Of a DNA stretch of 64,000 nt, positions 1-64,000 are shown one piece after another. The position numbers and the translations under genes were made by a program. Every line of letters begins with the position of its first letter. The first letter of the stretch is position 1. The notes under the pieces were generated by a model, which was given only the letters and a program-made list of their open reading frames with translations, had not been told where the DNA came from and made no database searches. Origin of the DNA: Vibrio ishigakensis (GTDB lineage Bacteria; Pseudomonadota; Gammaproteobacteria; Enterobacterales; Vibrionaceae); the NCBI RefSeq assembly GCF_024347675.1, contig NZ_AP024881.1:310001-374000 (forward strand), written 5' to 3'.

Positions 1-1
1 C

Positions 2-742
2 TTCCACGCTCTGGGTCTAAACGTCAAGCTTGGCTATGGTATGACAGAGACTACTGCAACCGTTTCTTGTTGGGATGAGCCAGCATTTAACCCAGATTCC
101 ATCGGTACCTCTATGCCGGGTGCTCAGGTGAAGATTGGCGAGAACAATGAAATCTTAGTTCGTGGTCCTATGGTAATGCGCGGCTACTATAAGCTTCCTG
201 AAGAAACAGCAAAGACCTTTGATGAACACGGCTTCTTGAAAACCGGTGATGCAGGTCATTTTGACGACAATGGCAACCTATTCATTACCGATCGCATCAA
301 AGAGCTAATGAAAACCTCAGGCGGTAAGTATATTGCGCCTCAGGTAGTTGAAGGCACTATCGGTAAAGATCACTTTATCGAGCAGATCGCGGTTATTGCA
401 GATACGCGTAAGTTTGTATCCGCATTGATTGTTCCAAGCTATGAAGCGCTAGAAGAGCACGCCAAAGAGCTGAATATCAAGTATCACGACAAGGTCGACC
501 TGATCAAGCACAGCCAGATCGTTGAGATGCTTGAGGCGCGCGTTGCTGAGCTTCAGCAGAACCTAGCGAAGTTTGAGCAAGTCAAGAAGTTCAAGCTGTT
601 ACCTAAAGCGTTCTCAATGGAGAAGGGTGAACTAACCCCGACTCAGAAGCTTCGTCGTAAAGTGATCAACGAGCGTTATCAGGAAGAAATTGAAGATATG
701 TATGCTGAAGGTGGCAATCATAAGGCAAAACCTAAGCATTAA
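2..742 (+). CDS. Long-chain acyl-CoA synthetase (AMP-binding), C-terminal part
   Basis: This is the C-terminal 246 residues of an ANL-superfamily ligase; the gene enters from the left edge, reading from base 2. It would activate a fatty acid with ATP to an acyl-adenylate and then form acyl-CoA at the inner face of the membrane. Visible are the core motif GYGMTETTA at the very start, the hinge segment [18 protein letters not shown] and the C-terminal lysine region [13 protein letters not shown]. The long insert between these resembles the large FAA1/COG1022-type ligases rather than E. coli FadD, so I do not assign a gene name. In Vibrio cholerae a similar ligase gene lies next to ilvI, matching this context. 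A strong hairpin terminator follows. Confidence 0.9.
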
Positions 743-762
743 TTTCTAAATACTGAAGATTT

Positions 763-800
763 AAAGGCCACTGAGTGTGAATAACCTCAGTGGCCTTTTT
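763..800 (+). terminator. Rho-independent terminator after the acyl-CoA ligase gene
   Basis: A 13-bp stem (AAAGGCCACTGAG pairing with CTCAGTGGCCTTT) with a 10-base loop is followed by a T-rich run. It separates the ligase from the ilvIH operon. Confidence 0.9.
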
Positions 801-911
801 GTTTTATATCAATGGGTTATTAATGCTCTTCACCTCGAAAACCAGTTTCTGTGAAACCCTGTTAATGAATTGTGTTTTTTACGTAGACATTTGTGGGTTA
901 AAAGCGTTATC

Positions 912-941
912 TTGAACAGGTTATTCTGCATCTGCTATGGC
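912..941 (+). promoter_or_regulatory. Candidate ilvI promoter
   Basis: TTGAAC (912-917) and TATGGC (936-941) are 18 bases apart. Transcription would start near 948, just before the foldable leader at 952-1040. The -10 box matches the consensus only partly, so this is tentative. Confidence 0.4.
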
Positions 942-947
942 AGGTTC

Positions 948-1092
948 AGAAACATAGTAAGAACAGGCTCCACATGGGCTCATCGCCCTTGAGGAAGCGA
1001 GGATTTCACGATTAGGCTACGAATAAGCCCTAAACTATGTCAAACCGCTTAGTTCATACACCCAATGGGCTAATGACGGTAAGGAGAAGTTA
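948..1092 (+). promoter_or_regulatory. Candidate structured 5' leader of ilvI
   Basis: The roughly 350 bases before ilvI hold no credible gene, but 952-1040 can fold into a closed multi-branch structure. ACATAGT (952-958) pairs perfectly with ACTATGT (1034-1040). Inside it, GGGC-TCATC-GCCC (976-988) makes one hairpin and TTAGG with CCTAA (1012-1016/1029-1033) makes another. No oligo-T terminator or branched-chain-codon leader peptide was seen, so ordinary attenuation is not supported. AAGGAG (1080-1085) is the ribosome site for ilvI. The pairing is visible in the sequence; a regulatory role is inference. Confidence 0.4.
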
Positions 1093-2814
1093 ATGGAAAT
1101 GCTATCCGGCGCTGAGATGGTCGTCCAGTCATTGATTGAAGAACAAGTAGAGCAAATCTTTGGCTATCCGGGCGGTTCAGTTCTCGACATCTACGATGCC
1201 CTTCACGCAAAGTCAGATCAGATCAAACACGTGTTGGTTCGACATGAGCAAGCGGCTACCCACATGGCAGACGGCTATGCCCGCGCCACAGGTAAGCCTG
1301 GCGTGGTTATGACCTGCTCTGGCCCTGGCGCAACTAATACTATCACAGGTATCGCAACCGCTTATATGGACTCTATCCCTATGATAGTGATCACCGGCAA
1401 CGTACCGAACAATCTTATCGGTAATGACGCCTTCCAAGAGTGCGATATCGTGGGTGTATCTCGACCTGTGGTAAAACACAGTTTCCTAGTCAAGCGCGCT
1501 GAAGACATCCCAGAGACTATTAAAAAAGCATTCTATATTGCATCCACCGGTCGCCCAGGCCCTGTGCTTATCGACCTGCCAAAGGATGTGATGAATCCGC
1601 TAATCAAACTGCCATACGAGTACCCTGAGTCGGTTAAGATGCGTTCTTATAATCCGACGACCTCGGGTCACAAGGGACAGATCAAGAAAGCCTTGAAAGC
1701 GCTTCTTGAGGCGAAGAAACCTGTCCTTTACGTTGGTGGTGGTGCGGTAATCTCCGAATCTGACGAATACCTAGTTCAGCTTGCTGAAGAACTGAATATC
1801 CCTGTAGTAAGTACGCTAATGGGACTTGGTGCCTTCCCAGGAATGCACAAGAATTCTCTGGGCATGCTAGGCATGCATGGTACCTATGAAGCCAATATGG
1901 CGATGCATAATGCCGACCTTATCTTCGGTGTGGGTGTACGCTTTGACGACCGTACCACCAACAACCTAGAGAAGTATTGTCCAAACGCTAAGGTTATCCA
2001 CATCGATATCGACCCTTCTTCTATCTCGAAGAACGTACGTGTAGATTTACCGATCGTGGGTTCAGCGGAGAAGGTACTGCAAAGTCTAACTTCACTGCTG
2101 AGCACTAATGACGCGCGCAACGATAAAGAGGCACTGGATACCTGGTGGAGCGAGATCGAGACCTGGCGTGAGAAAGAGTGTCTTTCTTATGAAACCTCTA
2201 CAGAGCGTATCAAGCCACAACAGGTTATTGAAACCCTGCACAAATTGACCAATGGTGATGCCTATGTGGCATCGGATGTGGGTCAGCATCAGATGTTTGC
2301 AGCGCTTTATTATCCGTTCAAGAAATCACGTCGTTGGATCAACTCTGGTGGCTTAGGCACCATGGGCTTTGGCCTGCCTGCTGGTATGGGAGTTAAGTTC
2401 GCTCACCCTGAAGAAGAGGTAGTGGTGGTAACCGGTGATGGCAGTATTCAGATGAATATTCAAGAGCTATCTACTGCGCTGCAATACGATATTCCAGTTA
2501 AGATCATCAACCTGAACAACCGCTTTTTAGGTATGGTTAAGCAGTGGCAGGACATCATCTATCAAGGTCGTCACTCCAACTCATATATGAGCTCAGTACC
2601 AGACTTTGCCGCTATCGCTGAGGCCTATGGTCACGTGGGTATCAGAATCCAATCTCCAGATGAACTAGAGTCGGGCCTTGAGAAGGCGTTGGCGATGAAA
2701 GACAGGCTGGTGTTTGTGGATATCAGCGTAGATGAGACAGAGCACGTATACCCAATGCAGATCAAAGGCGAGGGTATGGATAAGATGTGGTTGAGCAAGA
2801 CGGAGAGAACCTAA
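1093..2814 (+). CDS. ilvI: Acetolactate synthase III large (catalytic) subunit
   Basis: This is a thiamine-diphosphate enzyme that condenses two pyruvates to 2-acetolactate, or pyruvate with 2-ketobutyrate, in the first common step of valine, leucine and isoleucine synthesis. The 573 residues are the usual length. The N-terminal Pyr domain carries [15 protein letters not shown] and the catalytic-glutamate region [18 protein letters not shown] central FAD-type domain follows. The C-terminal domain has the ThDP motif [17 protein letters not shown]. The ATG start has AAGGAG seven bases upstream. The gene is followed after one base by ilvH, so the two subunits are co-transcribed. The ilvI assignment over ilvB or ilvG rests on the ilvH partner and Vibrio gene order. 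Confidence 0.96.
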
Positions 2815-2815
2815 C

Positions 2816-3310
2816 ATGAGACACATTATTTCGCTGTTAATGGAAAACCAATCAGGGGCCCTGTCTCGCGTTGTAGGTCTGTTTTCTCAACGTGGTTACA
2901 ACATCGAATCCCTGACCGTATCTCCGACTGATGATGAAACCCTATCGCGTCTAAACATCACCACTGAGACCGATGAGCTTCAGCTAGAGCAGATCCAAAA
3001 GCAACTGCATAAGCTTATCGATGTGCTCAAGGTGCAAGAAGTCACTGAGTTTGAACACATCGAGCGCGAGCTGATGATGGTGAAGCTCAAGGCATCAGGT
3101 TTTGCTCGTGCAGAGGTAAAGCGTACCGCAGATATCTTCCGAGGGCAGATAGTGGATGTGACGGCATCTCAGTATACGGTTCAACTTGCGGGTACCAGTG
3201 AGAAGCTGGATGCCTTTATCAAGGCGGTATCAGAGATCACCGATGTTATTGAGGTGGCTCGAAGCGGAGTAGTAGGTATTGCTCGTGGTGAGCGTACACT
3301 CAAGCCTTAA
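2816..3310 (+). CDS. ilvH: Acetolactate synthase III small (regulatory) subunit
   Basis: This regulatory subunit binds IlvI, raises its activity and confers valine feedback inhibition. The 164 residues fit the family. An N-terminal ACT domain starts with MRHIISLLMENQSGALSRVV and contains the SQRGYNIESL motif; a C-terminal ACT-like domain begins near residue 80. It starts one base after the ilvI stop codon, which implies translational coupling. A GU-rich hairpin terminator follows and ends the operon. Confidence 0.97.
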   Translation: MRHIISLLMENQSGALSRVVGLFSQRGYNIESLTVSPTDDETLSRLNITTETDELQLEQIQKQLHKLIDVLKVQEVTEFEHIERELMMVKLKASGFARAEVKRTADIFRGQIVDVTASQYTVQLAGTSEKLDAFIKAVSEITDVIEVARSGVVGIARGERTLKP

Positions 3311-3337
3311 TCACACCCAAACAAAACTGTGATACAA

Positions 3338-3371
3338 CAAAAGCTACTTCTGAAAAGGAGTGGCTTTTTTA
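3338..3371 (+). terminator. Terminator of ilvIH
   Basis: AAAAGCTACTTCT pairs with AGGAGTGGCTTTT through two G-U pairs around a GAAA tetraloop, followed by a T run. Confidence 0.8.
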
Positions 3372-3507
3372 GTGCAAAAATTTGAGTGAAAACTAATACT
3401 CAGTTGAAGGTGCTTGATTGTTTGAAATTTAACCGATAAGATTCGTGCAAATTTTAATCGCCCAGACAGAAACGGAATTGTGCTCTGGTTAGAAGAAGAG
3501 GCGAGAT

Positions 3508-3639
3508 ATGCTAAAGAGTGCGTTTGTTCGATTGATCGTTAGTGGCTTGATGTTGATGGGTATGACGGTGAACCCTATCTATTTTCTGGCGATGGCGCTT
3601 CTGATGAACACCCATAGGCGAGAGCTGTTCGCTTATTAA
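3508..3639 (+). CDS. Small hydrophobic protein of 43 residues, unknown function
   Basis: This short reading frame runs from ATG at 3508 to TAA at 3637-3639. A purine-rich stretch (AGAAGAGGCGAG) ends three bases before the ATG and could serve as a ribosome site. The product starts MLKSAFVRLIVSGLMLMG, is rich in Met, Leu and Ala through residue 33, and ends in a basic tail (THRRELFAY), so it looks like a single-pass inner-membrane peptide. The frame ends 21 bases before the perfect palindromic terminator shared with pyk. I do not recognise the family. Length, position and terminator favour a real gene, but translation is unproven. Confidence 0.5.
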   Translation: MLKSAFVRLIVSGLMLMGMTVNPIYFLAMALLMNTHRRELFAY

Positions 3640-3660
3640 TTTTCTTTTCTAAGAAAACAA

Positions 3661-3688
3661 AAAAAGAGAGCCAATTGGCTCTCTTTTT
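3661..3688. terminator. Bidirectional terminator between the small gene and pyk
   Basis: A perfect 28-bp palindrome with GAGAGCCAATTGGCTCTC at its core has an A run on one side and a T run on the other. It can end transcription from both convergent genes. Confidence 0.9.
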
Positions 3689-3710
3689 AGCATCTAAACA
3701 GGTCTGTAAA

Positions 3711-5123
3711 TTACAGTACGTGTACAGAAGCAGTGTTAGTAGTGCCTGAAGCAACTAGTGCACCAGAAACCATGATTACGATGTCGCCTTTCTTACCAAG
3801 ACCAGTCTCAAGAGCAATCTCTTTACCAGCCATGTAGAACGCATCAGTGCTCTCGATAGAGTCAACAACTACTGGAGTAACACCTTTAGTTAGAACTAGC
3901 TGAGCAGCAGTCTTAGTGTTAGTAGTTACAGCAATGATGTTTGCAGTTGGGAAGTATTTACGTACAGAACGTGCAGACTTACCAGCTTCAGTAGCAACAA
4001 CGATTAGAGGAGCAGCTAGCTTCTCAGCAGTGTCTACAGCGCCTTTACATACAGCTTCAGTGATACGTAGACGTGGGCTGTCTAGACGAGAACCTAGTTC
4101 AGCTTTTAGAGCGCCGTCAGTACGTGCACAGATTTGAGCCATGATAGTAACAGCTTCTACTGGGTACTTACCTTTAGCAGTTTCACCAGAAAGCATTACT
4201 GCGTCAGTACCGTCCATTACTGCGTTCGCAACGTCACCAGCTTCCGCACGAGTAGGACGTGGGTTTTGGATCATTGAGTCAAGCATTTGAGTTGCAGTGA
4301 TAACCATCTTACGAGCGCGGTTACACTTCTCAATCATCATCTTCTGAGCGAAGATTACTTCTTCAGCTGGGATTTCAACACCTAGGTCACCACGAGCAAC
4401 CATGATGCCGTCAGAAGCTTCAAGGATAGCGTCGAAGTTGTCTACACCTTCTTGGTTCTCAATCTTAGAGATGATGTGGATGTTCTCGCCACCGTTCGCG
4501 TTTAGAAGCTCACGGATTTCTTTAACGTCTTCTTCTTTACGAATGAAAGAAGCAGCAACGAAATCAACGCCTTGCTCACAACCGAACTTAAGGTCAGCTT
4601 TGTCTTTCTCAGAAAGAGCTGGAAGCTGTACAGATACGCCAGGAAGGTTAACACCTTTGTTTTCGCCTAGTGCACCGTTGTTAAGAACTTTACACTTAAC
4701 TTCAGTTTCAGTAGTAGAAAGCACTTCCATTTCGATTAGACCGTCGTCTACTAGGATAGTGTTACCAGCAGTTAGGTCTTTAGCGAAACCAGCGTAAGTT
4801 ACCGCTACAGTTTCTTTGTTACCAACTACAGAAGTGTCAGTAGTGAATGTGAACTCTTGACCAGCTACTAGATCAACGTCATTGCCGCCTTCTAGCTTGA
4901 TAGTACGGATTTCTGGACCTTTAGTGTCGAGTAGGATAGCTAGTTGCTTACCTGTGTTCGCCATTACTGTGCGGAAGTTCTCGATACGCGCAGAGTGCTC
5001 AGCGAAGTCACCGTGAGAGAAGTTCAAACGCATTACGTTCATGCCAGCGTTCACTAGCTCAGTTAGCTTCTCTACAGACTCAGTTTTAGGGCCAATCGTA
5101 CATACGATTTTGGTCTTTTTCAT
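3711..5123 (-). CDS. pykF: Pyruvate kinase
   Basis: Pyruvate kinase converts phosphoenolpyruvate and ADP to pyruvate and ATP in the last step of glycolysis. The start chosen is [16 protein letters not shown], which has GGAGAG eight bases upstream and gives 470 residues, the length of E. coli PykF. A longer frame beginning at 5159 is less likely. Motifs visible are MRLNFSHGD (ATP and substrate site), [13 protein letters not shown] with the catalytic lysine, [12 protein letters not shown] (metal site) and [12 protein letters not shown]-terminal allosteric domain is present. The gene faces the ilvIH side and shares a bidirectional terminator with the small gene. Its promoter overlaps a HexR-type operator. 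Confidence 0.96.
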
Positions 5124-5176
5124 GGAAAATACTCTCCGGTAAGTATTATGTAAGTTCAAATAGGATACTGGCGGCT

Positions 5177-5206
5177 ATATTACTTCATTTGTAATTAAAT
5201 TACAAA
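5177..5206 (-). promoter_or_regulatory. pyk promoter overlapped by a HexR-like operator
   Basis: On the minus strand, TTGTAA (5200-5205) and TAATAT (5177-5182) are spaced by exactly 17 bases, a good sigma-70 promoter starting near 5170. TTTGTAATTAAATTACAAA at 5188-5206 is a perfect inverted repeat covering the -35 box and spacer. This matches the palindrome known for HexR, the 2-keto-3-deoxy-6-phosphogluconate-responsive regulator of central carbon genes in Vibrio and Shewanella relatives. The position suits a repressor. Confidence 0.7.
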
Positions 5207-5579
5207 ATTTACCGTCAGCACTTACATCGCTGTGCCTGTACGGTTACCAGGACCCTATTGGGAAATTCTGACGAATTTTGCTTTGAAAACAGCTTTGAAG
5301 CCGATTCTAAAGCGGTTCATCTCTCAGTTTTTTGCTTTTGCTCACATTTTCAGTGAAGTAATAGACAAAATGAGAAATGTAATAAAATTTCTTGATGGTG
5401 TCGGATTCTAACACCTTACGAGACTGAATTCACGGCTCAGATTTGTCTTAGAACAAGGTTTTAGCGCAAAATATTTATTTTTAACAATGAAATAATTATT
5501 ACCCCCAGTTTTGCTCAAATTTGACGACCCCTAGCGTGCTATAGTGCCTCGAAATCAAAATGCTCCAAGGTAGGAAAAG
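5207..5579. other. AT-rich divergent control region, no gene seen
   Basis: No convincing reading frame was found. Near the right end, TGC-TATAGT (5537-5545) is an extended -10 candidate for the oxidoreductase gene. A gapped, weak Cra-like half palindrome near 5293-5308 is not strong enough to call. Confidence 0.5.
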
Positions 5580-6560
5580 ATGTTGAAACTGGCCATCGTT
5601 GGCACCAACTGGATCACCGAGCGCTTTGTGCGCGCAGCCCTAGATACCCATCAATTTGAACTGTTCGCGGTCTATTCTCGCAATCAAGACTCAGCCAAAG
5701 CGTTTGCTAGCAAGTTTGATGTCACTCGAACCTTTACTGATCTAGAAGAGCTCGCGAGTAGTGAGGCTGACTGCATTTATATTGCGAGCCCTAACTCGCT
5801 ACACGCTCCTCAAGCGATGCAGATGATGGAAGCGGGGAAGCACGTCATCGTTGAAAAGCCAATGGCATCCAACTTCCCACTTGCCAAGCAGATGTTTGAG
5901 GTAGCAGAGCGTTGTGGTGTGGTGCTGTTTGAGGCGTACATGTCTGAGTATCTGCCAAACTTTGCGGTACTAAAGCAGAACCTAGAGCGCCTAGGGCAGG
6001 TGAGAAAGGCCAATATCCACTATTGCCAATATTCTTCTCGCTATCAAAAGTATCTCGATGGGAAGAACCCAAATACCTTCAATCCTGCTTTCTCTAATGG
6101 CTCCATAATGGACATCGGCTTCTACTGTGTCTCAGCAGCAGTTGCTCTTTTTGGTGAACCAAAGTCGGTTAAGGCGGATGCGGTTAAGTTGGACACAGGT
6201 GTGGATGGCCACGGTAGCGTGATTCTTAACTATGGTGAATTTGATGCGGTTTTGACTCACTCTAAGGTTAATGACAGTTTCTTGCCTTGTGAGGTACAGG
6301 GAGAAAAAGGCACATTGCAAACGGACATGATAGCTCTATGCAACACGGTTTCATTTCATCAAAGAAACAAAGCACCGATTGACCTCACTCAGCAGCAGCA
6401 TTCAAACCCTATGTACTACGAGGCGCTTGCGTTCGCAGATTGCGTAAAAAATGGTGAGATAAAAGAAGAAGCTAAACAGCGCGCGCTAACTGTGTCTAAA
6501 CTGATCACTGAGATACGTCGCCAAACTGGTGTCACCTTCCCAGCTGATGAGAATCTATGA
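5580..6560 (+). CDS. Gfo/Idh/MocA family NAD(P)-dependent oxidoreductase
   Basis: The predicted soluble oxidoreductase probably acts on a sugar, inositol or a derivative; the substrate cannot be read from the sequence. The N-terminal Rossmann fold begins MLKLAIVGTNWITERFV. The IYIASPNSLHAPQAMQM segment and the EKPMASN motif with its catalytic-region lysine are typical. The C-terminal alpha/beta domain contains GSIMDIGFYCVSAAVALFG. At 326 residues it has family length. A purine-rich ribosome site (AAGGTAGGAAAAG) precedes the ATG. Its last four bases overlap the start of the LysR-type regulator gene, so the two form an operon, and the regulator may respond to the enzyme's substrate. Confidence 0.85.
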   Translation: MLKLAIVGTNWITERFVRAALDTHQFELFAVYSRNQDSAKAFASKFDVTRTFTDLEELASSEADCIYIASPNSLHAPQAMQMMEAGKHVIVEKPMASNFPLAKQMFEVAERCGVVLFEAYMSEYLPNFAVLKQNLERLGQVRKANIHYCQYSSRYQKYLDGKNPNTFNPAFSNGSIMDIGFYCVSAAVALFGEPKSVKADAVKLDTGVDGHGSVILNYGEFDAVLTHSKVNDSFLPCEVQGEKGTLQTDMIALCNTVSFHQRNKAPIDLTQQQHSNPMYYEALAFADCVKNGEIKEEAKQRALTVSKLITEIRRQTGVTFPADENL

Positions 6561-7486
6561 GAACCAAGAGTAAACATTTTGACCTGAACCTTTTGCGGGT
6601 GTTTGTGGCTGCTTATCGCAGTCAGTCGGTAACCAAAGCAGCCGATGAGCTGGATATGACCCAGTCTGCGGTGAGTAACGCTTTGGCGAGACTAAAAGAA
6701 GGGGCAGGTCAGGAGCTCTTTTCTCGCACAGGGCGAGGCATCAAGCCGACCCGTTTTGCTCAAGACCTTTATCAACGAGTCTCAATGCCACTGTTGGATA
6801 TCGAGAGATCCCTTTCGGGTATTGAGACCTTTGAGCCAGAGCAGAGTCTGCGAAGCTTCGAGGTGTACTGTAATGAGGGGCTGTTGTATATCTTGCAACA
6901 AGTGCTGCAAGACAACCCTATGCCGGAAGGGCTAGAAGTAATAGTCAAAGAGTTGCCGCCTACAGAGCAAGAGATTTATGAGCACCTAAGTGATGACAGG
7001 GTCGATTTGGTTTTAGACGTCATCAAGCCGTCTTCTAGAATCTATCAGTCTCAACTGTTAACCGACAATCTGCTCTGCTGCGTGGTTCGAAAGGACCACC
7101 CAAGGCTGACCCAAGATACCATTAGCAAAGAGAGCTATATGGCAGAGAAGCATGCCATGCTAAATCTTCGTCGCCATAGCCTTTCTTTTGTGGGTATGCT
7201 GGTGAGCGAGGTGCTACCTATGCGCAAGGTATACAGTGAGCATGCCTCTTTGGTCGGTATTATGGGGGCAGTATCGCAAAGTGAAGCGGTAGGCACGGTT
7301 CCCATGCACCTAGCTAAGCAGTACAAAGATATCTTTAATCTGGATATCTTGCCGTTTCCGTTTGAGGAGAATAAATACCACACCTATCTTGTGTGGAACA
7401 CTCGCTTGAGTGACAACTCAGCCAACCAATGGCTGAGAGAGCATGTCACTAAGGTGATGCATAAGGCATTGGGCATAAAGCCCTAG
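6557..7486 (+). CDS. LysR-family transcriptional regulator
   Basis: The N-terminal winged helix-turn-helix reads FDLNLLRVFVAAYRSQSVTK followed by AADELDMTQSAVSNALARLK, a typical LysR DNA-binding domain. The effector-binding domain spans about residues 95-300. It is 309 residues long, the usual size. The N-terminal FDLNLLRVF pattern is like the LeuO/NodD-type subgroup. It starts inside the last codons of the upstream oxidoreductase (ATGA overlap), so both are translated together. The target genes and effector are unknown. Its 3' end overlaps the convergent small exported-protein gene by four bases. Confidence 0.88.
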   Translation: MRTKSKHFDLNLLRVFVAAYRSQSVTKAADELDMTQSAVSNALARLKEGAGQELFSRTGRGIKPTRFAQDLYQRVSMPLLDIERSLSGIETFEPEQSLRSFEVYCNEGLLYILQQVLQDNPMPEGLEVIVKELPPTEQEIYEHLSDDRVDLVLDVIKPSSRIYQSQLLTDNLLCCVVRKDHPRLTQDTISKESYMAEKHAMLNLRRHSLSFVGMLVSEVLPMRKVYSEHASLVGIMGAVSQSEAVGTVPMHLAKQYKDIFNLDILPFPFEENKYHTYLVWNTRLSDNSANQWLREHVTKVMHKALGIKP

Positions 7487-7974
7487 CTTTGAAGTAAACC
7501 TTCTATATCTTGTGGCAGGTGAATAACACCGAGTTGTTTGGCCTGCTCAAGGCTTATTTGATTCTGCAGTATTGCCGCCAATGTATCCACATCGATTAGG
7601 ATGGCATCCTCTACATCACCAGCGGGTACTTCATGCTGCTTGATGTCTAATTTACCCTCATTGATATCGAGTCTAAGGTAGTGCCCTTCGCTGGTTTCAA
7701 ACAGATACCAACTGCCTTGAATTGCGGGATTTAGTTTACCTTGCATGCGTTGCTTGAGTTGATACACCAACATCATCATCTTTTGGTCGTACCTGGCTCC
7801 TTGAGCTGCTGAAAACTTTTGCTCTTTTAGGGCTTTGTGGGTGGCAAGTTGAACGGAAAAGGTTTGCTTTGGCACTGTATATAGCGCTCCTGTGCCCACA
7901 CCATCCATGACACATGCAAACAGGCTAGAAGAGAAAAGGGCGGTAATCGCGGCGATAGTGATAATCGACTTCAT
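7483..7974 (-). CDS. Small exported protein with an SCP2-like C-terminus
   Basis: This 163-residue protein has a Sec signal peptide (MKSIITIAAITALFSSSLFA). Cleavage probably follows LFA, directly before a cysteine; the sequence SLFAC is not a good lipobox because of the Phe, so a lipoprotein is possible but not favoured. Residues about 80-163 follow the pattern of a sterol-carrier-protein-2-like fold: a strand GHYLRLDINEGKLDIKQ and a late helix LAAILQNQISLEQAKQLGV. A similar run ends the neighbouring alkyl sulfatase. It lies downstream of the sulfatase on the same strand, with a hairpin terminator between them. The function is unknown; a periplasmic role linked to lipids or sulfate esters is inference. 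Confidence 0.65.
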   Translation of the reverse strand: MKSIITIAAITALFSSSLFACVMDGVGTGALYTVPKQTFSVQLATHKALKEQKFSAAQGARYDQKMMMLVYQLKQRMQGKLNPAIQGSWYLFETSEGHYLRLDINEGKLDIKQHEVPAGDVEDAILIDVDTLAAILQNQISLEQAKQLGVIHLPQDIEGLLQS

Positions 7975-7990
7975 GGTATGTCCTCTGTAC

Positions 7991-8013
7991 TAATAAAGGC
8001 CCCTTGCGGGGCC
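7991..8013 (-). terminator. Terminator after the alkyl sulfatase gene
   Basis: The hairpin GGCCCC-TTGC-GGGGCC (7998-8013) is followed, on the minus strand, by TTTATTA. It separates the sulfatase from the small exported protein and may only partly stop readthrough. Confidence 0.65.
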
Positions 8014-8040
8014 ATAAGTCAGCCAATGACGCTGTTATTA

Positions 8041-10110
8041 TTATCTGTTGATTGGCGATTCACCTGTGCTTGAGTAACCTACGCTATAGTCTGAATGGTC
8101 TTGAGGCTCGATAACGTTAAAGTACATCTCGAAGTTATCTAGGTAAGCCGTCAGTTCGCCCAATTTCTCTAGCTCACCATTTGCTTGAATCTCACCTGAC
8201 TTGATCAGCTGTTGCATGGTGGCTTGTTGGGTAAGAAGCTTGTCTAGGGTCTTACGTTCCATGCTCAAGCTAAAGTGCGGGTTTTGCACATCATAGCCTT
8301 CGATAGAACTCATGCGGCCGTTCTTAACTTCGATAGCAAACTTCTGTTCTTCATCTTGAATTACCAAATTCGCACGCATCTCAAACTTATCGGCAACGGC
8401 TTTTGGACCGTTTAGACGTACACCCATATAGTTAAGGAAGTCTTCGGTTGGCATGTTTTGAATCATGTCAGCAGAGGCGGTCTTGGTTGATGCACCCTTG
8501 ACGATGCCACGGCGAAGCTCATCCGCACCCACCAAGAATACGTTGCGCTCACCAGAAGACTCACTCTGATAGCCGAGCTGTTCTAGACAGTCTGCTTGTA
8601 GGAATCGCGCTTGCTTGTTTTCTGGCTCAGCAAATACCACCTTGTTTACGATCTCTGCACACCAGCGATAGTCACCACGTTGGTAAGCGTCAAAGCCTGC
8701 ACGCATGATATTTTCTGTACCGAAGTCTTCTACATAACGCTTTGCAGATTCAGTGGTATTGTGCGGAATAAGGTTGGCTGGGTTCATATCAAAATAGCCA
8801 AGGTACTTATTGATCACTGCTTTCGCATTACGATGGTAAGAACCGTGATAGCCACGCAGATACCATTCGTTGGCTAGGGCATCAGGTACCACAAACTCAT
8901 CTTGGATATCGTTGATGTTTACACCGTGGTTTGCCAGACGCAGGGACTCATCGTGCAGGTAACCATACATATCACGCTGCTTCTCAAGGAAGTCCACCAC
9001 GTTGTCATTGCCCCAGCGTGGCCAACTGTGAGAGGCGATAAGCACCTCTGATTTATGACCAAATTCATACAGGGCTTCATTGATTACATCTGCCCACTGC
9101 AGTGAGTCACGCACGAATGCGCCGCGCAGCGTGTATAGGTTATGAAGGCCACCAACGGTAGTTTCTGCTCCCCAGTAGGTCTTGTACTCTGGGATATAGG
9201 TGTTCATCTCAGATGGCGCTTCTGTCTCAGGAGCATTCTGCATTACTAGCTCTAGACCATCTACTTCAACCGAAGCGATATCTTTTTGTACCTCAATAGT
9301 TGGTACGATCAGAGACAGTTCACCAGAGGCTACACTCTTACCAATAGCCGCATCTACCTGACCTTGTGCTCCTTTTTCAAGCGAAGTACCGTATTGATAT
9401 AGCACTCGACGAGCCATCGCGGTGCCGGCTAGTACGTTTTCAGAGATAGAGTGCTTGGTGAAACCGCGCGGTGCGATGATCTCTACCTCACCCGCGTCCA
9501 CTTGCGCTTGAGATACGATGCCTTTGACACCACCAAAGTGGTCAGCGTGTGAGTGAGAATAAACTACGGCTTTGATTGGTAGGTCGCCACCGGGAGTGTT
9601 CTCTTTAAATAGCTTATATGCTGCCTCTGCCGTTTCTGGAATAGTCAGTGGGTCAAATACGATCCAACCGTTGTCTGAACGAACGAAGGTGATGTTAGCC
9701 AAGTCGTAGCCACGCACCTGATACACGCCATCACGCACTTTATACAGACCGTGTTTCATGTTCAGCACCGCTTGACGCTGCATACTTGGATGGATGCTAT
9801 CGAAGTCTTTGCCTTTTAATAGGAACTCATAGCTACCCAGTTCCCAAGCAACCTTTTTGCCATCTTTGCTCATGATCTTTAGGTTATCCTCACGAGCGAT
9901 AAAGCCCTTGTCGGCTAGGTCGAAGTCTTTTTTATCAGCAAAGTTAAGCTGGCTACGTAGAGAGTTGTTGAACTCTGTCGTGTATTCGGTCGCTTGCTTG
10001 GACTCGGCATTAAAGTTCGGTAGGGCTTCACTTGCGCTGGTTGAAGCAATTGAAGTTGTAGCGGTAAGTGCAGTAATGATTGCTAGTGACAATGGAAGAC
10101 GTTTCATCAT
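8041..10110 (-). CDS. Secreted alkyl sulfatase, metallo-beta-lactamase fold (SdsA1/YjcS-like)
   Basis: The enzyme would hydrolyse alkyl sulfate esters, such as dodecyl sulfate, to alcohol and sulfate in the periplasm. A signal peptide (about residues 1-27) ends near STSA. The zinc site HSHADHFGG is at residues 186-194, and further metal ligands are expected in the ETEAPSEMNTYIP and SHSWPRWG segments. A dimerisation region follows, and a C-terminal SCP2-like domain (from about residue 560) would bind the alkyl chain. The length of 689 fits the family. Two adjacent ATGs (10110 and 10107) are both possible starts; AAAGAGAGAT lies upstream. It is divergent from the lipoprotein gene, so the 216-base gap between them holds both promoters. 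Confidence 0.9.
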   Translation of the reverse strand: MMKRLPLSLAIITALTATTSIASTSASEALPNFNAESKQATEYTTEFNNSLRSQLNFADKKDFDLADKGFIAREDNLKIMSKDGKKVAWELGSYEFLLKGKDFDSIHPSMQRQAVLNMKHGLYKVRDGVYQVRGYDLANITFVRSDNGWIVFDPLTIPETAEAAYKLFKENTPGGDLPIKAVVYSHSHADHFGGVKGIVSQAQVDAGEVEIIAPRGFTKHSISENVLAGTAMARRVLYQYGTSLEKGAQGQVDAAIGKSVASGELSLIVPTIEVQKDIASVEVDGLELVMQNAPETEAPSEMNTYIPEYKTYWGAETTVGGLHNLYTLRGAFVRDSLQWADVINEALYEFGHKSEVLIASHSWPRWGNDNVVDFLEKQRDMYGYLHDESLRLANHGVNINDIQDEFVVPDALANEWYLRGYHGSYHRNAKAVINKYLGYFDMNPANLIPHNTTESAKRYVEDFGTENIMRAGFDAYQRGDYRWCAEIVNKVVFAEPENKQARFLQADCLEQLGYQSESSGERNVFLVGADELRRGIVKGASTKTASADMIQNMPTEDFLNYMGVRLNGPKAVADKFEMRANLVIQDEEQKFAIEVKNGRMSSIEGYDVQNPHFSLSMERKTLDKLLTQQATMQQLIKSGEIQANGELEKLGELTAYLDNFEMYFNVIEPQDHSDYSVGYSSTGESPINR

Positions 10111-10326
10111 ATCTCTCTTTGTGTCGTGGAATCTGATGCGCTTAATGTAAGGAGATGTGACTTGGCAATCATTAGCGTCAACTAGCGATCAGATATTTTA
10201 AATATAAATATCAGTCACGAGGCGTGGATATTTATTAAAGAAATATCAGCTATATTCTTTGCGATCTATTTTGAATCTCAGGCTGGTGGTTAAATAGGCA
10301 CCGTTACCAGAGACAACGAGGTTGCT

Positions 10327-10749
10327 ATGAAAATTCGCTCTAAATCTACTCTACTTTTACTTTTGGCTTCACTGTTCACCGTGACAGGCTGTGCCTCTAA
10401 TGATGCACTGGATGCTGAGAATAAGAATGCGAGTCGCAACCGAGGTGCGGTTGGCGGTGCACTGCTTGGTGCAACAGCCGGTGCTTTGACTGGTGATGCG
10501 AGTCTGGCAGCTAAAGGCGCGGCAGCGGGTGCTGTAGCAGGCGGTGTAGCAGGCTCGATGAAAGATGTGGATGATGCGCGCCAAACAGAGCGAAGCCAAA
10601 TCCAAGCTGATGGTTTGAGCCAAGATAATCGCTCTGATGCGGAGAAGCGTGTAGCTGAGCTAGAAGCAGAGATTAAGATCAAAGAGTTAGAGGCTAAGCT
10701 GGCTGAGATGGAGTCTGAAGACAAGAAATCAGAACAGAGTGAAGGCTAA
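10327..10749 (+). CDS. Glycine-zipper outer-membrane lipoprotein
   Basis: The 140-residue protein begins with a lipoprotein signal peptide ending in the lipobox VTGC, so the mature protein would start at Cys22. A Gly/Ala-rich segment (AVGGALLGATAGALTGDA, then AAGAVAGGVAGS) is a glycine zipper that can insert in or pack against the membrane. The C-terminal third is charged and coiled-coil-like (AEKRVAELEAEIKIKELEAK). Members of this broad class are linked to envelope integrity, but I cannot assign a role. It stands alone with its own terminator and is divergent from the alkyl sulfatase. Confidence 0.8.
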   Translation: MKIRSKSTLLLLLASLFTVTGCASNDALDAENKNASRNRGAVGGALLGATAGALTGDASLAAKGAAAGAVAGGVAGSMKDVDDARQTERSQIQADGLSQDNRSDAEKRVAELEAEIKIKELEAKLAEMESEDKKSEQSEG

Positions 10750-10780
10750 CCCCCTTTCTTAAATAGATAAATTCCCGTGG

Positions 10781-10817
10781 AAAGGTCCTTGAACTTCGGT
10801 TTGAGGGCCTTTTTTTA
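10781..10817 (+). terminator. Terminator after the glycine-zipper lipoprotein gene
   Basis: A 14-bp stem with G-U pairs, closed by a TTCG tetraloop, is followed by a run of seven T. A very stable, standard terminator. Confidence 0.88.
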
Positions 10818-11010
10818 TGGAACTGCATACTTGAGCCAGGTCAATAGCATTGCCATCTGATACCACGACTTACAGGTTATGGCGCAAAATGGGTATGTGT
10901 AATTAGGCTCGTTGAGTAAAAATTCGCCCAATTCCTTTTCTTAACTTCGAGGTTGGTGCGAGCTATGACACTGAATAACCCTAATTTCCTCTCAATATTG
11001 GGAGGCGCCT

Positions 11011-11412
11011 ATGTGGGCTAAGCATAAAAAGAAGGTCTATATCCTAGTGGGTATCTTGGCTTTCCTCGGTCTAGCTAAGTTCTTTGGTTTAGCCTTTACC
11101 GTGCATGGCAATGATATCCCTGCAGAGTATTGGACAAACGTCTCACCTTTAAAGGCAAAGCTGTTTGATAAGCCTGTATTTATGGGCTTTTTGGCAGCCA
11201 TGACCCTGCTAACCCTAAGCCTTGCAGTCTGGGGTTATTGGGTGGTGCACTCTATGCCAAAGAAACACTCTGAACATACTGGACAGGCAAAATTGGTGTT
11301 TTGGCTTTGTATGCTTGGTTTCTTTTGGGGCTGGTTGTGGATTGCTGCCATCCTTATCGTGGTAACCGATTGGAGCAAGATTGCCAATGTTATTAAAGGG
11401 AGAGCCGTATAA
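11011..11412 (+). CDS. Small inner-membrane protein paired with a HlyD-type adaptor
   Basis: The 133-residue protein has three likely membrane segments: about residues 9-28 (VYILVGILAFLGLAKFFGLA), 56-78 (GFLAAMTLLTLSLAVWGYWV) and 94-118 (LVFWLCMLGFFWGWLWIAAI). The GFFWGWLWIAAIL run recalls the short DUF3302/YiaW-like proteins encoded beside YibH/YiaV adaptors in enterics; that relation is inferred from pattern and gene context only. GGGAGG precedes the ATG. The stop overlaps the ATG of the adaptor gene (TAATG), so the two proteins are probably made together as a membrane complex. Confidence 0.7.
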   Translation: MWAKHKKKVYILVGILAFLGLAKFFGLAFTVHGNDIPAEYWTNVSPLKAKLFDKPVFMGFLAAMTLLTLSLAVWGYWVVHSMPKKHSEHTGQAKLVFWLCMLGFFWGWLWIAAILIVVTDWSKIANVIKGRAV

Positions 11413-12560
11413 TGAAAGAGTTACTCTATCCCTATATCTTTATCTGCTGGTTACTGATTAAGACCAAGCTAGTTAAGCCGACTAAGGTTAACTACGGCAT
11501 CATGATCTTCATAGGCGTTGCGATGAATGTGGCGGTGTATTTTGCTCACAGGCACTACTCGCCAGTGGACCTGACCAACAGTGCGGTCGTCCGTGCCCAG
11601 TCAGCTATCTTGAGTCCAGCCACAGATTCAGTCGAAACCTATTTTATTGACCACAACCAGAAGGTGAAGAAGGGGCAAATTCTCTATACCTTAGTGGACA
11701 ATAATGAAGAGAATCAGCTTGCTGACTTAGAAGCCCAGTTGGCGATGACCGACAATTCAGCCGAGCTAAAGGCTAAGCTGAAGACCATCGATATTAGTAA
11801 TGAGCTTGAGGCCAGAAAGTCCCAGATCAAGGTTAAGATCAAGCAGACCAAGCGCGATATCGAGCGTATGAAGTCTACTAAGGATGCTTACTCCCCTCGT
11901 GATATTGAGAATGCTGAGGGCATGTTAGAAGACCAAAAACTTGAGCTATTAGTACTTCAGGCCAAGATTGACCAGATCTACTTCCAGCAGATGGAAATCA
12001 AGGCTCAGATCGCCAATATCGAGCACCAAAAAGCCTCTATTGAAGCGAAGATCGATCAGGTTAACTTTGAGAAAGATCGTCTAGTGGTACGCGCGCCGTT
12101 CGATGGTGTGGTCACCAGGCTAGATACCGCGGCAGGGTCTCGATTTGGTAACGTTCAGATCTGGAATACAGATACTAAAATTCTAGAGATGCGTGTGCCG
12201 GATCAGCTGTGGTCAAAGATTGAAAAAGGGCAGTTTGCGGAGTTCTATGTAGATGCGTATCCGGGTCATATCTTCCGTGGCCGAGTGCACTCATTGACTG
12301 GTGCAACGGGTGAAGCGCAGGGTACCCACTTTAGTGGTGAGTCTAACGTTGCACAGCAGATTTTCCGTAACTCACGTAATATCGGCCGTACGATTTTGAT
12401 CGAATTTGAAGAGCCAGAGGGTATAGATATACCAGTGGGTGCGCGCGGTTCGGCGTGGGTAAGTGCTAAGAAACCATTTAGCCTGCTTGGTCCTATCGAT
12501 ATGCTAGGTGGCGCCACTTTAAGGCTATCGGCCATCAAGAGTTATCTTGGTGCATTTTAA
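11412..12560 (+). CDS. HlyD/EmrA-type membrane fusion (adaptor) protein
   Basis: This periplasmic adaptor is anchored by one N-terminal helix (about residues 34-50, IFIGVAMNVAVYF). A biotinyl-lipoyl-like half follows (YFIDHNQKVKKGQILYTLVD), then a long coiled-coil hairpin (about residues 90-215, rich in Lys, Glu and Ile). The second lipoyl half includes DRLVVRAPFDGVVTRLDT, and a beta-barrel domain ends the protein. At 382 residues it resembles YibH/EmrA proteins. It would join an inner-membrane transporter to an outer-membrane channel, yet no ABC or MFS transporter is adjacent. Only the 133-residue membrane protein is coupled to it. The exported substrate is unknown; a terminator follows. Confidence 0.85.
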   Translation: MKELLYPYIFICWLLIKTKLVKPTKVNYGIMIFIGVAMNVAVYFAHRHYSPVDLTNSAVVRAQSAILSPATDSVETYFIDHNQKVKKGQILYTLVDNNEENQLADLEAQLAMTDNSAELKAKLKTIDISNELEARKSQIKVKIKQTKRDIERMKSTKDAYSPRDIENAEGMLEDQKLELLVLQAKIDQIYFQQMEIKAQIANIEHQKASIEAKIDQVNFEKDRLVVRAPFDGVVTRLDTAAGSRFGNVQIWNTDTKILEMRVPDQLWSKIEKGQFAEFYVDAYPGHIFRGRVHSLTGATGEAQGTHFSGESNVAQQIFRNSRNIGRTILIEFEEPEGIDIPVGARGSAWVSAKKPFSLLGPIDMLGGATLRLSAIKSYLGAF

Positions 12561-12569
12561 TTAGATTGA

Positions 12570-12595
12570 AGTCGGACCCAGTGTCCGACTTTTTA
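12570..12595 (+). terminator. Terminator after the adaptor gene
   Basis: AGTCGGAC-CCAGT-GTCCGACT (12570-12590) is followed by TTTTA. A perfect 8-bp stem. Confidence 0.88.
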
Positions 12596-12614
12596 TTTCA
12601 AGCAGGGAGCAATA

Positions 12615-13193
12615 ATGAGAGCAGATTGGCAACAGGTAGAGCAGGGAGAGATCTTATTTAAACCGAACTTCTTCTCGCACCAAGAATCTGACCATTTGTT
12701 TAAAGCTCTAAGGGCAGAGCTTCCTTGGGAACAACGCTCGATAAAGATGTTTGGCAAATCCGTTCTTCAGCCTAGATTACAGGCCTGGTGTGGTGATGCC
12801 AGCTACACCTATTCGGGTCTCACTATGCAGCCAACCCCTTGGACTCCCGAGCTTTTATTCATTAAATCTAGAATCGAATCTGTGTGCGATGTTCACTTTA
12901 ACTCTGTACTAGTTAATCTTTACCGCAACGGTGAGGACTATATGGGTTGGCACAGTGACAATGAGAAGGAGCTAGGTGTAAACCCGGTGATAGCCTCGGT
13001 GAGCCTAGGTGCGAGCAGGCGTTTCTTACTAAGGCACAAGTCCAGCGGAGAGACTCTTGAGTACCTTTTGGATCATGGTGATCTTTTTACTATGGGTGGT
13101 CAATTGCAAGAATATTGGAAGCACAGCCTGCCAAAAATGAGAAAAGTTAACATGGAGCGTATTAATCTTACCTTTAGGAGTGTGATAGGCTAG
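12615..13193 (+). CDS. AlkB-like 2-oxoglutarate/Fe(II) dioxygenase
   Basis: This enzyme would remove alkyl groups such as 1-methyladenine and 3-methylcytosine from DNA or RNA by oxidation, using Fe(II), oxygen and 2-oxoglutarate. The iron ligands are in MGWHSDNEKEL (HxD) and in WKHSLPK (distal His). The 2-oxoglutarate-binding arginines are in the C-terminal RINLTFR. The SLGASRRFLLRHK segment is typical. At 192 residues and with this pattern it is closer to the short ALKBH2/3-like bacterial group than to E. coli AlkB. The ATG is preceded by AGGGAGC. It seems monocistronic. No LexA or Ada box was found upstream. Confidence 0.9.
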   Translation: MRADWQQVEQGEILFKPNFFSHQESDHLFKALRAELPWEQRSIKMFGKSVLQPRLQAWCGDASYTYSGLTMQPTPWTPELLFIKSRIESVCDVHFNSVLVNLYRNGEDYMGWHSDNEKELGVNPVIASVSLGASRRFLLRHKSSGETLEYLLDHGDLFTMGGQLQEYWKHSLPKMRKVNMERINLTFRSVIG

Positions 13194-13224
13194 CCCGCAT
13201 ACTTATTACAAAGGAAGCCCCATA

Positions 13225-14145
13225 ATGCAGCAAGCACACACTTACCCAATCGGTACACCTGGACAAAAATGGACAGAGAAAGAAGTTCTACAGTGGCGTG
13301 AGAGTCGCCAGATTCAGCGCTCTTATCAACAAGAGGTTGTCACCAAGATGGATACTATTGGTGATGAGTTTGAGCGTGTGCAATATGGTGAGCTAGCCTA
13401 TCCATCGGGTCCGTACCCTTTGTATGGTTTCAAATCTAAGTCTTGGGATGCGAGCAAGCCGACGGTTCTAGTTACAGGTGGTGTGCATGGTTATGAGACC
13501 AGTGGTGTTCATGGTGCTCTGCTTTTTCTTAAAGAAACTGCGCCCCAATACCTAGAGCAGTTCAACCTTATCGTGGCGCCGTGCGTTTCGCCTTGGGGCT
13601 ACGAGATCATCAACCGTTGGAACCCTGAAGCTATCGATCCAAACCGTTCTTTTGTTGAAAACAGCCCAGCACCTGAGTCTGCTCAAGTGATGAAGTTTGT
13701 AAAAGACCTTGGCATTGAGATCCTAGCGCACATCGATCTGCATGAGACTACCGACAGTGATGAGCAAGAATTCCGTCCAGCACTAGCCGCTCGTGATGGT
13801 CTAGATTTCTTTGAAGGTTCTATCCCTGATGGTTTCTACACAGTAGGCGATACTGAAAATCCTCAGCCAGAACTGCAAAAGGCAGTGATCGAGTCAGTGT
13901 CTAAAGTGACTCATATTGCGCCAGCAGACCCAGACGGTACCATCATTGGCTCTCCTGTGGTTCAGTTTGGTGTGATCAACTATCCGTTAGAGAAACTGGG
14001 TTTGTGTGCAGGCTTTACTGGCGCACAGTACACCACAACCACAGAGGTATATCCGGACAGCTCAAAGGCAACTCCTGAGGAGTGCAACAGAGCTCAGGTT
14101 GCAGCTATCACCGGTATGCTGGATTATCTGAAAACAGTTATCTAA
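13225..14145 (+). CDS. M14-family zinc carboxypeptidase/deacylase-like protein
   Basis: The 306-residue protein has the zinc motif of the M14/aspartoacylase superfamily: GGVHGYETSG gives the His and Glu ligands, and HIDLHETTD gives the distal His. The segment NRWNPEAIDPNRSF matches the usual Asn-Arg substrate-binding element. A catalytic glutamate probably lies in the TTTTEVYPDSS region near residue 276. No signal peptide is seen, so it would be cytoplasmic. The substrate could be an acylated amino acid or a small peptide; I cannot tell. It starts 31 bases after alkB with its own AAGGAAG ribosome site. A bidirectional terminator follows. Confidence 0.8.
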   Translation: MQQAHTYPIGTPGQKWTEKEVLQWRESRQIQRSYQQEVVTKMDTIGDEFERVQYGELAYPSGPYPLYGFKSKSWDASKPTVLVTGGVHGYETSGVHGALLFLKETAPQYLEQFNLIVAPCVSPWGYEIINRWNPEAIDPNRSFVENSPAPESAQVMKFVKDLGIEILAHIDLHETTDSDEQEFRPALAARDGLDFFEGSIPDGFYTVGDTENPQPELQKAVIESVSKVTHIAPADPDGTIIGSPVVQFGVINYPLEKLGLCAGFTGAQYTTTTEVYPDSSKATPEECNRAQVAAITGMLDYLKTVI

Positions 14146-14175
14146 AAAAAGTGGCTCCGAAAGGAGCCATTTTTC
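14146..14175. terminator. Bidirectional terminator between the deacylase and MATE genes
   Basis: TGGCTCC-GAAA-GGAGCCA (14152-14169) lies between an A run and a T run, so it serves both convergent genes. Confidence 0.9.
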
Positions 14176-15539
14176 TATGTGGTTTGCGCTGCTGGAGTCA
14201 TTTCCAGATCTGGAATGAGTAATTCCTTCAGGTCTTTCCACAGCATAGGTGCAACTACTAGGGTTAGCGCTAGGTTTGAAAGCGGCACCGCTAGCCATAC
14301 TCCAGTTACTCCTAGCCACTGCGGTGCTAAGTATAGGAATGGGAATTGCACCAGCATATTACCCATAGATACGAACAGCGCCTTACCCCCTTTACCTACA
14401 GCCATGAAGTAGACAGAGGCAAGGAACAAGAACCCATCTAAAAATAGCATGCTGAGGTGCAGTCTGAGTCCTTCAACTGTTGCGCTCAGCAATGCTTCAT
14501 CTTGCGCTGCGAACAGTGAGATAAAGAACTCTGGGAACAGGTTCAACAAGATCACAGTCGCCACACCAGAGATCAGAATCACTTTACTCGCCAGAGCGAC
14601 TGTCTGTTTTACGCGCTCAGGTCTTTGATTGCCATAATCGTAGCTCACCGGTGGTTGCATGCCCGACGCGATACCCTCGGCAAATAGATAGTATAGGGTT
14701 GCGATATAGCCAATGATGGCGAACGCACCCACATGTATCTCACTGCCATACTTCATCAGTAGCAAGTTATGTAGCGCGATAACAAATGAGAAATAAGCGA
14801 ACATCATTAGGCTTGAGCTGCCCAGTTTACAGATCTCTATGGCTGATTTGATTTCAATACTCAGCTTGGTAATACGTATCTTCGCCATTGGGGTGAAGAA
14901 GTAGATTAGTCCAAGCATAACAACGATAGATTGAGAGATAGCGGTTGCAATGGCCGCTCCCTGAAGCCCTTGCCCTAGAATACCAAGGTACAAATAGTCT
15001 AAACCGATATTGAGCACAGCACCTAAGATGGTGAGTACTGTAGCGACCTTAGGACTGTCATCATTGCGAACCAAGATAGGCATGGCTGCAGCCATGATGG
15101 CAAACGGCGCGGCATAACTGAAGATATTGATATAGTCGAAGCCGTGCTTGAGTGAATCACCACTCGCACCTTGCAGTTGCAATAGCTCGTAACCGTAGAA
15201 CAAGACGATAGGTATCGAAAGAGCCGAAAACAGCAGTAATAGGCCAATAGTCGTGTTAAGCACTCGCTGGGCTTGAGGTGTGTCACCGGCGCCACGAGCC
15301 ATAGAGATCAGGCTGCCTGCGCCCATACCCGCAAGGATACCAAAGCCCATTATGGTTGCTATGATAGGCCAAGCCATGTTGATGCCAGCAAGGCCCGCGT
15401 AACCTACGTAATGACCAACGAAGATCCCATCGATAATTTGGTACAGGCCATTGATGAGCATGGCAGCTACCGAAGGTATAGCAAAGCGCCAGAATACTCG
15501 GCTTACAGATTCATCTTTTTTAATCGCTTCAATGGTCAT
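14175..15539 (-). CDS. MATE-family multidrug/Na+ antiporter
   Basis: The 454-residue membrane protein has about 12 hydrophobic segments and the two-fold MATE repeat. The N-terminal half begins RFAIPSVAAMLINGLYQIID and contains GMGAGSLISMARGAG; the second half contains YGNQRPERVKQTVALASKV. Family members export cationic drugs or metabolites using Na+ or H+ gradients. The substrate is unknown. It is transcribed away from a LysR-type regulator gene 89 bases upstream, the usual arrangement of a regulator controlling its neighbour. Confidence 0.9.
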   Translation of the reverse strand: MTIEAIKKDESVSRVFWRFAIPSVAAMLINGLYQIIDGIFVGHYVGYAGLAGINMAWPIIATIMGFGILAGMGAGSLISMARGAGDTPQAQRVLNTTIGLLLLFSALSIPIVLFYGYELLQLQGASGDSLKHGFDYINIFSYAAPFAIMAAAMPILVRNDDSPKVATVLTILGAVLNIGLDYLYLGILGQGLQGAAIATAISQSIVVMLGLIYFFTPMAKIRITKLSIEIKSAIEICKLGSSSLMMFAYFSFVIALHNLLLMKYGSEIHVGAFAIIGYIATLYYLFAEGIASGMQPPVSYDYGNQRPERVKQTVALASKVILISGVATVILLNLFPEFFISLFAAQDEALLSATVEGLRLHLSMLFLDGFLFLASVYFMAVGKGGKALFVSMGNMLVQFPFLYLAPQWLGVTGVWLAVPLSNLALTLVVAPMLWKDLKELLIPDLEMTPAAQTT

Positions 15540-15628
15540 GTTTCAAAAGGTTATGAATAAATTTGACACTATTATCTATCAAAATATGATTAATAAAAGT
15601 TAGTTACTATCCGCTATTCGGATGGAAG

Positions 15629-16519
15629 GTGAGCGTGAACTGGACATTAGACCAACTGCAGGCATTTGTGATGGCCGCTGAGCTAGGCTCATTTTCGGCA
15701 GCAGCAAGAAAGTTAGACAAGGCGCAATCTCGGGTGAGTACGGCGGTCGCTAATTTAGAGACTGATCTTGGCTTTGAGCTTTTTGACCGTAGTAGGCGAT
15801 TACCTGAATTAACGGCTCTAGGACATGAGATGCTTCTGGAGGCAAAGGCGGTTTTAGAGCAGGCAGAGCGTTTGCAATCTCGGGCGTTGACCGCTTCTCG
15901 AGAGGAAGAGATTGAGTTGGTGCTGGCCTTTGATGAAGCGGTGCAGGTATTGGCCTTTCAGCCGGTCATCATTGCCCTTGCCAAAAAGTTTCCCCATCTT
16001 AAGCTCACCATTATCAACGGCTCTAGGGATGACATCTCCCAATACGTGCTACAGAAAAAAGCCGCTATGGGTATCTTGTTTCGCACTAAAGAGATAGATG
16101 CACAGCTCGAATTTACGGCCCTAGGGCAATATCAAATGCGTTTGGTGGTATCAAACGACCATCCACTGACGCATATCAAGTCACCGAGCCTTTCAGATCT
16201 GCAAAAATATCGACAGTTTGTTATCTGTGACAAAACTGGTCGAGGTCGGGATAAACCGCTGGTGGCTGACCATTGGTATATCGATAGTTATTACGTAATC
16301 GGTGATTTAGTTGGCAATGGTTTAGGCTGGGCCCTGATACCCGAGCATATTGTTAACTCGGAGTTTTATGTGAAGGCGCTAAAGGCGCTGAGCCTTAAAA
16401 GCCTGCCTCTGAGTGAAACCACCGAAGTGGGTTTGATTCGTCGTCGCGATACTGGATTTGGTGTAGTAGGAGAGTGGCTACACACCGAGTTGCCGAAGAT
16501 GTTTTTAGTTGAGGAATGA
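15629..16519 (+). CDS. LysR-family transcriptional regulator divergent from the MATE gene
   Basis: The N-terminal helix-turn-helix reads TLDQLQAFVMAAELGSFSAA followed by ARKLDKAQSRVSTAVANLE. The rest is a standard effector-binding domain; the total is about 296 residues. The start is GTG at 15629; a second GTG at 15635 is also possible, since AAGGTGA lies right before it. It overlaps the HAD-phosphatase start region and is divergent from the MATE transporter, so it probably controls one or both. The 89-base gap is AT-rich, as LysR operators often are, but no single T-N11-A site stands out. Confidence 0.87.
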   Translation: MSVNWTLDQLQAFVMAAELGSFSAAARKLDKAQSRVSTAVANLETDLGFELFDRSRRLPELTALGHEMLLEAKAVLEQAERLQSRALTASREEEIELVLAFDEAVQVLAFQPVIIALAKKFPHLKLTIINGSRDDISQYVLQKKAAMGILFRTKEIDAQLEFTALGQYQMRLVVSNDHPLTHIKSPSLSDLQKYRQFVICDKTGRGRDKPLVADHWYIDSYYVIGDLVGNGLGWALIPEHIVNSEFYVKALKALSLKSLPLSETTEVGLIRRRDTGFGVVGEWLHTELPKMFLVEE

Positions 16520-16521
16520 TT

Positions 16522-17166
16522 ATGAAATTTAAAGGCTTACTGTTTGACCTAGATGGAACCTTAGTGGACTCCTATGAGTCTGTGATGCGCAGCTGGAGAA
16601 AATGGGCTCAACGAAATGACCTAGATGTAAAACACACCCTAGAGTTTATTCACGGTAAGCCGGCGGTAGATTCAATTACGCAGCTATTGCCACAGGCGAC
16701 TCCCGAGCTGATCGAGCAAGAATGTCTATGGCTAGAGCAGACCGAGGTGAACGATGTGGAAGGTGTGGTTGCATTGCCAGGGACGCTTGAGTTTATCCAA
16801 CAGTTGCAACAGCTAGATATAAAGTGGGGCATAGTGACTTCGGGTACAGAAAAAGTTGCTCATGCCCGAGTTAAAGCCGCAGGTTTGCCAACCCCTGAGG
16901 TATTCATTACCAAAGATGATGTGGAGCAGGGCAAGCCAAATCCAAGACCTTACTTCATGGCGATGGAGCAGCTTGGATTAACCCCGAGCGATTGCATCGT
17001 ATTTGAAGATGCACCTGCGGGTGTGCTAGCTGGAGTGAATGCCAAGATGTCGGTGGTGGGGATTCTTAGTCATTTTGATGCAGATGTTTTGCATCAAGCT
17101 GATCGCTGTGTAGAAAACCTTTCTCAGATCAGCCTAGAGGGCAGAGATAGCTTAGTGTTTAAGTAG
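16522..17166 (+). CDS. HAD-superfamily phosphatase (beta-PGM/Gph-like)
   Basis: The protein carries the HAD motifs: FDLDGTLVDS (nucleophile Asp, motif I), IVTSGT (motif II), KPNPRPYF (motif III lysine) and FEDAPAGVLAG (motif IV). A helical cap sits between motifs I and II, as in sugar-phosphate phosphatases. I chose ATG 16522, since GAGGA lies six bases before it, giving 214 residues; an ATG at 16516 overlaps the stop of the upstream regulator and adds two residues. The substrate is probably a small sugar phosphate. The gene is coupled to the LysR gene and overlaps the convergent DoxX-like gene by eight bases. Confidence 0.88.
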   Translation: MKFKGLLFDLDGTLVDSYESVMRSWRKWAQRNDLDVKHTLEFIHGKPAVDSITQLLPQATPELIEQECLWLEQTEVNDVEGVVALPGTLEFIQQLQQLDIKWGIVTSGTEKVAHARVKAAGLPTPEVFITKDDVEQGKPNPRPYFMAMEQLGLTPSDCIVFEDAPAGVLAGVNAKMSVVGILSHFDADVLHQADRCVENLSQISLEGRDSLVFK

Positions 17167-17545
17167 GATCAGCAAAGCGCTCTTGATCCACAGTAATACA
17201 ATCATCATGACGTACATAGCTAACGAAGATAGCCAGCAACAACAAAACAATATCGGGTATGACGGCATTCAGCGGAAAGTAACTCCAGTGATAGTAGGTG
17301 ATCCCAAGGATGACCACTGTCATACCCAGTGCCGACATAGAGGCAAACGACTTCACCAACACACCAACTGCAAAACTCACCTCCATTATCGCTATCAGGT
17401 AGCCATACCAAGAGGAGAGCCCGAGCTCGACAAAAGGGTAATGCATTACACGCACACCTAGCAGTTTGGCGAGACCACCCATTCCAAAGAAAATAGCCAG
17501 AACCATAGAAAATACCCGAGTCATGGGCTCTATATTTCTGATCAT
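17159..17545 (-). CDS. DoxX-like small membrane protein
   Basis: The 128-residue protein has four predicted membrane helices (about residues 10-30, 46-62, 66-86 and 92-112). The first, FSMVLAIFFGMGGLAKLLGV, matches the N-terminal pattern of DoxX/DoxD-like proteins, which are small quinone-linked or redox membrane proteins of poorly known role. It ends with a hydrophilic tail. It appears to be monocistronic and convergent with the HAD gene. TAAAGGAGAATAATTATG gives a strong ribosome site at the ATG. Confidence 0.7.
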   Translation of the reverse strand: MIRNIEPMTRVFSMVLAIFFGMGGLAKLLGVRVMHYPFVELGLSSWYGYLIAIMEVSFAVGVLVKSFASMSALGMTVVILGITYYHWSYFPLNAVIPDIVLLLLAIFVSYVRHDDCITVDQERFADPT

Positions 17546-17924
17546 AATTATTCTCCTTTATGGAACGGTGTTCTTTATGTTGAATACTACCCTGTTGTAC
17601 ATATATGAAACAATATCTATTAAGTACTAATTTGAAAAAATTCAGTTACTTGCGATATTTCCTAGGGCTAAAAGCCTATTCAATCCCGTCGTTTTAGAAG
17701 ATAAAGCGAGTCTGAAATAAAATCTAACCCTTTATTTTCTTTTGCATAGAGCATTTAATCTAAATTATTTTTCAATAAAAACAGATAATTAGCTCACAAT
17801 TCTTTAGGTTGGGATGAGTTTGTTTTGATTGTTCTCCATGTCCTATTCAAGATTTAATCTCATTTTCATAAAGCTGAACTATCTTGCAAAGCCAACTTTC
17901 CTTGAGCCAAATCGAATTAAGTCC
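17546..17924. other. AT-rich intergenic region, no gene seen
   Basis: This stretch is strongly AT-rich and holds only the divergent promoters of the DoxX-like and DUF3299 genes. The hydrophobic-rich frame in 17829-17924 is an upstream extension of the lipoprotein gene without a ribosome site, so I do not count it as coding. Confidence 0.5.
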
Positions 17925-18452
17925 ATGTTGAGCAAAGCCCTGAGTGTCGTTATTTGTCTTTTATTGAGCTTGTTATTAGTGGGCTGTAATCAAACTACCC
18001 AGAGCGCGGAGGTAAGAGAGTTGCAGTGGATGGATCTTATCCCTGAGCAGGAACGAACCAAGCTTAGTGCTAGGCTAGAGCAACTAAAAGCCATGCCACT
18101 TCATGATGAGAGTGCACCGGCGGTGACTCAAGAATATGGGTTACAAGAGGTGGGTGTGGAACACGCGCTCAATAATCAAGGGGTGCGCATTGGTGGTTTT
18201 ATTGTGCCCCTAGATGGTGACCGCAAGACCATCAATGAGTTTATCTTGGTGCCATTCTTTGGCGCTTGCATTCATGTGCCGCCTCCGCCAGCCAATCAGA
18301 TGATCCATATAAAGCTGGAGCAAGGTGTTCCGGTGAGCTATTACTTCGATGCGGTTATGGTTGAGGGCACTCTTGAGATGAGTGAGTTTGAGACCGATGG
18401 CATGGGGGTGGGTTATCGTATTACCGGTGCGCAAGTAGTACCTGTGGGCTAA
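17925..18452 (+). CDS. DUF3299-type lipoprotein
   Basis: From ATG 17925 the protein has 175 residues: a signal peptide MLSKALSVVICLLLSLLLVG ending in the lipobox LVGC, then a mature domain. The earlier in-frame ATG at 17829 would add 32 residues in front of the signal peptide and is unlikely. The C-terminal part IGGFIVPLDGDRKTINEFIL followed by VPFFGACIHVPPPPANQMIH is characteristic of the DUF3299 family of exported proteins. In related bacteria these genes often sit near ABC transporters of metals or quinone-related genes; here no such partner is present. Function unknown. Confidence 0.75.
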   Translation: MLSKALSVVICLLLSLLLVGCNQTTQSAEVRELQWMDLIPEQERTKLSARLEQLKAMPLHDESAPAVTQEYGLQEVGVEHALNNQGVRIGGFIVPLDGDRKTINEFILVPFFGACIHVPPPPANQMIHIKLEQGVPVSYYFDAVMVEGTLEMSEFETDGMGVGYRITGAQVVPVG

Positions 18453-18454
18453 CC

Positions 18455-18480
18455 AAACCCTATAAAATTTAGGGTTTTAA
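18455..18480 (+). terminator. Terminator after the DUF3299 lipoprotein gene
   Basis: AAACCCTA (18455-18462) pairs with TAGGGTTT (18470-18477) and is followed by a short T/A run. The stem is AT-rich at its ends, so it is of moderate strength. Confidence 0.6.
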
Positions 18481-18595
18481 TCTGTGCTTCTCGGAAAGGT
18501 AAATATAAAGTTGCAGAAACGGCTATTTGCAATCAAAAGGTGTGGGAGTAAATTCTGCGTACTCTTTGACCTCTTATTATGGAACAGATTGCAAT

Positions 18596-19447
18596 ATGGC
18601 GGACTCAAATCTAAACCCTTTCGACTCATTTATACCACCTCAAATGGCAGAGCGTGCTGCAGAGGCTGGGGCAAGTAAAGCGAAGAAAAATCAGTTTAAA
18701 TCTTTCCTTTTAGCGCTTACTGCTGGTGTCCACATTGGTATCGCATTCGTGTTCTATACGGTAGTGACTACCGGTAGTGCAGATATGGCCTATGGCATGA
18801 GCAAGCTTGCTGGTGGTCTAGCATTTAGCCTAGGTTTGATCCTTGTGGTTATCACAGGTGGTGAGCTGTTCACCAGTAGCGTACTTACTCTGGTTGCGCG
18901 AGCCAGCGGCCGCATTACCTGGGGTGAGCTTTTCAAGAACTGGGCAGTTGTTTACTTTGGTAACTTCGTTGGTGCTATTACCCTAGTTGGTATTATGATG
19001 GTAACCCGTGAGTACATGAGCGATGCAGGTCAGATGGGCCTCAATGCCATGGCTATCTCTCAGCACAAACTGCACCACACCTTTTGGCAAGCACTCGCTC
19101 TTGGCGTTATGTGTAACCTGCTTGTTTGTCTTGCGGTTTGGATGACTTACAGTGCTCGTTCGCTAACCGATAAGATCCTTGTGCTTATTCTTCCTGTTGC
19201 TATGTTTGTTGCTTCTGGCTTTGAGCACAGTATCGCAAACATGTTCCAAGTGCCTATGGCTATCGCTATCAAGAACTTCGCACCGGCTGAGTTCTGGCAG
19301 ATGACGGGTGCTAACATTGCCAATTACGCAGACCTAAACGTAATGGGCTTTGTGATGAACAACCTTATCCCAGTTACCCTAGGTAATATCATCGGCGGTG
19401 GTGTATTCGTTGGTATGTATTACTGGATGGTTTACCTACGCGACTAA
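18596..19447 (+). CDS. focA: Formate/nitrite-family channel, FocA-like
   Basis: FocA-type proteins are pentameric inner-membrane channels for formate and related anions during fermentation. From MADSNLNPFDSFIPPQMAER the protein has 283 residues, close to E. coli FocA (285). An in-frame codon at 18527 is too far upstream. Six membrane helices are visible, with the family signatures GGELFTSS and FEHSIANMF. The N-terminal NPFDSFIPP is the mobile gate helix region. The gene is not followed by pflB as in E. coli but by a convergent PTS gene. Its terminator hairpin lies inside the last codons of that gene. The upstream region shows no strong FNR box. Confidence 0.88.
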   Translation: MADSNLNPFDSFIPPQMAERAAEAGASKAKKNQFKSFLLALTAGVHIGIAFVFYTVVTTGSADMAYGMSKLAGGLAFSLGLILVVITGGELFTSSVLTLVARASGRITWGELFKNWAVVYFGNFVGAITLVGIMMVTREYMSDAGQMGLNAMAISQHKLHHTFWQALALGVMCNLLVCLAVWMTYSARSLTDKILVLILPVAMFVASGFEHSIANMFQVPMAIAIKNFAPAEFWQMTGANIANYADLNVMGFVMNNLIPVTLGNIIGGGVFVGMYYWMVYLRD

Positions 19448-19466
19448 TCGCAACTCAAGATCAATT

Positions 19467-20786
19467 CTAATATCCGCGCATGGCGCGGATTTTTTTTGCC
19501 CGCTCTTTTTGTTGCTCAAGCAATACCTTCTCGTGTGAGCGGAAGAAGGGTAGGTACATAAAGTAGGAGTTGACCATGGCAAGGACAACCATGAGTCCAT
19601 TGGCAAGGCTGCCGTTTCCGGTCCACATGGCGCCTATCGGGGCAGGTACTGACCAAGGAATAATGCCCAAGGCCCTATCTAGGATTCCAAACTGTGTCAG
19701 ATACCAGGCTAGGGTGGCGTTTAGCATAGGAACTAGCACAAAAGGTATCAGGAACAAGGGGTTAAGTATGATCGGGAAACCAAATAGAATCGGTTCATTA
19801 ATGTTAAACAGTGACGGTACTGCGCCCACTTTTCCCACTGACTTGAGGTGATGGGAGCGACTCTTTATTGCCATATATACCAGTGGCAGGGTAGAGCCCA
19901 CACCACCAATCAATAGAAAGAAATCCCAAAATCCTTGCAGAAAGATATGAGGGAGCACCGCCGCACCTGCCTCATAGGCTTCTTGGTTTTTGAGTAGCAT
20001 CGACATCCAGAACGGATTCATAATACCTGTGACTATCAATGAGCCATGGATACCGATAAACCACAGCAACTGACAGATAAGTATCGCTACAAGTAGTGCT
20101 GGCAAGCTATCAGAGGCCAGAACCAAAGGCGTAAGAAGCTGTTCAATCAACTGCGGGAAATGCAATCCAAAGCGTGCCTCAACCAGTGCATTGAATATCG
20201 AGATGCTTAGCATAACGGCGGTGATCGGTAGGATGAGCTTAAAGCTCTGCTGGGTGAGGATAGGCACCTCTTCCGGCATCTTGATTATCCAGCCTTGCTT
20301 CACAAACAGGCGAATTATCTCAACGGCAAATACCGCACCAATAAGCGCAGTAAAAAGTCCCGCACCACCAAGGTATTCAAAGCCCTCACTGCGATCGCCA
20401 TAGAAGCCGGATAGCAATAGAAAAGCCATAGCACCGGTCAGCCCAGACAGTCGCTCAGGCAGTTGATACTGCTTAGCTAAGCTAGATGCGACCCCGAATG
20501 AGACGATCAGCGCAACCACCCCCAGGGAGAGTTGATACATAGGCAGAATGATTTTGCCAAGGGAGTAGCTGAGGTCTAACCAAGCACTAGCAAAGGCATT
20601 GCTGGCGTGTTTGAACGGTGGAAACAAAATGGGAACGAATAGGCAACCAACGAAGATAAATGGCATAGCTAGCTGAAAGCCATCACGAATGGCAGTCAGA
20701 TGTTTGTTTCGCATCAATACCTTGGCGACAGGCTGAATATATTGCTCGACACTGCTAGCAAGGACTCGAATACGAGATTGATCCAT
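19467..20786 (-). CDS. PTS system EIIC component, cellobiose/diacetylchitobiose type (stand-alone)
   Basis: The 439-residue protein is an EIIC sugar permease of the Lac/CelB class, with about ten membrane helices. The N-terminal NKHLTAIRDGFQLAMPFIFV matches that of the second EIIC encoded at 21487. The central WFIGIHGSLIVTGIMNPFW and FNINEPILFGFPIILNPLF carry the substrate-binding region of the family. No EIIA or EIIB lies beside it on this strand, so it probably uses the EIIA/EIIB of the adjacent divergent operon. It is convergent with focA and divergent from the celABC-like operon. The substrate is likely a beta-glucoside or chitin disaccharide. Confidence 0.88.
   Translation of the reverse strand: MDQSRIRVLASSVEQYIQPVAKVLMRNKHLTAIRDGFQLAMPFIFVGCLFVPILFPPFKHASNAFASAWLDLSYSLGKIILPMYQLSLGVVALIVSFGVASSLAKQYQLPERLSGLTGAMAFLLLSGFYGDRSEGFEYLGGAGLFTALIGAVFAVEIIRLFVKQGWIIKMPEEVPILTQQSFKLILPITAVMLSISIFNALVEARFGLHFPQLIEQLLTPLVLASDSLPALLVAILICQLLWFIGIHGSLIVTGIMNPFWMSMLLKNQEAYEAGAAVLPHIFLQGFWDFFLLIGGVGSTLPLVYMAIKSRSHHLKSVGKVGAVPSLFNINEPILFGFPIILNPLFLIPFVLVPMLNATLAWYLTQFGILDRALGIIPWSVPAPIGAMWTGNGSLANGLMVVLAMVNSYFMYLPFFRSHEKVLLEQQKERAKKIRAMRGY
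19472..19497 (+). terminator. focA terminator, overlapping the end of the EIIC coding region
   Basis: ATCCGCGC-ATG-GCGCGGAT (19472-19490) is followed by seven T. On the minus strand the same bases encode the last residues (AMRGY) of the EIIC protein. Confidence 0.85.
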
Positions 20787-21135
20787 TGTGGGCTACCTAA
20801 TCATGATCTGCTTGGCAGGATACCTAACAATTGGACTCGGCGGAAACTAAGGAAACTAAAAATCACGCCCCGCGCACATTTATGCCGTCAATAGGTCCGT
20901 AAGCCCCTGATTCACCACTGCTAAAACTTATACATCTCCTGTTTCATAGATAAATATCCCCTTACCTATATCGCCTTGTTGACCCTTTTATTTCGGTTCG
21001 ATCACGAATTTTGGCGGATTTTTAAGGATCTCAATGATCCTAATCACACTAGTTATGAAACCATTTGGAAACCGGTTTCCAAATGGTTTCATTTGGGCAA
21101 TATTAAAAAGGTACTTAAACAGGGGATTACCAAAA
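20787..21135. other. Divergent control region between the two PTS transcripts
   Basis: The gap holds the 38-bp palindromic operator at 21055-21092, an imperfect CRP-like site at 21033-21048 (AATGA-TCCTAA-TCACA) and a small inverted repeat GGATC/GATCC at 21026-21040. No reading frame is credible. The frame open from 21034 upstream of the EIIB gene includes the palindrome and lacks a ribosome site. Confidence 0.55.
21055..21092. promoter_or_regulatory. 38-bp perfect palindromic operator of the PTS locus
   Basis: A perfect inverted repeat of two 19-base arms. The centre GGAAACCGGTTTCC (21067-21080) is a canonical LacI-family operator, and each arm ends in an outer GAAACC/GGTTTC half-site. It sits between the divergent EIIC gene and the EIIB-EIIC-bgl-EIIA operon. 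The LacI regulator encoded downstream is the likely ligand. If transcribed, it would also fold into a long hairpin. Confidence 0.75.
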
Positions 21136-21441
21136 ATGAAAAAAATTATGCTTTGCTGCTCAGCTGGAATGTCGACTTCGCTACTGGTTAAAAAAATGGA
21201 AGCGTCTGCTGAGCAACGTGGAATCGAGGCTGAGATCAAGGCCTTTGGTGCAGCTGAATTTAATAACCAAGTGGGCAACTATGAGGTAGTGCTACTGGGC
21301 CCTCAGGTGAAATACATGCAAGCAGATCTGCAGAAGGTTGCCGACAAGCACGGCATCAAGGTTGAGCCAATCAACATGATGGATTACGGCATGCAGAAGG
21401 GCGATAAGGTGTTGGATTTCGCACTAGAACTTATCGATTAA
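21136..21441 (+). CDS. celA: PTS EIIB component, cellobiose type
   Basis: EIIB passes phosphate from EIIA to the incoming sugar. From MKKIMLCCSAGMSTSLLV the protein has 101 residues, the usual size; the phosphorylated cysteine is in the LCCSAGMSTS loop. ATG 21136 is preceded by AGGGGAT. Upstream in-frame codons run through the palindromic operator and are not used. It is the first gene of an operon with EIIC, a 6-phospho-beta-glucosidase and EIIA. Expression should be under LacI-type control at the palindrome. Confidence 0.92.
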   Translation: MKKIMLCCSAGMSTSLLVKKMEASAEQRGIEAEIKAFGAAEFNNQVGNYEVVLLGPQVKYMQADLQKVADKHGIKVEPINMMDYGMQKGDKVLDFALELID

Positions 21442-21486
21442 TCCGCTTTTCACGTGAACAAAAATAGATAACAAACGAGAAAAACA

Positions 21487-22809
21487 ATGAGTGCCCTATA
21501 CGACAAAATGGTCAATGTAATCGAGCAAAAGGTAACCCCGATTGCCGGTAAGATTGGCCAACAAAAATACGTCACCTCTATAAGAGATGGCTTTATCGCA
21601 GCGCTACCCTTCATGATTGTTGGCTCATTCATGTTAGTGTTTATCTTCCCTCCGTTCTCGCCAGATACCACCTGGGGTTTTGCCCAAAACTGGCTGAGTT
21701 TTTCTGAGACCTACCGTGAGCAATTGATGCTACCGTTTAATCTCAGCATGGGGATCATGACCGTATTTATTGCGGTGGGAATTGGCTCCAGTCTAGCAAC
21801 GCACCACAATCTAGACCCTGTGACTACCGGCCTGCTTTCTCTAATGGCGTTCTTGCTGGTAGCAGCACCGCTGCAAGACGGCTCTATCTCGATGCAGTAC
21901 TTCTCGGGTCAAGGCATCTTTACCGCAATTATTTCAGCGATTTACGCAACAGAGGTGTATGCCTTCTTGAAGCGTAATAACGTGACTATCAAGTTACCAC
22001 CTGAGGTTCCAACTGGTGTGGCTCGCTCATTCGAGATCCTGATTCCTGTAATGGCAATCATCTTGACTCTGCACCCACTCAACCTATTCATCGAAGCTAA
22101 GACAGGCATGATCATTCCTGAGGCGATTATGTCTCTAGTACAGCCTTTGGTTGCGGCATCGGATACCTTGCCAGCGGTTCTACTAGCGGTGCTTGTGTGT
22201 CAGATCCTTTGGTTTGCAGGTATCCATGGTGCACTTATCGTGACAGGCATCATGAATCCATTTTGGATGGCGAACCTTTCGGTAAACCAAGCGGCTATGG
22301 CAGCGGGCGAAGCGATTCCACATATCTTTGTACAAGGCTTCTGGGATCACTATCTACTGATTGGTGGCGTAGGCTCGACTCTACCTCTAGCTTTCCTATT
22401 GATGCGTAGCCGTGCAATCCACCTTCGCACTATCGGTAAGATGGGCAGTGTGCCAGCTATCTTCAACATCAATGAGCCAATCCTATTTGGTGCACCGATC
22501 ATCATGAACCCAGTGTTCTTCCTGCCATTCATCTTGATCCCTATGGTCAACGCAACCCTAGCTTGGTTTGCCCTAGACCTAGGCCTAGTAGAACGCGTGG
22601 TATCTCTAACGCCTTGGACAACACCTGGACCTATCGGGGCATCTTGGGCAGCGAACTGGGCATTCAGTCCCGTGATAATGTGCTTCATCTGTATGGCTAT
22701 GTCGGCAATCATGTATCTGCCATTCCTAAAAGCCTATGAAAAACAGTTGCTCGACCAAGAAGCCGCTGAAGAAGAAAAACAAGCTACCTCAGAAGTAGCA
22801 ACTGCTTAA
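21487..22809 (+). CDS. celB: PTS EIIC component, cellobiose type
   Basis: This 440-residue sugar permease is the membrane part of the PTS and has about ten helices. The motifs WFAGIHGALIVTGIMNPFW and FNINEPILFGAPIIMNPVF define the Lac/Cel EIIC family and lie where the sugar binds. It follows EIIB by 45 bases. The stand-alone EIIC at 19467 is a clear paralogue, sharing SIRDGF/AIRDGF and the same central motifs, so the locus has two permeases for one EIIB and one EIIA. The C-terminal tail (LDQEAAEEEKQATSEVATA) is acidic. Confidence 0.92.
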   Translation: MSALYDKMVNVIEQKVTPIAGKIGQQKYVTSIRDGFIAALPFMIVGSFMLVFIFPPFSPDTTWGFAQNWLSFSETYREQLMLPFNLSMGIMTVFIAVGIGSSLATHHNLDPVTTGLLSLMAFLLVAAPLQDGSISMQYFSGQGIFTAIISAIYATEVYAFLKRNNVTIKLPPEVPTGVARSFEILIPVMAIILTLHPLNLFIEAKTGMIIPEAIMSLVQPLVAASDTLPAVLLAVLVCQILWFAGIHGALIVTGIMNPFWMANLSVNQAAMAAGEAIPHIFVQGFWDHYLLIGGVGSTLPLAFLLMRSRAIHLRTIGKMGSVPAIFNINEPILFGAPIIMNPVFFLPFILIPMVNATLAWFALDLGLVERVVSLTPWTTPGPIGASWAANWAFSPVIMCFICMAMSAIMYLPFLKAYEKQLLDQEAAEEEKQATSEVATA

Positions 22810-22830
22810 ACATTATTTCCAAACATAAGT

Positions 22831-22847
22831 GGGCGGCCCCGCCGCCC
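22831..22847 (+). other. GC-rich intercistronic hairpin between EIIC and the glucosidase gene
   Basis: GGGCGGC-CCC-GCCGCCC forms a perfect 7-bp stem with no T run after it, so it is not a classical terminator. It may stabilise the upstream mRNA or lower readthrough into the glucosidase gene. Confidence 0.5.
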
Positions 22848-22865
22848 CAATAAGAGGTTTATTCA

Positions 22866-24248
22866 ATGAACTTTCAATTTCCACAAGGTTTTAGCTGGGG
22901 AAGCGCAGCATCGGCAACACAAACCGAGGGTGAGGCATTTACTCACGGCAAGGGCGATAACATCTGGGACCATTGGTACAAAGACCAACCAAACCGTTTC
23001 CACAATGGAGTATCGGCTACCGAGGCTTCGACCTTCTACAACAACTACAAGGCCGATATCCAACTGATGAAAGATATTGGTCACAGCAGCTTTAGAACCT
23101 CTATCTCTTGGTCTCGCCTTATCCCTCAAGGAACCGGTGAGGTAAATCCAGAGGCGATAGCTTTCTACAACCAGGTTATTGATGAGCTAATTGCTCAAGA
23201 GATTGAGCCGTTTATCTGCCTATTCCACTTCGACATGCCAATGGCGATGCAAGAGATTGGTGGTTTTGAAAACCGTGAGGTAGTGACTGCCTACGCTGAG
23301 TTTGCTGAAACCTGTTTCAAGCTATTCGGTGACCGAGTGAAGAACTGGTTCACTTTTAACGAGCCTATCGTGCCTGTAGAGGGTGGTTACCTATATGACT
23401 TCCACTATCCAAATGTGGTGGACTTTAAGCGTGCCGCAACTGTGGCGTATCACACCATTCTTGCGCACTCTGAAGCGGTAATTCGTTATCGTAGTCTTGA
23501 GCAAGAGGGGCAGATCGGCATCATCTTGAACCTAACGCCATCTTATCCACGCTCGCAAAACCCTGCAGACCTGAAGGCCGCAAACATCTGTGATTTGATG
23601 TTTAACCGTAGCTTCCTAGACCCAGCAGTGAAAGGTGAATACCCAGTAGAGTTGGTAGAACTTCTAAAAGAGCACGGACAACTGCCTGAGACTCAAGAGT
23701 CTGATTGCCAGACTATCGCAGCCGGTAAGGTGGATGTGCTTGGCGTGAACTACTACCAGCCGCGCCGTGTTAAGGCTCGCGAGAATGCGGTACATCCAGA
23801 AGCGCCATTCATGCCAGAGCACTTCTTCGATTCCTACGAGATGCCGGGGCGCAAGATGAACCCGCATCGCGGCTGGGAAATCTACGAGAAGGGTGTGTAT
23901 GACATCTTAACCAACCTGCGCGAGAACTACGGCAACCTGCCTTGCTATATCTCTGAAAACGGTATGGGCGTTGAAGGAGAGGAGAAGTTTCTTGTTGATG
24001 GTCAGATCCAAGATGACTATCGCATCGAGTTCATTCGTGGGCACCTAGAGTGGGTTCACAAGGGCATTCAAGAGGGCTCGAACTGCTTTGGTTATCACCT
24101 ATGGACCTTTATCGATAATTGGTCTTGGTCAAACGCATACAAGAACCGCTACGGCTTCTACCGTCTAGACCTTGAGACGCAACAGCGCTCAGTGAAGAAG
24201 AGCGGTGAGTGGTTTGCAACTGTCTCGAAAGAGAATGGCTTTAACTAA
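22866..24248 (+). CDS. 6-phospho-beta-glucosidase, glycoside hydrolase family 1
   Basis: The cytoplasmic enzyme would split the phosphorylated beta-glucoside taken up by the PTS into glucose 6-phosphate and glucose or an aglycone. The 460 residues carry the GH1 acid/base motif FTFNEPIVP (near residue 163) and the nucleophile motif YISENGMG (near 361). The N-terminal FPQGFSWGSAASATQTEG is the substrate-pocket signature. It is encoded between EIIC and EIIA in one operon. Whether it prefers cellobiose, arbutin/salicin or another 6-phosphoglucoside cannot be read here; I leave the symbol open. Confidence 0.92.
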   Translation: MNFQFPQGFSWGSAASATQTEGEAFTHGKGDNIWDHWYKDQPNRFHNGVSATEASTFYNNYKADIQLMKDIGHSSFRTSISWSRLIPQGTGEVNPEAIAFYNQVIDELIAQEIEPFICLFHFDMPMAMQEIGGFENREVVTAYAEFAETCFKLFGDRVKNWFTFNEPIVPVEGGYLYDFHYPNVVDFKRAATVAYHTILAHSEAVIRYRSLEQEGQIGIILNLTPSYPRSQNPADLKAANICDLMFNRSFLDPAVKGEYPVELVELLKEHGQLPETQESDCQTIAAGKVDVLGVNYYQPRRVKARENAVHPEAPFMPEHFFDSYEMPGRKMNPHRGWEIYEKGVYDILTNLRENYGNLPCYISENGMGVEGEEKFLVDGQIQDDYRIEFIRGHLEWVHKGIQEGSNCFGYHLWTFIDNWSWSNAYKNRYGFYRLDLETQQRSVKKSGEWFATVSKENGFN

Positions 24249-24264
24249 TTCTGGGGGAACAACA

Positions 24265-24579
24265 ATGAGTATTGAACTTGAAGAGCAGGTAATGGGCATC
24301 ATCATTAATGCCGGTGAGTCACGAAGTCTGTGTTATGAGGCGCTTCGTCAGGCCAAGCAAGGCCAGTTTGAAGAAGCAGAGTCGTTAATCAAGGAAGCGC
24401 AAGAGGCTGCTAACCGCGCGCACCTAGTGCAGACCCAATTGATTGAAGCCGATGAGGGCACTGGCAAGACTAAGATGACACTTATCATGGTTCACGCGCA
24501 GGACCACCTTATGACCTCAATGTTAGCCAAGGAGTTGGTGGTTGAGATGATAGAGCTTCACAAACGTGTAGCCGCCTAA
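24265..24579 (+). CDS. celC: PTS EIIA component, Lac/Cel type
   Basis: EIIA of the Lac class takes phosphate from HPr and gives it to EIIB. From MSIELEEQVMGIIINAGESR it has 104 residues, forming a trimeric helical bundle. The phosphorylated histidine is in MVHAQDHLMTSML. The GGGGGAAC ribosome site fits ATG 24265; an upstream in-frame ATG inside the glucosidase gene is not used. It closes the operon and is followed by a strong terminator, with the regulator gene downstream on its own promoter. Confidence 0.93.
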   Translation: MSIELEEQVMGIIINAGESRSLCYEALRQAKQGQFEEAESLIKEAQEAANRAHLVQTQLIEADEGTGKTKMTLIMVHAQDHLMTSMLAKELVVEMIELHKRVAA

Positions 24580-24632
24580 CAACCTCCTGATTAGCCGGAT
24601 GATGATGTAGCTCCCGTCATTCAGCATTTTTT

Positions 24633-24657
24633 GCGGCCTGCTTGAGGCCGCTTTTTT
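24633..24657 (+). terminator. Terminator of the PTS operon
   Basis: GCGGCCT-GCTTG-AGGCCGC (24633-24651) is followed by six T. Confidence 0.92.
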
Positions 24658-24694
24658 ATTTGTGACCTAGATAAGGTACAATGCTGAAATTATA

Positions 24695-24710
24695 TTGAAA
24701 CCGCTTTCCG
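24695..24710. promoter_or_regulatory. LacI-type operator before the regulator gene
   Basis: TTGAAACCGCTTTCCG contains GAAACCGCTTTC, a near-palindrome of the GAAANCGNTTTC type that resembles the centre of the large operator at 21055-21092. It lies 34 bases before the regulator ATG, so autoregulation is likely. Confidence 0.6.
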
Positions 24711-24743
24711 TGACTAAGGAAAGCATGATTGCAAGGATTGTAT

Positions 24744-25703
24744 ATGGCAACCATCACAGACGTATCGTTACTAGCGAACGTATCCAAGGCGACCGTTTCT
24801 CGCGTGATGAGTGGCAGTCGTGGAGTGAAGCCAGAGAGTCGAGATGCGGTGCTGCGTGCTGCAGAGCAGCTTAATTATCGTCCTAATGCAGCGGCGCAAA
24901 CCCTAGCTAACAAGCGTTCTGACTATATCGGCGTAATTCTCTCTTCTACCGATGCTGGGCAGGTCTCTACCTACTTGCCACTATTAGCTAAGGCATTGAA
25001 GAGTCGTGGTAAACATATGTTGGTGCAGTTTGCTGAAACTACACAGGAGCATCAGAGGTTGGTGGATGAGTTATCGCAGCGCCATTGTGATGCCATTATC
25101 TCCGTAGGAGGAAGCTTTGCTTCAGAATCCGACAGTCGTGTGATTGCGGTAGATTCGGTTGCTGAAGATGCAGAGAGTCGAGTCAACTATGACTATGTAT
25201 TTGCTGCCGAAAGCGCGTGTCGCTTCTTGTCGAGCAAAGGACACACCAGTATTGCGGTTGTGCTTGATGATGATGGGTATGCGTCAGAGCAGGTTCTGCA
25301 AGGCTATAAACAAGCACTACAGAATATGGCTATCCCAGTGAATCGTCAGCTTATAGTCACGGCTAACGGCTCTTGTGAGCAGGCAATCATGTCACTACTT
25401 AACAGCTTTAGTCAATTTAGCGCTCTGGTAGTAATGCGCGATAGCCAGGCCGCGATTGCTATGAATCTATTTAGAAGCTTTAACCTTGCAACACCGCAAG
25501 AGGTTTCAATTATCTCTCTTGAGGACTCACAGCTTGCCAGCCAGCTCAACCCACCGTTGACCTGCATCAGCTATCCATCTCAGACTATTATCGACAACGC
25601 AATGCAAAAGCTCGATGCCTGTCTAGATGATAAGGTGGTTGAGAAAACACCACTGATAACAGGTCGCTTGGTTACGCGAGAGTCGGTTATCGACAGAAAT
25701 TAG
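24744..25703 (+). CDS. LacI-family transcriptional regulator of the PTS locus
   Basis: The N-terminal LacI helix-turn-helix reads ATITDVSLLANVSKATVSRV with the hinge AEQLNYRPNAAAQTLA. A periplasmic-binding-protein-like domain follows, binding the inducer. From ATG 24744 the protein has 319 residues; AAGGATTGTAT precedes it. A TTG 15 bases upstream is not preferred. The gene lies directly downstream of the EIIA gene, and operators of its family occur at 21055-21092 and 24695-24710. It is probably a repressor released by the phosphorylated sugar or a derived signal. A bidirectional terminator follows. Confidence 0.9.
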   Translation: MATITDVSLLANVSKATVSRVMSGSRGVKPESRDAVLRAAEQLNYRPNAAAQTLANKRSDYIGVILSSTDAGQVSTYLPLLAKALKSRGKHMLVQFAETTQEHQRLVDELSQRHCDAIISVGGSFASESDSRVIAVDSVAEDAESRVNYDYVFAAESACRFLSSKGHTSIAVVLDDDGYASEQVLQGYKQALQNMAIPVNRQLIVTANGSCEQAIMSLLNSFSQFSALVVMRDSQAAIAMNLFRSFNLATPQEVSIISLEDSQLASQLNPPLTCISYPSQTIIDNAMQKLDACLDDKVVEKTPLITGRLVTRESVIDRN

Positions 25704-25707
25704 AAAC

Positions 25708-25739
25708 ATAGCCCTAGCAACTGCTAGGGCTATTTTTTT
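25708..25739. terminator. Bidirectional terminator between the LacI regulator and GST-like genes
   Basis: ATAGCCCTAGC-AACT-GCTAGGGCTAT is a perfect 11-bp stem followed by seven T on the plus strand. It abuts the stop of the convergent gene. Confidence 0.88.
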
Positions 25740-26448
25740 ATCCGCAACAAGAGGTCGACTTTTCTGTGCAAGATTGCTGACCATGACACTCTTCACCACG
25801 AGCCAGTTTACCTAGATAGGTATCGCCTAGGTAAAAGCGACTGAATACCTCTTCAAAGTCTTCTGGTACGGTCTTGGCTGCCAAGCCCGATTCAACGAGT
25901 GTCTTTTGCCACTGTTGCACCTTTGCAAAACCGTCTAGTAAATCAAAGCCGGAGCGTTTTTTGATAACGTGGGCACGGTGCAGGATAGGAAGCCAAGCTA
26001 TATCGATATTTGATAGCTGTTCACCCTTAAAGTAAGGTCCATCAGCAAGCTGCTTTTCAGCCTTAGCAAAAGACTTAGAAAGGTTTTGCAGTCGCGTTTC
26101 AAAGGTCTGCTTGTCCTTGGCGCTCATGGTGCCACACTGGGGCATGTAATGCTTTGAGGCTTGATACGACCAAGCGCGATCTAGTGCTTTCTGTTCCGGT
26201 GAGACCTGCTCGATAGGTGCGTACTTATCATCTAGGTATTCTACGATGGCATCGGATTCGAACAATACGGTCTTATCTTCAGTGACTAGTACGGGCACTT
26301 GACCGTTTGGTGAGATATCTAGGAACCACTGTGGCTTGTTAGAGAGCTCGATATATTCGATCTCAAACTCAATATTCTTAGCAATGAGAGAGCCCATTAC
26401 ACGCTGTACGAAAGGGCAGTTTTTAAAGCTAATTAATTTGTTCATCAT
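25738..26448 (-). CDS. Glutathione S-transferase-like protein with a Cys-rich tail
   Basis: The 236-residue protein has a thioredoxin-like N-terminal domain of the GST type (ISFKNCPFVQRVMGSLIAKN, then SPNGQVPVLV and the ESDAIVEYLD motif) and an all-helical C-terminal domain. The CPF segment can serve as the catalytic or glutathione-binding region. After the GST core comes a short tail with four cysteines (CHGQQSCTEKSTSCCG). Family members use glutathione in detoxification or reduction. It is encoded 80 bases after a SigZ-like sigma factor gene on the same strand and may be its target. Two adjacent ATGs are possible; the second (26445) is better spaced from GGAG. Confidence 0.8.
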   Translation of the reverse strand: MMNKLISFKNCPFVQRVMGSLIAKNIEFEIEYIELSNKPQWFLDISPNGQVPVLVTEDKTVLFESDAIVEYLDDKYAPIEQVSPEQKALDRAWSYQASKHYMPQCGTMSAKDKQTFETRLQNLSKSFAKAEKQLADGPYFKGEQLSNIDIAWLPILHRAHVIKKRSGFDLLDGFAKVQQWQKTLVESGLAAKTVPEDFEEVFSRFYLGDTYLGKLARGEECHGQQSCTEKSTSCCG

Positions 26449-26528
26449 GACTCCATCGAGTGTTTTTCAATTTACACCCATAAGACGAAGCCATGATGAG
26501 AAAGACGAGATTAATTTAAAACTTTTCT

Positions 26529-27071
26529 CTAACAGCCTGAACAATCAGAGCTTTTTTGTTCGTAGGTCATAATGTTGCCGCGACTATCGATAGAGAAATC
26601 GCAGCATTGTTTGAATAGACCAAGAAGATTCTGACGACTTTTCTGCACCTGAGATTTCAGGGTGGAGTACTTGATGCCTTGCTGCTCCGCATACTCTTTT
26701 TGCGAAACGCCTTGAAGCTCGATAGCCCTTAGTAACGCCGCTTGATTGTCAGGAAGTGCATCGATAAAGGGCATGATGCAATCTGAAAGCTCCCCAATAA
26801 TGCTCTCTTCACTCTCGCCATGCCACAGGTCTTCCTCATCGATATCGTGAGTTTTACCACGCTTGCGGTAGAAATCGATAAGTGTGTTGTTCGCTACCTG
26901 AAACAGCCAAGACTTCATCTTGCTGGCATCTTTGACCGCACTGAGGTTATTGAAAGATTTAATCAGCACCTCTTGTAGTAGATCATCAACGTCATCAGGA
27001 TCGGATACGTTCTTATGCAAAAAGGCCTTAAGGGCACTCTGATATTCTGACCAGACAGCTTCTATCTTCAT
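26529..27071 (-). CDS. sigZ: ECF sigma factor, SigZ-like
   Basis: The roughly 180-residue protein is a group 4 (ECF) sigma factor. Region 2 reads DDLLQEVLIKSFNN with the -10 recognition WLFQVANNTLIDFYRKRG; region 4 is ALLRAIELQGVSQKEYAEQQ followed by GIKYSTLKSQVQKSRQNLLG. The pattern matches E. coli SigZ. No anti-sigma gene lies next to it. The C-terminal extension holds several cysteines (FKQCCDF and SDCSGC), which could act as a redox or metal switch; this is inference. I chose ATG 27071; a TTG at 27089 would add six residues. It lies just upstream of the GST-like gene on the same strand. Confidence 0.78.
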   Translation of the reverse strand: MKIEAVWSEYQSALKAFLHKNVSDPDDVDDLLQEVLIKSFNNLSAVKDASKMKSWLFQVANNTLIDFYRKRGKTHDIDEEDLWHGESEESIIGELSDCIMPFIDALPDNQAALLRAIELQGVSQKEYAEQQGIKYSTLKSQVQKSRQNLLGLFKQCCDFSIDSRGNIMTYEQKSSDCSGC

Positions 27072-27140
27072 CTTGGCTAATAACCTCAATTATATCTTTA
27101 GAGATGGTGGCACCTTAGCTATTTAGATGCAAAAAATTTA

Positions 27141-27587
27141 CTAGGCACTCGCGGTATCTGGACTCATTTGAGTCGGAGCTTTAACCCAGCGACGAACCTT
27201 GGTCAGCCACACTCCATAAGGGGCTCCGAGCACAAACAGGGCTAGGGTTTGAGTAGTCGCCGCTGTAGCAATACTAGGTAAGTCCATGCCAATAATTAAT
27301 AAGATAGCGATATACAGTGGCAACTGAAAGCTGATATAGGCAAGTACATCACCCACAGCCGATATTAGCCAGTTTGGGCCATGGAATGGAATTGCTCTAA
27401 GCACGCTATCGCGATAACGACCGTAAAGTCTGCCGGTTAGGATATTGATCGGCTGACACAGCAATCGAGACATCAGAGACTGCTGAATAGTCATCTGCAC
27501 GATAACCACTTCGATGAACATACCAGTGACAATAGTGAAGCTCATAAGAGCCAGGGTATCAGCCAACCAGATGCGACTAATCTTCAT
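27141..27587 (-). CDS. alaE: L-alanine exporter AlaE
   Basis: AlaE proteins are small inner-membrane exporters that release excess L-alanine. From ATG 27587 the protein has 148 residues, like E. coli AlaE (149). Four membrane helices are predicted. The shared motifs are ADTLALMSFTIVTGMFIEV, SRLLCQPINILTGRLYGRYR and GDVLAYISFQLPLYIAILL. AATAGGT lies before the ATG; a second in-frame start six codons upstream is less likely. It is alone on its strand, with a long untranslated region before it. Confidence 0.9.
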   Translation of the reverse strand: MKISRIWLADTLALMSFTIVTGMFIEVVIVQMTIQQSLMSRLLCQPINILTGRLYGRYRDSVLRAIPFHGPNWLISAVGDVLAYISFQLPLYIAILLIIGMDLPSIATAATTQTLALFVLGAPYGVWLTKVRRWVKAPTQMSPDTASA

Positions 27588-27957
27588 TTTTATACCTATT
27601 TTCAAAAACGCACGAGGAGTAGCACCTTCACTAGCGTGAGGCGCAAAATTTAGAGGGGTGTTTTAGGCTGCAGAGCGCAGCTAGGCGTTAATCGTAGAAA
27701 ACAGAAATGCAGCGACCACCGAACAGAGTCGATGTCACGGAATAATCACTATCTGGATGTGTTTGAGGAAAGCGCCAAGTGTTCACGGGCTTTATGGTTT
27801 TCTAGTCAATAATTGACGCGCATTCTAGGGTAACTATTGGGCGCAGTTCAACAAAAATGTGTTAAAAATTTCAACCTAGAAAATCAGAGTGCTTTGAGCA
27901 GAAAAAAGCCTAACCATTTGCGTGGTCAGGCTTTGTTTTTACGTTAGTTTTGTAGCG
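27588..27957. other. Intergenic region, no gene seen
   Basis: Between the alaE start and the end of the BCCT gene I see only the alaE promoter region and the BCCT terminator (27901-27934). No RNA gene or reading frame with a ribosome site was found. Confidence 0.5.
27901..27934 (-). terminator. Terminator after the BCCT transporter gene
   Basis: On the minus strand AAGCCTGACCA pairs with TGGTTAGGCTT, followed by a T run. Stem of 11 bp with a short loop. Confidence 0.85.
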
Positions 27958-29562
27958 TTAAGACTCAGTCTTAGGAGTTAGAGCTCGATATTCTGATATC
28001 TCGGTTCTAAGACCTTTTATCAGGCTTACACACATGAGTAGCAATACCAATGCAAATGGTAACGCCGTGGCTACCACGCCGGACTGCAGAGCTTGTAGGG
28101 CATCCTTACCACCTACCCAAAGCATTACAGCAGCGATGGCACCACCAATACAGGTCCAGAATACCCTCTGTGGAACAGGAGCATCTATCTTGCCCCCCGC
28201 TGTGATGCTATCAATAACCAACGAACCAGAATCGGCCGAGGTTACAAAGAAAATCAGGATCAGAGCAACCGACAGTATCGACAATACCGAGCTAAACGGC
28301 ATTGCATCGTATACATGGAATAGGGTGAGTGAGATATCGGTCAGCCCATTTGCACCCAGTAGGCCGATTTTGTTCGCTACTTGGTCGATGGCGATGCCAC
28401 CAAATACTGACATCCACACCAGAGTTACCGCGGTTGGGATAACAATGACTGCAATAAGGAACTCTCGTACTGTGCGGCCTTTAGAGATGCGAGCGATAAA
28501 CATACCCACGAATGGTGACCAAGAGATCCACCATGCCCAATAGAATACGGTCCAAGCATGCATCCAAACGCTGTCTTCACGACCGTGAGGGTTGCTAAGC
28601 TCTACAAAGTTACTTGCGTATCCTTCGATGGTGTACCACAAAGATGACAGCACGGTATCTTTGCCAACAAAGATGACAAAAACCAATAGTGCAAATGCTG
28701 CCAACATATTGATATTGCTCAGTATTTTCACGCCTCCATTGATACCGCGCATTACAGATAAAGAGGCGATAAAGGTTACTAAGGAAATAACAATCAACTG
28801 GGTTCCAATACCACCATTTAAGCCAAACACGTGGTTAAACCCGCTGGTGGCTTGCTGAGCGCCCAGGCCTAGTGATGTTGCCAGTCCAAATAGGGTCGCT
28901 AATACAGCGAGAATATCGATCACGTGCCCCATCCAACCCCAGGCTCTATCACCAAAGATAGGGTAGAAGGTAGAGCGGATTGAAAGTGGAAGTCCCTTGT
29001 TGTAGGTAAAGAATGCCAGTGAAAGAGCGACGATGGCATAGATGCTCCAGCCGTGCAGCCCCCAGTGGAATATGGTCGCGCCTAGAGCCATCGATTTGGC
29101 TTCTTCACTATAGGCAGTAACGTTTAACGGAGTTCCGTACCAATCAGTAAAGTAGGCGACGGGTTCAGCTACACCCCAGAATAGCAACCCTATACCCATT
29201 CCAGCAGCAAACAGCATAGCTATCCAAGATAAGGTGCTGTGTTCAGACTTTGCTTCTTTGCCACCAATACGAATCTTGCCCAGCGGTGAGGCTATAAGTA
29301 TCAGTGCAAATAGAAGGAAGAAATTGGTTGCCCACATAAAAAAGGAATCAAACTGATTGATGATGCCGTTTTTGAGAGCGTTGAGTGAGTTAAGGGCGGT
29401 TGTTGGTCCAACCAAGAGAAGACTTACGAGGGTTACTATGATGAGAACTGCGCTAGTTCCGAATACGGGGTTATGTATGTCAAAGCCCCACTTTTGAATA
29501 TTGTCCTGACCCACCTCATAGTCGGTGGTTTCTATACTGTACTTTTTATTAGTATCATCCAT
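27958..29562 (-). CDS. BCCT-family betaine/choline/carnitine transporter
   Basis: The 534-residue protein has about 12 membrane helices and imports compatible solutes with Na+ or H+. The core motifs are FAAGMGIGLLFWGVAEPVAYF, a second glycine-rich helix, and WTVFYWAWWISWSPFVGMFI in the substrate region. The IARISKGRTVREFL segment is the family signature. Such transporters protect marine bacteria from high salt. I cannot separate betaine, choline or carnitine specificity by eye. It lies next to the restriction island, whose left repeat begins about 190 bases upstream of this start. Confidence 0.92.
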   Translation of the reverse strand: MDDTNKKYSIETTDYEVGQDNIQKWGFDIHNPVFGTSAVLIIVTLVSLLLVGPTTALNSLNALKNGIINQFDSFFMWATNFFLLFALILIASPLGKIRIGGKEAKSEHSTLSWIAMLFAAGMGIGLLFWGVAEPVAYFTDWYGTPLNVTAYSEEAKSMALGATIFHWGLHGWSIYAIVALSLAFFTYNKGLPLSIRSTFYPIFGDRAWGWMGHVIDILAVLATLFGLATSLGLGAQQATSGFNHVFGLNGGIGTQLIVISLVTFIASLSVMRGINGGVKILSNINMLAAFALLVFVIFVGKDTVLSSLWYTIEGYASNFVELSNPHGREDSVWMHAWTVFYWAWWISWSPFVGMFIARISKGRTVREFLIAVIVIPTAVTLVWMSVFGGIAIDQVANKIGLLGANGLTDISLTLFHVYDAMPFSSVLSILSVALILIFFVTSADSGSLVIDSITAGGKIDAPVPQRVFWTCIGGAIAAVMLWVGGKDALQALQSGVVATALPFALVLLLMCVSLIKGLRTEISEYRALTPKTES

Positions 29563-29730
29563 AAATTCTTAAAATCACGTCGCGTGCCTAGGACTTCATC
29601 ACTAGAGAAATACGACAAAACCGTCCTCCGTTTAGGTTGCGCAGGAAATTCTGCGCGCAAATTTTAACATTTGGTCACCTAGTGTTCAAATTTGTATGAT
29701 GAATGAGCAACGGCAGACATATGGACATAA

Positions 29731-29762
29731 AAAAAGCCTGACGAATTTCTTCATCAGGCTTT
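29731..29762 (-). terminator. Terminator hairpin at the left end of the restriction island
   Basis: On the minus strand AAAGCCTGA pairs with TCAGGCTTT and a T run follows. It parallels the hairpin behind the intact tRNA gene (32243-32277) and ends the methyltransferase transcript. Confidence 0.85.
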
Positions 29763-29793
29763 CTAGAATAAGGTGGCCTCTAGCAGACTTGAA
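29755..29793 (-). repeat. Left direct repeat: truncated tRNA-Ile 3' end plus terminator arm
   Basis: These 39 bases match 32270-32308 at 35 positions. The copy holds the last 23 bases of a tRNA-Ile 3' end, including the CCA region in altered form, and the start of its terminator arm. The rest of the tRNA is missing, so this looks like an att site left by integration, or the stub of a duplicated tRNA gene. Confidence 0.8.
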
Positions 29794-29802
29794 TTATCTT
29801 AG

Positions 29803-30879
29803 TTACAAAGTTGCCAGAAAGTCCTCATCATATTTAGGGTCAATGTATTCATAAGGTATACCTGCAAAGGTTTTAGCTAGAGCCACAAATATATGCTCTA
29901 CACCAGCTGGTGGAACAGCCATTCCAATTTGCTTTCTTATGCTTTCTTTGCTGCCTTCGAAAAAATAGGAATCAGGGAAGGTTTGAATGCGAGCCCTTTC
30001 TCTATTAGTCAAGGCTCTTGGTTCTGACCAGTGATATCCGTGAGTGCCACCACCACCGCTTCCAGTCACAGTATATGAAGGTTTCTCTGGATGAAGCCTT
30101 CTATAAATCTGGCTCATTCTAGCTCCCTTTACATTCAACTGTAGATGTTCAGGAATACCTTCGTACCATGCATTTTCACCCGGCGGTATATGTTTTAGCC
30201 TTTCTACAACCGTAGCAGATTGACGAGTTAGCTCGTGGTGTGTTGCTGTTGGTGGAATATCACTCAGTGCTTCTTTGGCGGTCACATAGTCTTCTGGATT
30301 TGGAGTGATAGCTTTAGGTACTCTAAACTCAAGACCTAAATCATTTCTGATACCCACAATAATAAAACGATGCCTTTTTTGAGGAACGCCATACTCTTCA
30401 AACTTATATAAGTGGACGCTTAGCTTATAGCCGACTTCACCTGCATTTTGAAGCGCATTAAGTATAGTTTTGAAGGCTTTACCTTCATTTGCACTTTGTA
30501 GCCCCCCTACGTTCTCTGCTAAGAACCACTTTGGATTCTTCGCGTTTATCGCTTTCACACCATAGCTGTAAAGGGGACCAAATTTACCATCAGTCCCTTT
30601 CTTTTCCCCTACCTGAGAAAAGTCATTGCAGGGAAAACCAAAACTAAGACCGTCAAAACCTTCAAGATTGTCAAAATCAAGCTCTTGAACTGGGGCGCAA
30701 TATACTTTTGATTCATCGCCATTGTGAATGTTGCGGGCATAAGTTTTACAGGTTGAGGCATCAATGTCATTTGCCCATACAGGCTGAAACTCAATGCCTT
30801 CGACTTTACATGATGCGTTTTTTGCCCCTAGAGCTAGCCCTCCTGGGCCACAAAAAATCTCTGCAAATTTAAATATCAT
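29803..30879 (-). CDS. DNA cytosine-5 methyltransferase of the restriction island
   Basis: This modification enzyme would protect host DNA by methylating cytosine at carbon 5. Motif I is FAEIFCGPGGLALG, motif IV carries the catalytic Cys in GFPCNDFSQVG, motif VI is ENVGG, and motif VIII is QKRHRFIIVG. A target-recognition region follows, then motifs IX-X near MSQIYRRLHPEKPSYTVTGS. The start at 30879 (MIFKFAEIF) is preceded by AGAGAG; an ATG at 30903 has no clear ribosome site. It lies 112 bases after the endonuclease gene on the same strand, possibly with its own promoter. The pairing with an NgoFVII-like nuclease suggests a similar short GC-rich site, unproven. Confidence 0.9.
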   Translation of the reverse strand: MIFKFAEIFCGPGGLALGAKNASCKVEGIEFQPVWANDIDASTCKTYARNIHNGDESKVYCAPVQELDFDNLEGFDGLSFGFPCNDFSQVGEKKGTDGKFGPLYSYGVKAINAKNPKWFLAENVGGLQSANEGKAFKTILNALQNAGEVGYKLSVHLYKFEEYGVPQKRHRFIIVGIRNDLGLEFRVPKAITPNPEDYVTAKEALSDIPPTATHHELTRQSATVVERLKHIPPGENAWYEGIPEHLQLNVKGARMSQIYRRLHPEKPSYTVTGSGGGGTHGYHWSEPRALTNRERARIQTFPDSYFFEGSKESIRKQIGMAVPPAGVEHIFVALAKTFAGIPYEYIDPKYDEDFLATL

Positions 30880-30991
30880 ATCTTTACTCTCTAGGTCCAA
30901 CATTCAGCCGGCTATATTAACTTTTCTTTGCTGATTTCTCTAGCAAGCAGGTAGGAAAAAACATTCAAATAGAACATTGATAAATATTTAC

Positions 30992-32065
30992 TTAAAACTC
31001 TAGAAAGTACTCTCCGTTTGCAAATTTGTGGAACGTAATCGATGTTTTTCCATACTGTTCTAAAGTGTCAGAGGTAATCCTATCACCGTACTTGAGTAGC
31101 CCTGCATCCTCTAGCTTACCCTTGAGTAACTTTCCTAAAGTTGCTCGTCCACCGGAATCATCATGCGAGGCAATATTTTTGCCGAAATCTGCTGATACGA
31201 CCATTTTTATCTTAAAGTACTTTCCATTTCGCTCAAAGTAGGCGGTAAACGTTCCATTTCTTGAATTACTGGTCGGTGATGTAGGGTTTGGCGTTGTAGG
31301 TGGATAGAAAGAATTTTGAGTATCTGACTTTTGGACTCCAAGTTCCACTTCGTACCAAGGTCTTGGTTGGTATGTATTGGTGCTTCTATTCAACCTTCCC
31401 TTTGCAAAGAATAAGTTAAGGCCTGAATTTGGCTGCGCATCTACTCTAAGTTCGATTTCTAGCTTGCCAATAGCTTGATTTACTGATGGGAAAGAATTTC
31501 TCAGTACTTCATAGTTGCTAATGTCCATATCTGCTTGTTGTGAGAGAGAAGATATGGTTGATTTAGACTTCTGTGTTAGGTCAACTTGATTTAGCCTTTT
31601 GGTAGTGTTCATGGAAAAGAGATCATCAATATATTTGTCTGTTTCATTTATGATATTTTGATCTTCAATTTTTGCCATGCACTCAAGTCTGTCACTGAAA
31701 CCCTGAGTAGAAAAGTTAGATGACCCGATGTAAAGAGTGTTTTCTATCCCATTGGAAATGCGGTAGATCTTGCCGTGATACTCTTTCATCGAAATAAAGA
31801 CACCGCTCTCAGGGTTTTTGTTTTTGAGTGCATCATCAAGTTTAGTGAGTGAGTCTAGCTGTTGTTTGTTGAGTCCTTTATGAAAAACCATTCCAATTAG
31901 GACTCTACATATTTCTTGTTCTGCGACTTTTGTAAGAGTGGGGGTTAACTCCGAAACTAGGGAATGTCCCATGTAACCACTTGCAATGTGAATACTCTTT
32001 GCTTGATTAGCTTTCTGTGTAAATTCTGTTTTAAATTTTTCGCTTGAACGATTGGTATATAGCAC
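30992..32065 (-). CDS. PLD-type restriction endonuclease, NgoFVII-like
   Basis: The N-terminal half has a phospholipase-D-like nuclease fold. The HKD-type motif is YHGKIYRI (His97, Lys99) with GSSNFSTQGF (Asn117) after it; such metal-independent nucleases act as dimers. The C-terminal half (about residues 220-357, with PWYEVELG) resembles the DNA-binding domain of the NgoFVII family. The start is GTG at 32065, with AGGAGATC before it. It is encoded upstream of the methyltransferase, the nuclease-first order that needs controlled expression. No controller (C) protein gene is present. Its identification rests on fold pattern and partnership. Confidence 0.82.
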   Translation of the reverse strand: MLYTNRSSEKFKTEFTQKANQAKSIHIASGYMGHSLVSELTPTLTKVAEQEICRVLIGMVFHKGLNKQQLDSLTKLDDALKNKNPESGVFISMKEYHGKIYRISNGIENTLYIGSSNFSTQGFSDRLECMAKIEDQNIINETDKYIDDLFSMNTTKRLNQVDLTQKSKSTISSLSQQADMDISNYEVLRNSFPSVNQAIGKLEIELRVDAQPNSGLNLFFAKGRLNRSTNTYQPRPWYEVELGVQKSDTQNSFYPPTTPNPTSPTSNSRNGTFTAYFERNGKYFKIKMVVSADFGKNIASHDDSGGRATLGKLLKGKLEDAGLLKYGDRITSDTLEQYGKTSITFHKFANGEYFLEF

Positions 32066-32242
32066 TAATTTGATCTCCTAAACATACCGACCTACCTACA
32101 TTAATAATTGCGGTAAAAAGAGTACATAGTTTTCATGGGTAATTGGATTTTCTGTGATTTGGGTTCTCGGTGCTTCATTGATGAAAGCGAGAAATGAAGT
32201 TCTAGAGGTGGTAAATATTCGTTACACAGAGAGCAGAAAAGC

Positions 32243-32277
32243 AAAAAGCCTGAGAAGCAATAATGCTCTCAGGCTTT
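32243..32277 (-). terminator. Terminator after tRNA-Ile
   Basis: On the minus strand AAAGCCTGAG pairs with CTCAGGCTTT around a loop that itself can pair (AGCA/TGCT); a T run follows. It is the natural terminator of the tRNA gene. Confidence 0.85.
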
Positions 32278-32308
32278 CTAGAGTATGGTGGCCCCTCGCA
32301 GACTTGAA
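32270..32308 (-). repeat. Right direct repeat: end of the intact tRNA plus terminator arm
   Basis: This 39-base block is the counterpart of 29755-29793 (four mismatches). It spans the T-arm/acceptor end of the tRNA and the first terminator arm. Confidence 0.8.
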
Positions 32309-32361
32309 CTGCGGACCAATCGATTATGAGTCGACTGCTCTAACCACTGAGCTAAGGGGCC
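32286..32361 (-). tRNA. ileX: tRNA-Ile, CAU anticodon (lysidine type)
   Basis: The 76-nucleotide cloverleaf starts GGCCCCTTAGCTCAGTGG and ends GGGGCCACCA with the CCA encoded. The anticodon loop ACTCATAATC gives CAU. The acceptor stem and body match the E. coli ileX/ileY type, in which C34 is changed to lysidine and AUA is read as Ile; a plain Met tRNA is excluded by the acceptor and D-arm sequences. It lies upstream of the restriction island and next to rpoD, as ileX does in E. coli. Confidence 0.95.
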
Positions 32362-32469
32362 GTGTAGGTTGAAGATTATATGAGATGCTCGGGGGAGTGT
32401 CTAGGGAACACCTCGACCAATCTACTGATTTGCGTATGGTTTTTAAGCGATTGAACAGACTAAAAACAA

Positions 32470-32495
32470 AAAAGGTGAGCCTAGGCTCACCTTTT
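32470..32495 (-). terminator. Terminator of rpoD
   Basis: AAAAGGTGAGC-CTAG-GCTCACCTTTT is a perfect 26-bp palindrome 19 bases after the rpoD stop. Confidence 0.9.
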
Positions 32496-32513
32496 ACGCT
32501 TACAGGTCTAGCT

Positions 32514-34361
32514 TTACTCGTCTAGGAAGCTGCGCAGGGTTTCTGAGCGGCTTGGGTGACGCAGTTTACGTAGAGCCTTAGCTTCGATCTGACGGATACG
32601 CTCACGAGTAACGTCGAACTGCTTACCAACTTCTTCTAGGGTGTGGTCAGTGTTCATGTCGATACCAAAGCGCATACGAAGTACTTTAGCTTCACGAGGA
32701 GTTAGGCCAGCAAGAACGTCTTTAGTTGCAAACTTCAGGCTAGTAGAAGTTGCAGAGTCTAGAGGCAGTTCTAGAGTGGTATCCTCGATAAAGTCACCTA
32801 GATGCGAATCTTCATCGTCACCGATTGGTGTCTCCATTGAGATTGGCTCTTTAGCGATCTTCAGTACTTTACGGATCTTGTCTTCTGGCATCTGCATGCG
32901 CTCAGCCAGTTCTTCCGGTAGTGGCTCACGACCCATCTCTTGTAGCATTTGACGAGAGATACGGTTTAGCTTGTTGATAGTCTCGATCATGTGCACTGGG
33001 ATACGGATTGTACGTGCTTGGTCAGCAATCGAACGAGTGATTGCCTGACGGATCCACCAAGTTGCGTAAGTCGAGAACTTGTAACCACGACGGTATTCAA
33101 ACTTATCAACCGCTTTCATTAGACCAATGTTACCTTCCTGGATAAGGTCAAGGAACTGTAGGCCACGGTTGGTATATTTCTTCGCGATAGAGATTACAAG
33201 ACGTAGGTTCGCCTCTACCATCTCTTTCTTCGCGCGGCGAGCTTTCGCTTCACCGATAGACATGCGACGGCTGATGTCTTTGATAGATTGAACCGTTAGT
33301 GACGTCTCTTCTTCAATCGCTTTTAGCTTTTGAATTGAGCGGCGGATGTCTTCTTCGTTACGACGGATCTTCTCTTTGTAAGCCACGTCTGAAGACAGAG
33401 CTTGGTCTACCCAAGCTTCACTTGATTCGTTGCCAGTAAATAGCTTAACGAAATCTTTTTTCGGCATGCCACCGTATTCAACGGTTTGACGCATGATCAG
33501 ACGCTCTTGAGTACGAACGCGCTCCATAGAGGTGCGTAGTTCGTTAACCAAATGGTCGAACTGCTTAGGAGTTAGGCGAAACTCGCGGAATACGTCCAGA
33601 ACCTTATCAGTAGCTACGCGATATGCATCGCTACCACGGCCTTCAGAGTTAACAACTAGCTGCAGGTCTTGATAGGTGTTACGAAGTTCAGTGAATTTCT
33701 CCAGAGCAAGCTCAGGGTCGATACCTGTATCTTCCTCTTCCTCACTCTCTTCGTCAGAATCGTCGTCTTCGCCATCTTCATCTTTAAGGTCAGTTTCAGC
33801 AAGCTCAGAACCAACGTGGGTCGCTGTAGGCGCTGTAGTTTCTTCATCGTCAGGATCAACGAAACCAGCGATAACGTCGGTTAGACGTAATTCTTCAGCT
33901 TGGACCTTGTCGAACTGCTCAAGGATGTATGGGATAGTACCAGGAAATTCTGCAACAGAAGCCTGTACTTGGTTGATACCGTCTTCAATGCGTTTAGCAA
34001 TGTCGATCTCGCCTTCACGAGTAAGAAGCTCAACGGTACCCATTTCACGCATGTACATGCGCACTGGGTCTGTAGTACGACCAATCTCACTTTCTACGCT
34101 ACTAAGAGCAGCAACCGCAGCTTCTGCAGCTTCTTCATCGACTTCAGTGGTGGTTTCATCGATGGTGTCGTCATCAATTTCTGTAGCGTTTTCAACTACT
34201 TTGATGCCCATGTCGTTGATCATCTGGATGATGTCTTCGACCTGCTCTGAGTCAACGATTTCAGGTGGCAAGTGATCGTTTACTTCAGCGTAAGTTAGAT
34301 AGCCCTGTTCTTTACCTTTAAGAACTAGTGCTTTAAGCTGTGACTGCCTATTTTGATCCAT
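32514..34361 (-). CDS. rpoD: RNA polymerase primary sigma factor sigma-70
   Basis: RpoD directs RNA polymerase to housekeeping promoters. The 615 residues have region 1.1 (N-terminal 80), an acidic spacer ([18 protein letters not shown]) in the non-conserved region, region 2 with [20 protein letters not shown], region 3, and region 4 with [20 protein letters not shown] and the -35 helix [18 protein letters not shown]. Length and motifs match Vibrio and E. coli. It is the last gene of the rpsU-yqeY-dnaG-rpoD series and has a perfect palindromic terminator. Confidence 0.98.
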
Positions 34362-34459
34362 AGATGGTATCCAAATTCTGGTCTGTGATGGAACTAGTTT
34401 GCTTCGAATTGCGAACCGCTAAGTATAGCAAAGTTTCAACATTACAAGCGATCAGGGTC

Positions 34460-36226
34460 TCACGCTTTTAAATCTAGCATTAGTGCTAGCAGCTCCCTTT
34501 TCTCATCGACTGATAAGCCGATACTTCTTTCTTTTGCTTGCAGAGTTTCTATTTGCCTTTCGATACACTGATAAATGACCTTATCCAGTGAATCGCAAAA
34601 TATATCTTCTAGGTTGTCTTCTTCTTTATAAGTAGGGATATCCCAACTCGCCAGAAGCGACAAGATTCTTTCGTCTTTTTGATTTCGCCAGTGCTCTAAT
34701 AACTGGCCTGTGCTGATATGGGGATGATTTAGACATTTATCAACCACATCGAGTAATAAACTTAGTCCAGGCAGGTTGGTTTGCCTAATGGAATCTAAAT
34801 TCGGGACAAAGTCCACAAATTGCGGGTTCTGTAGCAATAATGCAATAACTACCCGCATCGGTGTTCGCTCTATCTTTTTATGAGGAGCAGGGCGCGTCTC
34901 TTGCTGATTATTTTTCGATAGCAGCTGTTGCAGCTGGCTCTCTTCAACTAGACCTAGTTTGCGCCCAAGCAGTTCCCTCAGATAAAGACGAAGTGTTCCG
35001 CCTGGAACCTTGTCGATTAACGGTACAGCGAGGGTACTCAACTTCGCCATACCTTCCTTACTGCTAGTGTCTACCTGGGACAGTAAGGTTTGGAACATAA
35101 AGTCCGACAGAGACATGGCCTCGGTCACTTGCTGTTCAAATGCCTCTTTACCGTGCTGACGAATATAGCTGTCAGGATCCTCGCCATCGGGCAGGAACAT
35201 AAACTTAAGCTGACGTCCATCGTTCAGGTAGGGGAGGGCATTCTCCATCGCGCGCCATGCGGCATCTCGGCCTGCACGGTCACCATCGTAACAACAGACG
35301 ATAGTACTGGTTTGACGGAACAGCATCTGCAGGTGATCGCCCGTGGTGGAAGTACCTAGGGAAGCGACCGCATAGTCCACACCAAACTGCGCCAGAGCCA
35401 CCACATCCATATAGCCTTCGACAACCAGTACCTGCTCGGGGGAGCGGTGGGTTTGAAGAACCTCGTAAAGGCCGTAAAGCTCTTTACCCTTATGGAAAAT
35501 TGGGGTTTCTGGTGAGTTTAGGTATTTTGGCGTTCCATCACCTAGTACTCGACCACCGAATCCAATTACTCGACCGCGACGGTCTCGAATTGGAAACATC
35601 ACACGTCCGCGGAAGCGGTCGTAGCGGTTACCTTTGTCATTCTCAATCAGCATGCCCGCGCTAACTAGCGCATCTTGGGTCTGCTTCTGTTGACCAAAGT
35701 TCTTACGAACCGAGTCCCATTCGTCTGGGACAAAACCAATATCAAATTTCTGCGCTATCTCTCCACTGAGACCACGTCCCTTTAGATAGTCCACTGCTAC
35801 CTTACCTGCTGAAGTTTTTAGCTGGCTTCGATAGAAGTTAGAGATACTGCCTAAAAGATCATATAGAGAACGTTTTTGTTCAGAGTTTGCCGATGGGCCC
35901 TGGCGATTAAATCCACCTTGGCGCTGTTCTCTTGGTACCTCAACACCTAGGTGAGAGGCGAGCTCTTCAATGGCTTCAACAAACTCAAGACGTTCGTACT
36001 CCATCATAAAATCGATAGCATTACCGTGTACGCCACAGCCGAAGCAGTGATAGAACTGTTTCTCTTGGCTTACGCTAAATGATGGGGTTTTCTCGTTGTG
36101 GAATGGGCAGCAAGCACCGTAGTTTTTGCCTTGTTTCTTTAGTTTTACGCGTGCATCGATGATGTCGACGATATCGAGTCGAGCGAGCAAATCATCTATG
36201 AAGCTACGAGGGATGTGTCCTGCCAT
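34460..36226 (-). CDS. dnaG: DNA primase
   Basis: Primase makes short RNA primers for the replication fork. I chose ATG 36226 (MAGHIPRSFIDDLLARLDIV), preceded by AGGATTT, giving 588 residues; an earlier in-frame start at 36277 lies inside a terminator hairpin. The zinc-binding domain has CPFHNEKTPSF and CFGCG. The Toprim core has VVEGYMDVVALAQFG, CYDGDRAGRDAAW with the metal-binding acids, and YLNSPETPIFHKG. The C-terminal domain binds the DnaB helicase. It sits between yqeY and rpoD in the macromolecular-synthesis operon. Confidence 0.97.
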   Translation of the reverse strand: MAGHIPRSFIDDLLARLDIVDIIDARVKLKKQGKNYGACCPFHNEKTPSFSVSQEKQFYHCFGCGVHGNAIDFMMEYERLEFVEAIEELASHLGVEVPREQRQGGFNRQGPSANSEQKRSLYDLLGSISNFYRSQLKTSAGKVAVDYLKGRGLSGEIAQKFDIGFVPDEWDSVRKNFGQQKQTQDALVSAGMLIENDKGNRYDRFRGRVMFPIRDRRGRVIGFGGRVLGDGTPKYLNSPETPIFHKGKELYGLYEVLQTHRSPEQVLVVEGYMDVVALAQFGVDYAVASLGTSTTGDHLQMLFRQTSTIVCCYDGDRAGRDAAWRAMENALPYLNDGRQLKFMFLPDGEDPDSYIRQHGKEAFEQQVTEAMSLSDFMFQTLLSQVDTSSKEGMAKLSTLAVPLIDKVPGGTLRLYLRELLGRKLGLVEESQLQQLLSKNNQQETRPAPHKKIERTPMRVVIALLLQNPQFVDFVPNLDSIRQTNLPGLSLLLDVVDKCLNHPHISTGQLLEHWRNQKDERILSLLASWDIPTYKEEDNLEDIFCDSLDKVIYQCIERQIETLQAKERSIGLSVDEKRELLALMLDLKA

Positions 36227-36251
36227 AAATCCTAAAGAAATTGCCGATTGC

Positions 36252-36294
36252 GAGATACAAACAAGCCGCGCATTCAAAGAATAGCACGGCTTGA
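36252..36294 (-). terminator. Internal terminator/attenuator before dnaG
   Basis: On the minus strand CAAGCCGTGC pairs with GCGCGGCTTG, extended inside by ATTC/GAAT around a TTT loop, then TTTGTAT. The stem ends 36 bases before the dnaG ATG. This recalls the partial terminator between rpsU and dnaG in the E. coli macromolecular-synthesis operon, which keeps primase low relative to S21. Confidence 0.75.
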
Positions 36295-36314
36295 TTTAAA
36301 TATTGGCTTGGGAA

Positions 36315-36758
36315 TTAAGCAAGTTTAGAGCGAACTAAACCACTTACTTTACCCATGTCTGCGCGCCCTTGAATTTGTGGTTTCAGAACGCCCATCACTT
36401 TACCCATGTCTTGCATGCCCGCAGCACCTGATTCAGTGATTGCACCTTCAATGAGGGCAGCAACTTCTTCTTCGGTAAGCGGTTGAGGCATAAATTCCTC
36501 AAGTACTGTGATTTCTACTCTTTCTACCTCTGCAAGGTCTTCACGACCTGCTGATTCGTATTGAGCCACAGAATCGCGACGTTGTTTAACCATTTTGGTC
36601 AGCACTGCAATGATATCGTCGTCGTTCAGAGTAATCTGTTCGTCAACTTCACGTTGCTTGATTGCTGATAGAGCTAAACGGATAGTGCCAAGGCGCGGTT
36701 TGTCCTTGGCCTTCATCGCTAGTTTTTGCTCTTCTTTGAGTGTATCAATCAGAGCCAT
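36315..36758 (-). CDS. yqeY: GatB/YqeY domain protein
   Basis: The 147-residue helical protein belongs to the YqeY family, related to the tail domain of GatB, the amidotransferase subunit that binds tRNA. Motifs are LKEEQKLAMKAKDKPRLGTI followed by RLALSAIKQREVDEQ, and the C-terminal GAAGMQDMGKVMGVLKPQIQ with GRADMGKVSGLVRSKL. No separate catalytic role is established; a tRNA-related or amidation role is suggested. It lies 24 bases after rpsU and before dnaG, in the operon that ends with rpoD. Confidence 0.9.
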   Translation of the reverse strand: MALIDTLKEEQKLAMKAKDKPRLGTIRLALSAIKQREVDEQITLNDDDIIAVLTKMVKQRRDSVAQYESAGREDLAEVERVEITVLEEFMPQPLTEEEVAALIEGAITESGAAGMQDMGKVMGVLKPQIQGRADMGKVSGLVRSKLA

Positions 36759-36782
36759 TACTAATTCCTGATTAAACGGGGA

Positions 36783-36998
36783 TTAGTAAAGACGAACGCG
36801 ACGTGCGTTTTCGCGAGCTAGCTTCTTAGCGTGACGCTTTTGAGCCGCTGCTTTAGCGCGTTTGCGAACTGTAGTTGGTTTCTCGTAGTGCTCACGACGG
36901 CGCACTTCAGAAAGAATACCTGCTTTTTCGCAAGAGCGTTTAAAGCGACGTAGAGCTACGTCGAACGGTTCGTTTTCACGTACTTTAACTACTGGCAT
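36783..36998 (-). CDS. rpsU: 30S ribosomal protein S21
   Basis: S21 is a small, highly basic protein near the mRNA exit site that helps start translation. The 71-residue sequence [20 protein letters not shown] and [20 protein letters not shown] is the conserved core, with a lysine/arginine-rich tail. It is the first gene of the rpsU-yqeY-dnaG-rpoD operon. A promoter about 100 bases upstream fits. It is divergent from tsaD, with about 220 bases between. Confidence 0.99.
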
Positions 36999-37100
36999 AT
37001 GCCTTTCACCTCAGGGGTTATTCGTTACTACTGGTTTTCACGGTTCCAAGCAAATGTTTATGCGTGGAGAATAACCAGCTTGATCAAAAATGGTGCGGAA

Positions 37101-37129
37101 TTTTAATCTGAAGTGACCGTGTTTGTAAA
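37101..37129 (-). promoter_or_regulatory. Candidate promoter of the rpsU-dnaG-rpoD operon
   Basis: On the minus strand TTTACA (37124-37129) and TTAAAA (37101-37106) are spaced by 17 bases. A leader of about 95 bases would precede rpsU. No clear LexA box was found here, unlike E. coli. Confidence 0.5.
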
Positions 37130-37220
37130 GCACTTTATTGGGGATAAAACGATCAATTATTTGGTAGCGGATGTAGGACAGTGCTAATATGCGCCAAATT
37201 GTCAGCATCTCGAGAAAACT

Positions 37221-38240
37221 ATGCGAATTTTAGGAATCGAAACATCCTGTGATGAGACAGGCATTGCTATTTATGATGATGAGCAAGGCTTGTTGTCACA
37301 CCAACTCTACAGCCAAGTAAAACTGCACGCCGATTATGGTGGCGTTGTACCTGAGCTGGCATCTCGAGATCACGTTAAAAAGACTATTCCTCTTATTAAA
37401 GAAGCGCTAGCCGATGCCAATCTTACCAAAGATGACATCGATGGCGTAGCCTATACCGCAGGCCCAGGTCTTGTTGGGGCGCTTCTGGTGGGTGCAACTA
37501 TTGGTCGCAGTATTGCTTATGCTTGGGATGTTCCAGCAGTGCCTGTGCACCACATGGAAGGGCATTTGCTGGCGCCTATGCTAGAGGATAACCCACCACC
37601 GTTTCCCTTTGTTGCGCTTCTTGTTTCTGGGGGCCATACCATGATCGTTGAAGTGAAAGGGATCGGTGAGTATCAGATCCTTGGTGAGTCTATCGATGAC
37701 GCTGCCGGTGAGGCTTTTGATAAGACGGCCAAGCTAATGGGCCTAGATTATCCTGGTGGTCCACTACTTTCTCGTCTAGCAGAAAACGGCACGCCGGGTC
37801 GCTTTAAGTTCCCACGCCCAATGACAGACAGACCTGGCTTAGACATGAGCTTTTCTGGCCTTAAGACCTTCGCTGCTAATACCATTGCGGCAAATGGGGA
37901 TGATGACCAGACTCGCGCTGATATTGCCTATGCCTTCCAAGAGGCGGTGTGCGCGACTCTAGCCATTAAGTGCAAGCGTGCCCTTGAGCAAACCGGTATG
38001 AAGCGTATCGTGATTGCAGGTGGTGTGAGTGCGAATAAGCAACTGCGTAAAGATTTAGAGGCACTAGCTGCGAAAGTGGGCGGAGAGGTTTATTACCCTA
38101 GAACAGAATTCTGTACCGACAATGGTGCCATGATCGCGTATGCGGGCATGCAGCGACTGAAGAATAAAGAGGTCTCAGACCTCTCAGTAAAAGCTCAGCC
38201 ACGTTGGCCGATCGATCAGCTCCAGCCCATTAGTGAATAA
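37221..38240 (+). CDS. tsaD: tRNA threonylcarbamoyladenosine transferase subunit
   Basis: TsaD attaches the threonylcarbamoyl group to A37 of ANN-decoding tRNAs together with TsaB, TsaC and TsaE. The 339 residues carry the ASKHA-fold nucleotide motifs: [20 protein letters not shown] at the start, [12 protein letters not shown] with the two metal-binding histidines, [13 protein letters not shown], and [12 protein letters not shown] near residue 270. The length is that of E. coli TsaD. It is divergent from rpsU, as in E. coli, and is followed by a terminator and the aox gene. Confidence 0.98.
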
Positions 38241-38248
38241 TCAGCATA

Positions 38249-38275
38249 AACGCTCCCACGTGGAGCGTTTTTTTT
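38249..38275 (+). terminator. Terminator of tsaD
   Basis: AACGCTCC-CACGT-GGAGCGTT (38249-38269) is followed by a run of T to 38275. Confidence 0.92.
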
Positions 38276-38334
38276 GGCTCTGACATATCCGTTAAACTTT
38301 TTTTTAATGATTAAAATTTTTTTTAACAATAAGC

Positions 38335-38373
38335 TTGTAATACAGACTTAAAATTGTATATTTAATGCATCTT
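38335..38373 (+). promoter_or_regulatory. aox promoter with an NsrR-like operator
   Basis: TTGTAA (38335-38340) and TATATT (38357-38362) are 16 bases apart. AAATTGTATAT plus TTAATGCATCTT (38351-38373) resembles the NsrR palindrome AAGATGCATTT/AAATGCATCTT: the right half matches 10 of 11 positions and the left about 7 of 11. The site covers the -10 box, a repressor position. In Vibrio fischeri aox is known to be NsrR-controlled and induced by nitric oxide. Confidence 0.65.
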
Positions 38374-38394
38374 AATCGTTGGGGAGAAAGAAAC

Positions 38395-39030
38395 ATGGCG
38401 GAGTTTCAATTAAAACATAGAGATACCAGCAAGCTGAGTGACTACATTGCTTACAAGATCACTCAGGTGTTGAAGTTTTGTCTCAATATCTTCTATGGCA
38501 AGAAGTACGCTAAGCGTGCAGTGATACTAGAAACCATAGCAGCGGTTCCAGGTATGGTTGCGGGTATGTTCAATCACCTTAAGGCTCTTCGTCGTATGCG
38601 TGATGATGAGGGTTGGATTCGTGAGTTACTGGATGAGGCAGAGAACGAGCGCATGCACCTAATGATTTTCCTCGATATCGCTAAACCAAGCTGGATCGAA
38701 CGCTTACTAGTGCTGTTAGGACAGGGCGTATTTATCGTGGTTTATAGCGTGCTTTATCTGCTTTCCTCAAAGATCGCACACCGTATCGTAGGTTATTTCG
38801 AGGAAGAGGCGTGTAAGAGCTACACTGAGTACCTTGAGAAAATCGATAGTGGTATCGTTGATAATGTCGATGCTCCAGAGATCGCAATTAAATACTATCA
38901 ACTGCCGGCCGATGCCAAGCTAAGAGATGTTGTTCTGCGTATCCGTGAAGATGAAGCCAAGCATAGAGACCGCAACCATGGCTTTGCAGACTCTTATCAA
39001 GCAAAAGATCTACCAGCACACCAAAGCTAA
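38395..39030 (+). CDS. aox: Alternative oxidase (cyanide- and NO-resistant ubiquinol oxidase)
   Basis: This diiron membrane enzyme oxidises ubiquinol and reduces oxygen to water without pumping protons; it stays active when nitric oxide blocks heme oxidases. From ATG 38395 (GGGGAGAAAG before it) the protein has 211 residues, the short bacterial form. Likely iron ligands are Glu46 (LETIAAVPGM), Glu85/His88 (ENERMHLM), Glu137 region (YFEEEACKSY) and Glu187/His190 (EDEAKHRD), the four-helix-bundle pattern of AOX. The hydrophobic stretch at residues 104-124 binds the membrane. It interrupts the tsaD-plsY order of E. coli. Confidence 0.93.
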   Translation: MAEFQLKHRDTSKLSDYIAYKITQVLKFCLNIFYGKKYAKRAVILETIAAVPGMVAGMFNHLKALRRMRDDEGWIRELLDEAENERMHLMIFLDIAKPSWIERLLVLLGQGVFIVVYSVLYLLSSKIAHRIVGYFEEEACKSYTEYLEKIDSGIVDNVDAPEIAIKYYQLPADAKLRDVVLRIREDEAKHRDRNHGFADSYQAKDLPAHQS

Positions 39031-39067
39031 TTCCTTTCAGGCCAATCTTAGGGTTGGCCTGACATCT

Positions 39068-39661
39068 CTACTTTTTTTTCAGGCCTACCTTAGGTTCCTC
39101 ACCGCTGATCAGTCGCTTTATATTTCCTTGGTGACGCCAAATGATAAGACAGCACAGCATAGCAACGGGTAAAGTGTACTGAGGCTTGATAAGCCAGGTA
39201 TAAAATGGAGCGACGAGTGCTGTGATTAACGCAGCAAGCGAGGAATAGCGGAATAGAAAAACCGCAGTGAGCCAAGTGCCCATCAACATGCCTGTTAGAT
39301 CCCATCCGATTGGCGCAATTGCCCCGATAGCCGTAGCCACTCCTTTGCCCCCTTTAAAGTGAAAGAAGATAGGGTAGATGTGGCCAATACAGGCGGCAAT
39401 ACCTATAAGCCCTAGCATCACAGGGTCGATATCGAGAAAGTAACCTGTCCAAACCGGGATGATGCCTTTTGCCATATCGCAGAACAAAACCAAGAAGGCT
39501 GGGAGTTTCCCACCTATGCGCAGCACATTGGTAGCCCCTGGGTTGTTCGAGCCGGAGGTCCTAGGATCAGGCAGTTTGAATATGCGACAGATCAGCACGG
39601 CACTGGAAACTGAGCCCAATAGATAGGCGCAGATAATCATGATCAGTACCATTGCAGACAT
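39068..39661 (-). CDS. plsY: Glycerol-3-phosphate acyltransferase PlsY
   Basis: PlsY uses acyl-phosphate to acylate glycerol 3-phosphate, the first step of phospholipid synthesis, in the inner membrane. The 197 residues have five to seven membrane helices. Conserved loops are [31 protein letters not shown] and the helix motif near RHQGNIKRL. The length matches the family. It is convergent with aox and divergent from folB, as in E. coli. A hairpin (GGCCAA...TTGGCC, 39041-39060) lies between it and aox. Confidence 0.96.
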
Positions 39662-39800
39662 AGATATCCTTTACAATTTTGTCTCGGCCTGTCCACAAAT
39701 CAGGATGATAGATGGACGCTGGATGTAGTATATTACGTTTTTTTCTTAATTGGGCTTATCCGACCTCAAACTTTAGCGGATGAGAGCAAGGAGCAGGGAT

Positions 39801-40160
39801 ATGATTCAAGACCGCGTATTTATTGAGCAGCTAGAGGTTATCACCACTATTGGGGTGTACGACTGGGAACAAGAGATTAAGCAAAAGCTGGTGCTTGATA
39901 TCGAAATGGCCCATGACAACACTAAAGCTGGTCTAAGCGATGACGTGAATGACGCCTTAGATTATTTCTCAGTGAGCCAAGCTATCTTGAAGCATATCGA
40001 AAATGGTCGATTCCTATTGGTTGAGAGAGTAGCCGAAGAGGTTGCTGCTATCATAATGAATGATTTTAGCGTCCCTTGGGTGAAAATCCGTGTTCGCAAA
40101 CCAGGCGCAGTACCACAAGCCACTAGCGTGGGTGTGGTGATTGAGCGAGGAAGCTTGTGA
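39801..40160 (+). CDS. folB: Dihydroneopterin aldolase
   Basis: FolB converts dihydroneopterin to 6-hydroxymethyl-dihydropterin in folate synthesis. From ATG 39801 (AAGGAGCAGGGAT before it) the protein has 119 residues, the family length. Motifs are IEQLEVITTIGVYDWEQEIK with the substrate-binding Glu, DYFSVSQAILKHIE and the C-terminal KIRVRKPGAVPQATSVGVVI. An upstream in-frame ATG adds seven residues and lacks a ribosome site. Its stop overlaps the GTG start of folK. Confidence 0.95.
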   Translation: MIQDRVFIEQLEVITTIGVYDWEQEIKQKLVLDIEMAHDNTKAGLSDDVNDALDYFSVSQAILKHIENGRFLLVERVAEEVAAIIMNDFSVPWVKIRVRKPGAVPQATSVGVVIERGSL

Positions 40161-40654
40161 CTCGAGTCTACCTCGGCGTAGGTACCAATATAGATAGGCA
40201 GCGTCACGCTGTTGCTGCCGTCACTGAATTGAAAAAACTAGATGCTAATCTGCAAGTGTCTACCGTTTATCAATGCCCAGCCAGCGGCTTTGAAGGTGCT
40301 GAGTTTTTCAACTTTGTAGTAGGTCTAGAGGTTTCTCTTGAGCTAGACCAACTCAGGCAGCACCTGCGCAACCTTGAGGTTCAATATGGACGTCCCTTGG
40401 ATGCGAAAAAGAATAAAGACCGCACCCTAGATATCGATATTTTGTTGTTTGGTGAGGAGGTTTGCACCGATAAACCTCAGCTACCGAGAAGCGATATCTT
40501 TAAGTTTAATTTTGTTCTGCAACCATTGAAGGAGCTTTGTCCTGAACTGGTGATCCCAACTGACGGCCGCACAGTAGCAAAGCTTTGGGAGCAGACTTTT
40601 GAATCCATCGGCGGAGATGCAAACCTCTCGCCTGTATCAATCTATTTTAAGTGA
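40157..40654 (+). CDS. folK: 2-amino-4-hydroxy-6-hydroxymethyldihydropteridine pyrophosphokinase
   Basis: FolK transfers pyrophosphate from ATP to the FolB product, the next folate step. The 165 residues start with GTG at 40157, overlapping the folB stop (GTGA), so the two enzymes are translated together. The conserved motifs are VYLGVGTNIDRQRH, STVYQCPASGFEG and the metal-binding RTLDIDILLFG. In E. coli, folK lies elsewhere with pcnB, so this folB-folK pair is a Vibrio-type arrangement. uppP follows after ten bases. Confidence 0.95.
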   Translation: MTRVYLGVGTNIDRQRHAVAAVTELKKLDANLQVSTVYQCPASGFEGAEFFNFVVGLEVSLELDQLRQHLRNLEVQYGRPLDAKKNKDRTLDIDILLFGEEVCTDKPQLPRSDIFKFNFVLQPLKELCPELVIPTDGRTVAKLWEQTFESIGGDANLSPVSIYFK

Positions 40655-40664
40655 TTAATAATTA

Positions 40665-41468
40665 ATGAGTTATTTTGAAGCTTTTGTCTTGGCCTTGATT
40701 CAAGGTCTTACTGAGTTCTTGCCTATTTCAAGTTCTGCTCACCTGATCCTGCCTTCAGCTGTATTGGGCTGGGAAGACCAAGGGCTGGCATTCGACGTTG
40801 CGGTACACGTAGGTACCTTGCTAGCAGTTGTTATTTACTTCCGCAACGAGGTTGTTAGCCTGCTAAGAGCCTTCTTCGCATCTGTGTTTAAACAAGAGCA
40901 CAGTAAAGAATCGAAACTGGCGTGGATGATTATCCTAGCAACCATTCCAGCAGGTCTTGCAGGTCTGTTCCTGAATGACTTGATTGAGCTCTATCTACGC
41001 AGTGCTTGGGTGATCGCGTGTACCACTATCATCTTTGGCTTGCTTCTATGGTACGTGGATAAGACCTCGGCTCTACGCGATGACGAGTACCAGACCACGT
41101 GGAAGAAATCTCTATTTATCGGTGTCGCTCAAGCGATGGCGATGATCCCTGGTACTTCTCGCTCTGGTGCAACCATTACTGCGGCACTTTATCTTGGCTT
41201 TACTCGTGAAGCGGCGGCTCGCTTCTCTTTCTTGATGTCTATTCCTATCATCACCTTGGCGGGTGGTTATCTAGGCACTAAGCTAGCGTTGAGCCCAGAG
41301 CCTATGCACCTTGGTGTGCTATCAACCGGGATTGCAGTTTCCTTTGTCAGTGCTTATTTCTGTATTCACTACTTCCTGAAACTGATCTCTCGTATGGGTA
41401 TGACCCCGTTCGTTATCTATCGACTCATTCTAGGTGTAGGTCTATTTGCCTTCTTAATGACTCGCTAA
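40665..41468 (+). CDS. uppP: Undecaprenyl-diphosphatase
   Basis: UppP (BacA) removes a phosphate from undecaprenyl diphosphate, recycling the lipid carrier for peptidoglycan and O-antigen. The 267-residue protein has about eight membrane helices. The active-site motifs are [20 protein letters not shown] (Glu-rich first loop) and [20 protein letters not shown]. The length matches the family. It follows folK and shares a bidirectional terminator with the convergent cca gene. Confidence 0.97.
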
Positions 41469-41478
41469 GGAAAAAACA

Positions 41479-41506
41479 AGAAAGTGGCTCTAGGGCCACT
41501 TTTTTT
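41479..41506. terminator. Bidirectional terminator between uppP and cca
   Basis: AAAGTGGC-TCTAGG-GCCACTTT (41481-41502) is flanked by an A run and a T run; its right half overlaps the end of cca. Confidence 0.88.
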
Positions 41507-42734
41507 GTGCCTGCCATTCTTCCTTGATACCTTGAATCGCATCGATTCGTCTCTGAGACAGCTGATCGCGGATATCCTTGCCCTTAAAACCATCGGCTAT
41601 GATGGATTGCACGTCGACCTCGAGCGCGGCTTGATGGGCCTGCTTAAAGTAGTCTCGTTGTGTATAGTCGATATCTTCAAAACCAGTGCGGCCGCGAGAA
41701 TCGGCCATACAAGATAGGAGAACCTGCTCCAGTCGCTCCGGCTTGCGCCATACATCTAAGCTGTCTAGCACCTTTAATACAGTTGCGGCCTTCAGCTCTT
41801 GAGCTCTATGTACGTTAGAGTGTTGAGCACAGACATTAAGAGCCAGTTGCTTAAATTGATTAGGGAGTCTTAAACGAGCGCACAGTTTCTCGATTATCTT
41901 TAGCCCTGTGTGGCAATGCATCTTGTGGCTTGGCCATTCGCTTTGTGGTGTAACACCTTTGCCTAAGTCATGTACCTGTGCAGCAAATCGCACCTCTTCA
42001 GAGTCGCTCAACAAAGAGGCCTCTCTGGCCACCATTAAGGTGTGGATACCTGTATCTATCTCAGGATGCCATTTCTCGGGTTGAGGAACACCAAACAGCT
42101 TATCTATTTCGGGAATAACTTCTGCTAGGGCGCCGCAGTCACGTAGCACTTGCAGAAATACTTCTGGATTCTTTGTGGTGAGAGATTTTTGCCACTCTTG
42201 CCAAACGCGTTCAGCAGTAAGGGTTTTGAGCTCACCAGAACCACTGATGTGCTTCATCAAGGCCATAGTTTCATCTGCCACCACAAAGCCGAGGTGATGT
42301 AGCTTGGCGGCAAATCGTGCCACGCGAAGCACACGAAGTGGGTCTTCGACAAAAGCCTCAGACACATGTCTGAGCAAACGAGCTTCAAGGTCGTGTGCGC
42401 CACCATAAGGGTCGGTCAGCTCTCCGCTTTCATCTTCTGCGATAGCATTGATGGTGAGGTCACGCCTGATAAGGTCTTCCTCTAGGGTGACATCAGGGGC
42501 GAAAAAGCACTCAAAGCCAGTATAGCCAGCGCCGGATTTACGCTCTGTGCGAGCAAGCGCATGTTCTTCTTTAGTCTCTGGATGCAGAAAAACAGGGAAG
42601 TCTTTGCCTACCGCCTGAAAGCCTTCCTGTTGCAGTTCTTCTGGGGTAGAGCCGACCACAACCCAGTCTCTGTCGTAGTTTTTAATGCCCAGTAGCTTAT
42701 CTCGAACTGCACCACCTACTAGATAGCGTCGCAA
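41490..42734 (-). CDS. cca: Multifunctional CCA tRNA nucleotidyltransferase
   Basis: The enzyme adds or repairs the 3' CCA of tRNAs. The core motif YLVGGAVRDKLLG is at the very start, followed by the catalytic acids in YDRDWVVVG, the RRDLTINAIA loop and the DPLRVLRVARFAAKL motif. The C-terminal HD domain (VHDLGKGVTP) gives phosphatase and phosphodiesterase activity. I chose TTG 42734, giving MRRYLVGG; AAGG lies eight bases before it and the product is close to E. coli length. A further in-frame TTG at 42776 would add 14 unlike residues over the probable promoter. No ATG starts this gene. Confidence 0.93.
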   Translation of the reverse strand: MRRYLVGGAVRDKLLGIKNYDRDWVVVGSTPEELQQEGFQAVGKDFPVFLHPETKEEHALARTERKSGAGYTGFECFFAPDVTLEEDLIRRDLTINAIAEDESGELTDPYGGAHDLEARLLRHVSEAFVEDPLRVLRVARFAAKLHHLGFVVADETMALMKHISGSGELKTLTAERVWQEWQKSLTTKNPEVFLQVLRDCGALAEVIPEIDKLFGVPQPEKWHPEIDTGIHTLMVAREASLLSDSEEVRFAAQVHDLGKGVTPQSEWPSHKMHCHTGLKIIEKLCARLRLPNQFKQLALNVCAQHSNVHRAQELKAATVLKVLDSLDVWRKPERLEQVLLSCMADSRGRTGFEDIDYTQRDYFKQAHQAALEVDVQSIIADGFKGKDIRDQLSQRRIDAIQGIKEEWQAQKKWP

Positions 42735-42823
42735 AATGTTAACCTTAATCGAATACCCTACATTAATTATGTTCAATGGTAGCTTGAGGCTAACTAGAAA
42801 AGAAGTGGAGTTAGGCTTCTCTT

Positions 42824-44455
42824 ATGTATAAAGATTATTTTGGTTTTATTGAGGAGCCATTCTCGATAGTACCAAGCTCTAAGTTTCTGTTTTTGAGCGC
42901 GCGTCATCGTGAGGCGTTGACACATCTGCAGATGGGGTTAGGTGGGGGCGGTGGCTTTGCCATGCTTACCGGTGAGGTAGGTACAGGTAAAACCACAGTG
43001 TCCAAGGCAATGCTGGCCAATTTGGAATCAAATTGGGTAGCTGGGCTTATCCTCAATCCGACCTTCTCTGAGCTTGAACTGTTGGAGGCTATCTGCGATG
43101 AGTTCTCCCTTACCTATCAGCAGCCGACAACGCTAAAACAGCTCTCTCAGCTTCTTTATCAATATTTGCTAGAAAACCATCAGCAGGGTAAACAAACCCT
43201 GCTGTTTATCGATGAAGCCCAGCATCTTTCGCCTCAGGTACTAGAGCAGCTTCGCCTATTGACCAACCTTGAGACAGAGAATCATAAGCTGCTCAAGGTG
43301 CTATTGATCGGTCAGCCAGAGCTTCAACATAAGCTACAAACTTCAGAACTTCGTCAGCTGGCTCAGCGCATAACCGGGCGCTATCACCTACTGCCTTTGG
43401 TGGAAAAAGAGGTGGCGGACTATATCCAGTTTCGTCTGCACGTAGCTGGCTGTAATAAGAAACTATTCAGCCCTAAAGCTATTCGCATCATTGCTAGCCA
43501 GACTCAAGGAGTGCCTAGGCTAATTAACCTAGTGTGCGACAAAGCACTTCACTACGCTATGCTCAGCCAAGCTCAAGAGGTGGATGGAAAACTGGCTACT
43601 CAAGCTAGCCAAGATATTCTCTCTTTTCAGGCTCCGAGTCTCCAATCTCAGCCGCAGCAGGTCCAGAAGAGTGTTTTACGGCCGGCAGTGCTTGCTCTTC
43701 TTTTAGCTTGTGTGGGTGTTGGCTTCACCGCCATGTCTGCATGGCAACAGATGTATCGAGTGGAGGTGGAGAACAGTCAACTAGCTGAGCAACGTCAGCA
43801 GCAGTTAGAAGCGAATCAAGCGATATCACAGAAAGTGCAGGCGCAGGATAATCAGCTCAATGCTTTGATTGAGCGCAGTCGCTCTCCTATGGGAGCGATG
43901 CAATCTCTATATGCATTGTGGGGCTATCAAGCTTCTATCGTGGACTCTGATTGCCAGAGCGGCACTCGAGCGCCATTTCATTGCTATCGAGGCAATGCCT
44001 CTTTAGAGCAGGTAATTGCTTCCAATCGCCCTGTGGTACTAACCCTTTATCAAGAGGGGCTGCCATTCTTTGCTGTGTTTAGTCACATTGAGCAAGAAAG
44101 AGTTGAGTTAGTGCTTAACCAGCAGAGGGTAGAACTGCCACTTGAGTGGCTTCGTGCTCATTGGCAGGGGGAGTTCAGATACCTGTGGTACAGCGAGATC
44201 ACTGAGACCTTGAAGCTTAATAACAGTGGCGAGCAGGTTCGTCAGCTCGATAAGCTAGTTGCGCAGGTGCTCAATGCTGAGCCGCTCGATACCTCTGTGT
44301 TCAACCAGGAGCTCAAGAGCAGAGTGACTATGTTTCAAGAGTGGCAGGGTCTCTCTGCCGACGGTGTGGCTGGAAGTCGCACTTTGCGCCAATTGGATAG
44401 GCTTACTACAACCAAAGCGCCAAGCCTACTTGGTCAGCGTAAGGAGGCGATGTAA
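42824..44455 (+). CDS. gspA: Type II secretion assembly ATPase GspA (ExeA)
   Basis: GspA works with GspB to place the type II secretin in the outer membrane through the peptidoglycan. The N-terminal AAA domain has Walker A LTGEVGTGKTTVSKAML, Walker B LLFIDEAQHLS and an arginine-finger region. One membrane helix (about residues 285-305, VLALLLACVGVGFTAMSAW) separates it from a periplasmic part. That part has a region (360-465) like a degenerate C39-peptidase fold and a C-terminal peptidoglycan-binding domain (MFQEWQGLSADGVAGSRTLR). The 543 residues match ExeA. The stop overlaps the gspB ATG. Confidence 0.92.
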   Translation: MYKDYFGFIEEPFSIVPSSKFLFLSARHREALTHLQMGLGGGGGFAMLTGEVGTGKTTVSKAMLANLESNWVAGLILNPTFSELELLEAICDEFSLTYQQPTTLKQLSQLLYQYLLENHQQGKQTLLFIDEAQHLSPQVLEQLRLLTNLETENHKLLKVLLIGQPELQHKLQTSELRQLAQRITGRYHLLPLVEKEVADYIQFRLHVAGCNKKLFSPKAIRIIASQTQGVPRLINLVCDKALHYAMLSQAQEVDGKLATQASQDILSFQAPSLQSQPQQVQKSVLRPAVLALLLACVGVGFTAMSAWQQMYRVEVENSQLAEQRQQQLEANQAISQKVQAQDNQLNALIERSRSPMGAMQSLYALWGYQASIVDSDCQSGTRAPFHCYRGNASLEQVIASNRPVVLTLYQEGLPFFAVFSHIEQERVELVLNQQRVELPLEWLRAHWQGEFRYLWYSEITETLKLNNSGEQVRQLDKLVAQVLNAEPLDTSVFNQELKSRVTMFQEWQGLSADGVAGSRTLRQLDRLTTTKAPSLLGQRKEAM

Positions 44456-45252
44456 TGTCTCAGGTATTAAAGGCGCTGCAAAAATCACAGCAAGAGTATG
44501 AACAAGCACAGCTGGTGCGCACTCCTGTGATTGCCAAGCAACCTAGTGAAAATAGAGACTCTGCGACCTCTTGGTTGCTAGTTGGAGCTGTGGGTATTTT
44601 AATCGGTGCTTCGGTTAAGTTTTATCTGCCTCATATGGGGAAACCCGTGGATGAGCTAACTTACCACGCGGTAAGCACTATGGCAGAGAAGCCTGTTGCA
44701 TTGGAGGTTGAGCCGATTGTGCAGCCGCCACTAGAGTTGACCTTTTTAGATAGTCAAACCAAGGAACTAGAACCTCTACCGCGTATCACGCCTTCTGCAC
44801 CTGCTACTGTGGTAGCGTCAACACCTTCAGTGCCAGAGGTTAAGCCTGAGCCAGTGACTGCACCTCAAACTCAGAGCCCTGAGTGGAATCTATCTCAGCT
44901 CGACCTGAGTGGTTTGTCACCAGAGCTTGCAAGTCAGGTGTCGAGTATTCTGAAAGAGAGTCCAACCATACCAGAGGAGCTTAGCGAGCAGGAGAAGCAA
45001 GATCAGGCGATTAAAGACCTTGAGACGCATACCGATGAGTATCATGGCAAACTTCCTCCGCTGAACCTACAGACCCACATGTACGCCAGCAATCCGACTC
45101 ATCGCTGGGTGAAGATTAATGGGCAGGAGTTGCAAGAGGGGAGCGCAACTGACAGCGGGGTTAAGCTGATGCAGATAGCACCTCGCTATGTAGTCATAGA
45201 ATATCAGGGTGAGAAACTTAAACTGCCAGCTCTGTATGACTGGGCTGGATAA
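44455..45252 (+). CDS. gspB: Type II secretion assembly protein GspB (ExeB)
   Basis: GspB is the partner of GspA. The 265-residue protein has an N-terminal MSQVLKALQKSQQEYEQ, one membrane helix (about residues 40-60), a Pro/Glu-rich linker through the periplasm (with APQTQSPEW) and a C-terminal domain (HRWVKINGQELQEGSAT) of the GspB type that contacts the peptidoglycan-secretin complex. Its ATG overlaps the gspA stop (TAATG). The other type II genes (gspC-N) are not in this window, as usual in Vibrio. Confidence 0.9.
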   Translation: MSQVLKALQKSQQEYEQAQLVRTPVIAKQPSENRDSATSWLLVGAVGILIGASVKFYLPHMGKPVDELTYHAVSTMAEKPVALEVEPIVQPPLELTFLDSQTKELEPLPRITPSAPATVVASTPSVPEVKPEPVTAPQTQSPEWNLSQLDLSGLSPELASQVSSILKESPTIPEELSEQEKQDQAIKDLETHTDEYHGKLPPLNLQTHMYASNPTHRWVKINGQELQEGSATDSGVKLMQIAPRYVVIEYQGEKLKLPALYDWAG

Positions 45253-45254
45253 TA

Positions 45255-45280
45255 AAAAAGCTGCCATAGGCAGCTTTTGT
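45255..45280. terminator. Bidirectional terminator after gspB
   Basis: AAGCTGCC-ATA-GGCAGCTT (45258-45277) between A and T runs can end both gspB and the convergent ygiM. Confidence 0.88.
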
Positions 45281-45296
45281 TCAATTCGTTTGGGGC

Positions 45297-45905
45297 TTAT
45301 GCCCAGCCACTTGGTGACTTCTTACGACGTGGAATGATGTGAGGAAGAATCAAGCCAAATAGCAGACCAAGACCGGCAACACCACCACCGTACATGAAAT
45401 ACTTCAGAAGCAGGTCTTCTTTTTGGGTATCAAGACGAGCACGCAGCGCACGAACTTCGGTTTGAGCCGCAGTCAGCTGGTCATTAACGTGCTTATAGTT
45501 CTCTTCCATCTCAGCGATTTGAGTGTTACGCGCTTCTAGAGAGGTTACTAGGCTCTTCTGCTCATTTTCCGCTTTCTGGTTAAAGCCAGCAAGCTCAGCC
45601 TTTACCTCAGCAAGCTCTTTCTCTAGACGAGGCATACGCGTTGCACGACCTTCGGTTGCGCTCACGTACTTGCTCTCGACCCAACCCTTACGACCGCGAG
45701 AATCAACAACTTCGGTGTAGCCACTGTTGCGGTTGGTTTGTACTGTGGTCACCTGATCGCCAGCATTCACGCTACCAATAATACGGTATTGAGCGCTAGG
45801 GCCTGAGTGCATGTAGGTGAAAAGGTCGTCTGAGATGTAGCTGGTTTTCGCAAATGCGGGCGCGGAAAGCACGGCTGCCACTGCGATGAGGAAAAGTTTT
45901 TTCAC
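45297..45905 (-). CDS. ygiM: SH3b-domain exported membrane protein YgiM
   Basis: The 202-residue protein has a signal peptide (MKKLFLIAVAAVLSAPAFA), a bacterial SH3 domain (about residues 25-85, with SGPSAQYRIIGSVNAGDQVT), a long coiled coil (about 90-160) and a C-terminal membrane helix (YGGGVAGLGLLFGLILPHII) with a basic tail. This layout matches the YgiM/TIGR04211 family, thought to act at the cell wall; the role is not settled. In E. coli it also lies near cca and ygiF. A terminator separates it from pit. Confidence 0.88.
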   Translation of the reverse strand: MKKLFLIAVAAVLSAPAFAKTSYISDDLFTYMHSGPSAQYRIIGSVNAGDQVTTVQTNRNSGYTEVVDSRGRKGWVESKYVSATEGRATRMPRLEKELAEVKAELAGFNQKAENEQKSLVTSLEARNTQIAEMEENYKHVNDQLTAAQTEVRALRARLDTQKEDLLLKYFMYGGGVAGLGLLFGLILPHIIPRRKKSPSGWA

Positions 45906-46021
45906 TGTTCGTCCTTCGGAATATTAAACGTTTTTTAGGAAGGGAGGCATCTTTACCGCATGCTCTAATCTATCCTTCCAAGATTGCTTAAATAGTAAGT
46001 AGATTCAAGGCGCCCTGCAAC

Positions 46022-46046
46022 TAAAAGAGGGAGCCAAGCTCCCTCT
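46022..46046 (-). terminator. Terminator of the DUF47-pit operon
   Basis: On the minus strand AGAGGGAGC-TTG-GCTCCCTCT is followed by TTTT. A perfect 9-bp stem. Confidence 0.88.
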
Positions 46047-46091
46047 ATAACCTGAGATTGTCAAAAAATGACACCTGATTGACATTGATAA

Positions 46092-47354
46092 TCAGAATAG
46101 TCGGATAAGGATCTCATAGAAGACAATCGCTAGGAAACCACCTGCTGGTAGGGTAACCACCCAAGAAACCACGATGTTGCGTACAACGCCTAGGTTCAGT
46201 GCAGCAATACCACGAGCAAAACCAACACCCAATACCGCACCTACTAGCGTCTGCGTGGTAGAGATTGGCAGGCCAGTACCCGATGCAAGAACTACAGTAC
46301 TTGCAGTTGCTAGCTGAGCTGCAAAGCCGCGGCTTGGAGTTAGTTCAGTAATACCCGTACCTACGGTAGACATTACCTTGTGACCAAGAGTTGCTAGACC
46401 AACCACGATACCGATACCACCAAGAGGAAGAATCCACCATGCGATACGCGTTTTTTCTTGGATTTCACCTAGGTTCTGAACGGTAGATACGATAGCCGAC
46501 AGTGGACCGATCGCATTCGCAACGTCATTGGAACCGTGAGCAAATGCCATCGCACAGGCTGTGATTACCATAAGTGTGCTAAATACGTTCTCTACACCGG
46601 TGAAGCTGTGCTCATGGTTTTCATGGTCTAGCTTGAAACGCTTCTGAATGTATAGGTAACCAAGAGCCATAACCACTAGAGAAACCGCTGTCGCCCAGAA
46701 CCATGCTTCACCGTTAGATAGGTGCAGGCCAACGTGCTTAAGGCCTTTCTTGATGGTTACTAGCGCGATAACGATAGTGGTTAGGAACATGTACACAGGA
46801 ACGTAGCGTTTTGCATTCTCTAGTGGTCGCTCAGTGTTGAAGATAAACTTCTGAGCACTGATAAAGATGAAGTAAGCGAACAAACCGGAGATAAATGGCG
46901 TTACCACCCAACTACCCACGATGCCTTGTACAGAACTCCAATCAACCGCTTCTGAACCAACAGAAACTAATGCGAAACCAATGATGGCACCGATGATTGA
47001 GTGAGTGGTAGATACAGGCCAGCCCATGTAAGAAGCAAGCAGTAGCCAGGTACCTGCTGCAAGTAGTGCAGACATCATACCGAATACGAGTTGATCTGGG
47101 TGTGCGGCGAACAGTGAGGTGTCGATAACGCCCTTACGAATGGTGTCGGTTACTTCACCACCGGCAAGATATGCACCAGCGAACTCAAAGATCATAGCGA
47201 TGATGATCGCTTGTTTTACAGTAAGTGCTTTAGAACCTACTGAGGTACCCATAGCATTTGCGACGTCGTTGGCACCAATACCAACCGCCATCATAAAGCC
47301 AAATACTGCGGCAATAATCAGAATTAGTGTGCCGTAGTTAGCGAGAATATCCAT
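46092..47354 (-). CDS. pitA: Low-affinity inorganic phosphate transporter (Pit family)
   Basis: The 420-residue protein has about ten membrane helices and the two Pit/PHO4 repeats. The family signatures are GANDVANAMGTSVGSKAL in the first half and ACAMAFAHGSNDVANAIGPL in the second. It imports metal-phosphate with protons. It is encoded 37 bases downstream of a DUF47/PhoU-like protein in one operon, a pairing seen in many bacteria. A site resembling a Pho box lies just before the first gene of the operon. Confidence 0.95.
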   Translation of the reverse strand: MDILANYGTLILIIAAVFGFMMAVGIGANDVANAMGTSVGSKALTVKQAIIIAMIFEFAGAYLAGGEVTDTIRKGVIDTSLFAAHPDQLVFGMMSALLAAGTWLLLASYMGWPVSTTHSIIGAIIGFALVSVGSEAVDWSSVQGIVGSWVVTPFISGLFAYFIFISAQKFIFNTERPLENAKRYVPVYMFLTTIVIALVTIKKGLKHVGLHLSNGEAWFWATAVSLVVMALGYLYIQKRFKLDHENHEHSFTGVENVFSTLMVITACAMAFAHGSNDVANAIGPLSAIVSTVQNLGEIQEKTRIAWWILPLGGIGIVVGLATLGHKVMSTVGTGITELTPSRGFAAQLATASTVVLASGTGLPISTTQTLVGAVLGVGFARGIAALNLGVVRNIVVSWVVTLPAGGFLAIVFYEILIRLF

Positions 47355-47391
47355 GGAATTTCCTTTGGAATCTATGCAGGAAGATTAAGAA

Positions 47392-48072
47392 TTAACTGCG
47401 AGCAATCATTAGCTCTAGACGCGCACATACGCGTTGAGCCTGATCGGCGATCGCACCTACCCACTCGAGGATCTTGTATAAGAACATCACATCAATTGGG
47501 TTGTAGTCGTTTTCAATGGCTCGTAAACCTTGGCGCAAATCAATCTGCATCTGGTCAGTATCGTCTTCGATACGGTCCAATTCATCTATCATAGATTCCA
47601 CTAGGTCGACTTCTCGACCTTTAAAGCCTGTTTCGAGTAACTCGTCTAGCTCATTGATAACCTTATGCATTTGGCCCACGGCATCTAGGCAGCGGTTTAC
47701 ATAGGCTACAAAATCGATATACAAGTCTTCTGGAACAACCAGTTGGCGTCCCAGAACGCGACCGCATATGTCTTTGGCTAGGTTAGCTACCTTGTCTTGC
47801 TGAGTAAGCAGGTCTAGTAGGTCACCTCGGTCCATTGCCATAAACAGGCCGGTAGGAAGGTTTAAGCGGATTTGACGCTTTAGAACATCCGCATCTCTCT
47901 CAAGAGAAGAGATCTGCTGACGATATTCGGTGGCTTTATCCCAATCACAATTATTCGCAGCGTCAAAAAATTGCGGTAGTAAATTACAGCACTCGTGTAC
48001 TTTAGCGACGTGTTGCTGCAGAGGCTTGATCGGTGATTTGGCGAACAAACCCATAATGGTATTTACTGGCAT
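47392..48072 (-). CDS. DUF47 (PhoU-like) phosphate-transport accessory protein
   Basis: The 226-residue all-helical protein belongs to the DUF47/TIGR00153 family, related to PhoU. The core includes MGLFAKSPIKPLQQHVAKVH, ADVLKRQIRLNLPTGLFMAM and DRIEDDTDQMQIDLRQGLR with acidic metal-binding residues. It probably regulates or assists the Pit transporter encoded after it. The start could be the ATG at 48072 or the one six codons later (48054); neither has a strong ribosome site. The Pho-box-like repeat lies eight to 25 bases before the first start. Confidence 0.88.
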   Translation of the reverse strand: MPVNTIMGLFAKSPIKPLQQHVAKVHECCNLLPQFFDAANNCDWDKATEYRQQISSLERDADVLKRQIRLNLPTGLFMAMDRGDLLDLLTQQDKVANLAKDICGRVLGRQLVVPEDLYIDFVAYVNRCLDAVGQMHKVINELDELLETGFKGREVDLVESMIDELDRIEDDTDQMQIDLRQGLRAIENDYNPIDVMFLYKILEWVGAIADQAQRVCARLELMIARS

Positions 48073-48079
48073 AGAAGCT

Positions 48080-48117
48080 TTGTCATTAAGTTGTCATGGT
48101 GGAGTGTAACTATAATA
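48080..48117 (-). promoter_or_regulatory. DUF47-pit promoter with a Pho-box-like tandem repeat
   Basis: TTGTCAT-TAAG-TTGTCAT (48080-48097, plus strand) has the form of a PhoB box: two 7-bp units, four bases apart. A minus-strand -10 candidate TATTAT (48112-48117) puts transcription start near 48105, so the repeat would lie at about +8 to +25, a repressing position. No strong -35 box was found. Confidence 0.5.
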
Positions 48118-48339
48118 GGTTTTCTTGTAATTTGAAGAGCAAAGCATAGTTTAATTGGCTCTATGTTTAGTTTTTAATCCTGATTATTGCCTGTAATATA
48201 GAATAAATGGCCAGCAGTAGTGGTGAATATTGATCTCACTACGTATTTCACTTTTTGAAGCTACTTGCTGATAAAGGCAATTGGTCTTAATCTGCTAGTA
48301 ACAATTTTGGTCTAGTTAGATCGACACTACGAGTACCCC

Positions 48340-49857
48340 ATGGAAAATGAAATAGAGCTGAAATTTTTTGTATCTCCAGAATTTTCAGACGTTCTAAAAC
48401 AGAAGCTTACTGAACAAAAAATCCTACAGCAGAATACCCGTGACCTGGGTAACACCTATTTCGATACACAAGATAACTGGCTCCGCCAACACGACACTGG
48501 AATGCGCATCCGTCGCTTCGACGATGTGTTTGTGCAAACGGTGAAAACCTCCGGTCGAGTTGTGGCTGGTCTTCATCAGCGCCCAGAGTACAACGCAGAA
48601 CACTCCAGCAACAATCCAGACCCTAGCCTACACCCAGACGATATCTGGCCTGAAGGGCGCTCTGTTGCTGAGCTAAGCGAACAGCTGACGCCTATTTTTG
48701 CTACCAACTTTAATCGTGAGCTTTGGCTTATCGGTATGGCCGATGGTAGCCAGGTAGAGGTAGTGTTCGATCAGGGAGAGGTGGTTGCTGGTGAAAATAC
48801 CACTCCAATCTGTGAGGTAGAGCTTGAGCTTAAATCGGGTCAGACCGATGCGCTATTTACGCTCGCTCGACAGCTTAGCGAAGAGGGTGGCGTTCGTTTG
48901 GGTAACCTAAGCAAGGCTGCCCGCGGTTATCGTCTTGCTCAAGGCTATGAGGGCAGTAAACCTCGTCCACTAGGCTTAGTACAAACCCAAGCTCAAGATA
49001 GCGTTGAAGAGTGCTTTATCAAATCCCTAGAGCACGCATTGGCACACTGGCTTTATCATGAGCAAGCCTATGTTGAAGAGCCATCTATGGACTGTTTGCA
49101 TGAGATTAGCCATGCGCTGAGCTTTGTCCGTCAGACCCTAGCGGTCTTTGGTGGCATTATCCCTAAGCGTGCCAGTGCCATTGTGCGTCAAGAGCTTAAG
49201 TGGCTAGAGCAAGAGTTAGATTGGCTAAAGAATGCGGATTATCTGGATGAATTAACTGAAGATAAAGGACACGCACTTCGCAAGCTAGATGCGCGCAAAG
49301 AGCTGGTTCAACGCCTCACAGAGATGCGAGATGAACTGCCATCTCATGAAGATATATTGGAGCTATTCCAATCGGCGCGATACGCAGGCCTTATCTTAGA
49401 CCTTAGCCGTTGGCTTTTAACTAAAGGGTGGCAACCATTCTTGGAAGAGAAAGCCAGTAAGAAGATGGCTTCTAACGTGGTGCAGTTCTCTAAAGACCAG
49501 TTAGACCGTACTTGGGCTGAACTTCAGAGTTCATTCCCGATAGAGCAGCCACTGAGTGCGCAAGATTACGTCAAAGAGCAATACCACCTAAATCGCAGCC
49601 TGTTCTCAGGCATCTGCTTTGCGGCTATTTTTGATCAAGAGTTGCGTCAGGTATTTCGTTTGCCATGGGCGGACTTAGCTCAAGGTATTGACGACCTTCT
49701 TACCCTCGAAACCGTGCGTCCGCTGGTGGAAGAGTTTGAAGGCGATGAACAAGAGCAACTGCAGCGTTGGTTGGATAGACAACAGACCTCTATTTTGCAT
49801 GCTATGGAGCAGACTCGAGCCATGTGTCTCGAGGTCGAACCGTATTGGAAAGCTTGA
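48340..49857 (+). CDS. ygiF: Inorganic triphosphatase, CYTH-CHAD domain protein
   Basis: The N-terminal CYTH domain begins with the ExExK motif (NEIELKFFV) and splits inorganic triphosphate with divalent metal. Acidic and basic tunnel residues recur in MRIRRFDD and EVELELKSGQ. The C-terminal CHAD domain (about residues 215-500) is helical and rich in conserved histidines and charged residues, thought to bind polyphosphate. The 505-residue length is slightly above E. coli YgiF (433). It is divergent from the DUF47-pit operon, an interesting phosphate-themed neighbourhood, and precedes glnE as in E. coli. A terminator follows. Confidence 0.93.
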   Translation: MENEIELKFFVSPEFSDVLKQKLTEQKILQQNTRDLGNTYFDTQDNWLRQHDTGMRIRRFDDVFVQTVKTSGRVVAGLHQRPEYNAEHSSNNPDPSLHPDDIWPEGRSVAELSEQLTPIFATNFNRELWLIGMADGSQVEVVFDQGEVVAGENTTPICEVELELKSGQTDALFTLARQLSEEGGVRLGNLSKAARGYRLAQGYEGSKPRPLGLVQTQAQDSVEECFIKSLEHALAHWLYHEQAYVEEPSMDCLHEISHALSFVRQTLAVFGGIIPKRASAIVRQELKWLEQELDWLKNADYLDELTEDKGHALRKLDARKELVQRLTEMRDELPSHEDILELFQSARYAGLILDLSRWLLTKGWQPFLEEKASKKMASNVVQFSKDQLDRTWAELQSSFPIEQPLSAQDYVKEQYHLNRSLFSGICFAAIFDQELRQVFRLPWADLAQGIDDLLTLETVRPLVEEFEGDEQEQLQRWLDRQQTSILHAMEQTRAMCLEVEPYWKA

Positions 49858-49880
49858 GCATTAGCAAAAGGTAAAGGTTT

Positions 49881-49910
49881 AGCGCTTGCCCAAGGGTAAG
49901 CGCTTTTTTT
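49881..49910 (+). terminator. Terminator of ygiF
   Basis: AGCGCTT(GCCC)AA(GGGT)AAGCGCT forms a stem with inner pairs, followed by seven T; it separates ygiF from glnE. Confidence 0.85.
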
Positions 49911-49945
49911 ATGCTAGAGAAAACTCAGTCGATTGGTGATGGAAA

Positions 49946-52774
49946 ATGGAACAGGAAACGGCGTTTGAGCAAATAACCGAGAAATATCCGCAGGTTATTG
50001 AAACATGGAGTCAAGAGAATCTGGAGCAATTAAAGCGAGTTACTGAATTTAGTCGCTTTATCACCGATAGGCTCGATGTCGATCCTGAGTTTGTTGAGCT
50101 TCTGCCGAGTATACTAGCCGATGAGAGTCGATATGAAGACTATCGTGAGCGTTTAAAGGCTGAGCTCGCTGAGTGCTTTGACGAAAATGCATTGATGAAG
50201 AAGTTGCGTTTGTTTCGGCATCGCGAGTTAGCTTGGATCGCTTGGCGAGATATCAATGACCTAGGCCCAGTTGAACATAGCCTGCAGCATGTTTCTGAGT
50301 TGGCTGAAGCCATTATTTTTGAGACCTATGCATGGCACTACAAGGCTTGCTGCACTCTTTGGGGTACTCCAAAGAGTGCTGAGGGTGAAGAGCAAGCACT
50401 GCTGATCATAGGTATGGGTAAGCTCGGTGGTGGCGAGCTCAACTTCTCGTCTGATATCGACCTTATCTTTACCTACCCAGAGAACGGTGAAACCGTCGGG
50501 GCAAGGCGCTCCATTGCCAATGCTCAATTCTTTACCCGTTTAGGCCAGCGCATCATTAAATCTCTAGACCAGCAAACTATCGATGGTTTTTGCTATCGCG
50601 TGGATATGCGACTGAGGCCCTTTGGTGACAGTGGTCCTCTAGTCATGAGCTTCGCTGCTCTAGAGGATTATTATCAAGAGCAGGGTCGCGACTGGGAGCG
50701 CTACGCCATGGTCAAGGCTCGAGTAATGGGGCGCGAGATGTATCCGCAGTATCAAGAGCTGCGTCAAATGCTACGTCCATTCGTATTCCGTCGCTATATC
50801 GATTTCAGCGCAATCCAATCTTTGCGTCGCATGAAGAGCATGATCACGGCAGAGGTAAGACGACGCGGTCTGCAAAATAATATCAAGCTCGGGCCAGGTG
50901 GTATTCGGGAGGTTGAGTTTATTGCTCAGGTCTTCCAACTTATTCGAGGAGGCCGTGAGCCGAGTCTGAGAGGGCGTGGACTGCTTCCAACCCTAGAGGC
51001 GATTAAAGAACAAGGACTACTCAAGCCAGCAGAAGTGGATGGAATGAGAGACGCTTATTCGTTCCTGCGCAAACTCGAAAACCTGCTTCAGGCGGCAGAA
51101 GATAAGCAGACTCAAACCCTTCCTGATACAGCAGAGAAGCAAGCAAGCCTAGCCAAGGTTATGGGTTTTGCGGACTACTCTGAACTGCTAGAGGCGCTTC
51201 ACGCTCATACCTGCCATGTTCATCAAGTGTTTGATGATTTGATTGGTGGTGAGGATGAGCAAGAGCAAGGTATCGAACCTGTATTTATCGAATCTTGGGC
51301 GGTAGCGGCAGACAAACAAGCGCTAGAAACCATCTTTGCTGAAGGGCAAGGGCGGTTAAAAGAAAAGTCGGCAACCGAGCTTGCTGAGGTTCTGCATAGA
51401 TTTAAGGGTGAACTTGGTAAGAAGACATTAGGACCTCGTGGTCGTGAGGTGATTAATCACCTTATGCCAAAGGTGCTATCCAGTATCTGGGCGCATCCAG
51501 AAGGCGAGTTTGGCCTTGAAAGGGTGTTGAGTGTGTTGTCAAAGATCATCACGCGAACCACCTACCTTGAGCTATTGGATGAGCACCCAGCCGCCCTTGA
51601 ACAGTTGGTACGCCTATGTACTGCCAGCCCGATGATCACAGAGCTGTTAGGCAAATACCCAATCCTATTGGATGAACTTTTAGACCCGCAGCAGTTGTAT
51701 CGTCCAGTGGAGCTGACAAGTTATCGAGCTGAGCTTGGGGAATACCTAGCCCGTATTCCGGAAGAGGATATGGAGCAGCAGATGGAGGCGCTGAGACAGT
51801 TCAAACAGACCTGTATCCTGCGTATTGCTGCCGCTGATATCGCGGGCGTGCTTCCAGTGATGAAGGTGAGTGATCACCTGACTTATCTCGCCGAAGCGAT
51901 AGTAGAGCAGGTGGTGAATCAGGCATGGTCTCAGATGAAGGCTAAATACGGTGAGCCTAATCACCTTAATGAAGGTAAAGGCTTTGCCGTGCTGGGTTAT
52001 GGTAAGGTCGGCGGTTGGGAGCTTGGCTACAATTCTGACCTGGATGTGGTGTTTGTGCACGACTGTCCAACCTCATCCATAACCGACGGTGAGAAGTGCA
52101 TCGATGGCAGGCAATTTTATCTAAGGCTTGCCCAGCGTATCATCCATCTATTTTCTACCCGCACCGCATCAGGCATCTTGTATGAGGTAGATACTCGCTT
52201 GAGACCGTCTGGCGCTTCAGGGCTGATGGTGAGCCCTATCGAGGCATTCGAGGAGTATCAACAGACTGAAGCCTGGACATGGGAGCATCAGGCCTTGGTC
52301 CGAGCAAGAGCTATTTATGGCTCTGATGCACTGGTTTCTGCGTTTGATGAAGTGCGTCGTAAGGTGCTACAGCAAAGCCGAGATAGCGAAGCGCTGAAGA
52401 AAGATGTGCTTGAAATGCGCGAGAAGATGCGTGATCACCTCGGTGGTAAAAAGTCTGAGCGCTTTATGCTAAAGCAAGACCAAGGTGGTATCACAGATGT
52501 TGAGTTCTTAACTCAGTATTGGGTACTTAACTTTAGCCATACTAATCCAGCATTAACAGTCTGGTCGGACAATGTTCGCATCCTTGAAAGCCTGGTTGAG
52601 GAAGGACTACTGGAAAAAGAACAAGCCTCGAATTTAACTTCTGCCTATACCCAGATGCGAAATGAGATTCATAGACGCAATCTTCTTAATTTGGATGCCG
52701 ATGTTGCTCTGGATAAGTATCAGCAAGAGCGAGAGTGGGTGAGTCACGCATGGCAAGAGTGGATGCTTAATTGA
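49946..52774 (+). CDS. glnE: Glutamine synthetase adenylyltransferase/adenylyl-removing enzyme
   Basis: GlnE attaches AMP to, or removes it from, glutamine synthetase in response to the PII protein. The 942-residue length is typical. Two nucleotidyltransferase domains are clear: the N-terminal deadenylylase with GMGKLGGGELNFSSDIDLIF and the C-terminal adenylylase with GYGKVGGWELGYNSDLDVVF, each with its pair of catalytic acids. Helical regulatory regions lie between. The ATG has the purine-rich GGTGATGGAAA before it. It sits between ygiF and hldE, as in E. coli. Confidence 0.98.
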   Translation: MEQETAFEQITEKYPQVIETWSQENLEQLKRVTEFSRFITDRLDVDPEFVELLPSILADESRYEDYRERLKAELAECFDENALMKKLRLFRHRELAWIAWRDINDLGPVEHSLQHVSELAEAIIFETYAWHYKACCTLWGTPKSAEGEEQALLIIGMGKLGGGELNFSSDIDLIFTYPENGETVGARRSIANAQFFTRLGQRIIKSLDQQTIDGFCYRVDMRLRPFGDSGPLVMSFAALEDYYQEQGRDWERYAMVKARVMGREMYPQYQELRQMLRPFVFRRYIDFSAIQSLRRMKSMITAEVRRRGLQNNIKLGPGGIREVEFIAQVFQLIRGGREPSLRGRGLLPTLEAIKEQGLLKPAEVDGMRDAYSFLRKLENLLQAAEDKQTQTLPDTAEKQASLAKVMGFADYSELLEALHAHTCHVHQVFDDLIGGEDEQEQGIEPVFIESWAVAADKQALETIFAEGQGRLKEKSATELAEVLHRFKGELGKKTLGPRGREVINHLMPKVLSSIWAHPEGEFGLERVLSVLSKIITRTTYLELLDEHPAALEQLVRLCTASPMITELLGKYPILLDELLDPQQLYRPVELTSYRAELGEYLARIPEEDMEQQMEALRQFKQTCILRIAAADIAGVLPVMKVSDHLTYLAEAIVEQVVNQAWSQMKAKYGEPNHLNEGKGFAVLGYGKVGGWELGYNSDLDVVFVHDCPTSSITDGEKCIDGRQFYLRLAQRIIHLFSTRTASGILYEVDTRLRPSGASGLMVSPIEAFEEYQQTEAWTWEHQALVRARAIYGSDALVSAFDEVRRKVLQQSRDSEALKKDVLEMREKMRDHLGGKKSERFMLKQDQGGITDVEFLTQYWVLNFSHTNPALTVWSDNVRILESLVEEGLLEKEQASNLTSAYTQMRNEIHRRNLLNLDADVALDKYQQEREWVSHAWQEWMLN

Positions 52775-52856
52775 CAGCAAACTAAATGAATAGCACTAAA
52801 AGTCAGTGAGTTAGCTGTGCTAGAATTGAAAGCAAATTTTACAGTTCGGAGTAACT

Positions 52857-54287
52857 ATGAAACCGATTCTTCCCGATTACAGTGACTCGGGTGTACTTAT
52901 CGTTGGCGACGTAATGCTTGATCGCTACTGGTACGGCCCGACGGGACGAATTTCTCCTGAGGCTCCTGTGCCCGTGGTGAAAGTAGAAAATAATGAAGAG
53001 CGCCCTGGTGGTGCTGCCAACGTTGCAATGAATATCGCAGCCCTCGGTGGTCATACTCACCTGGTAGGCTTAACGGGTATTGATGAGCCTGCACGCGTGC
53101 TGACAGAGAAGCTATCGGCTCTTAAGGTTAACTGCGATTTTGTATCGCTTCCTGATTATCCAACCATTACCAAGCTTCGCGTGATGAGCCGCGGGCAGCA
53201 GCTTATCCGTTTGGACTTTGAAGACAAGTTCAGCGATATCGACGAAGCGGCGGTTCTATCTCGAATGGACCTATCCCTCGATAAGGTGAAGGCGGTCATT
53301 CTTTCAGATTATGCTAAAGGTGCACTGGAGCACTCAAAAGCTATGATTGCTAAGGCTCGTGAGGCTGGTGTCCCTGTGTTTATCGACCCTAAAGGGGCTG
53401 ATTTTGAGCGTTATCGCGGCGCGACACTGCTTACTCCAAACATGAGTGAGTTTGAGCATGTTGTTGGTGCGGTAAACAGCGATGAAGAGCTAGAGCAAAA
53501 AGCCCGTGAACTGGTTGAGAAGTTTGACCTTGAGGCACTGCTAGTGACTCGCAGTGAGCACGGCATGACGCTTATTCCTCGTGATGCTGATGTGTTCCAT
53601 CTGCCTACGCAAGCGCAAGAAGTGTATGACGTAACTGGTGCTGGCGATACAGTGATCTCTGTACTTGCTGCTTCTGTTGCAGCTGGTAAACCGCTAGAAG
53701 AGGCATGTGCACTGGCTAACGCTGCTGCAGGTGTAGTAGTTGGCAAGCTGGGTACATCTACTCTGTCTACTATCGAACTTGCGGAAGCGGTACACGGTTC
53801 TCAAGACACCGATTATGGCGTGATCGCCGAGCAGGCACTGATTGAGGCTGTGCGTAAGGCAAAGGCTAAGGGTGAGAAGGTGGTGATGACCAATGGTTGT
53901 TTCGACATCTTGCATGCTGGCCATGTCTCTTACCTAAATCATGCCGCTGAGTTGGGCGATCGCCTGATTGTGGCGGTCAATACTGATGATTCAGTTAAGC
54001 GCCTAAAAGGCCCAGCGCGTCCAGTAAATCCTACTGATCGTCGTATGGCTGTTCTTGCGGGACTTGGCGCAGTGGATTGGGTGGTGCCTTTCTCTGAAGA
54101 TACACCGCAACGCTTGATTTCTGAGGTACTGCCTGATCTTCTAGTTAAGGGTGGGGACTATAAGCCTGAAGAGATCGCTGGTGGCAAAGAAGTAATTGCA
54201 GCTGGTGGTAAGGTTGAGGTGCTGAACTTTGAAGAGGGGGTCTCTACCACAGAGATCATCGAAGCTATCAAAGGCGATAAGCACTAG
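52857..54287 (+). CDS. hldE: Bifunctional heptose 7-phosphate kinase/heptose 1-phosphate adenylyltransferase
   Basis: HldE makes ADP-heptose precursors for lipopolysaccharide core. The N-terminal ribokinase-like kinase (about residues 1-318) has [20 protein letters not shown], the [15 protein letters not shown] motif and the catalytic [10 protein letters not shown]. The C-terminal nucleotidyltransferase (about 340-476) has [17 protein letters not shown], the HIGH-type motif. At 476 residues it is full length. GGAG precedes the ATG. A perfect terminator follows. Confidence 0.98.
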
Positions 54288-54308
54288 TTCACTTAAGGTA
54301 GCGAACAT

Positions 54309-54337
54309 AAAAAAGGATGGCTGTGCCATCCTTTTTT
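54309..54337. terminator. Bidirectional terminator between hldE and tolC
   Basis: AAAAAAGGATGGC-TGT-GCCATCCTTTTTT is a 13-bp perfect stem between convergent genes. Confidence 0.93.
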
Positions 54338-54355
54338 GCATCTAATGAACAGTGG

Positions 54356-55681
54356 TTAGCTGTTTTCTTCCGCTAGCGGATCTGAGGTTGCTCTCATCAA
54401 GCCTTGGTTGATATCTAGAATATCTTGCTCGCTAAGAGTACCTACCGCTTGTTTTAGCTGAAGTACGCTGATGATGTAGTTGTAGCGCGCATCCGATAGG
54501 TTACGTTTTGCTTCAAACACACGACGGGTGAAGTCAAGAACGTCAACGATGGTACGTGAACCTACTTCATAACCCGTTTCAACTGCAGCAAGTGCAGATT
54601 CAGCTGAGATAAGAGATTGTTCGAATGCCTTGATAGAGCCGATGGTTGCATCAATGTTGTTGTTAGATGCACGAACGGTTCGCACTACTGAGCGGTATGA
54701 CGCTTCTAGGTCTTCACTTACTGCTACGTAGTTGTACTCTGCCTGCTTAACCTGAGCGGTAGTGTTACCACCTGTGTACAGAGGCACAGATAGGTTAATA
54801 CCTAGGTTGTAGTCAGTGTCATCAACATCCGCGTCGTTCAATGTACCATTTGCATAACCTGCATTAGCGTTGAAGGTTAGCGATGGCAGGTGACCAGAGC
54901 TTGCAAGCTTGATGTTGTCGCGTGCGATATCTTGGTTAATACGTGCCGCTAGTAGGCTCAGGTTTTGAGTCTGTGCTTGATCCACTAGCTCATCGGTAGA
55001 CTTGTCAGATGGAGAAGCAGAGAAACGGTTTACATCCAGCACGTCTAGGTTTTGATGACCTTGACCTGTGATTTCGCGCAGTGCTTCGTAGCTGTTTACT
55101 AGGTCGTTCTTCGCAGTAACCTCAGCGGCCAGAACGCTATCGTACTCAGCCTGTGCTTCGTGTACGTTGGTAATCGCTGATAGACCCACCTCAAAGCGCT
55201 GCTTCTCTTGGTCAAGTTGACGTTCAACCGCTTTCTTCTCGGCTTGAACAAACTCTAAGCCATCTTGTGCACGCAGTACCTCAAAGTATGCGGTAGAAAC
55301 TCGCAAGATCAGGTTCTGTTGTTGTGCAGCGTAGGCAGAATCTTGTTGGCGAGCCGTCTTTTCAGAAGTCTCGAGCGTTACCCAGCTTGAACGTTGGTAT
55401 AGCTCTTGCGTCAAGCCAATACCAGCTGTGAAAGCATTGCTTTCTTGGCCAAAGTAGCTCTCGCCGTAGTTATAACCTGCAGTCAAAGAGATTTGTGGAA
55501 GCAAAGGGGCTCTTGCAGATGAAACTGCTTCGAATGCGGCGTCACGTTGCGCAGCAGAGCGTAGCAATTGAGGATCATTGTCTATGGCTTGCTTGTATAT
55601 TTCAGACAGGTTTTCTGCCGATGCTGAAATAGAAAGTGTTCCAAGCGAAGCTGCAATCAGAACAGACAGCACTTTTTTCAT
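54356..55681 (-). CDS. tolC: Outer-membrane efflux channel TolC
   Basis: TolC is a trimeric channel through the outer membrane and periplasm that serves drug efflux pumps and type I secretion. The signal peptide is MKKVLSVLIAASLGTLSISA, cleaved near ASA. The 441 residues show the internal two-fold repeat of long helices, and the conserved segments SLGINLSVPLYTGG and VGSRTIVDVLDFTRRVFEAK. It is shorter than E. coli TolC (493), mostly lacking the C-terminal tail, as in Vibrio. The divergent neighbour nudF is 217 bases away. Confidence 0.95.
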   Translation of the reverse strand: MKKVLSVLIAASLGTLSISASAENLSEIYKQAIDNDPQLLRSAAQRDAAFEAVSSARAPLLPQISLTAGYNYGESYFGQESNAFTAGIGLTQELYQRSSWVTLETSEKTARQQDSAYAAQQQNLILRVSTAYFEVLRAQDGLEFVQAEKKAVERQLDQEKQRFEVGLSAITNVHEAQAEYDSVLAAEVTAKNDLVNSYEALREITGQGHQNLDVLDVNRFSASPSDKSTDELVDQAQTQNLSLLAARINQDIARDNIKLASSGHLPSLTFNANAGYANGTLNDADVDDTDYNLGINLSVPLYTGGNTTAQVKQAEYNYVAVSEDLEASYRSVVRTVRASNNNIDATIGSIKAFEQSLISAESALAAVETGYEVGSRTIVDVLDFTRRVFEAKRNLSDARYNYIISVLQLKQAVGTLSEQDILDINQGLMRATSDPLAEENS

Positions 55682-55898
55682 TTTTTTAACTCTTTCCTGC
55701 TACTGAGTTTATGGATCTTGGTTAAGTTGAAAGATTGTACATCTAATTACTTAGCATACTACCAAAAGCTACTAAAACTCTAATATTACATGCGCTTGCT
55801 CAAAACTTTTACAGAGCTCTCAAAAAAAATAGTAACTTTTATTATCTATGTTGAGTAACATGGGTGTTTTCTGTTCTCTAACAAGGATATGGATAAAT

Positions 55899-56531
55899 AT
55901 GTCTAAACCTAGCAGCTACCCAAGCTACAGCAACCAGGATGTTGAAATCATAGAACAGGAAACCCTATATCAAGGCTTCTTCAAAATGGTTAAGTATAGG
56001 TTTAGGCACAAACTGTTTGAGGGTGGCTGGAGCGATATAGTTCAACGTGAGTTGCTGGAGCGCGGACATGCGGTCGCAGTCCTGCCTTATGATCCCGTGG
56101 CAGACAAGGTGATCATGGTAGAACAGATAAGGGTGGGAGCCCTTGAGCAGGCTAGACCTTGGCAGCTTGAAATAGTCGCTGGCATGTTGGACAAAGACGG
56201 TGAATCAGCAGAAGAGGTTGCACAGCGTGAAGCCTTTGAAGAGGCGGGACTTGAGCTGAGTAATATTCAGCATATTTCTGGCTACTATCCATCTGCTGGT
56301 GGCTGCTCTGAGCGCTTGGAACTCTATATAGGTCAGGTTAATGCGCCTGAACAAGGCGGTGTATTTGGTGTCGAATCTGAGAACGAAGACATCAAAGTAC
56401 ACATTTTGACCAGAGAAGAAGCCTATGAGTTGGTTAAAAATGGTACAATTGAGAATGCAGCTTCCATTATCACCTTGCAATGGTTGATGCTGAATCATCA
56501 ACAAGTGAGAACGTCATGGCTAAACCGTTAG
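55899..56531 (+). CDS. nudF: ADP-ribose pyrophosphatase
   Basis: NudF splits ADP-ribose to AMP and ribose 5-phosphate and clears reactive ADP-ribose. I chose ATG 55899 (MSKPSSYPSYSN), giving 210 residues like E. coli NudF (209); an earlier ATG at 55848 adds an unrelated leader. The Nudix box is REAFEEAGLEL preceded by GMLDKDGESAEEVAQ; one residue more than usual separates its glycine from the first glutamate. The NDVEII-like N-terminus (NQDVEIIEQETLYQGFFKM) and the C-terminal IENAASIITLQWL agree with the family. It overlaps yqiB by 16 bases. Confidence 0.93.
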   Translation: MSKPSSYPSYSNQDVEIIEQETLYQGFFKMVKYRFRHKLFEGGWSDIVQRELLERGHAVAVLPYDPVADKVIMVEQIRVGALEQARPWQLEIVAGMLDKDGESAEEVAQREAFEEAGLELSNIQHISGYYPSAGGCSERLELYIGQVNAPEQGGVFGVESENEDIKVHILTREEAYELVKNGTIENAASIITLQWLMLNHQQVRTSWLNR

Positions 56532-56953
56532 CAGAAAGAGAGTATCACGTAGACTTTGCAGGTCTTATGCGTCTGTATGAGACCAATTATGCAAAGCTAA
56601 ACGCCTTACTGCCCGTTAATCATGATGAAGGGGATACTAGAACCTACCAAGTTCAGTCTCAGGTATATCAAATCAATGTCATAGAAGTGACGCGATATAC
56701 CACCCTGGTGGATGTTTTTCAGTGTGATCAAGTTCCCATTTTTCCACTTCCGCATATGACAGTGCGCCTTTATCACGATGCTAAGGTTGCAGAAGTATGT
56801 GCAAGTGAAAAAATGAAAGTTATACATGCACGATATGACTACCCCAACTCAAAAATGATGCAAAAAGATGAAAAGCATCAGTTAAATCAGTTTCTTGGGG
56901 ACTGGCTGACTTTCTGCCTAAAAATGGGCATCAGCCGAGAGCCACTATTGTAG
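56516..56953 (+). CDS. yqiB: DUF1249 protein YqiB
   Basis: The 145-residue protein is a DUF1249 member of unknown function, conserved beside nudF and cpdA in gamma-proteobacteria. From ATG 56516, matching E. coli YqiB, it shows FAGLMRLYETNYAKLNALLP, VTRYTTLVDVFQ, PHMTVRLYHDAKVAEVCASE and RYDYPNSKMMQKDEKHQLNQ, all diagnostic. It overlaps the nudF end by 16 bases, so the two are translationally coupled. cpdA follows 34 bases later. Confidence 0.9.
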   Translation: MAKPLAEREYHVDFAGLMRLYETNYAKLNALLPVNHDEGDTRTYQVQSQVYQINVIEVTRYTTLVDVFQCDQVPIFPLPHMTVRLYHDAKVAEVCASEKMKVIHARYDYPNSKMMQKDEKHQLNQFLGDWLTFCLKMGISREPLL

Positions 56954-56987
56954 GCTCGTGACAACATAAAGAATTGGAAATAAAAAA

Positions 56988-57806
56988 GTGGAACCGCGAA
57001 TAGTTGAGACAGGTGAATCTGTCCAATTAGTACAAATTACTGATACGCACCTATTCGAAGACAGTGAAGGGACCTTGCTGAGTGTAAATACCGAGCATAG
57101 CTTCCATGCTGTTGTTGAGGACGTTATCAGCAAAGAATTGGCCTTCGATGCCATTATAGCCACCGGTGATATCTCGCAGGATCACACGGCGGCTTCGTAT
57201 GAGAAATTTGTTGAGGGGATAAAACCCTTAGTGAAACCATGTTTCTGGCTTCCAGGTAATCATGACTATAAGCCAAGTATGGGTTCGGTACTGCCGAGTG
57301 CGCAGATACAAGCATGCAATCATTTTCTGGCTGGTGAAAAGTGGCAGGTTATTCTGCTAGACAGCCAAGTGACCGGACTTCCCCATGGTTACCTAGAACA
57401 AGAACAGTTAGCTTACCTCGACGATATGTTGGCTGAGTACCCTGAACGTCATAGCCTAGTGCTTTTGCATCACAACCCACTGCCTATTGGTAGTGCGTGG
57501 CTCGATCAGCACAAGCTACAAAAAGCCGTTGAGTTTTGGCAGGTGTTAGACCGTCACAAAAACGTAAGTGCGGTTTTGTGTGGACACGTACACCAAGAGT
57601 TTCAGACAGAACATCATGGAGTCCAGGTATTGGCCACACCATCGACCTGTATCCAGTTCAAGGCCAACAATGACGAGTTTGCCTTGGATAATCTGTCTCC
57701 TGGATGGCGTCATCTGAGCTTACATAGCGATGGCAGCATAGAGTCCAAGGTGTATCGCTTACCTGACGGTAGCTTTGTGCCAGACTTCGAGGCGGAAGGC
57801 TACTAA
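56988..57806 (+). CDS. cpdA: 3',5'-cyclic AMP phosphodiesterase
   Basis: CpdA hydrolyses cyclic AMP to AMP and so tunes CRP-cAMP signalling. The 272 residues carry the metallophosphoesterase motifs QITDTHLFE, ATGDISQD, LPGNHDYKP, LLHHNPLPIG and CGHVHQEF. The start is GTG at 56988, with GGAAATAAAAAA before it. It is the third gene of the nudF-yqiB-cpdA-yqiA cluster. Length and motifs match E. coli CpdA. Confidence 0.95.
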   Translation: MEPRIVETGESVQLVQITDTHLFEDSEGTLLSVNTEHSFHAVVEDVISKELAFDAIIATGDISQDHTAASYEKFVEGIKPLVKPCFWLPGNHDYKPSMGSVLPSAQIQACNHFLAGEKWQVILLDSQVTGLPHGYLEQEQLAYLDDMLAEYPERHSLVLLHHNPLPIGSAWLDQHKLQKAVEFWQVLDRHKNVSAVLCGHVHQEFQTEHHGVQVLATPSTCIQFKANNDEFALDNLSPGWRHLSLHSDGSIESKVYRLPDGSFVPDFEAEGY

Positions 57807-57824
57807 TTCGATATCAAACAATAG

Positions 57825-57846
57825 AAAGCGGCGTTTATGCCGCTTT
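57825..57846 (+). terminator. Hairpin between cpdA and yqiA
   Basis: AAAGCGGC-GTTTAT-GCCGCTTT is a perfect 8-bp stem, but only a weak T-rich run follows. It may be a partial terminator inside the cluster. Confidence 0.55.
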
Positions 57847-57869
57847 GTTGGTTTTAAAGGGAGTTAAAC

Positions 57870-58457
57870 TTGCAATCTAAACCCTCACTCTTGCTTTATC
57901 TGCATGGCTTTAATAGTTCTCCGCTATCGTTGAAGGCGGAGATCATCAAGAAGTATTGCGCTGAGCATAGACCTGACATTACCTTTATCGCGCCCCAGCT
58001 GCCTGTACATCCTCGCCCTTGCTTCGAGTTACTCGAAGAGATAGTTGCGAAGTACAAATCGGACTATCAGATAGCCCTAGTGGGCAGCTCTCTTGGTGGC
58101 TATCTCGCTACTTGGCTAAACAGTAAATTTGGTTTCAAGGCTGTTGTGGTTAACCCAGCTGTACGTCCCTATGAGCTACTGCAAGATTATCTTGGTCCAC
58201 AAGAAAATCCCTATACGCAGCAGGAATACCTGCTTGAGCAATCTCATGTTGAAGACCTGAAGACTATCGATGTTGCCATACTCAATAACTCGGCCGACTT
58301 CTGGCTATTACAACAAACGGGTGACGAGGTGCTCGACTACCGACAAGCGGTCGATAAGTATCGAGATGCCAAGCAAACGGTAGAACAGGGAGGCAATCAC
58401 AGCTTCGTAGGATTCGAGCGCTACGCTAGCCAGATAGTGGATTTTTTACAGCTTTAA
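57870..58457 (+). CDS. yqiA: Alpha/beta-hydrolase esterase YqiA
   Basis: YqiA is a cytoplasmic esterase of the UPF0227 family. The 195 residues show LLLYLHGFNSSPLSLKAEII (oxyanion region), the nucleophile elbow VGSSLGGYLATWL and the catalytic His in GGNHSFVGFERY; an aspartate in the SADFWLL region completes the triad. The start is TTG at 57870 with AGGGAGTTAAAC before it. The physiological ester is not known. In E. coli it precedes parE, as here. Confidence 0.9.
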   Translation: MQSKPSLLLYLHGFNSSPLSLKAEIIKKYCAEHRPDITFIAPQLPVHPRPCFELLEEIVAKYKSDYQIALVGSSLGGYLATWLNSKFGFKAVVVNPAVRPYELLQDYLGPQENPYTQQEYLLEQSHVEDLKTIDVAILNNSADFWLLQQTGDEVLDYRQAVDKYRDAKQTVEQGGNHSFVGFERYASQIVDFLQL

Positions 58458-58703
58458 CCCTCTTTTGTTCGATATATCAACAAACCTCATGCTTTTTGCC
58501 CTCGAAGCGTGCTGAAACTTGACAGAAAAGCTTGTGCGCCAGAGTATGATAGAGAATCTTTCTGCGCTAATAATCATGACTCGGACTGGTTTGAACAAAG
58601 GGAATTTAGCAAACACCGAGGCATATGCTCTTGCTCAGCGGAACCTATTGCCCGTTTTCTTCGGGCCTGATGCAAGACTATTTCAAGAGTAAAATTTCAG
58701 AAT

Positions 58704-60584
58704 ATGACAGAACAATATAATGCTGGAGCGATAGAAGTCTTAAATGGCTTGGAGCCTGTTCGTCGTCGCCCAGGGATGTATACCGATACGGTTCGACCGA
58801 ACCACTTGGGGCAAGAGGTTATCGATAACAGTGTCGATGAAGCGCTTGCTGGCCACGCCTCTAAGGTACAAGTAATCCTTCATGCCGATCAGTCTCTCGA
58901 GGTTATCGATGATGGTCGAGGTATGCCCGTTGATATCCACCCAGAAGAGAAGGTTTCCGGTGTTGAGCTTATCCTATGTAAGCTGCACGCAGGTGGTAAG
59001 TTCTCTAATAAAAACTATCAGTTTTCTGGTGGTCTTCACGGTGTAGGTATCTCGGTAGTAAACGCCCTTTCTAAGCGCGTTGAAGTGACGGTACGCCGTG
59101 ATGGACAGGTGTATGAGATCGCCTTCGAACATGGCAACAAGGTTCAAGAGCTTGAGGTTACCGGTACTTGTGGTAAGCGCAATAGCGGAACCAGCGTACA
59201 TTTCTGGCCAGATGCCAAATACTTCGACTCAGCTAACTTCTCTGTTTCTCGCTTGGTAAACAACCTGCGTGCGAAAGCAGTGCTTTGCCCAGGTCTAGAG
59301 ATCACCTTTAGCGATAAGGTGAACGGCAAAGAACACAAGTGGTATTACGAGAGTGGTCTAAAAGACTATCTAGCCGAGGGTGTGAAGGGCTATCCGGTTC
59401 TTCCTGAATCACCGTTTACTGGTCAATTTTCTGCGGAAACAGAAGCGGCCGACTGGGCTATTATCTGGCAGCCAGAAGGTGGTGAGATGATCACCGAGAG
59501 CTATGTAAACCTTATCCCGACGGCCCAAGGTGGTACCCATGTCAATGGCCTTCGCCAAGGCTTGTTGGATGCCATGCGTGAATTCTGTGAGTTCCGCAAC
59601 CTGTTGCCACGCGGTGTGAAGCTGACAGGTGATGATGTATTCGAGCGTTGCTCATATGTGCTGTCCATCAAGATGCAAGACCCTCAGTTTGCCGGCCAAA
59701 CCAAAGAGCGTCTATCGTCTCGTCAGTGTGCAGCCTTTGTATCGGGTGTAGTAAAAGATGCGTTTAGCTTATGGTTAAACGAAACCCCACACATTGCTGA
59801 ACAGCTTGCTGAAGCCTGTATTGCTAATGCCCATCGCCGTATGCGTGCAAGCAAGAAGGTAGTGCGTAAGAAGGTAGCCTCTGGTCCAGCACTTCCAGGC
59901 AAACTTACCGATTGTTCTGTGCAAGACCTTAACCGTACTGAGCTTTTCCTGGTGGAGGGTGACTCGGCGGGTGGTTCTGCTAAGCAAGCACGTGATCGTG
60001 AATTTCAAGCGGTAATGCCGCTTCGCGGTAAGATCCTAAATACATGGGAAGTGTCTGCGGATCAGGTACTGGCTTCGCAAGAAGTGCACGATATCTCAGT
60101 AGCCTTGGGTATCGACCCAGACTCAGAAAACCTAGACGGTCTTCGCTACGGTAAGATCTGTATCCTAGCTGATGCGGACTCGGATGGTCTGCACATCGCA
60201 ACCTTGCTGTGCGCTCTGTTTACTCGCCATTTCCGCGCTCTGGTTAATGCGGGGCACGTATATGTGGCTATGCCGCCTCTGTATCGTATCGACTGTGGCA
60301 AAGAAGTCTTCTATGCCCTAGATGACGATGAGAAAGAGGGCATTTTGGAGCGCCTTAGTAAGAAGCGCGCCAAGATCAACGTTCAGCGATTCAAAGGTCT
60401 GGGTGAGATGAACCCGCTTCAATTGCGTGAGACCACAATGGATCCAAATACGCGTCGTCTGGTGCAATTGACTATCGACGATAGCGACCAAACTATGGAG
60501 ATGATGGACATGCTGCTTGGCAAGAAGCGAGCAGATGATCGTCGCCACTGGCTACAGAATAACGGCGACTTGGCAGAGGTATAA
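58704..60584 (+). CDS. parE: DNA topoisomerase IV subunit B
   Basis: ParE is the ATPase subunit of topoisomerase IV, which separates daughter chromosomes. The GHKL ATP site includes [18 protein letters not shown] and the [15 protein letters not shown] loop. The Toprim region has [20 protein letters not shown], then LPRGKI-like MPLRGKILN and [10 protein letters not shown] with the metal acids. The 626 residues are full length. The positions known for quinolone resistance in E. coli ParE (LRGKILN, DSDG region) look wild-type. parC follows two bases after the stop. Confidence 0.98.
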
Positions 60585-60586
60585 CA

Positions 60587-62836
60587 ATGTCTAACGAGAT
60601 TACATATGACGGCGTTGAACAGTTGCCAATGCGCAAGTTTACTGAAGACGCCTATTTAAACTACTCAATGTACGTGATCATGGACCGTGCATTGCCTTAT
60701 ATCGGTGACGGTCTAAAGCCGGTTCAGCGACGCATCATCTATGCAATGTCTGAACTGGGTCTGAGTGCCTCAGCTAAATATAAGAAATCAGCACGTACCG
60801 TAGGTGACGTGTTAGGTAAATATCACCCGCACGGTGATTCCGCATGTTACGAGGCCATGGTATTGATGGCGCAGCCATTTACCTATCGCTACCCATTGGT
60901 AGACGGTCAGGGTAACTGGGGTGCACCGGATGACCCTAAGTCGTTCGCGGCGATGCGTTATACCGAATCTAAGCTGTCTAAGTTTGCTGAGGTTCTACTG
61001 GGCGAACTTGGTCAGGGCACGGTTGAGTGGCAACCAAACTTCGATGGTTCGATGAAAGAACCAATGATGCTGCCGGCTCGTCTGCCACATATCCTACTAA
61101 ACGGTATTACAGGTATCGCGGTAGGTATGGCTACCGACATCCCGCCACATAACGTGCGTGAAGTAGCGGATGCTGCTGTTGCTCTGATTGATAATCCAAA
61201 GTCCGAGCTTGCGGATGTAATGCAACATGTGCAGGGCCCAGATTATCCAACAGAAGCTGAGATCATCTCGCCAAAAACGGATATCGAGAAGATCTATCGC
61301 ACCGGTCGCGGCTCTATCAAGATGCGTGCGGTTTGGCACAAAGAAGGCAGTGAGATCGTTATTACTGCGCTTCCGCATCAGGTGTCTGGCTCTAAACTTC
61401 TAGAGCAGATTGCAGCGCAAATGCGTGCCAAGAAACTGCCTATGGTGGATGACCTGCGCGATGAGTCGGATCACGAGAACCCAACCCGTATCGTAGTAGT
61501 ACCTCGCTCGAATCGAATTGATTGCGATCAGCTGATGAATCACCTGTTTGCTTCTACCGATCTTGAGAAGAACTATCGTGTGAACCTAAACATGATAGGC
61601 CTAGATAAGCGTCCTCAGGTTAAGGGTTTGGTACAGATCCTGTCTGAATGGATAGAGTTCCGTCGTCAAACCGTGCGTCGTCGCCTGCAATACCGTCTAG
61701 ACAAGGTTCTGGCTCGTTTACATATCCTTGAAGGTTTGCTGATTGCTTATCTCAACATCGATGAGGTTATAGAGATCATCCGTAATGAGGACGATCCAAA
61801 AGCTGAATTGATGAAACGCTTTGAGCTTTCAGAGATCCAAGCCGATGCCATCCTAGATACCAAACTTCGTCAGTTAGCCAAACTGGAAGAGTTTAAGATT
61901 CGCGGTGAGCAGGAAGAGCTAGAGAAGGAGCGCAAGCAGCTTGAGCTTCTATTAAGCTCTGAGCGTCGTCTGAATACTTTGATCAAGAAAGAGATCAAGG
62001 CGGACGCAGACAAGTATGGTGATGATCGCCGCTCACCAATCATCGAGCGTGCCGAGGCGCGCGCATTGACTGAGAAAGACCTGCTACCAAGCGAGCCAAT
62101 TACGGTTGTGCTTTCTGAGAAGGGCTGGATCCGTCACGCCAAGGGCCATGAGGTGGATGCCTCAACCCTAAACTATAAGTCTGGTGATAAATACTTAGCT
62201 TCTGCACGAGGTAAGAGTAATCAGCAAGCTGTGTTCCTCGGCTCTGATGGCCGAAGTTATGCCCTTGAATCTCATTCATTGCCGTCGGCGCGTAGTCAGG
62301 GTGAACCTATTACGGGTCGCTTGAATATCTCTACTGGCACCACCATACGTCAAGTACTGATGGGCGAAGATGATCAGCTATGGCTAGTGGGCTCTGATGC
62401 TGGCTATGGGTTTGTGTGTAAGGGCAATGACCTAGTATCGAAAAACCGTAGTGGTAAAGCGCTAGTGAATCTTCCGCAGGGTGCTGAGATCATGCAACCG
62501 AGCCAGATTGCTGATCTAGATCAAGATGAGATTCTTGCCATCACTAACCAAGGCCGCATGTTGATGTTCCCTATTAAAGACCTGCCACAGCTTGGTAAAG
62601 GCAAGGGTAACAAGATCATTAATATCCCATCGGCTAAGGCTAAGTCTCGTGAAGAGGTACTGTCTCATCTAGCGGTCGTTCCTGCTGGGGCTTCTATTAC
62701 TCTGTTTGCAGGAAAACGTAAGCTAGGCTTGAAACCTTCAGACCTAGAGAATTTCCGTGGTGAACGTGGCCGTCGAGGCTCTATGCTACCAAGGGGTCTA
62801 CAGCGTGTAACCGCTATAGATATAGACCAAGAGTAA
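60587..62836 (+). CDS. parC: DNA topoisomerase IV subunit A
   Basis: ParC cuts and rejoins DNA in topoisomerase IV. The 749 residues have the winged-helix core with [20 protein letters not shown] and the quinolone-resistance region [15 protein letters not shown], in which the key Ser and Glu are the sensitive (wild-type) residues. The catalytic tyrosine is in the [10 protein letters not shown] segment. The C-terminal beta-pinwheel domain covers about residues 490-749. Its ATG lies two bases after the parE stop, so the subunits are co-translated. A terminator follows. Confidence 0.98.
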
Positions 62837-62840
62837 AAAC

Positions 62841-62870
62841 AAAAATGGAGCTAATCGGCTCCATTTTTTA
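62841..62870. terminator. Bidirectional terminator between parC and degS
   Basis: AAAAATGGAGC-TAATCG-GCTCCATTTTT is a perfect 11-bp stem between A and T runs. Confidence 0.92.
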
Positions 62871-63941
62871 TTCCATTACGGTGCGAGTGTCTTCGCCTAC
62901 CGTCACAGGGATAGTCACCTGTTTACCATCTCGAATCACTAAGATATTTACCTTAGCACCGGGTCTGGCATCAGTGATGGCGTCCATCACGTTCTCACGA
63001 TTATCTGCGGTTGTATCACCAATCTTCACAATAACATCTCGAGGCTTGATTCCGGCAACGTCAGCAGGGCCATCTTTTTCCACTCGAAGCACAACAATGC
63101 CACCGGTGAAGTTGCCTAACAGTAGGCGGTTAGTCATACGGCTAATATCTTGTCCATCCACCCCTATATAGCCACGGATTACGCGACCATCGGCGATGAT
63201 CTTACTCATGATCTTGCGAGCCAACTGAGATGGAATAGCAAAAGAGATACCATAGGTTTCAAGGTCAGTAGCCTGCTGGAAAGAGGCGGTATTGATACCC
63301 ACTAGCTCGCCTTGAGTATTTACCAAAGCGCCACCTGAGTTACCCTCGTTGATTGCTGCATCGGTCTGGATAAAGGCTTGTCTGCCATCACTGCTGATAG
63401 ACGAACGACCCGTTGCTGAGATAATGCCGAAGGTTGTGGTTTGGCCTAGGTTATACGGGTTACCGATAGCCAGTACTACATCACCGACTTTAGCTGTGTA
63501 GTCTGGATTTAGTGGGATAACCGGAAGATCAGGTAGGGATATCTGCAGCACCGCAATATCGGTTCTTTGATCTTGACCGATAAGCTGCGCGCTAGCGATG
63601 CGACCGTCTTGTAGTGCAACGATCACCTGATCGGCTTTAGCGATAACGTGGTAGTTGGTAATGATATAGCCTTTGTCATTCACGATTACCCCAGAGCCCA
63701 GTCCTTGAGTTTTAAGCTTGCTGCGGTCATCTTCTGAGTATTGGCGGCTATAGATGTTTACTACTGCAGGAGCGGCGCGACGTACAGCTGTGTTAAACGA
63801 GATAGGTGAATCTTGAGCAATTTCTATCTTGGCTGGTGCGTTATTTGGTAGGAGATTACTACGCAATTCGGGCACCACAGCGATAACCAAGGCAGCAGCG
63901 AACAATCCAAGTAGAGTGGAGCGTAATAAAAATTTAAACAT
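62868..63941 (-). CDS. degS: Envelope-stress serine endoprotease
   Basis: DegS senses misfolded outer-membrane proteins with its PDZ domain and cuts RseA to release sigma-E. The 357 residues begin with one membrane anchor (FKFLLRSTLLGLFAAALVIA). The catalytic triad is in NYHVIAKADQV (His), QRTDIAVLQI (Asp) and INEGNSGGALVN (Ser). One PDZ domain follows (about residues 255-345), which separates it from DegP/DegQ. In relatives degQ lies upstream, beyond the window edge at 64000. Confidence 0.95.
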   Translation of the reverse strand: MFKFLLRSTLLGLFAAALVIAVVPELRSNLLPNNAPAKIEIAQDSPISFNTAVRRAAPAVVNIYSRQYSEDDRSKLKTQGLGSGVIVNDKGYIITNYHVIAKADQVIVALQDGRIASAQLIGQDQRTDIAVLQISLPDLPVIPLNPDYTAKVGDVVLAIGNPYNLGQTTTFGIISATGRSSISSDGRQAFIQTDAAINEGNSGGALVNTQGELVGINTASFQQATDLETYGISFAIPSQLARKIMSKIIADGRVIRGYIGVDGQDISRMTNRLLLGNFTGGIVVLRVEKDGPADVAGIKPRDVIVKIGDTTADNRENVMDAITDARPGAKVNILVIRDGKQVTIPVTVGEDTRTVME

Positions 63942-64000
63942 AAGTATCTCGACAAACCAGCGCGAGACTTAAGCATAACACTCTCTTTTAATTAAACAAA

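Follow-up and report, generated by a model that had tools for sequence, protein, structure and literature searches.

How does a restriction-modification pair come to lie between two copies of a tRNA 3' end with no integrase beside it? We addressed this question for a 64,000-nucleotide stretch of the Vibrio ishigakensis genome (contig NZ_AP024881.1), called the window below and used for all coordinates. The original prediction was that the pair had arrived by integration at a tRNA gene, either as a minimal cassette moved in trans or within an element that has since decayed. We compared the repeats, terminators and genes of the locus with those at the same site in related genomes, and conclude that 29754-32308 is probably a decayed and now immobile island remnant at tRNA-Ile2(CAU).

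The repeated tRNA end and its two terminators

Read on the minus strand, the locus runs from rpoD through tRNA-Ile2(CAU), a terminator, the nuclease gene, the methyltransferase gene, a tRNA stub and a second terminator to a betaine transporter gene (Table 1). We take the 615-aa ORF to be rpoD from its sequence; a literature search for VC0517, presumably also rpoD, gave no paper. The two copies of the 40-nt repeat agree at 36 of 40 positions (90%, recounted); three of the four differences fall within the tRNA and the fourth in the trailer. The top score in 60 first-order Markov versions of the window was 26/40, the best match outside the tRNA in the window itself reaches 36/40, and only two places in the whole 4.79-Mb genome match the repeat sequence, the left one with E = 6.7e-9. 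These controls and the genome-wide uniqueness rule out a chance origin, and the repeat predicted at the tRNA 3' end is real.

Table 1. Features of the locus in window coordinates
Feature	Position	Strand	Basis
tRNA-proximal terminator hairpin, CCTGAGAGC..GCTTCTCAGG type	32243..32277	-	sequence
Distal terminator hairpin, CCTGATGAAG..TTCGTCAGG type; putative former tRNA terminator of the host	29730..29762	-	sequence
Intact tRNA-Ile2(CAU), putative integration target; 3' half probably supplied by the element	32286..32361	-	ARAGORN, Rfam, E. coli matches
Right (proximal) repeat copy, tRNA 3' end and 17 nt of trailer	32269..32308	-	repeat search
Left (distal) repeat copy	29754..29793	-	repeat search
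Displaced 23-nt stub of the tRNA 3' end, agreeing with the tRNA at 20 of 23 positions; putative distal att site, outer half	29771..29793	-	alignment
NgoFVII-type PLD nuclease, a type II restriction endonuclease of 357 aa with a GTG start	30992..32065	-	Pfam PF09565 and PF20731
C-5 cytosine (m5C) DNA methyltransferase, 366 aa	29803..30903	-	Pfam PF00145

The right copy belongs, as proposed, to an intact tRNA gene, recognised by Rfam as a tRNA and called tRNA-Met(cat) by ARAGORN; the best 3 of 6000 E. coli matches are annotated tRNA-Ile (87-88% identity), which supports the name tRNA-Ile2(CAU). The left copy is the degraded stub, ending nine bases from the methyltransferase stop codon. A tandem pair of tRNA-Ile2 genes, the second of which decayed in place, would also leave a stub followed by a complete terminator, as seen here. 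However, the 53 nt preceding the stub agree with the tRNA at only 10 of 53 positions and encode the C-terminus of the methyltransferase, which disfavours a decayed second full tRNA unless a deletion took its 5' part alone. We find this reading hardly credible, in line with the original view of the stub.

The two terminators are of different types. The proximal trailer resembles that of another Vibrio tRNA-Ile2 locus (G190, L055; 87% over 76 nt), and the stub with the distal trailer resembles two others (G116, L202, 88% over 67 nt; G221, L100, 86% over 64 nt). As the terminators differ and each is like the trailer of another Vibrio tRNA-Ile2 gene, they point to integration rather than duplication in place. 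This bears on another origin, in which the restriction-modification pair was inserted with a long target duplication. A bare pair framed by a direct repeat is compatible with such an origin, and insertions with long, variable target duplications have been described for restriction-modification systems (PMC3031569). However, both copies would then derive from one target, and their terminators differ; a 40-bp duplication would leave the proximal terminator without its second half, and that hairpin is complete in the window; and the proximal trailer matches other tRNA-Ile2 loci over up to 76 nt. We consider this origin very improbable.

The unlike terminators are expected if the element supplies one and the host retains the other. 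Many other islands likewise have a distal terminator unlike the proximal one, although the two are alike in some (G229, G208). The native terminator is not assignable to one of the two window types, since a relative with a single tRNA end (G109) bears the proximal type. In five genomes (G105, G220, G029, G125 and G088; loci L199, L123, L193, L203 and L194), the T-stem of the intact tRNA is unlike that of the displaced copy, so that elements seem to replace part of the functional tRNA gene by their own version.

In the other islands the repeat spans ~45 nt, usually from the anticodon loop to the CCA end; the exceptions are an altered third copy in G063 and the copies of G178 and G018. The left copy in the window holds only the outer 23 nt, and the two att sites are therefore not both intact. 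The two repeat copies had been read as an att footprint, which stands in that both hold the tRNA 3' end and falls short in the left one. The four mismatches had been taken as a sign that the event is not recent. The three in the tRNA part likely reflect decay, whereas the one in the trailer may predate integration, because the two copies would stem from different parents.

A rare, low-G+C type II pair

The nuclease matches both Pfam NgoFVII domain models, N- and C-terminal, and a DNA methyltransferase gene is its neighbour; PADLOC assigns the two to a type II nuclease and a type II methyltransferase. Residues H97, K99 and G114-S115-S116-N117 of the nuclease, which we take to be the catalytic HxK and GSSN residues, are invariant across 25 aligned sequences, and matches between the methyltransferase and its relatives extend to residue 363 of 366. 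The predicted identity of the two genes holds, and the pair may still be an active restriction-modification system of type II. In the window the nuclease gene precedes the methyltransferase gene and shares its strand, whereas in the related NgoFVII-type loci the methyltransferase gene is first in 47 of 52 and the two genes diverge in 4 of 52, with a window-like order in L143.

The pair stands out from its surroundings. The two genes have a G+C content of 38.7% and 42.1%, the lowest two values among the 35 window ORFs longer than 700 bases (mean 47.6, sd 2.2). Counting the host, the nuclease is present in 2 of the 227 genomes of the genus and in 9 of the 394 genomes of the order; the other genus copy is 35% identical. 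Querying genome contigs with the single nuclease found no relative, and an alignment (profile) query found 47 loci. A methyltransferase accompanies the nuclease in 52 of the 57 relative loci scanned, a set that includes duplicates of some places (e.g. L064 and L155). Searches of viral contigs (2 distant loci), plasmids (16 records, each below 60% identity) and phages (1 match, 22% identity) turned up no mobile element that carries a close relative of the pair.

A relative of the pair does occur inside an integrase-bearing segment elsewhere. In a gammaproteobacterial locus (L145, 1665-9373), two tRNA-Pro(GGG) genes, alike at 70 of 77 positions, flank an integrase frame together with a nuclease and a methyltransferase 42% and 58% identical to those of the window. 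By analogy, this locus can serve as a picture of a complete carrier. An integrase frame is present in 7 of the 57 relative loci, one of the frames being short.

The rpoD/tRNA-Ile2 site in other Vibrio genomes

VP0404 is described as the gene adjoining the hotspot tRNA in V. parahaemolyticus, and the published VP0404 primers match window rpoD exactly at 32831-32847 and with 3 mismatches at 34193-34212; the window site is therefore the published 'tRNA-Met' hotspot. Islands described at this hotspot are VPaI-1 of V. parahaemolyticus (24 kb), VVI-I of V. vulnificus (43 kb) and VSP-II of V. cholerae (27 kb) (PMC1464126, PMC3974666), with which the window element shares the site but not the size (2.5 kb). 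An integrase is reported for VPaI-1 (PMC1464126) and for VSP-II (PMC12409362), whereas none was found in the window element. Type I restriction genes are described on VPaI-1 (PMC1464126), in contrast to the type II pair of the window, and type I restriction genes at a tRNA-Met have also been reported for a variant of VSP-II (PMC2889950). The predicted footprint of integration at the tRNA is borne out by the unlike terminators and the known hotspot.

Across the genus, the exact 23-nt tRNA end is present in 202 of 227 genomes and occurs at least twice in 36 of 227, a count made by eye on exact matches that misses degraded stubs such as that of the window and includes copies on different contigs. 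We retained 27 first segments adjoining an intact tRNA, leaving out two genomes with a copy broken near the anticodon loop and weak profile matches (G178, G018), six whose copies are on different contigs or whose stretch as read lacks an intact tRNA (G168, G122, G192, G101, G019, G249) and one with copies 36 kb apart (G010). A Pfam PF00589 integrase lies in 25 of these 27 segments (5 and 20 in two checks); the remaining two are those of G105 and G093, discussed below. The next copy of the tRNA end is direct in 22 of 27 and inverted in five (G074, G096, G113, G233, G250). Likewise, among 25 relative loci examined the tRNA is present in 22, one of which (L111) has only 2.4 kb of downstream DNA; a second tRNA end follows 6-13 kb downstream in 5 of these 22, and all five hold an integrase inside. 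The integrase adjoins the distal copy in G008, G243, G007 and G220, where the window has no room for it, and the tRNA in G088, G125 and G152, where the window has fewer than 200 bases; it is mid-island in G229.

The site frames other cargo in other genomes, as expected from the original prediction. Among the island ORFs, part of which were covered by the identification, are an Mrr-type nuclease and a deaminase matching the PADLOC dCTPase (G008), a thymidylate synthase family protein (G007), a phage replication protein A (G243) and DUF4297-HerA (G063, second segment).

An unusual feature is the presence of att copies in inverted orientation. Successive copies of the tRNA-Ile2 3' half point in alternate directions, their head-to-head ends often sharing inner flanks, at eleven loci (L192, L196, L197, L200, L201, L207, L224, L225, L232, L233, L237) in eight genomes (G074, G096, G113, G168, G192, G208, G233, G250), and integrases of the G229 type (88-90%) occur in G074, G096 and G113.

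Four genomes (G109, G124, G235, G015) show a single tRNA end in the 19-20 kb read, as the proposed search for empty sites had anticipated, and the pair is missing from related genomes. Note that the betaine transporter failed to mark the ancestral junction: in the genomes most closely related by that gene it lies elsewhere, and in G090, G109, G124 and G235 it is 0.4-0.5 Mb from the tRNA. As the left flank is not common to these four relatives, none of them forms an exact before-and-after pair with the window. Homology on the betaine transporter side begins ~60 bases past the distal terminator. Window 19447-29670, lying between the tRNA and the gene at 18527-19447, has a content unlike that of G109, G124 and G235; its G+C is host-like and the betaine transporter is elsewhere in relatives. 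The stretch is a rearranged one.

Possible loss of an integrase or movement in trans

No integrase was found with the pair, as originally noted. A home-made profile, built from 5 hotspot integrases and the longest open frame from each of 12 host regions, detected no integrase frame in 28001-32500; since its frames had not been individually checked, 20 integrase frames were confirmed with Pfam. The host genome has 14 PF00589 matches, none inside the window, and the window holds no trace of a lost integrase. With five of the hotspot integrases as queries, no close relative appeared among these 14 matches, the best long match being 26% over 387 residues.

In the history that we favour, a tyrosine-integrase element would have entered the 3' half of tRNA-Ile2(CAU), beside rpoD. 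With a crossover near the anticodon loop, the element would have supplied the tRNA with a new 3' half and terminator, and the former end and terminator would have been displaced to the far side. A later deletion would have removed the integrase together with the inner half of the far att site, where the crossover took place, bringing the nuclease-methyltransferase pair to nine bases from the stub, which would then have drifted. Such an element should no longer excise via its own att sites.

A less likely history, to which we still give some weight, is that of a cargo-only cassette, devoid of an integrase of its own and put into the tRNA in trans by the integrase of another element. The 7.1-kb segment at tRNA-Ile2 in G093 (L195, 470-6985), with the full repeat at both ends, speaks for it: no PF00589 match falls inside among the 11 of 13 matches listed, and its four ORFs give none either. 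The proteins encoded include an m5C methyltransferase, a HEF_HK/HATPase protein, a response-receiver protein and a small one that PADLOC matches weakly (PDC-M01B, PtuB), and the segment may serve in defence. Segments that follow a first one point the same way. We examined twelve (one each in G063, G074, G113, G227 and G250, two each in G208 and G233, three in G096), and 10 of the 12 have no integrase match among the matches listed; the two with an integrase are one in G096 and one in G208. The integrase-less ones have direct copies in G063, G227 and G233 and inverted copies otherwise, where two segments may be one element. For G093, G105 and the further segments, PF00589 matches were listed down to about E = 3e-5. 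The case of G093 and of the integrase-less further segments means that a missing integrase need not reflect a loss. Against movement in trans, on the other hand, stand the integrases in 25 of 27 first segments, the window's distal core without its crossover half, and the absence of a close hotspot-integrase relative among the 14 host matches. The original prediction had left the choice open between the two histories; decay fits somewhat better, the trans cassette less well.

A relaxed stub scan (threshold 14 of 19 positions, with one chance-like match in the window at 27105) detected in G090 a degraded stub that lies 8.6 kb from the tRNA, matches at 15 of the 19 positions scored and is followed by a tRNA-type trailer. 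None of the 13 PF00589 matches of this genome lies between tRNA and stub, and G090 offers a parallel decayed case. The first segment of G105, where the integrase is unclear and its gene in pieces, is no evidence for a stage with a broken integrase, as runs of unread bases lie within the gene.

The favoured remnant resembles in part a CIME, described as a cis-mobilizable element that has lost its integration and transfer genes and kept attL and attR (PMC5704250). The likeness lies in tRNA-associated cargo that retains traces of the att site on either side, no integrase having been found; the window differs in that its distal att site is an outer half only and that no sign of an ICE or IME parent is seen, none of the genes of such a parent remaining in the window. 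Overall, the window island is probably a small, decayed member of a known island class at a known hotspot. A broader proposal, that the rpoD/tRNA-Ile2 site exchanges integrase-less cargo cassettes, often for defence, moved in trans by integrases of other elements at that site, is one of which G093, the window and the later segments in G063, G227 and G233 would be examples, decayed to different degrees; it is a proposal we advance tentatively and think unlikely.

The probable remnant suggests how a defence pair can stay fixed in the chromosome once its carrier decays. In several genomes the tRNA 3' half and terminator of the element are unlike those displaced, which would explain the variation of the trailer between species. 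The rpoD/tRNA-Ile2 site allows a comparison between Vibrio species of complete elements, segments devoid of an integrase, decayed stubs and loci with one tRNA end.
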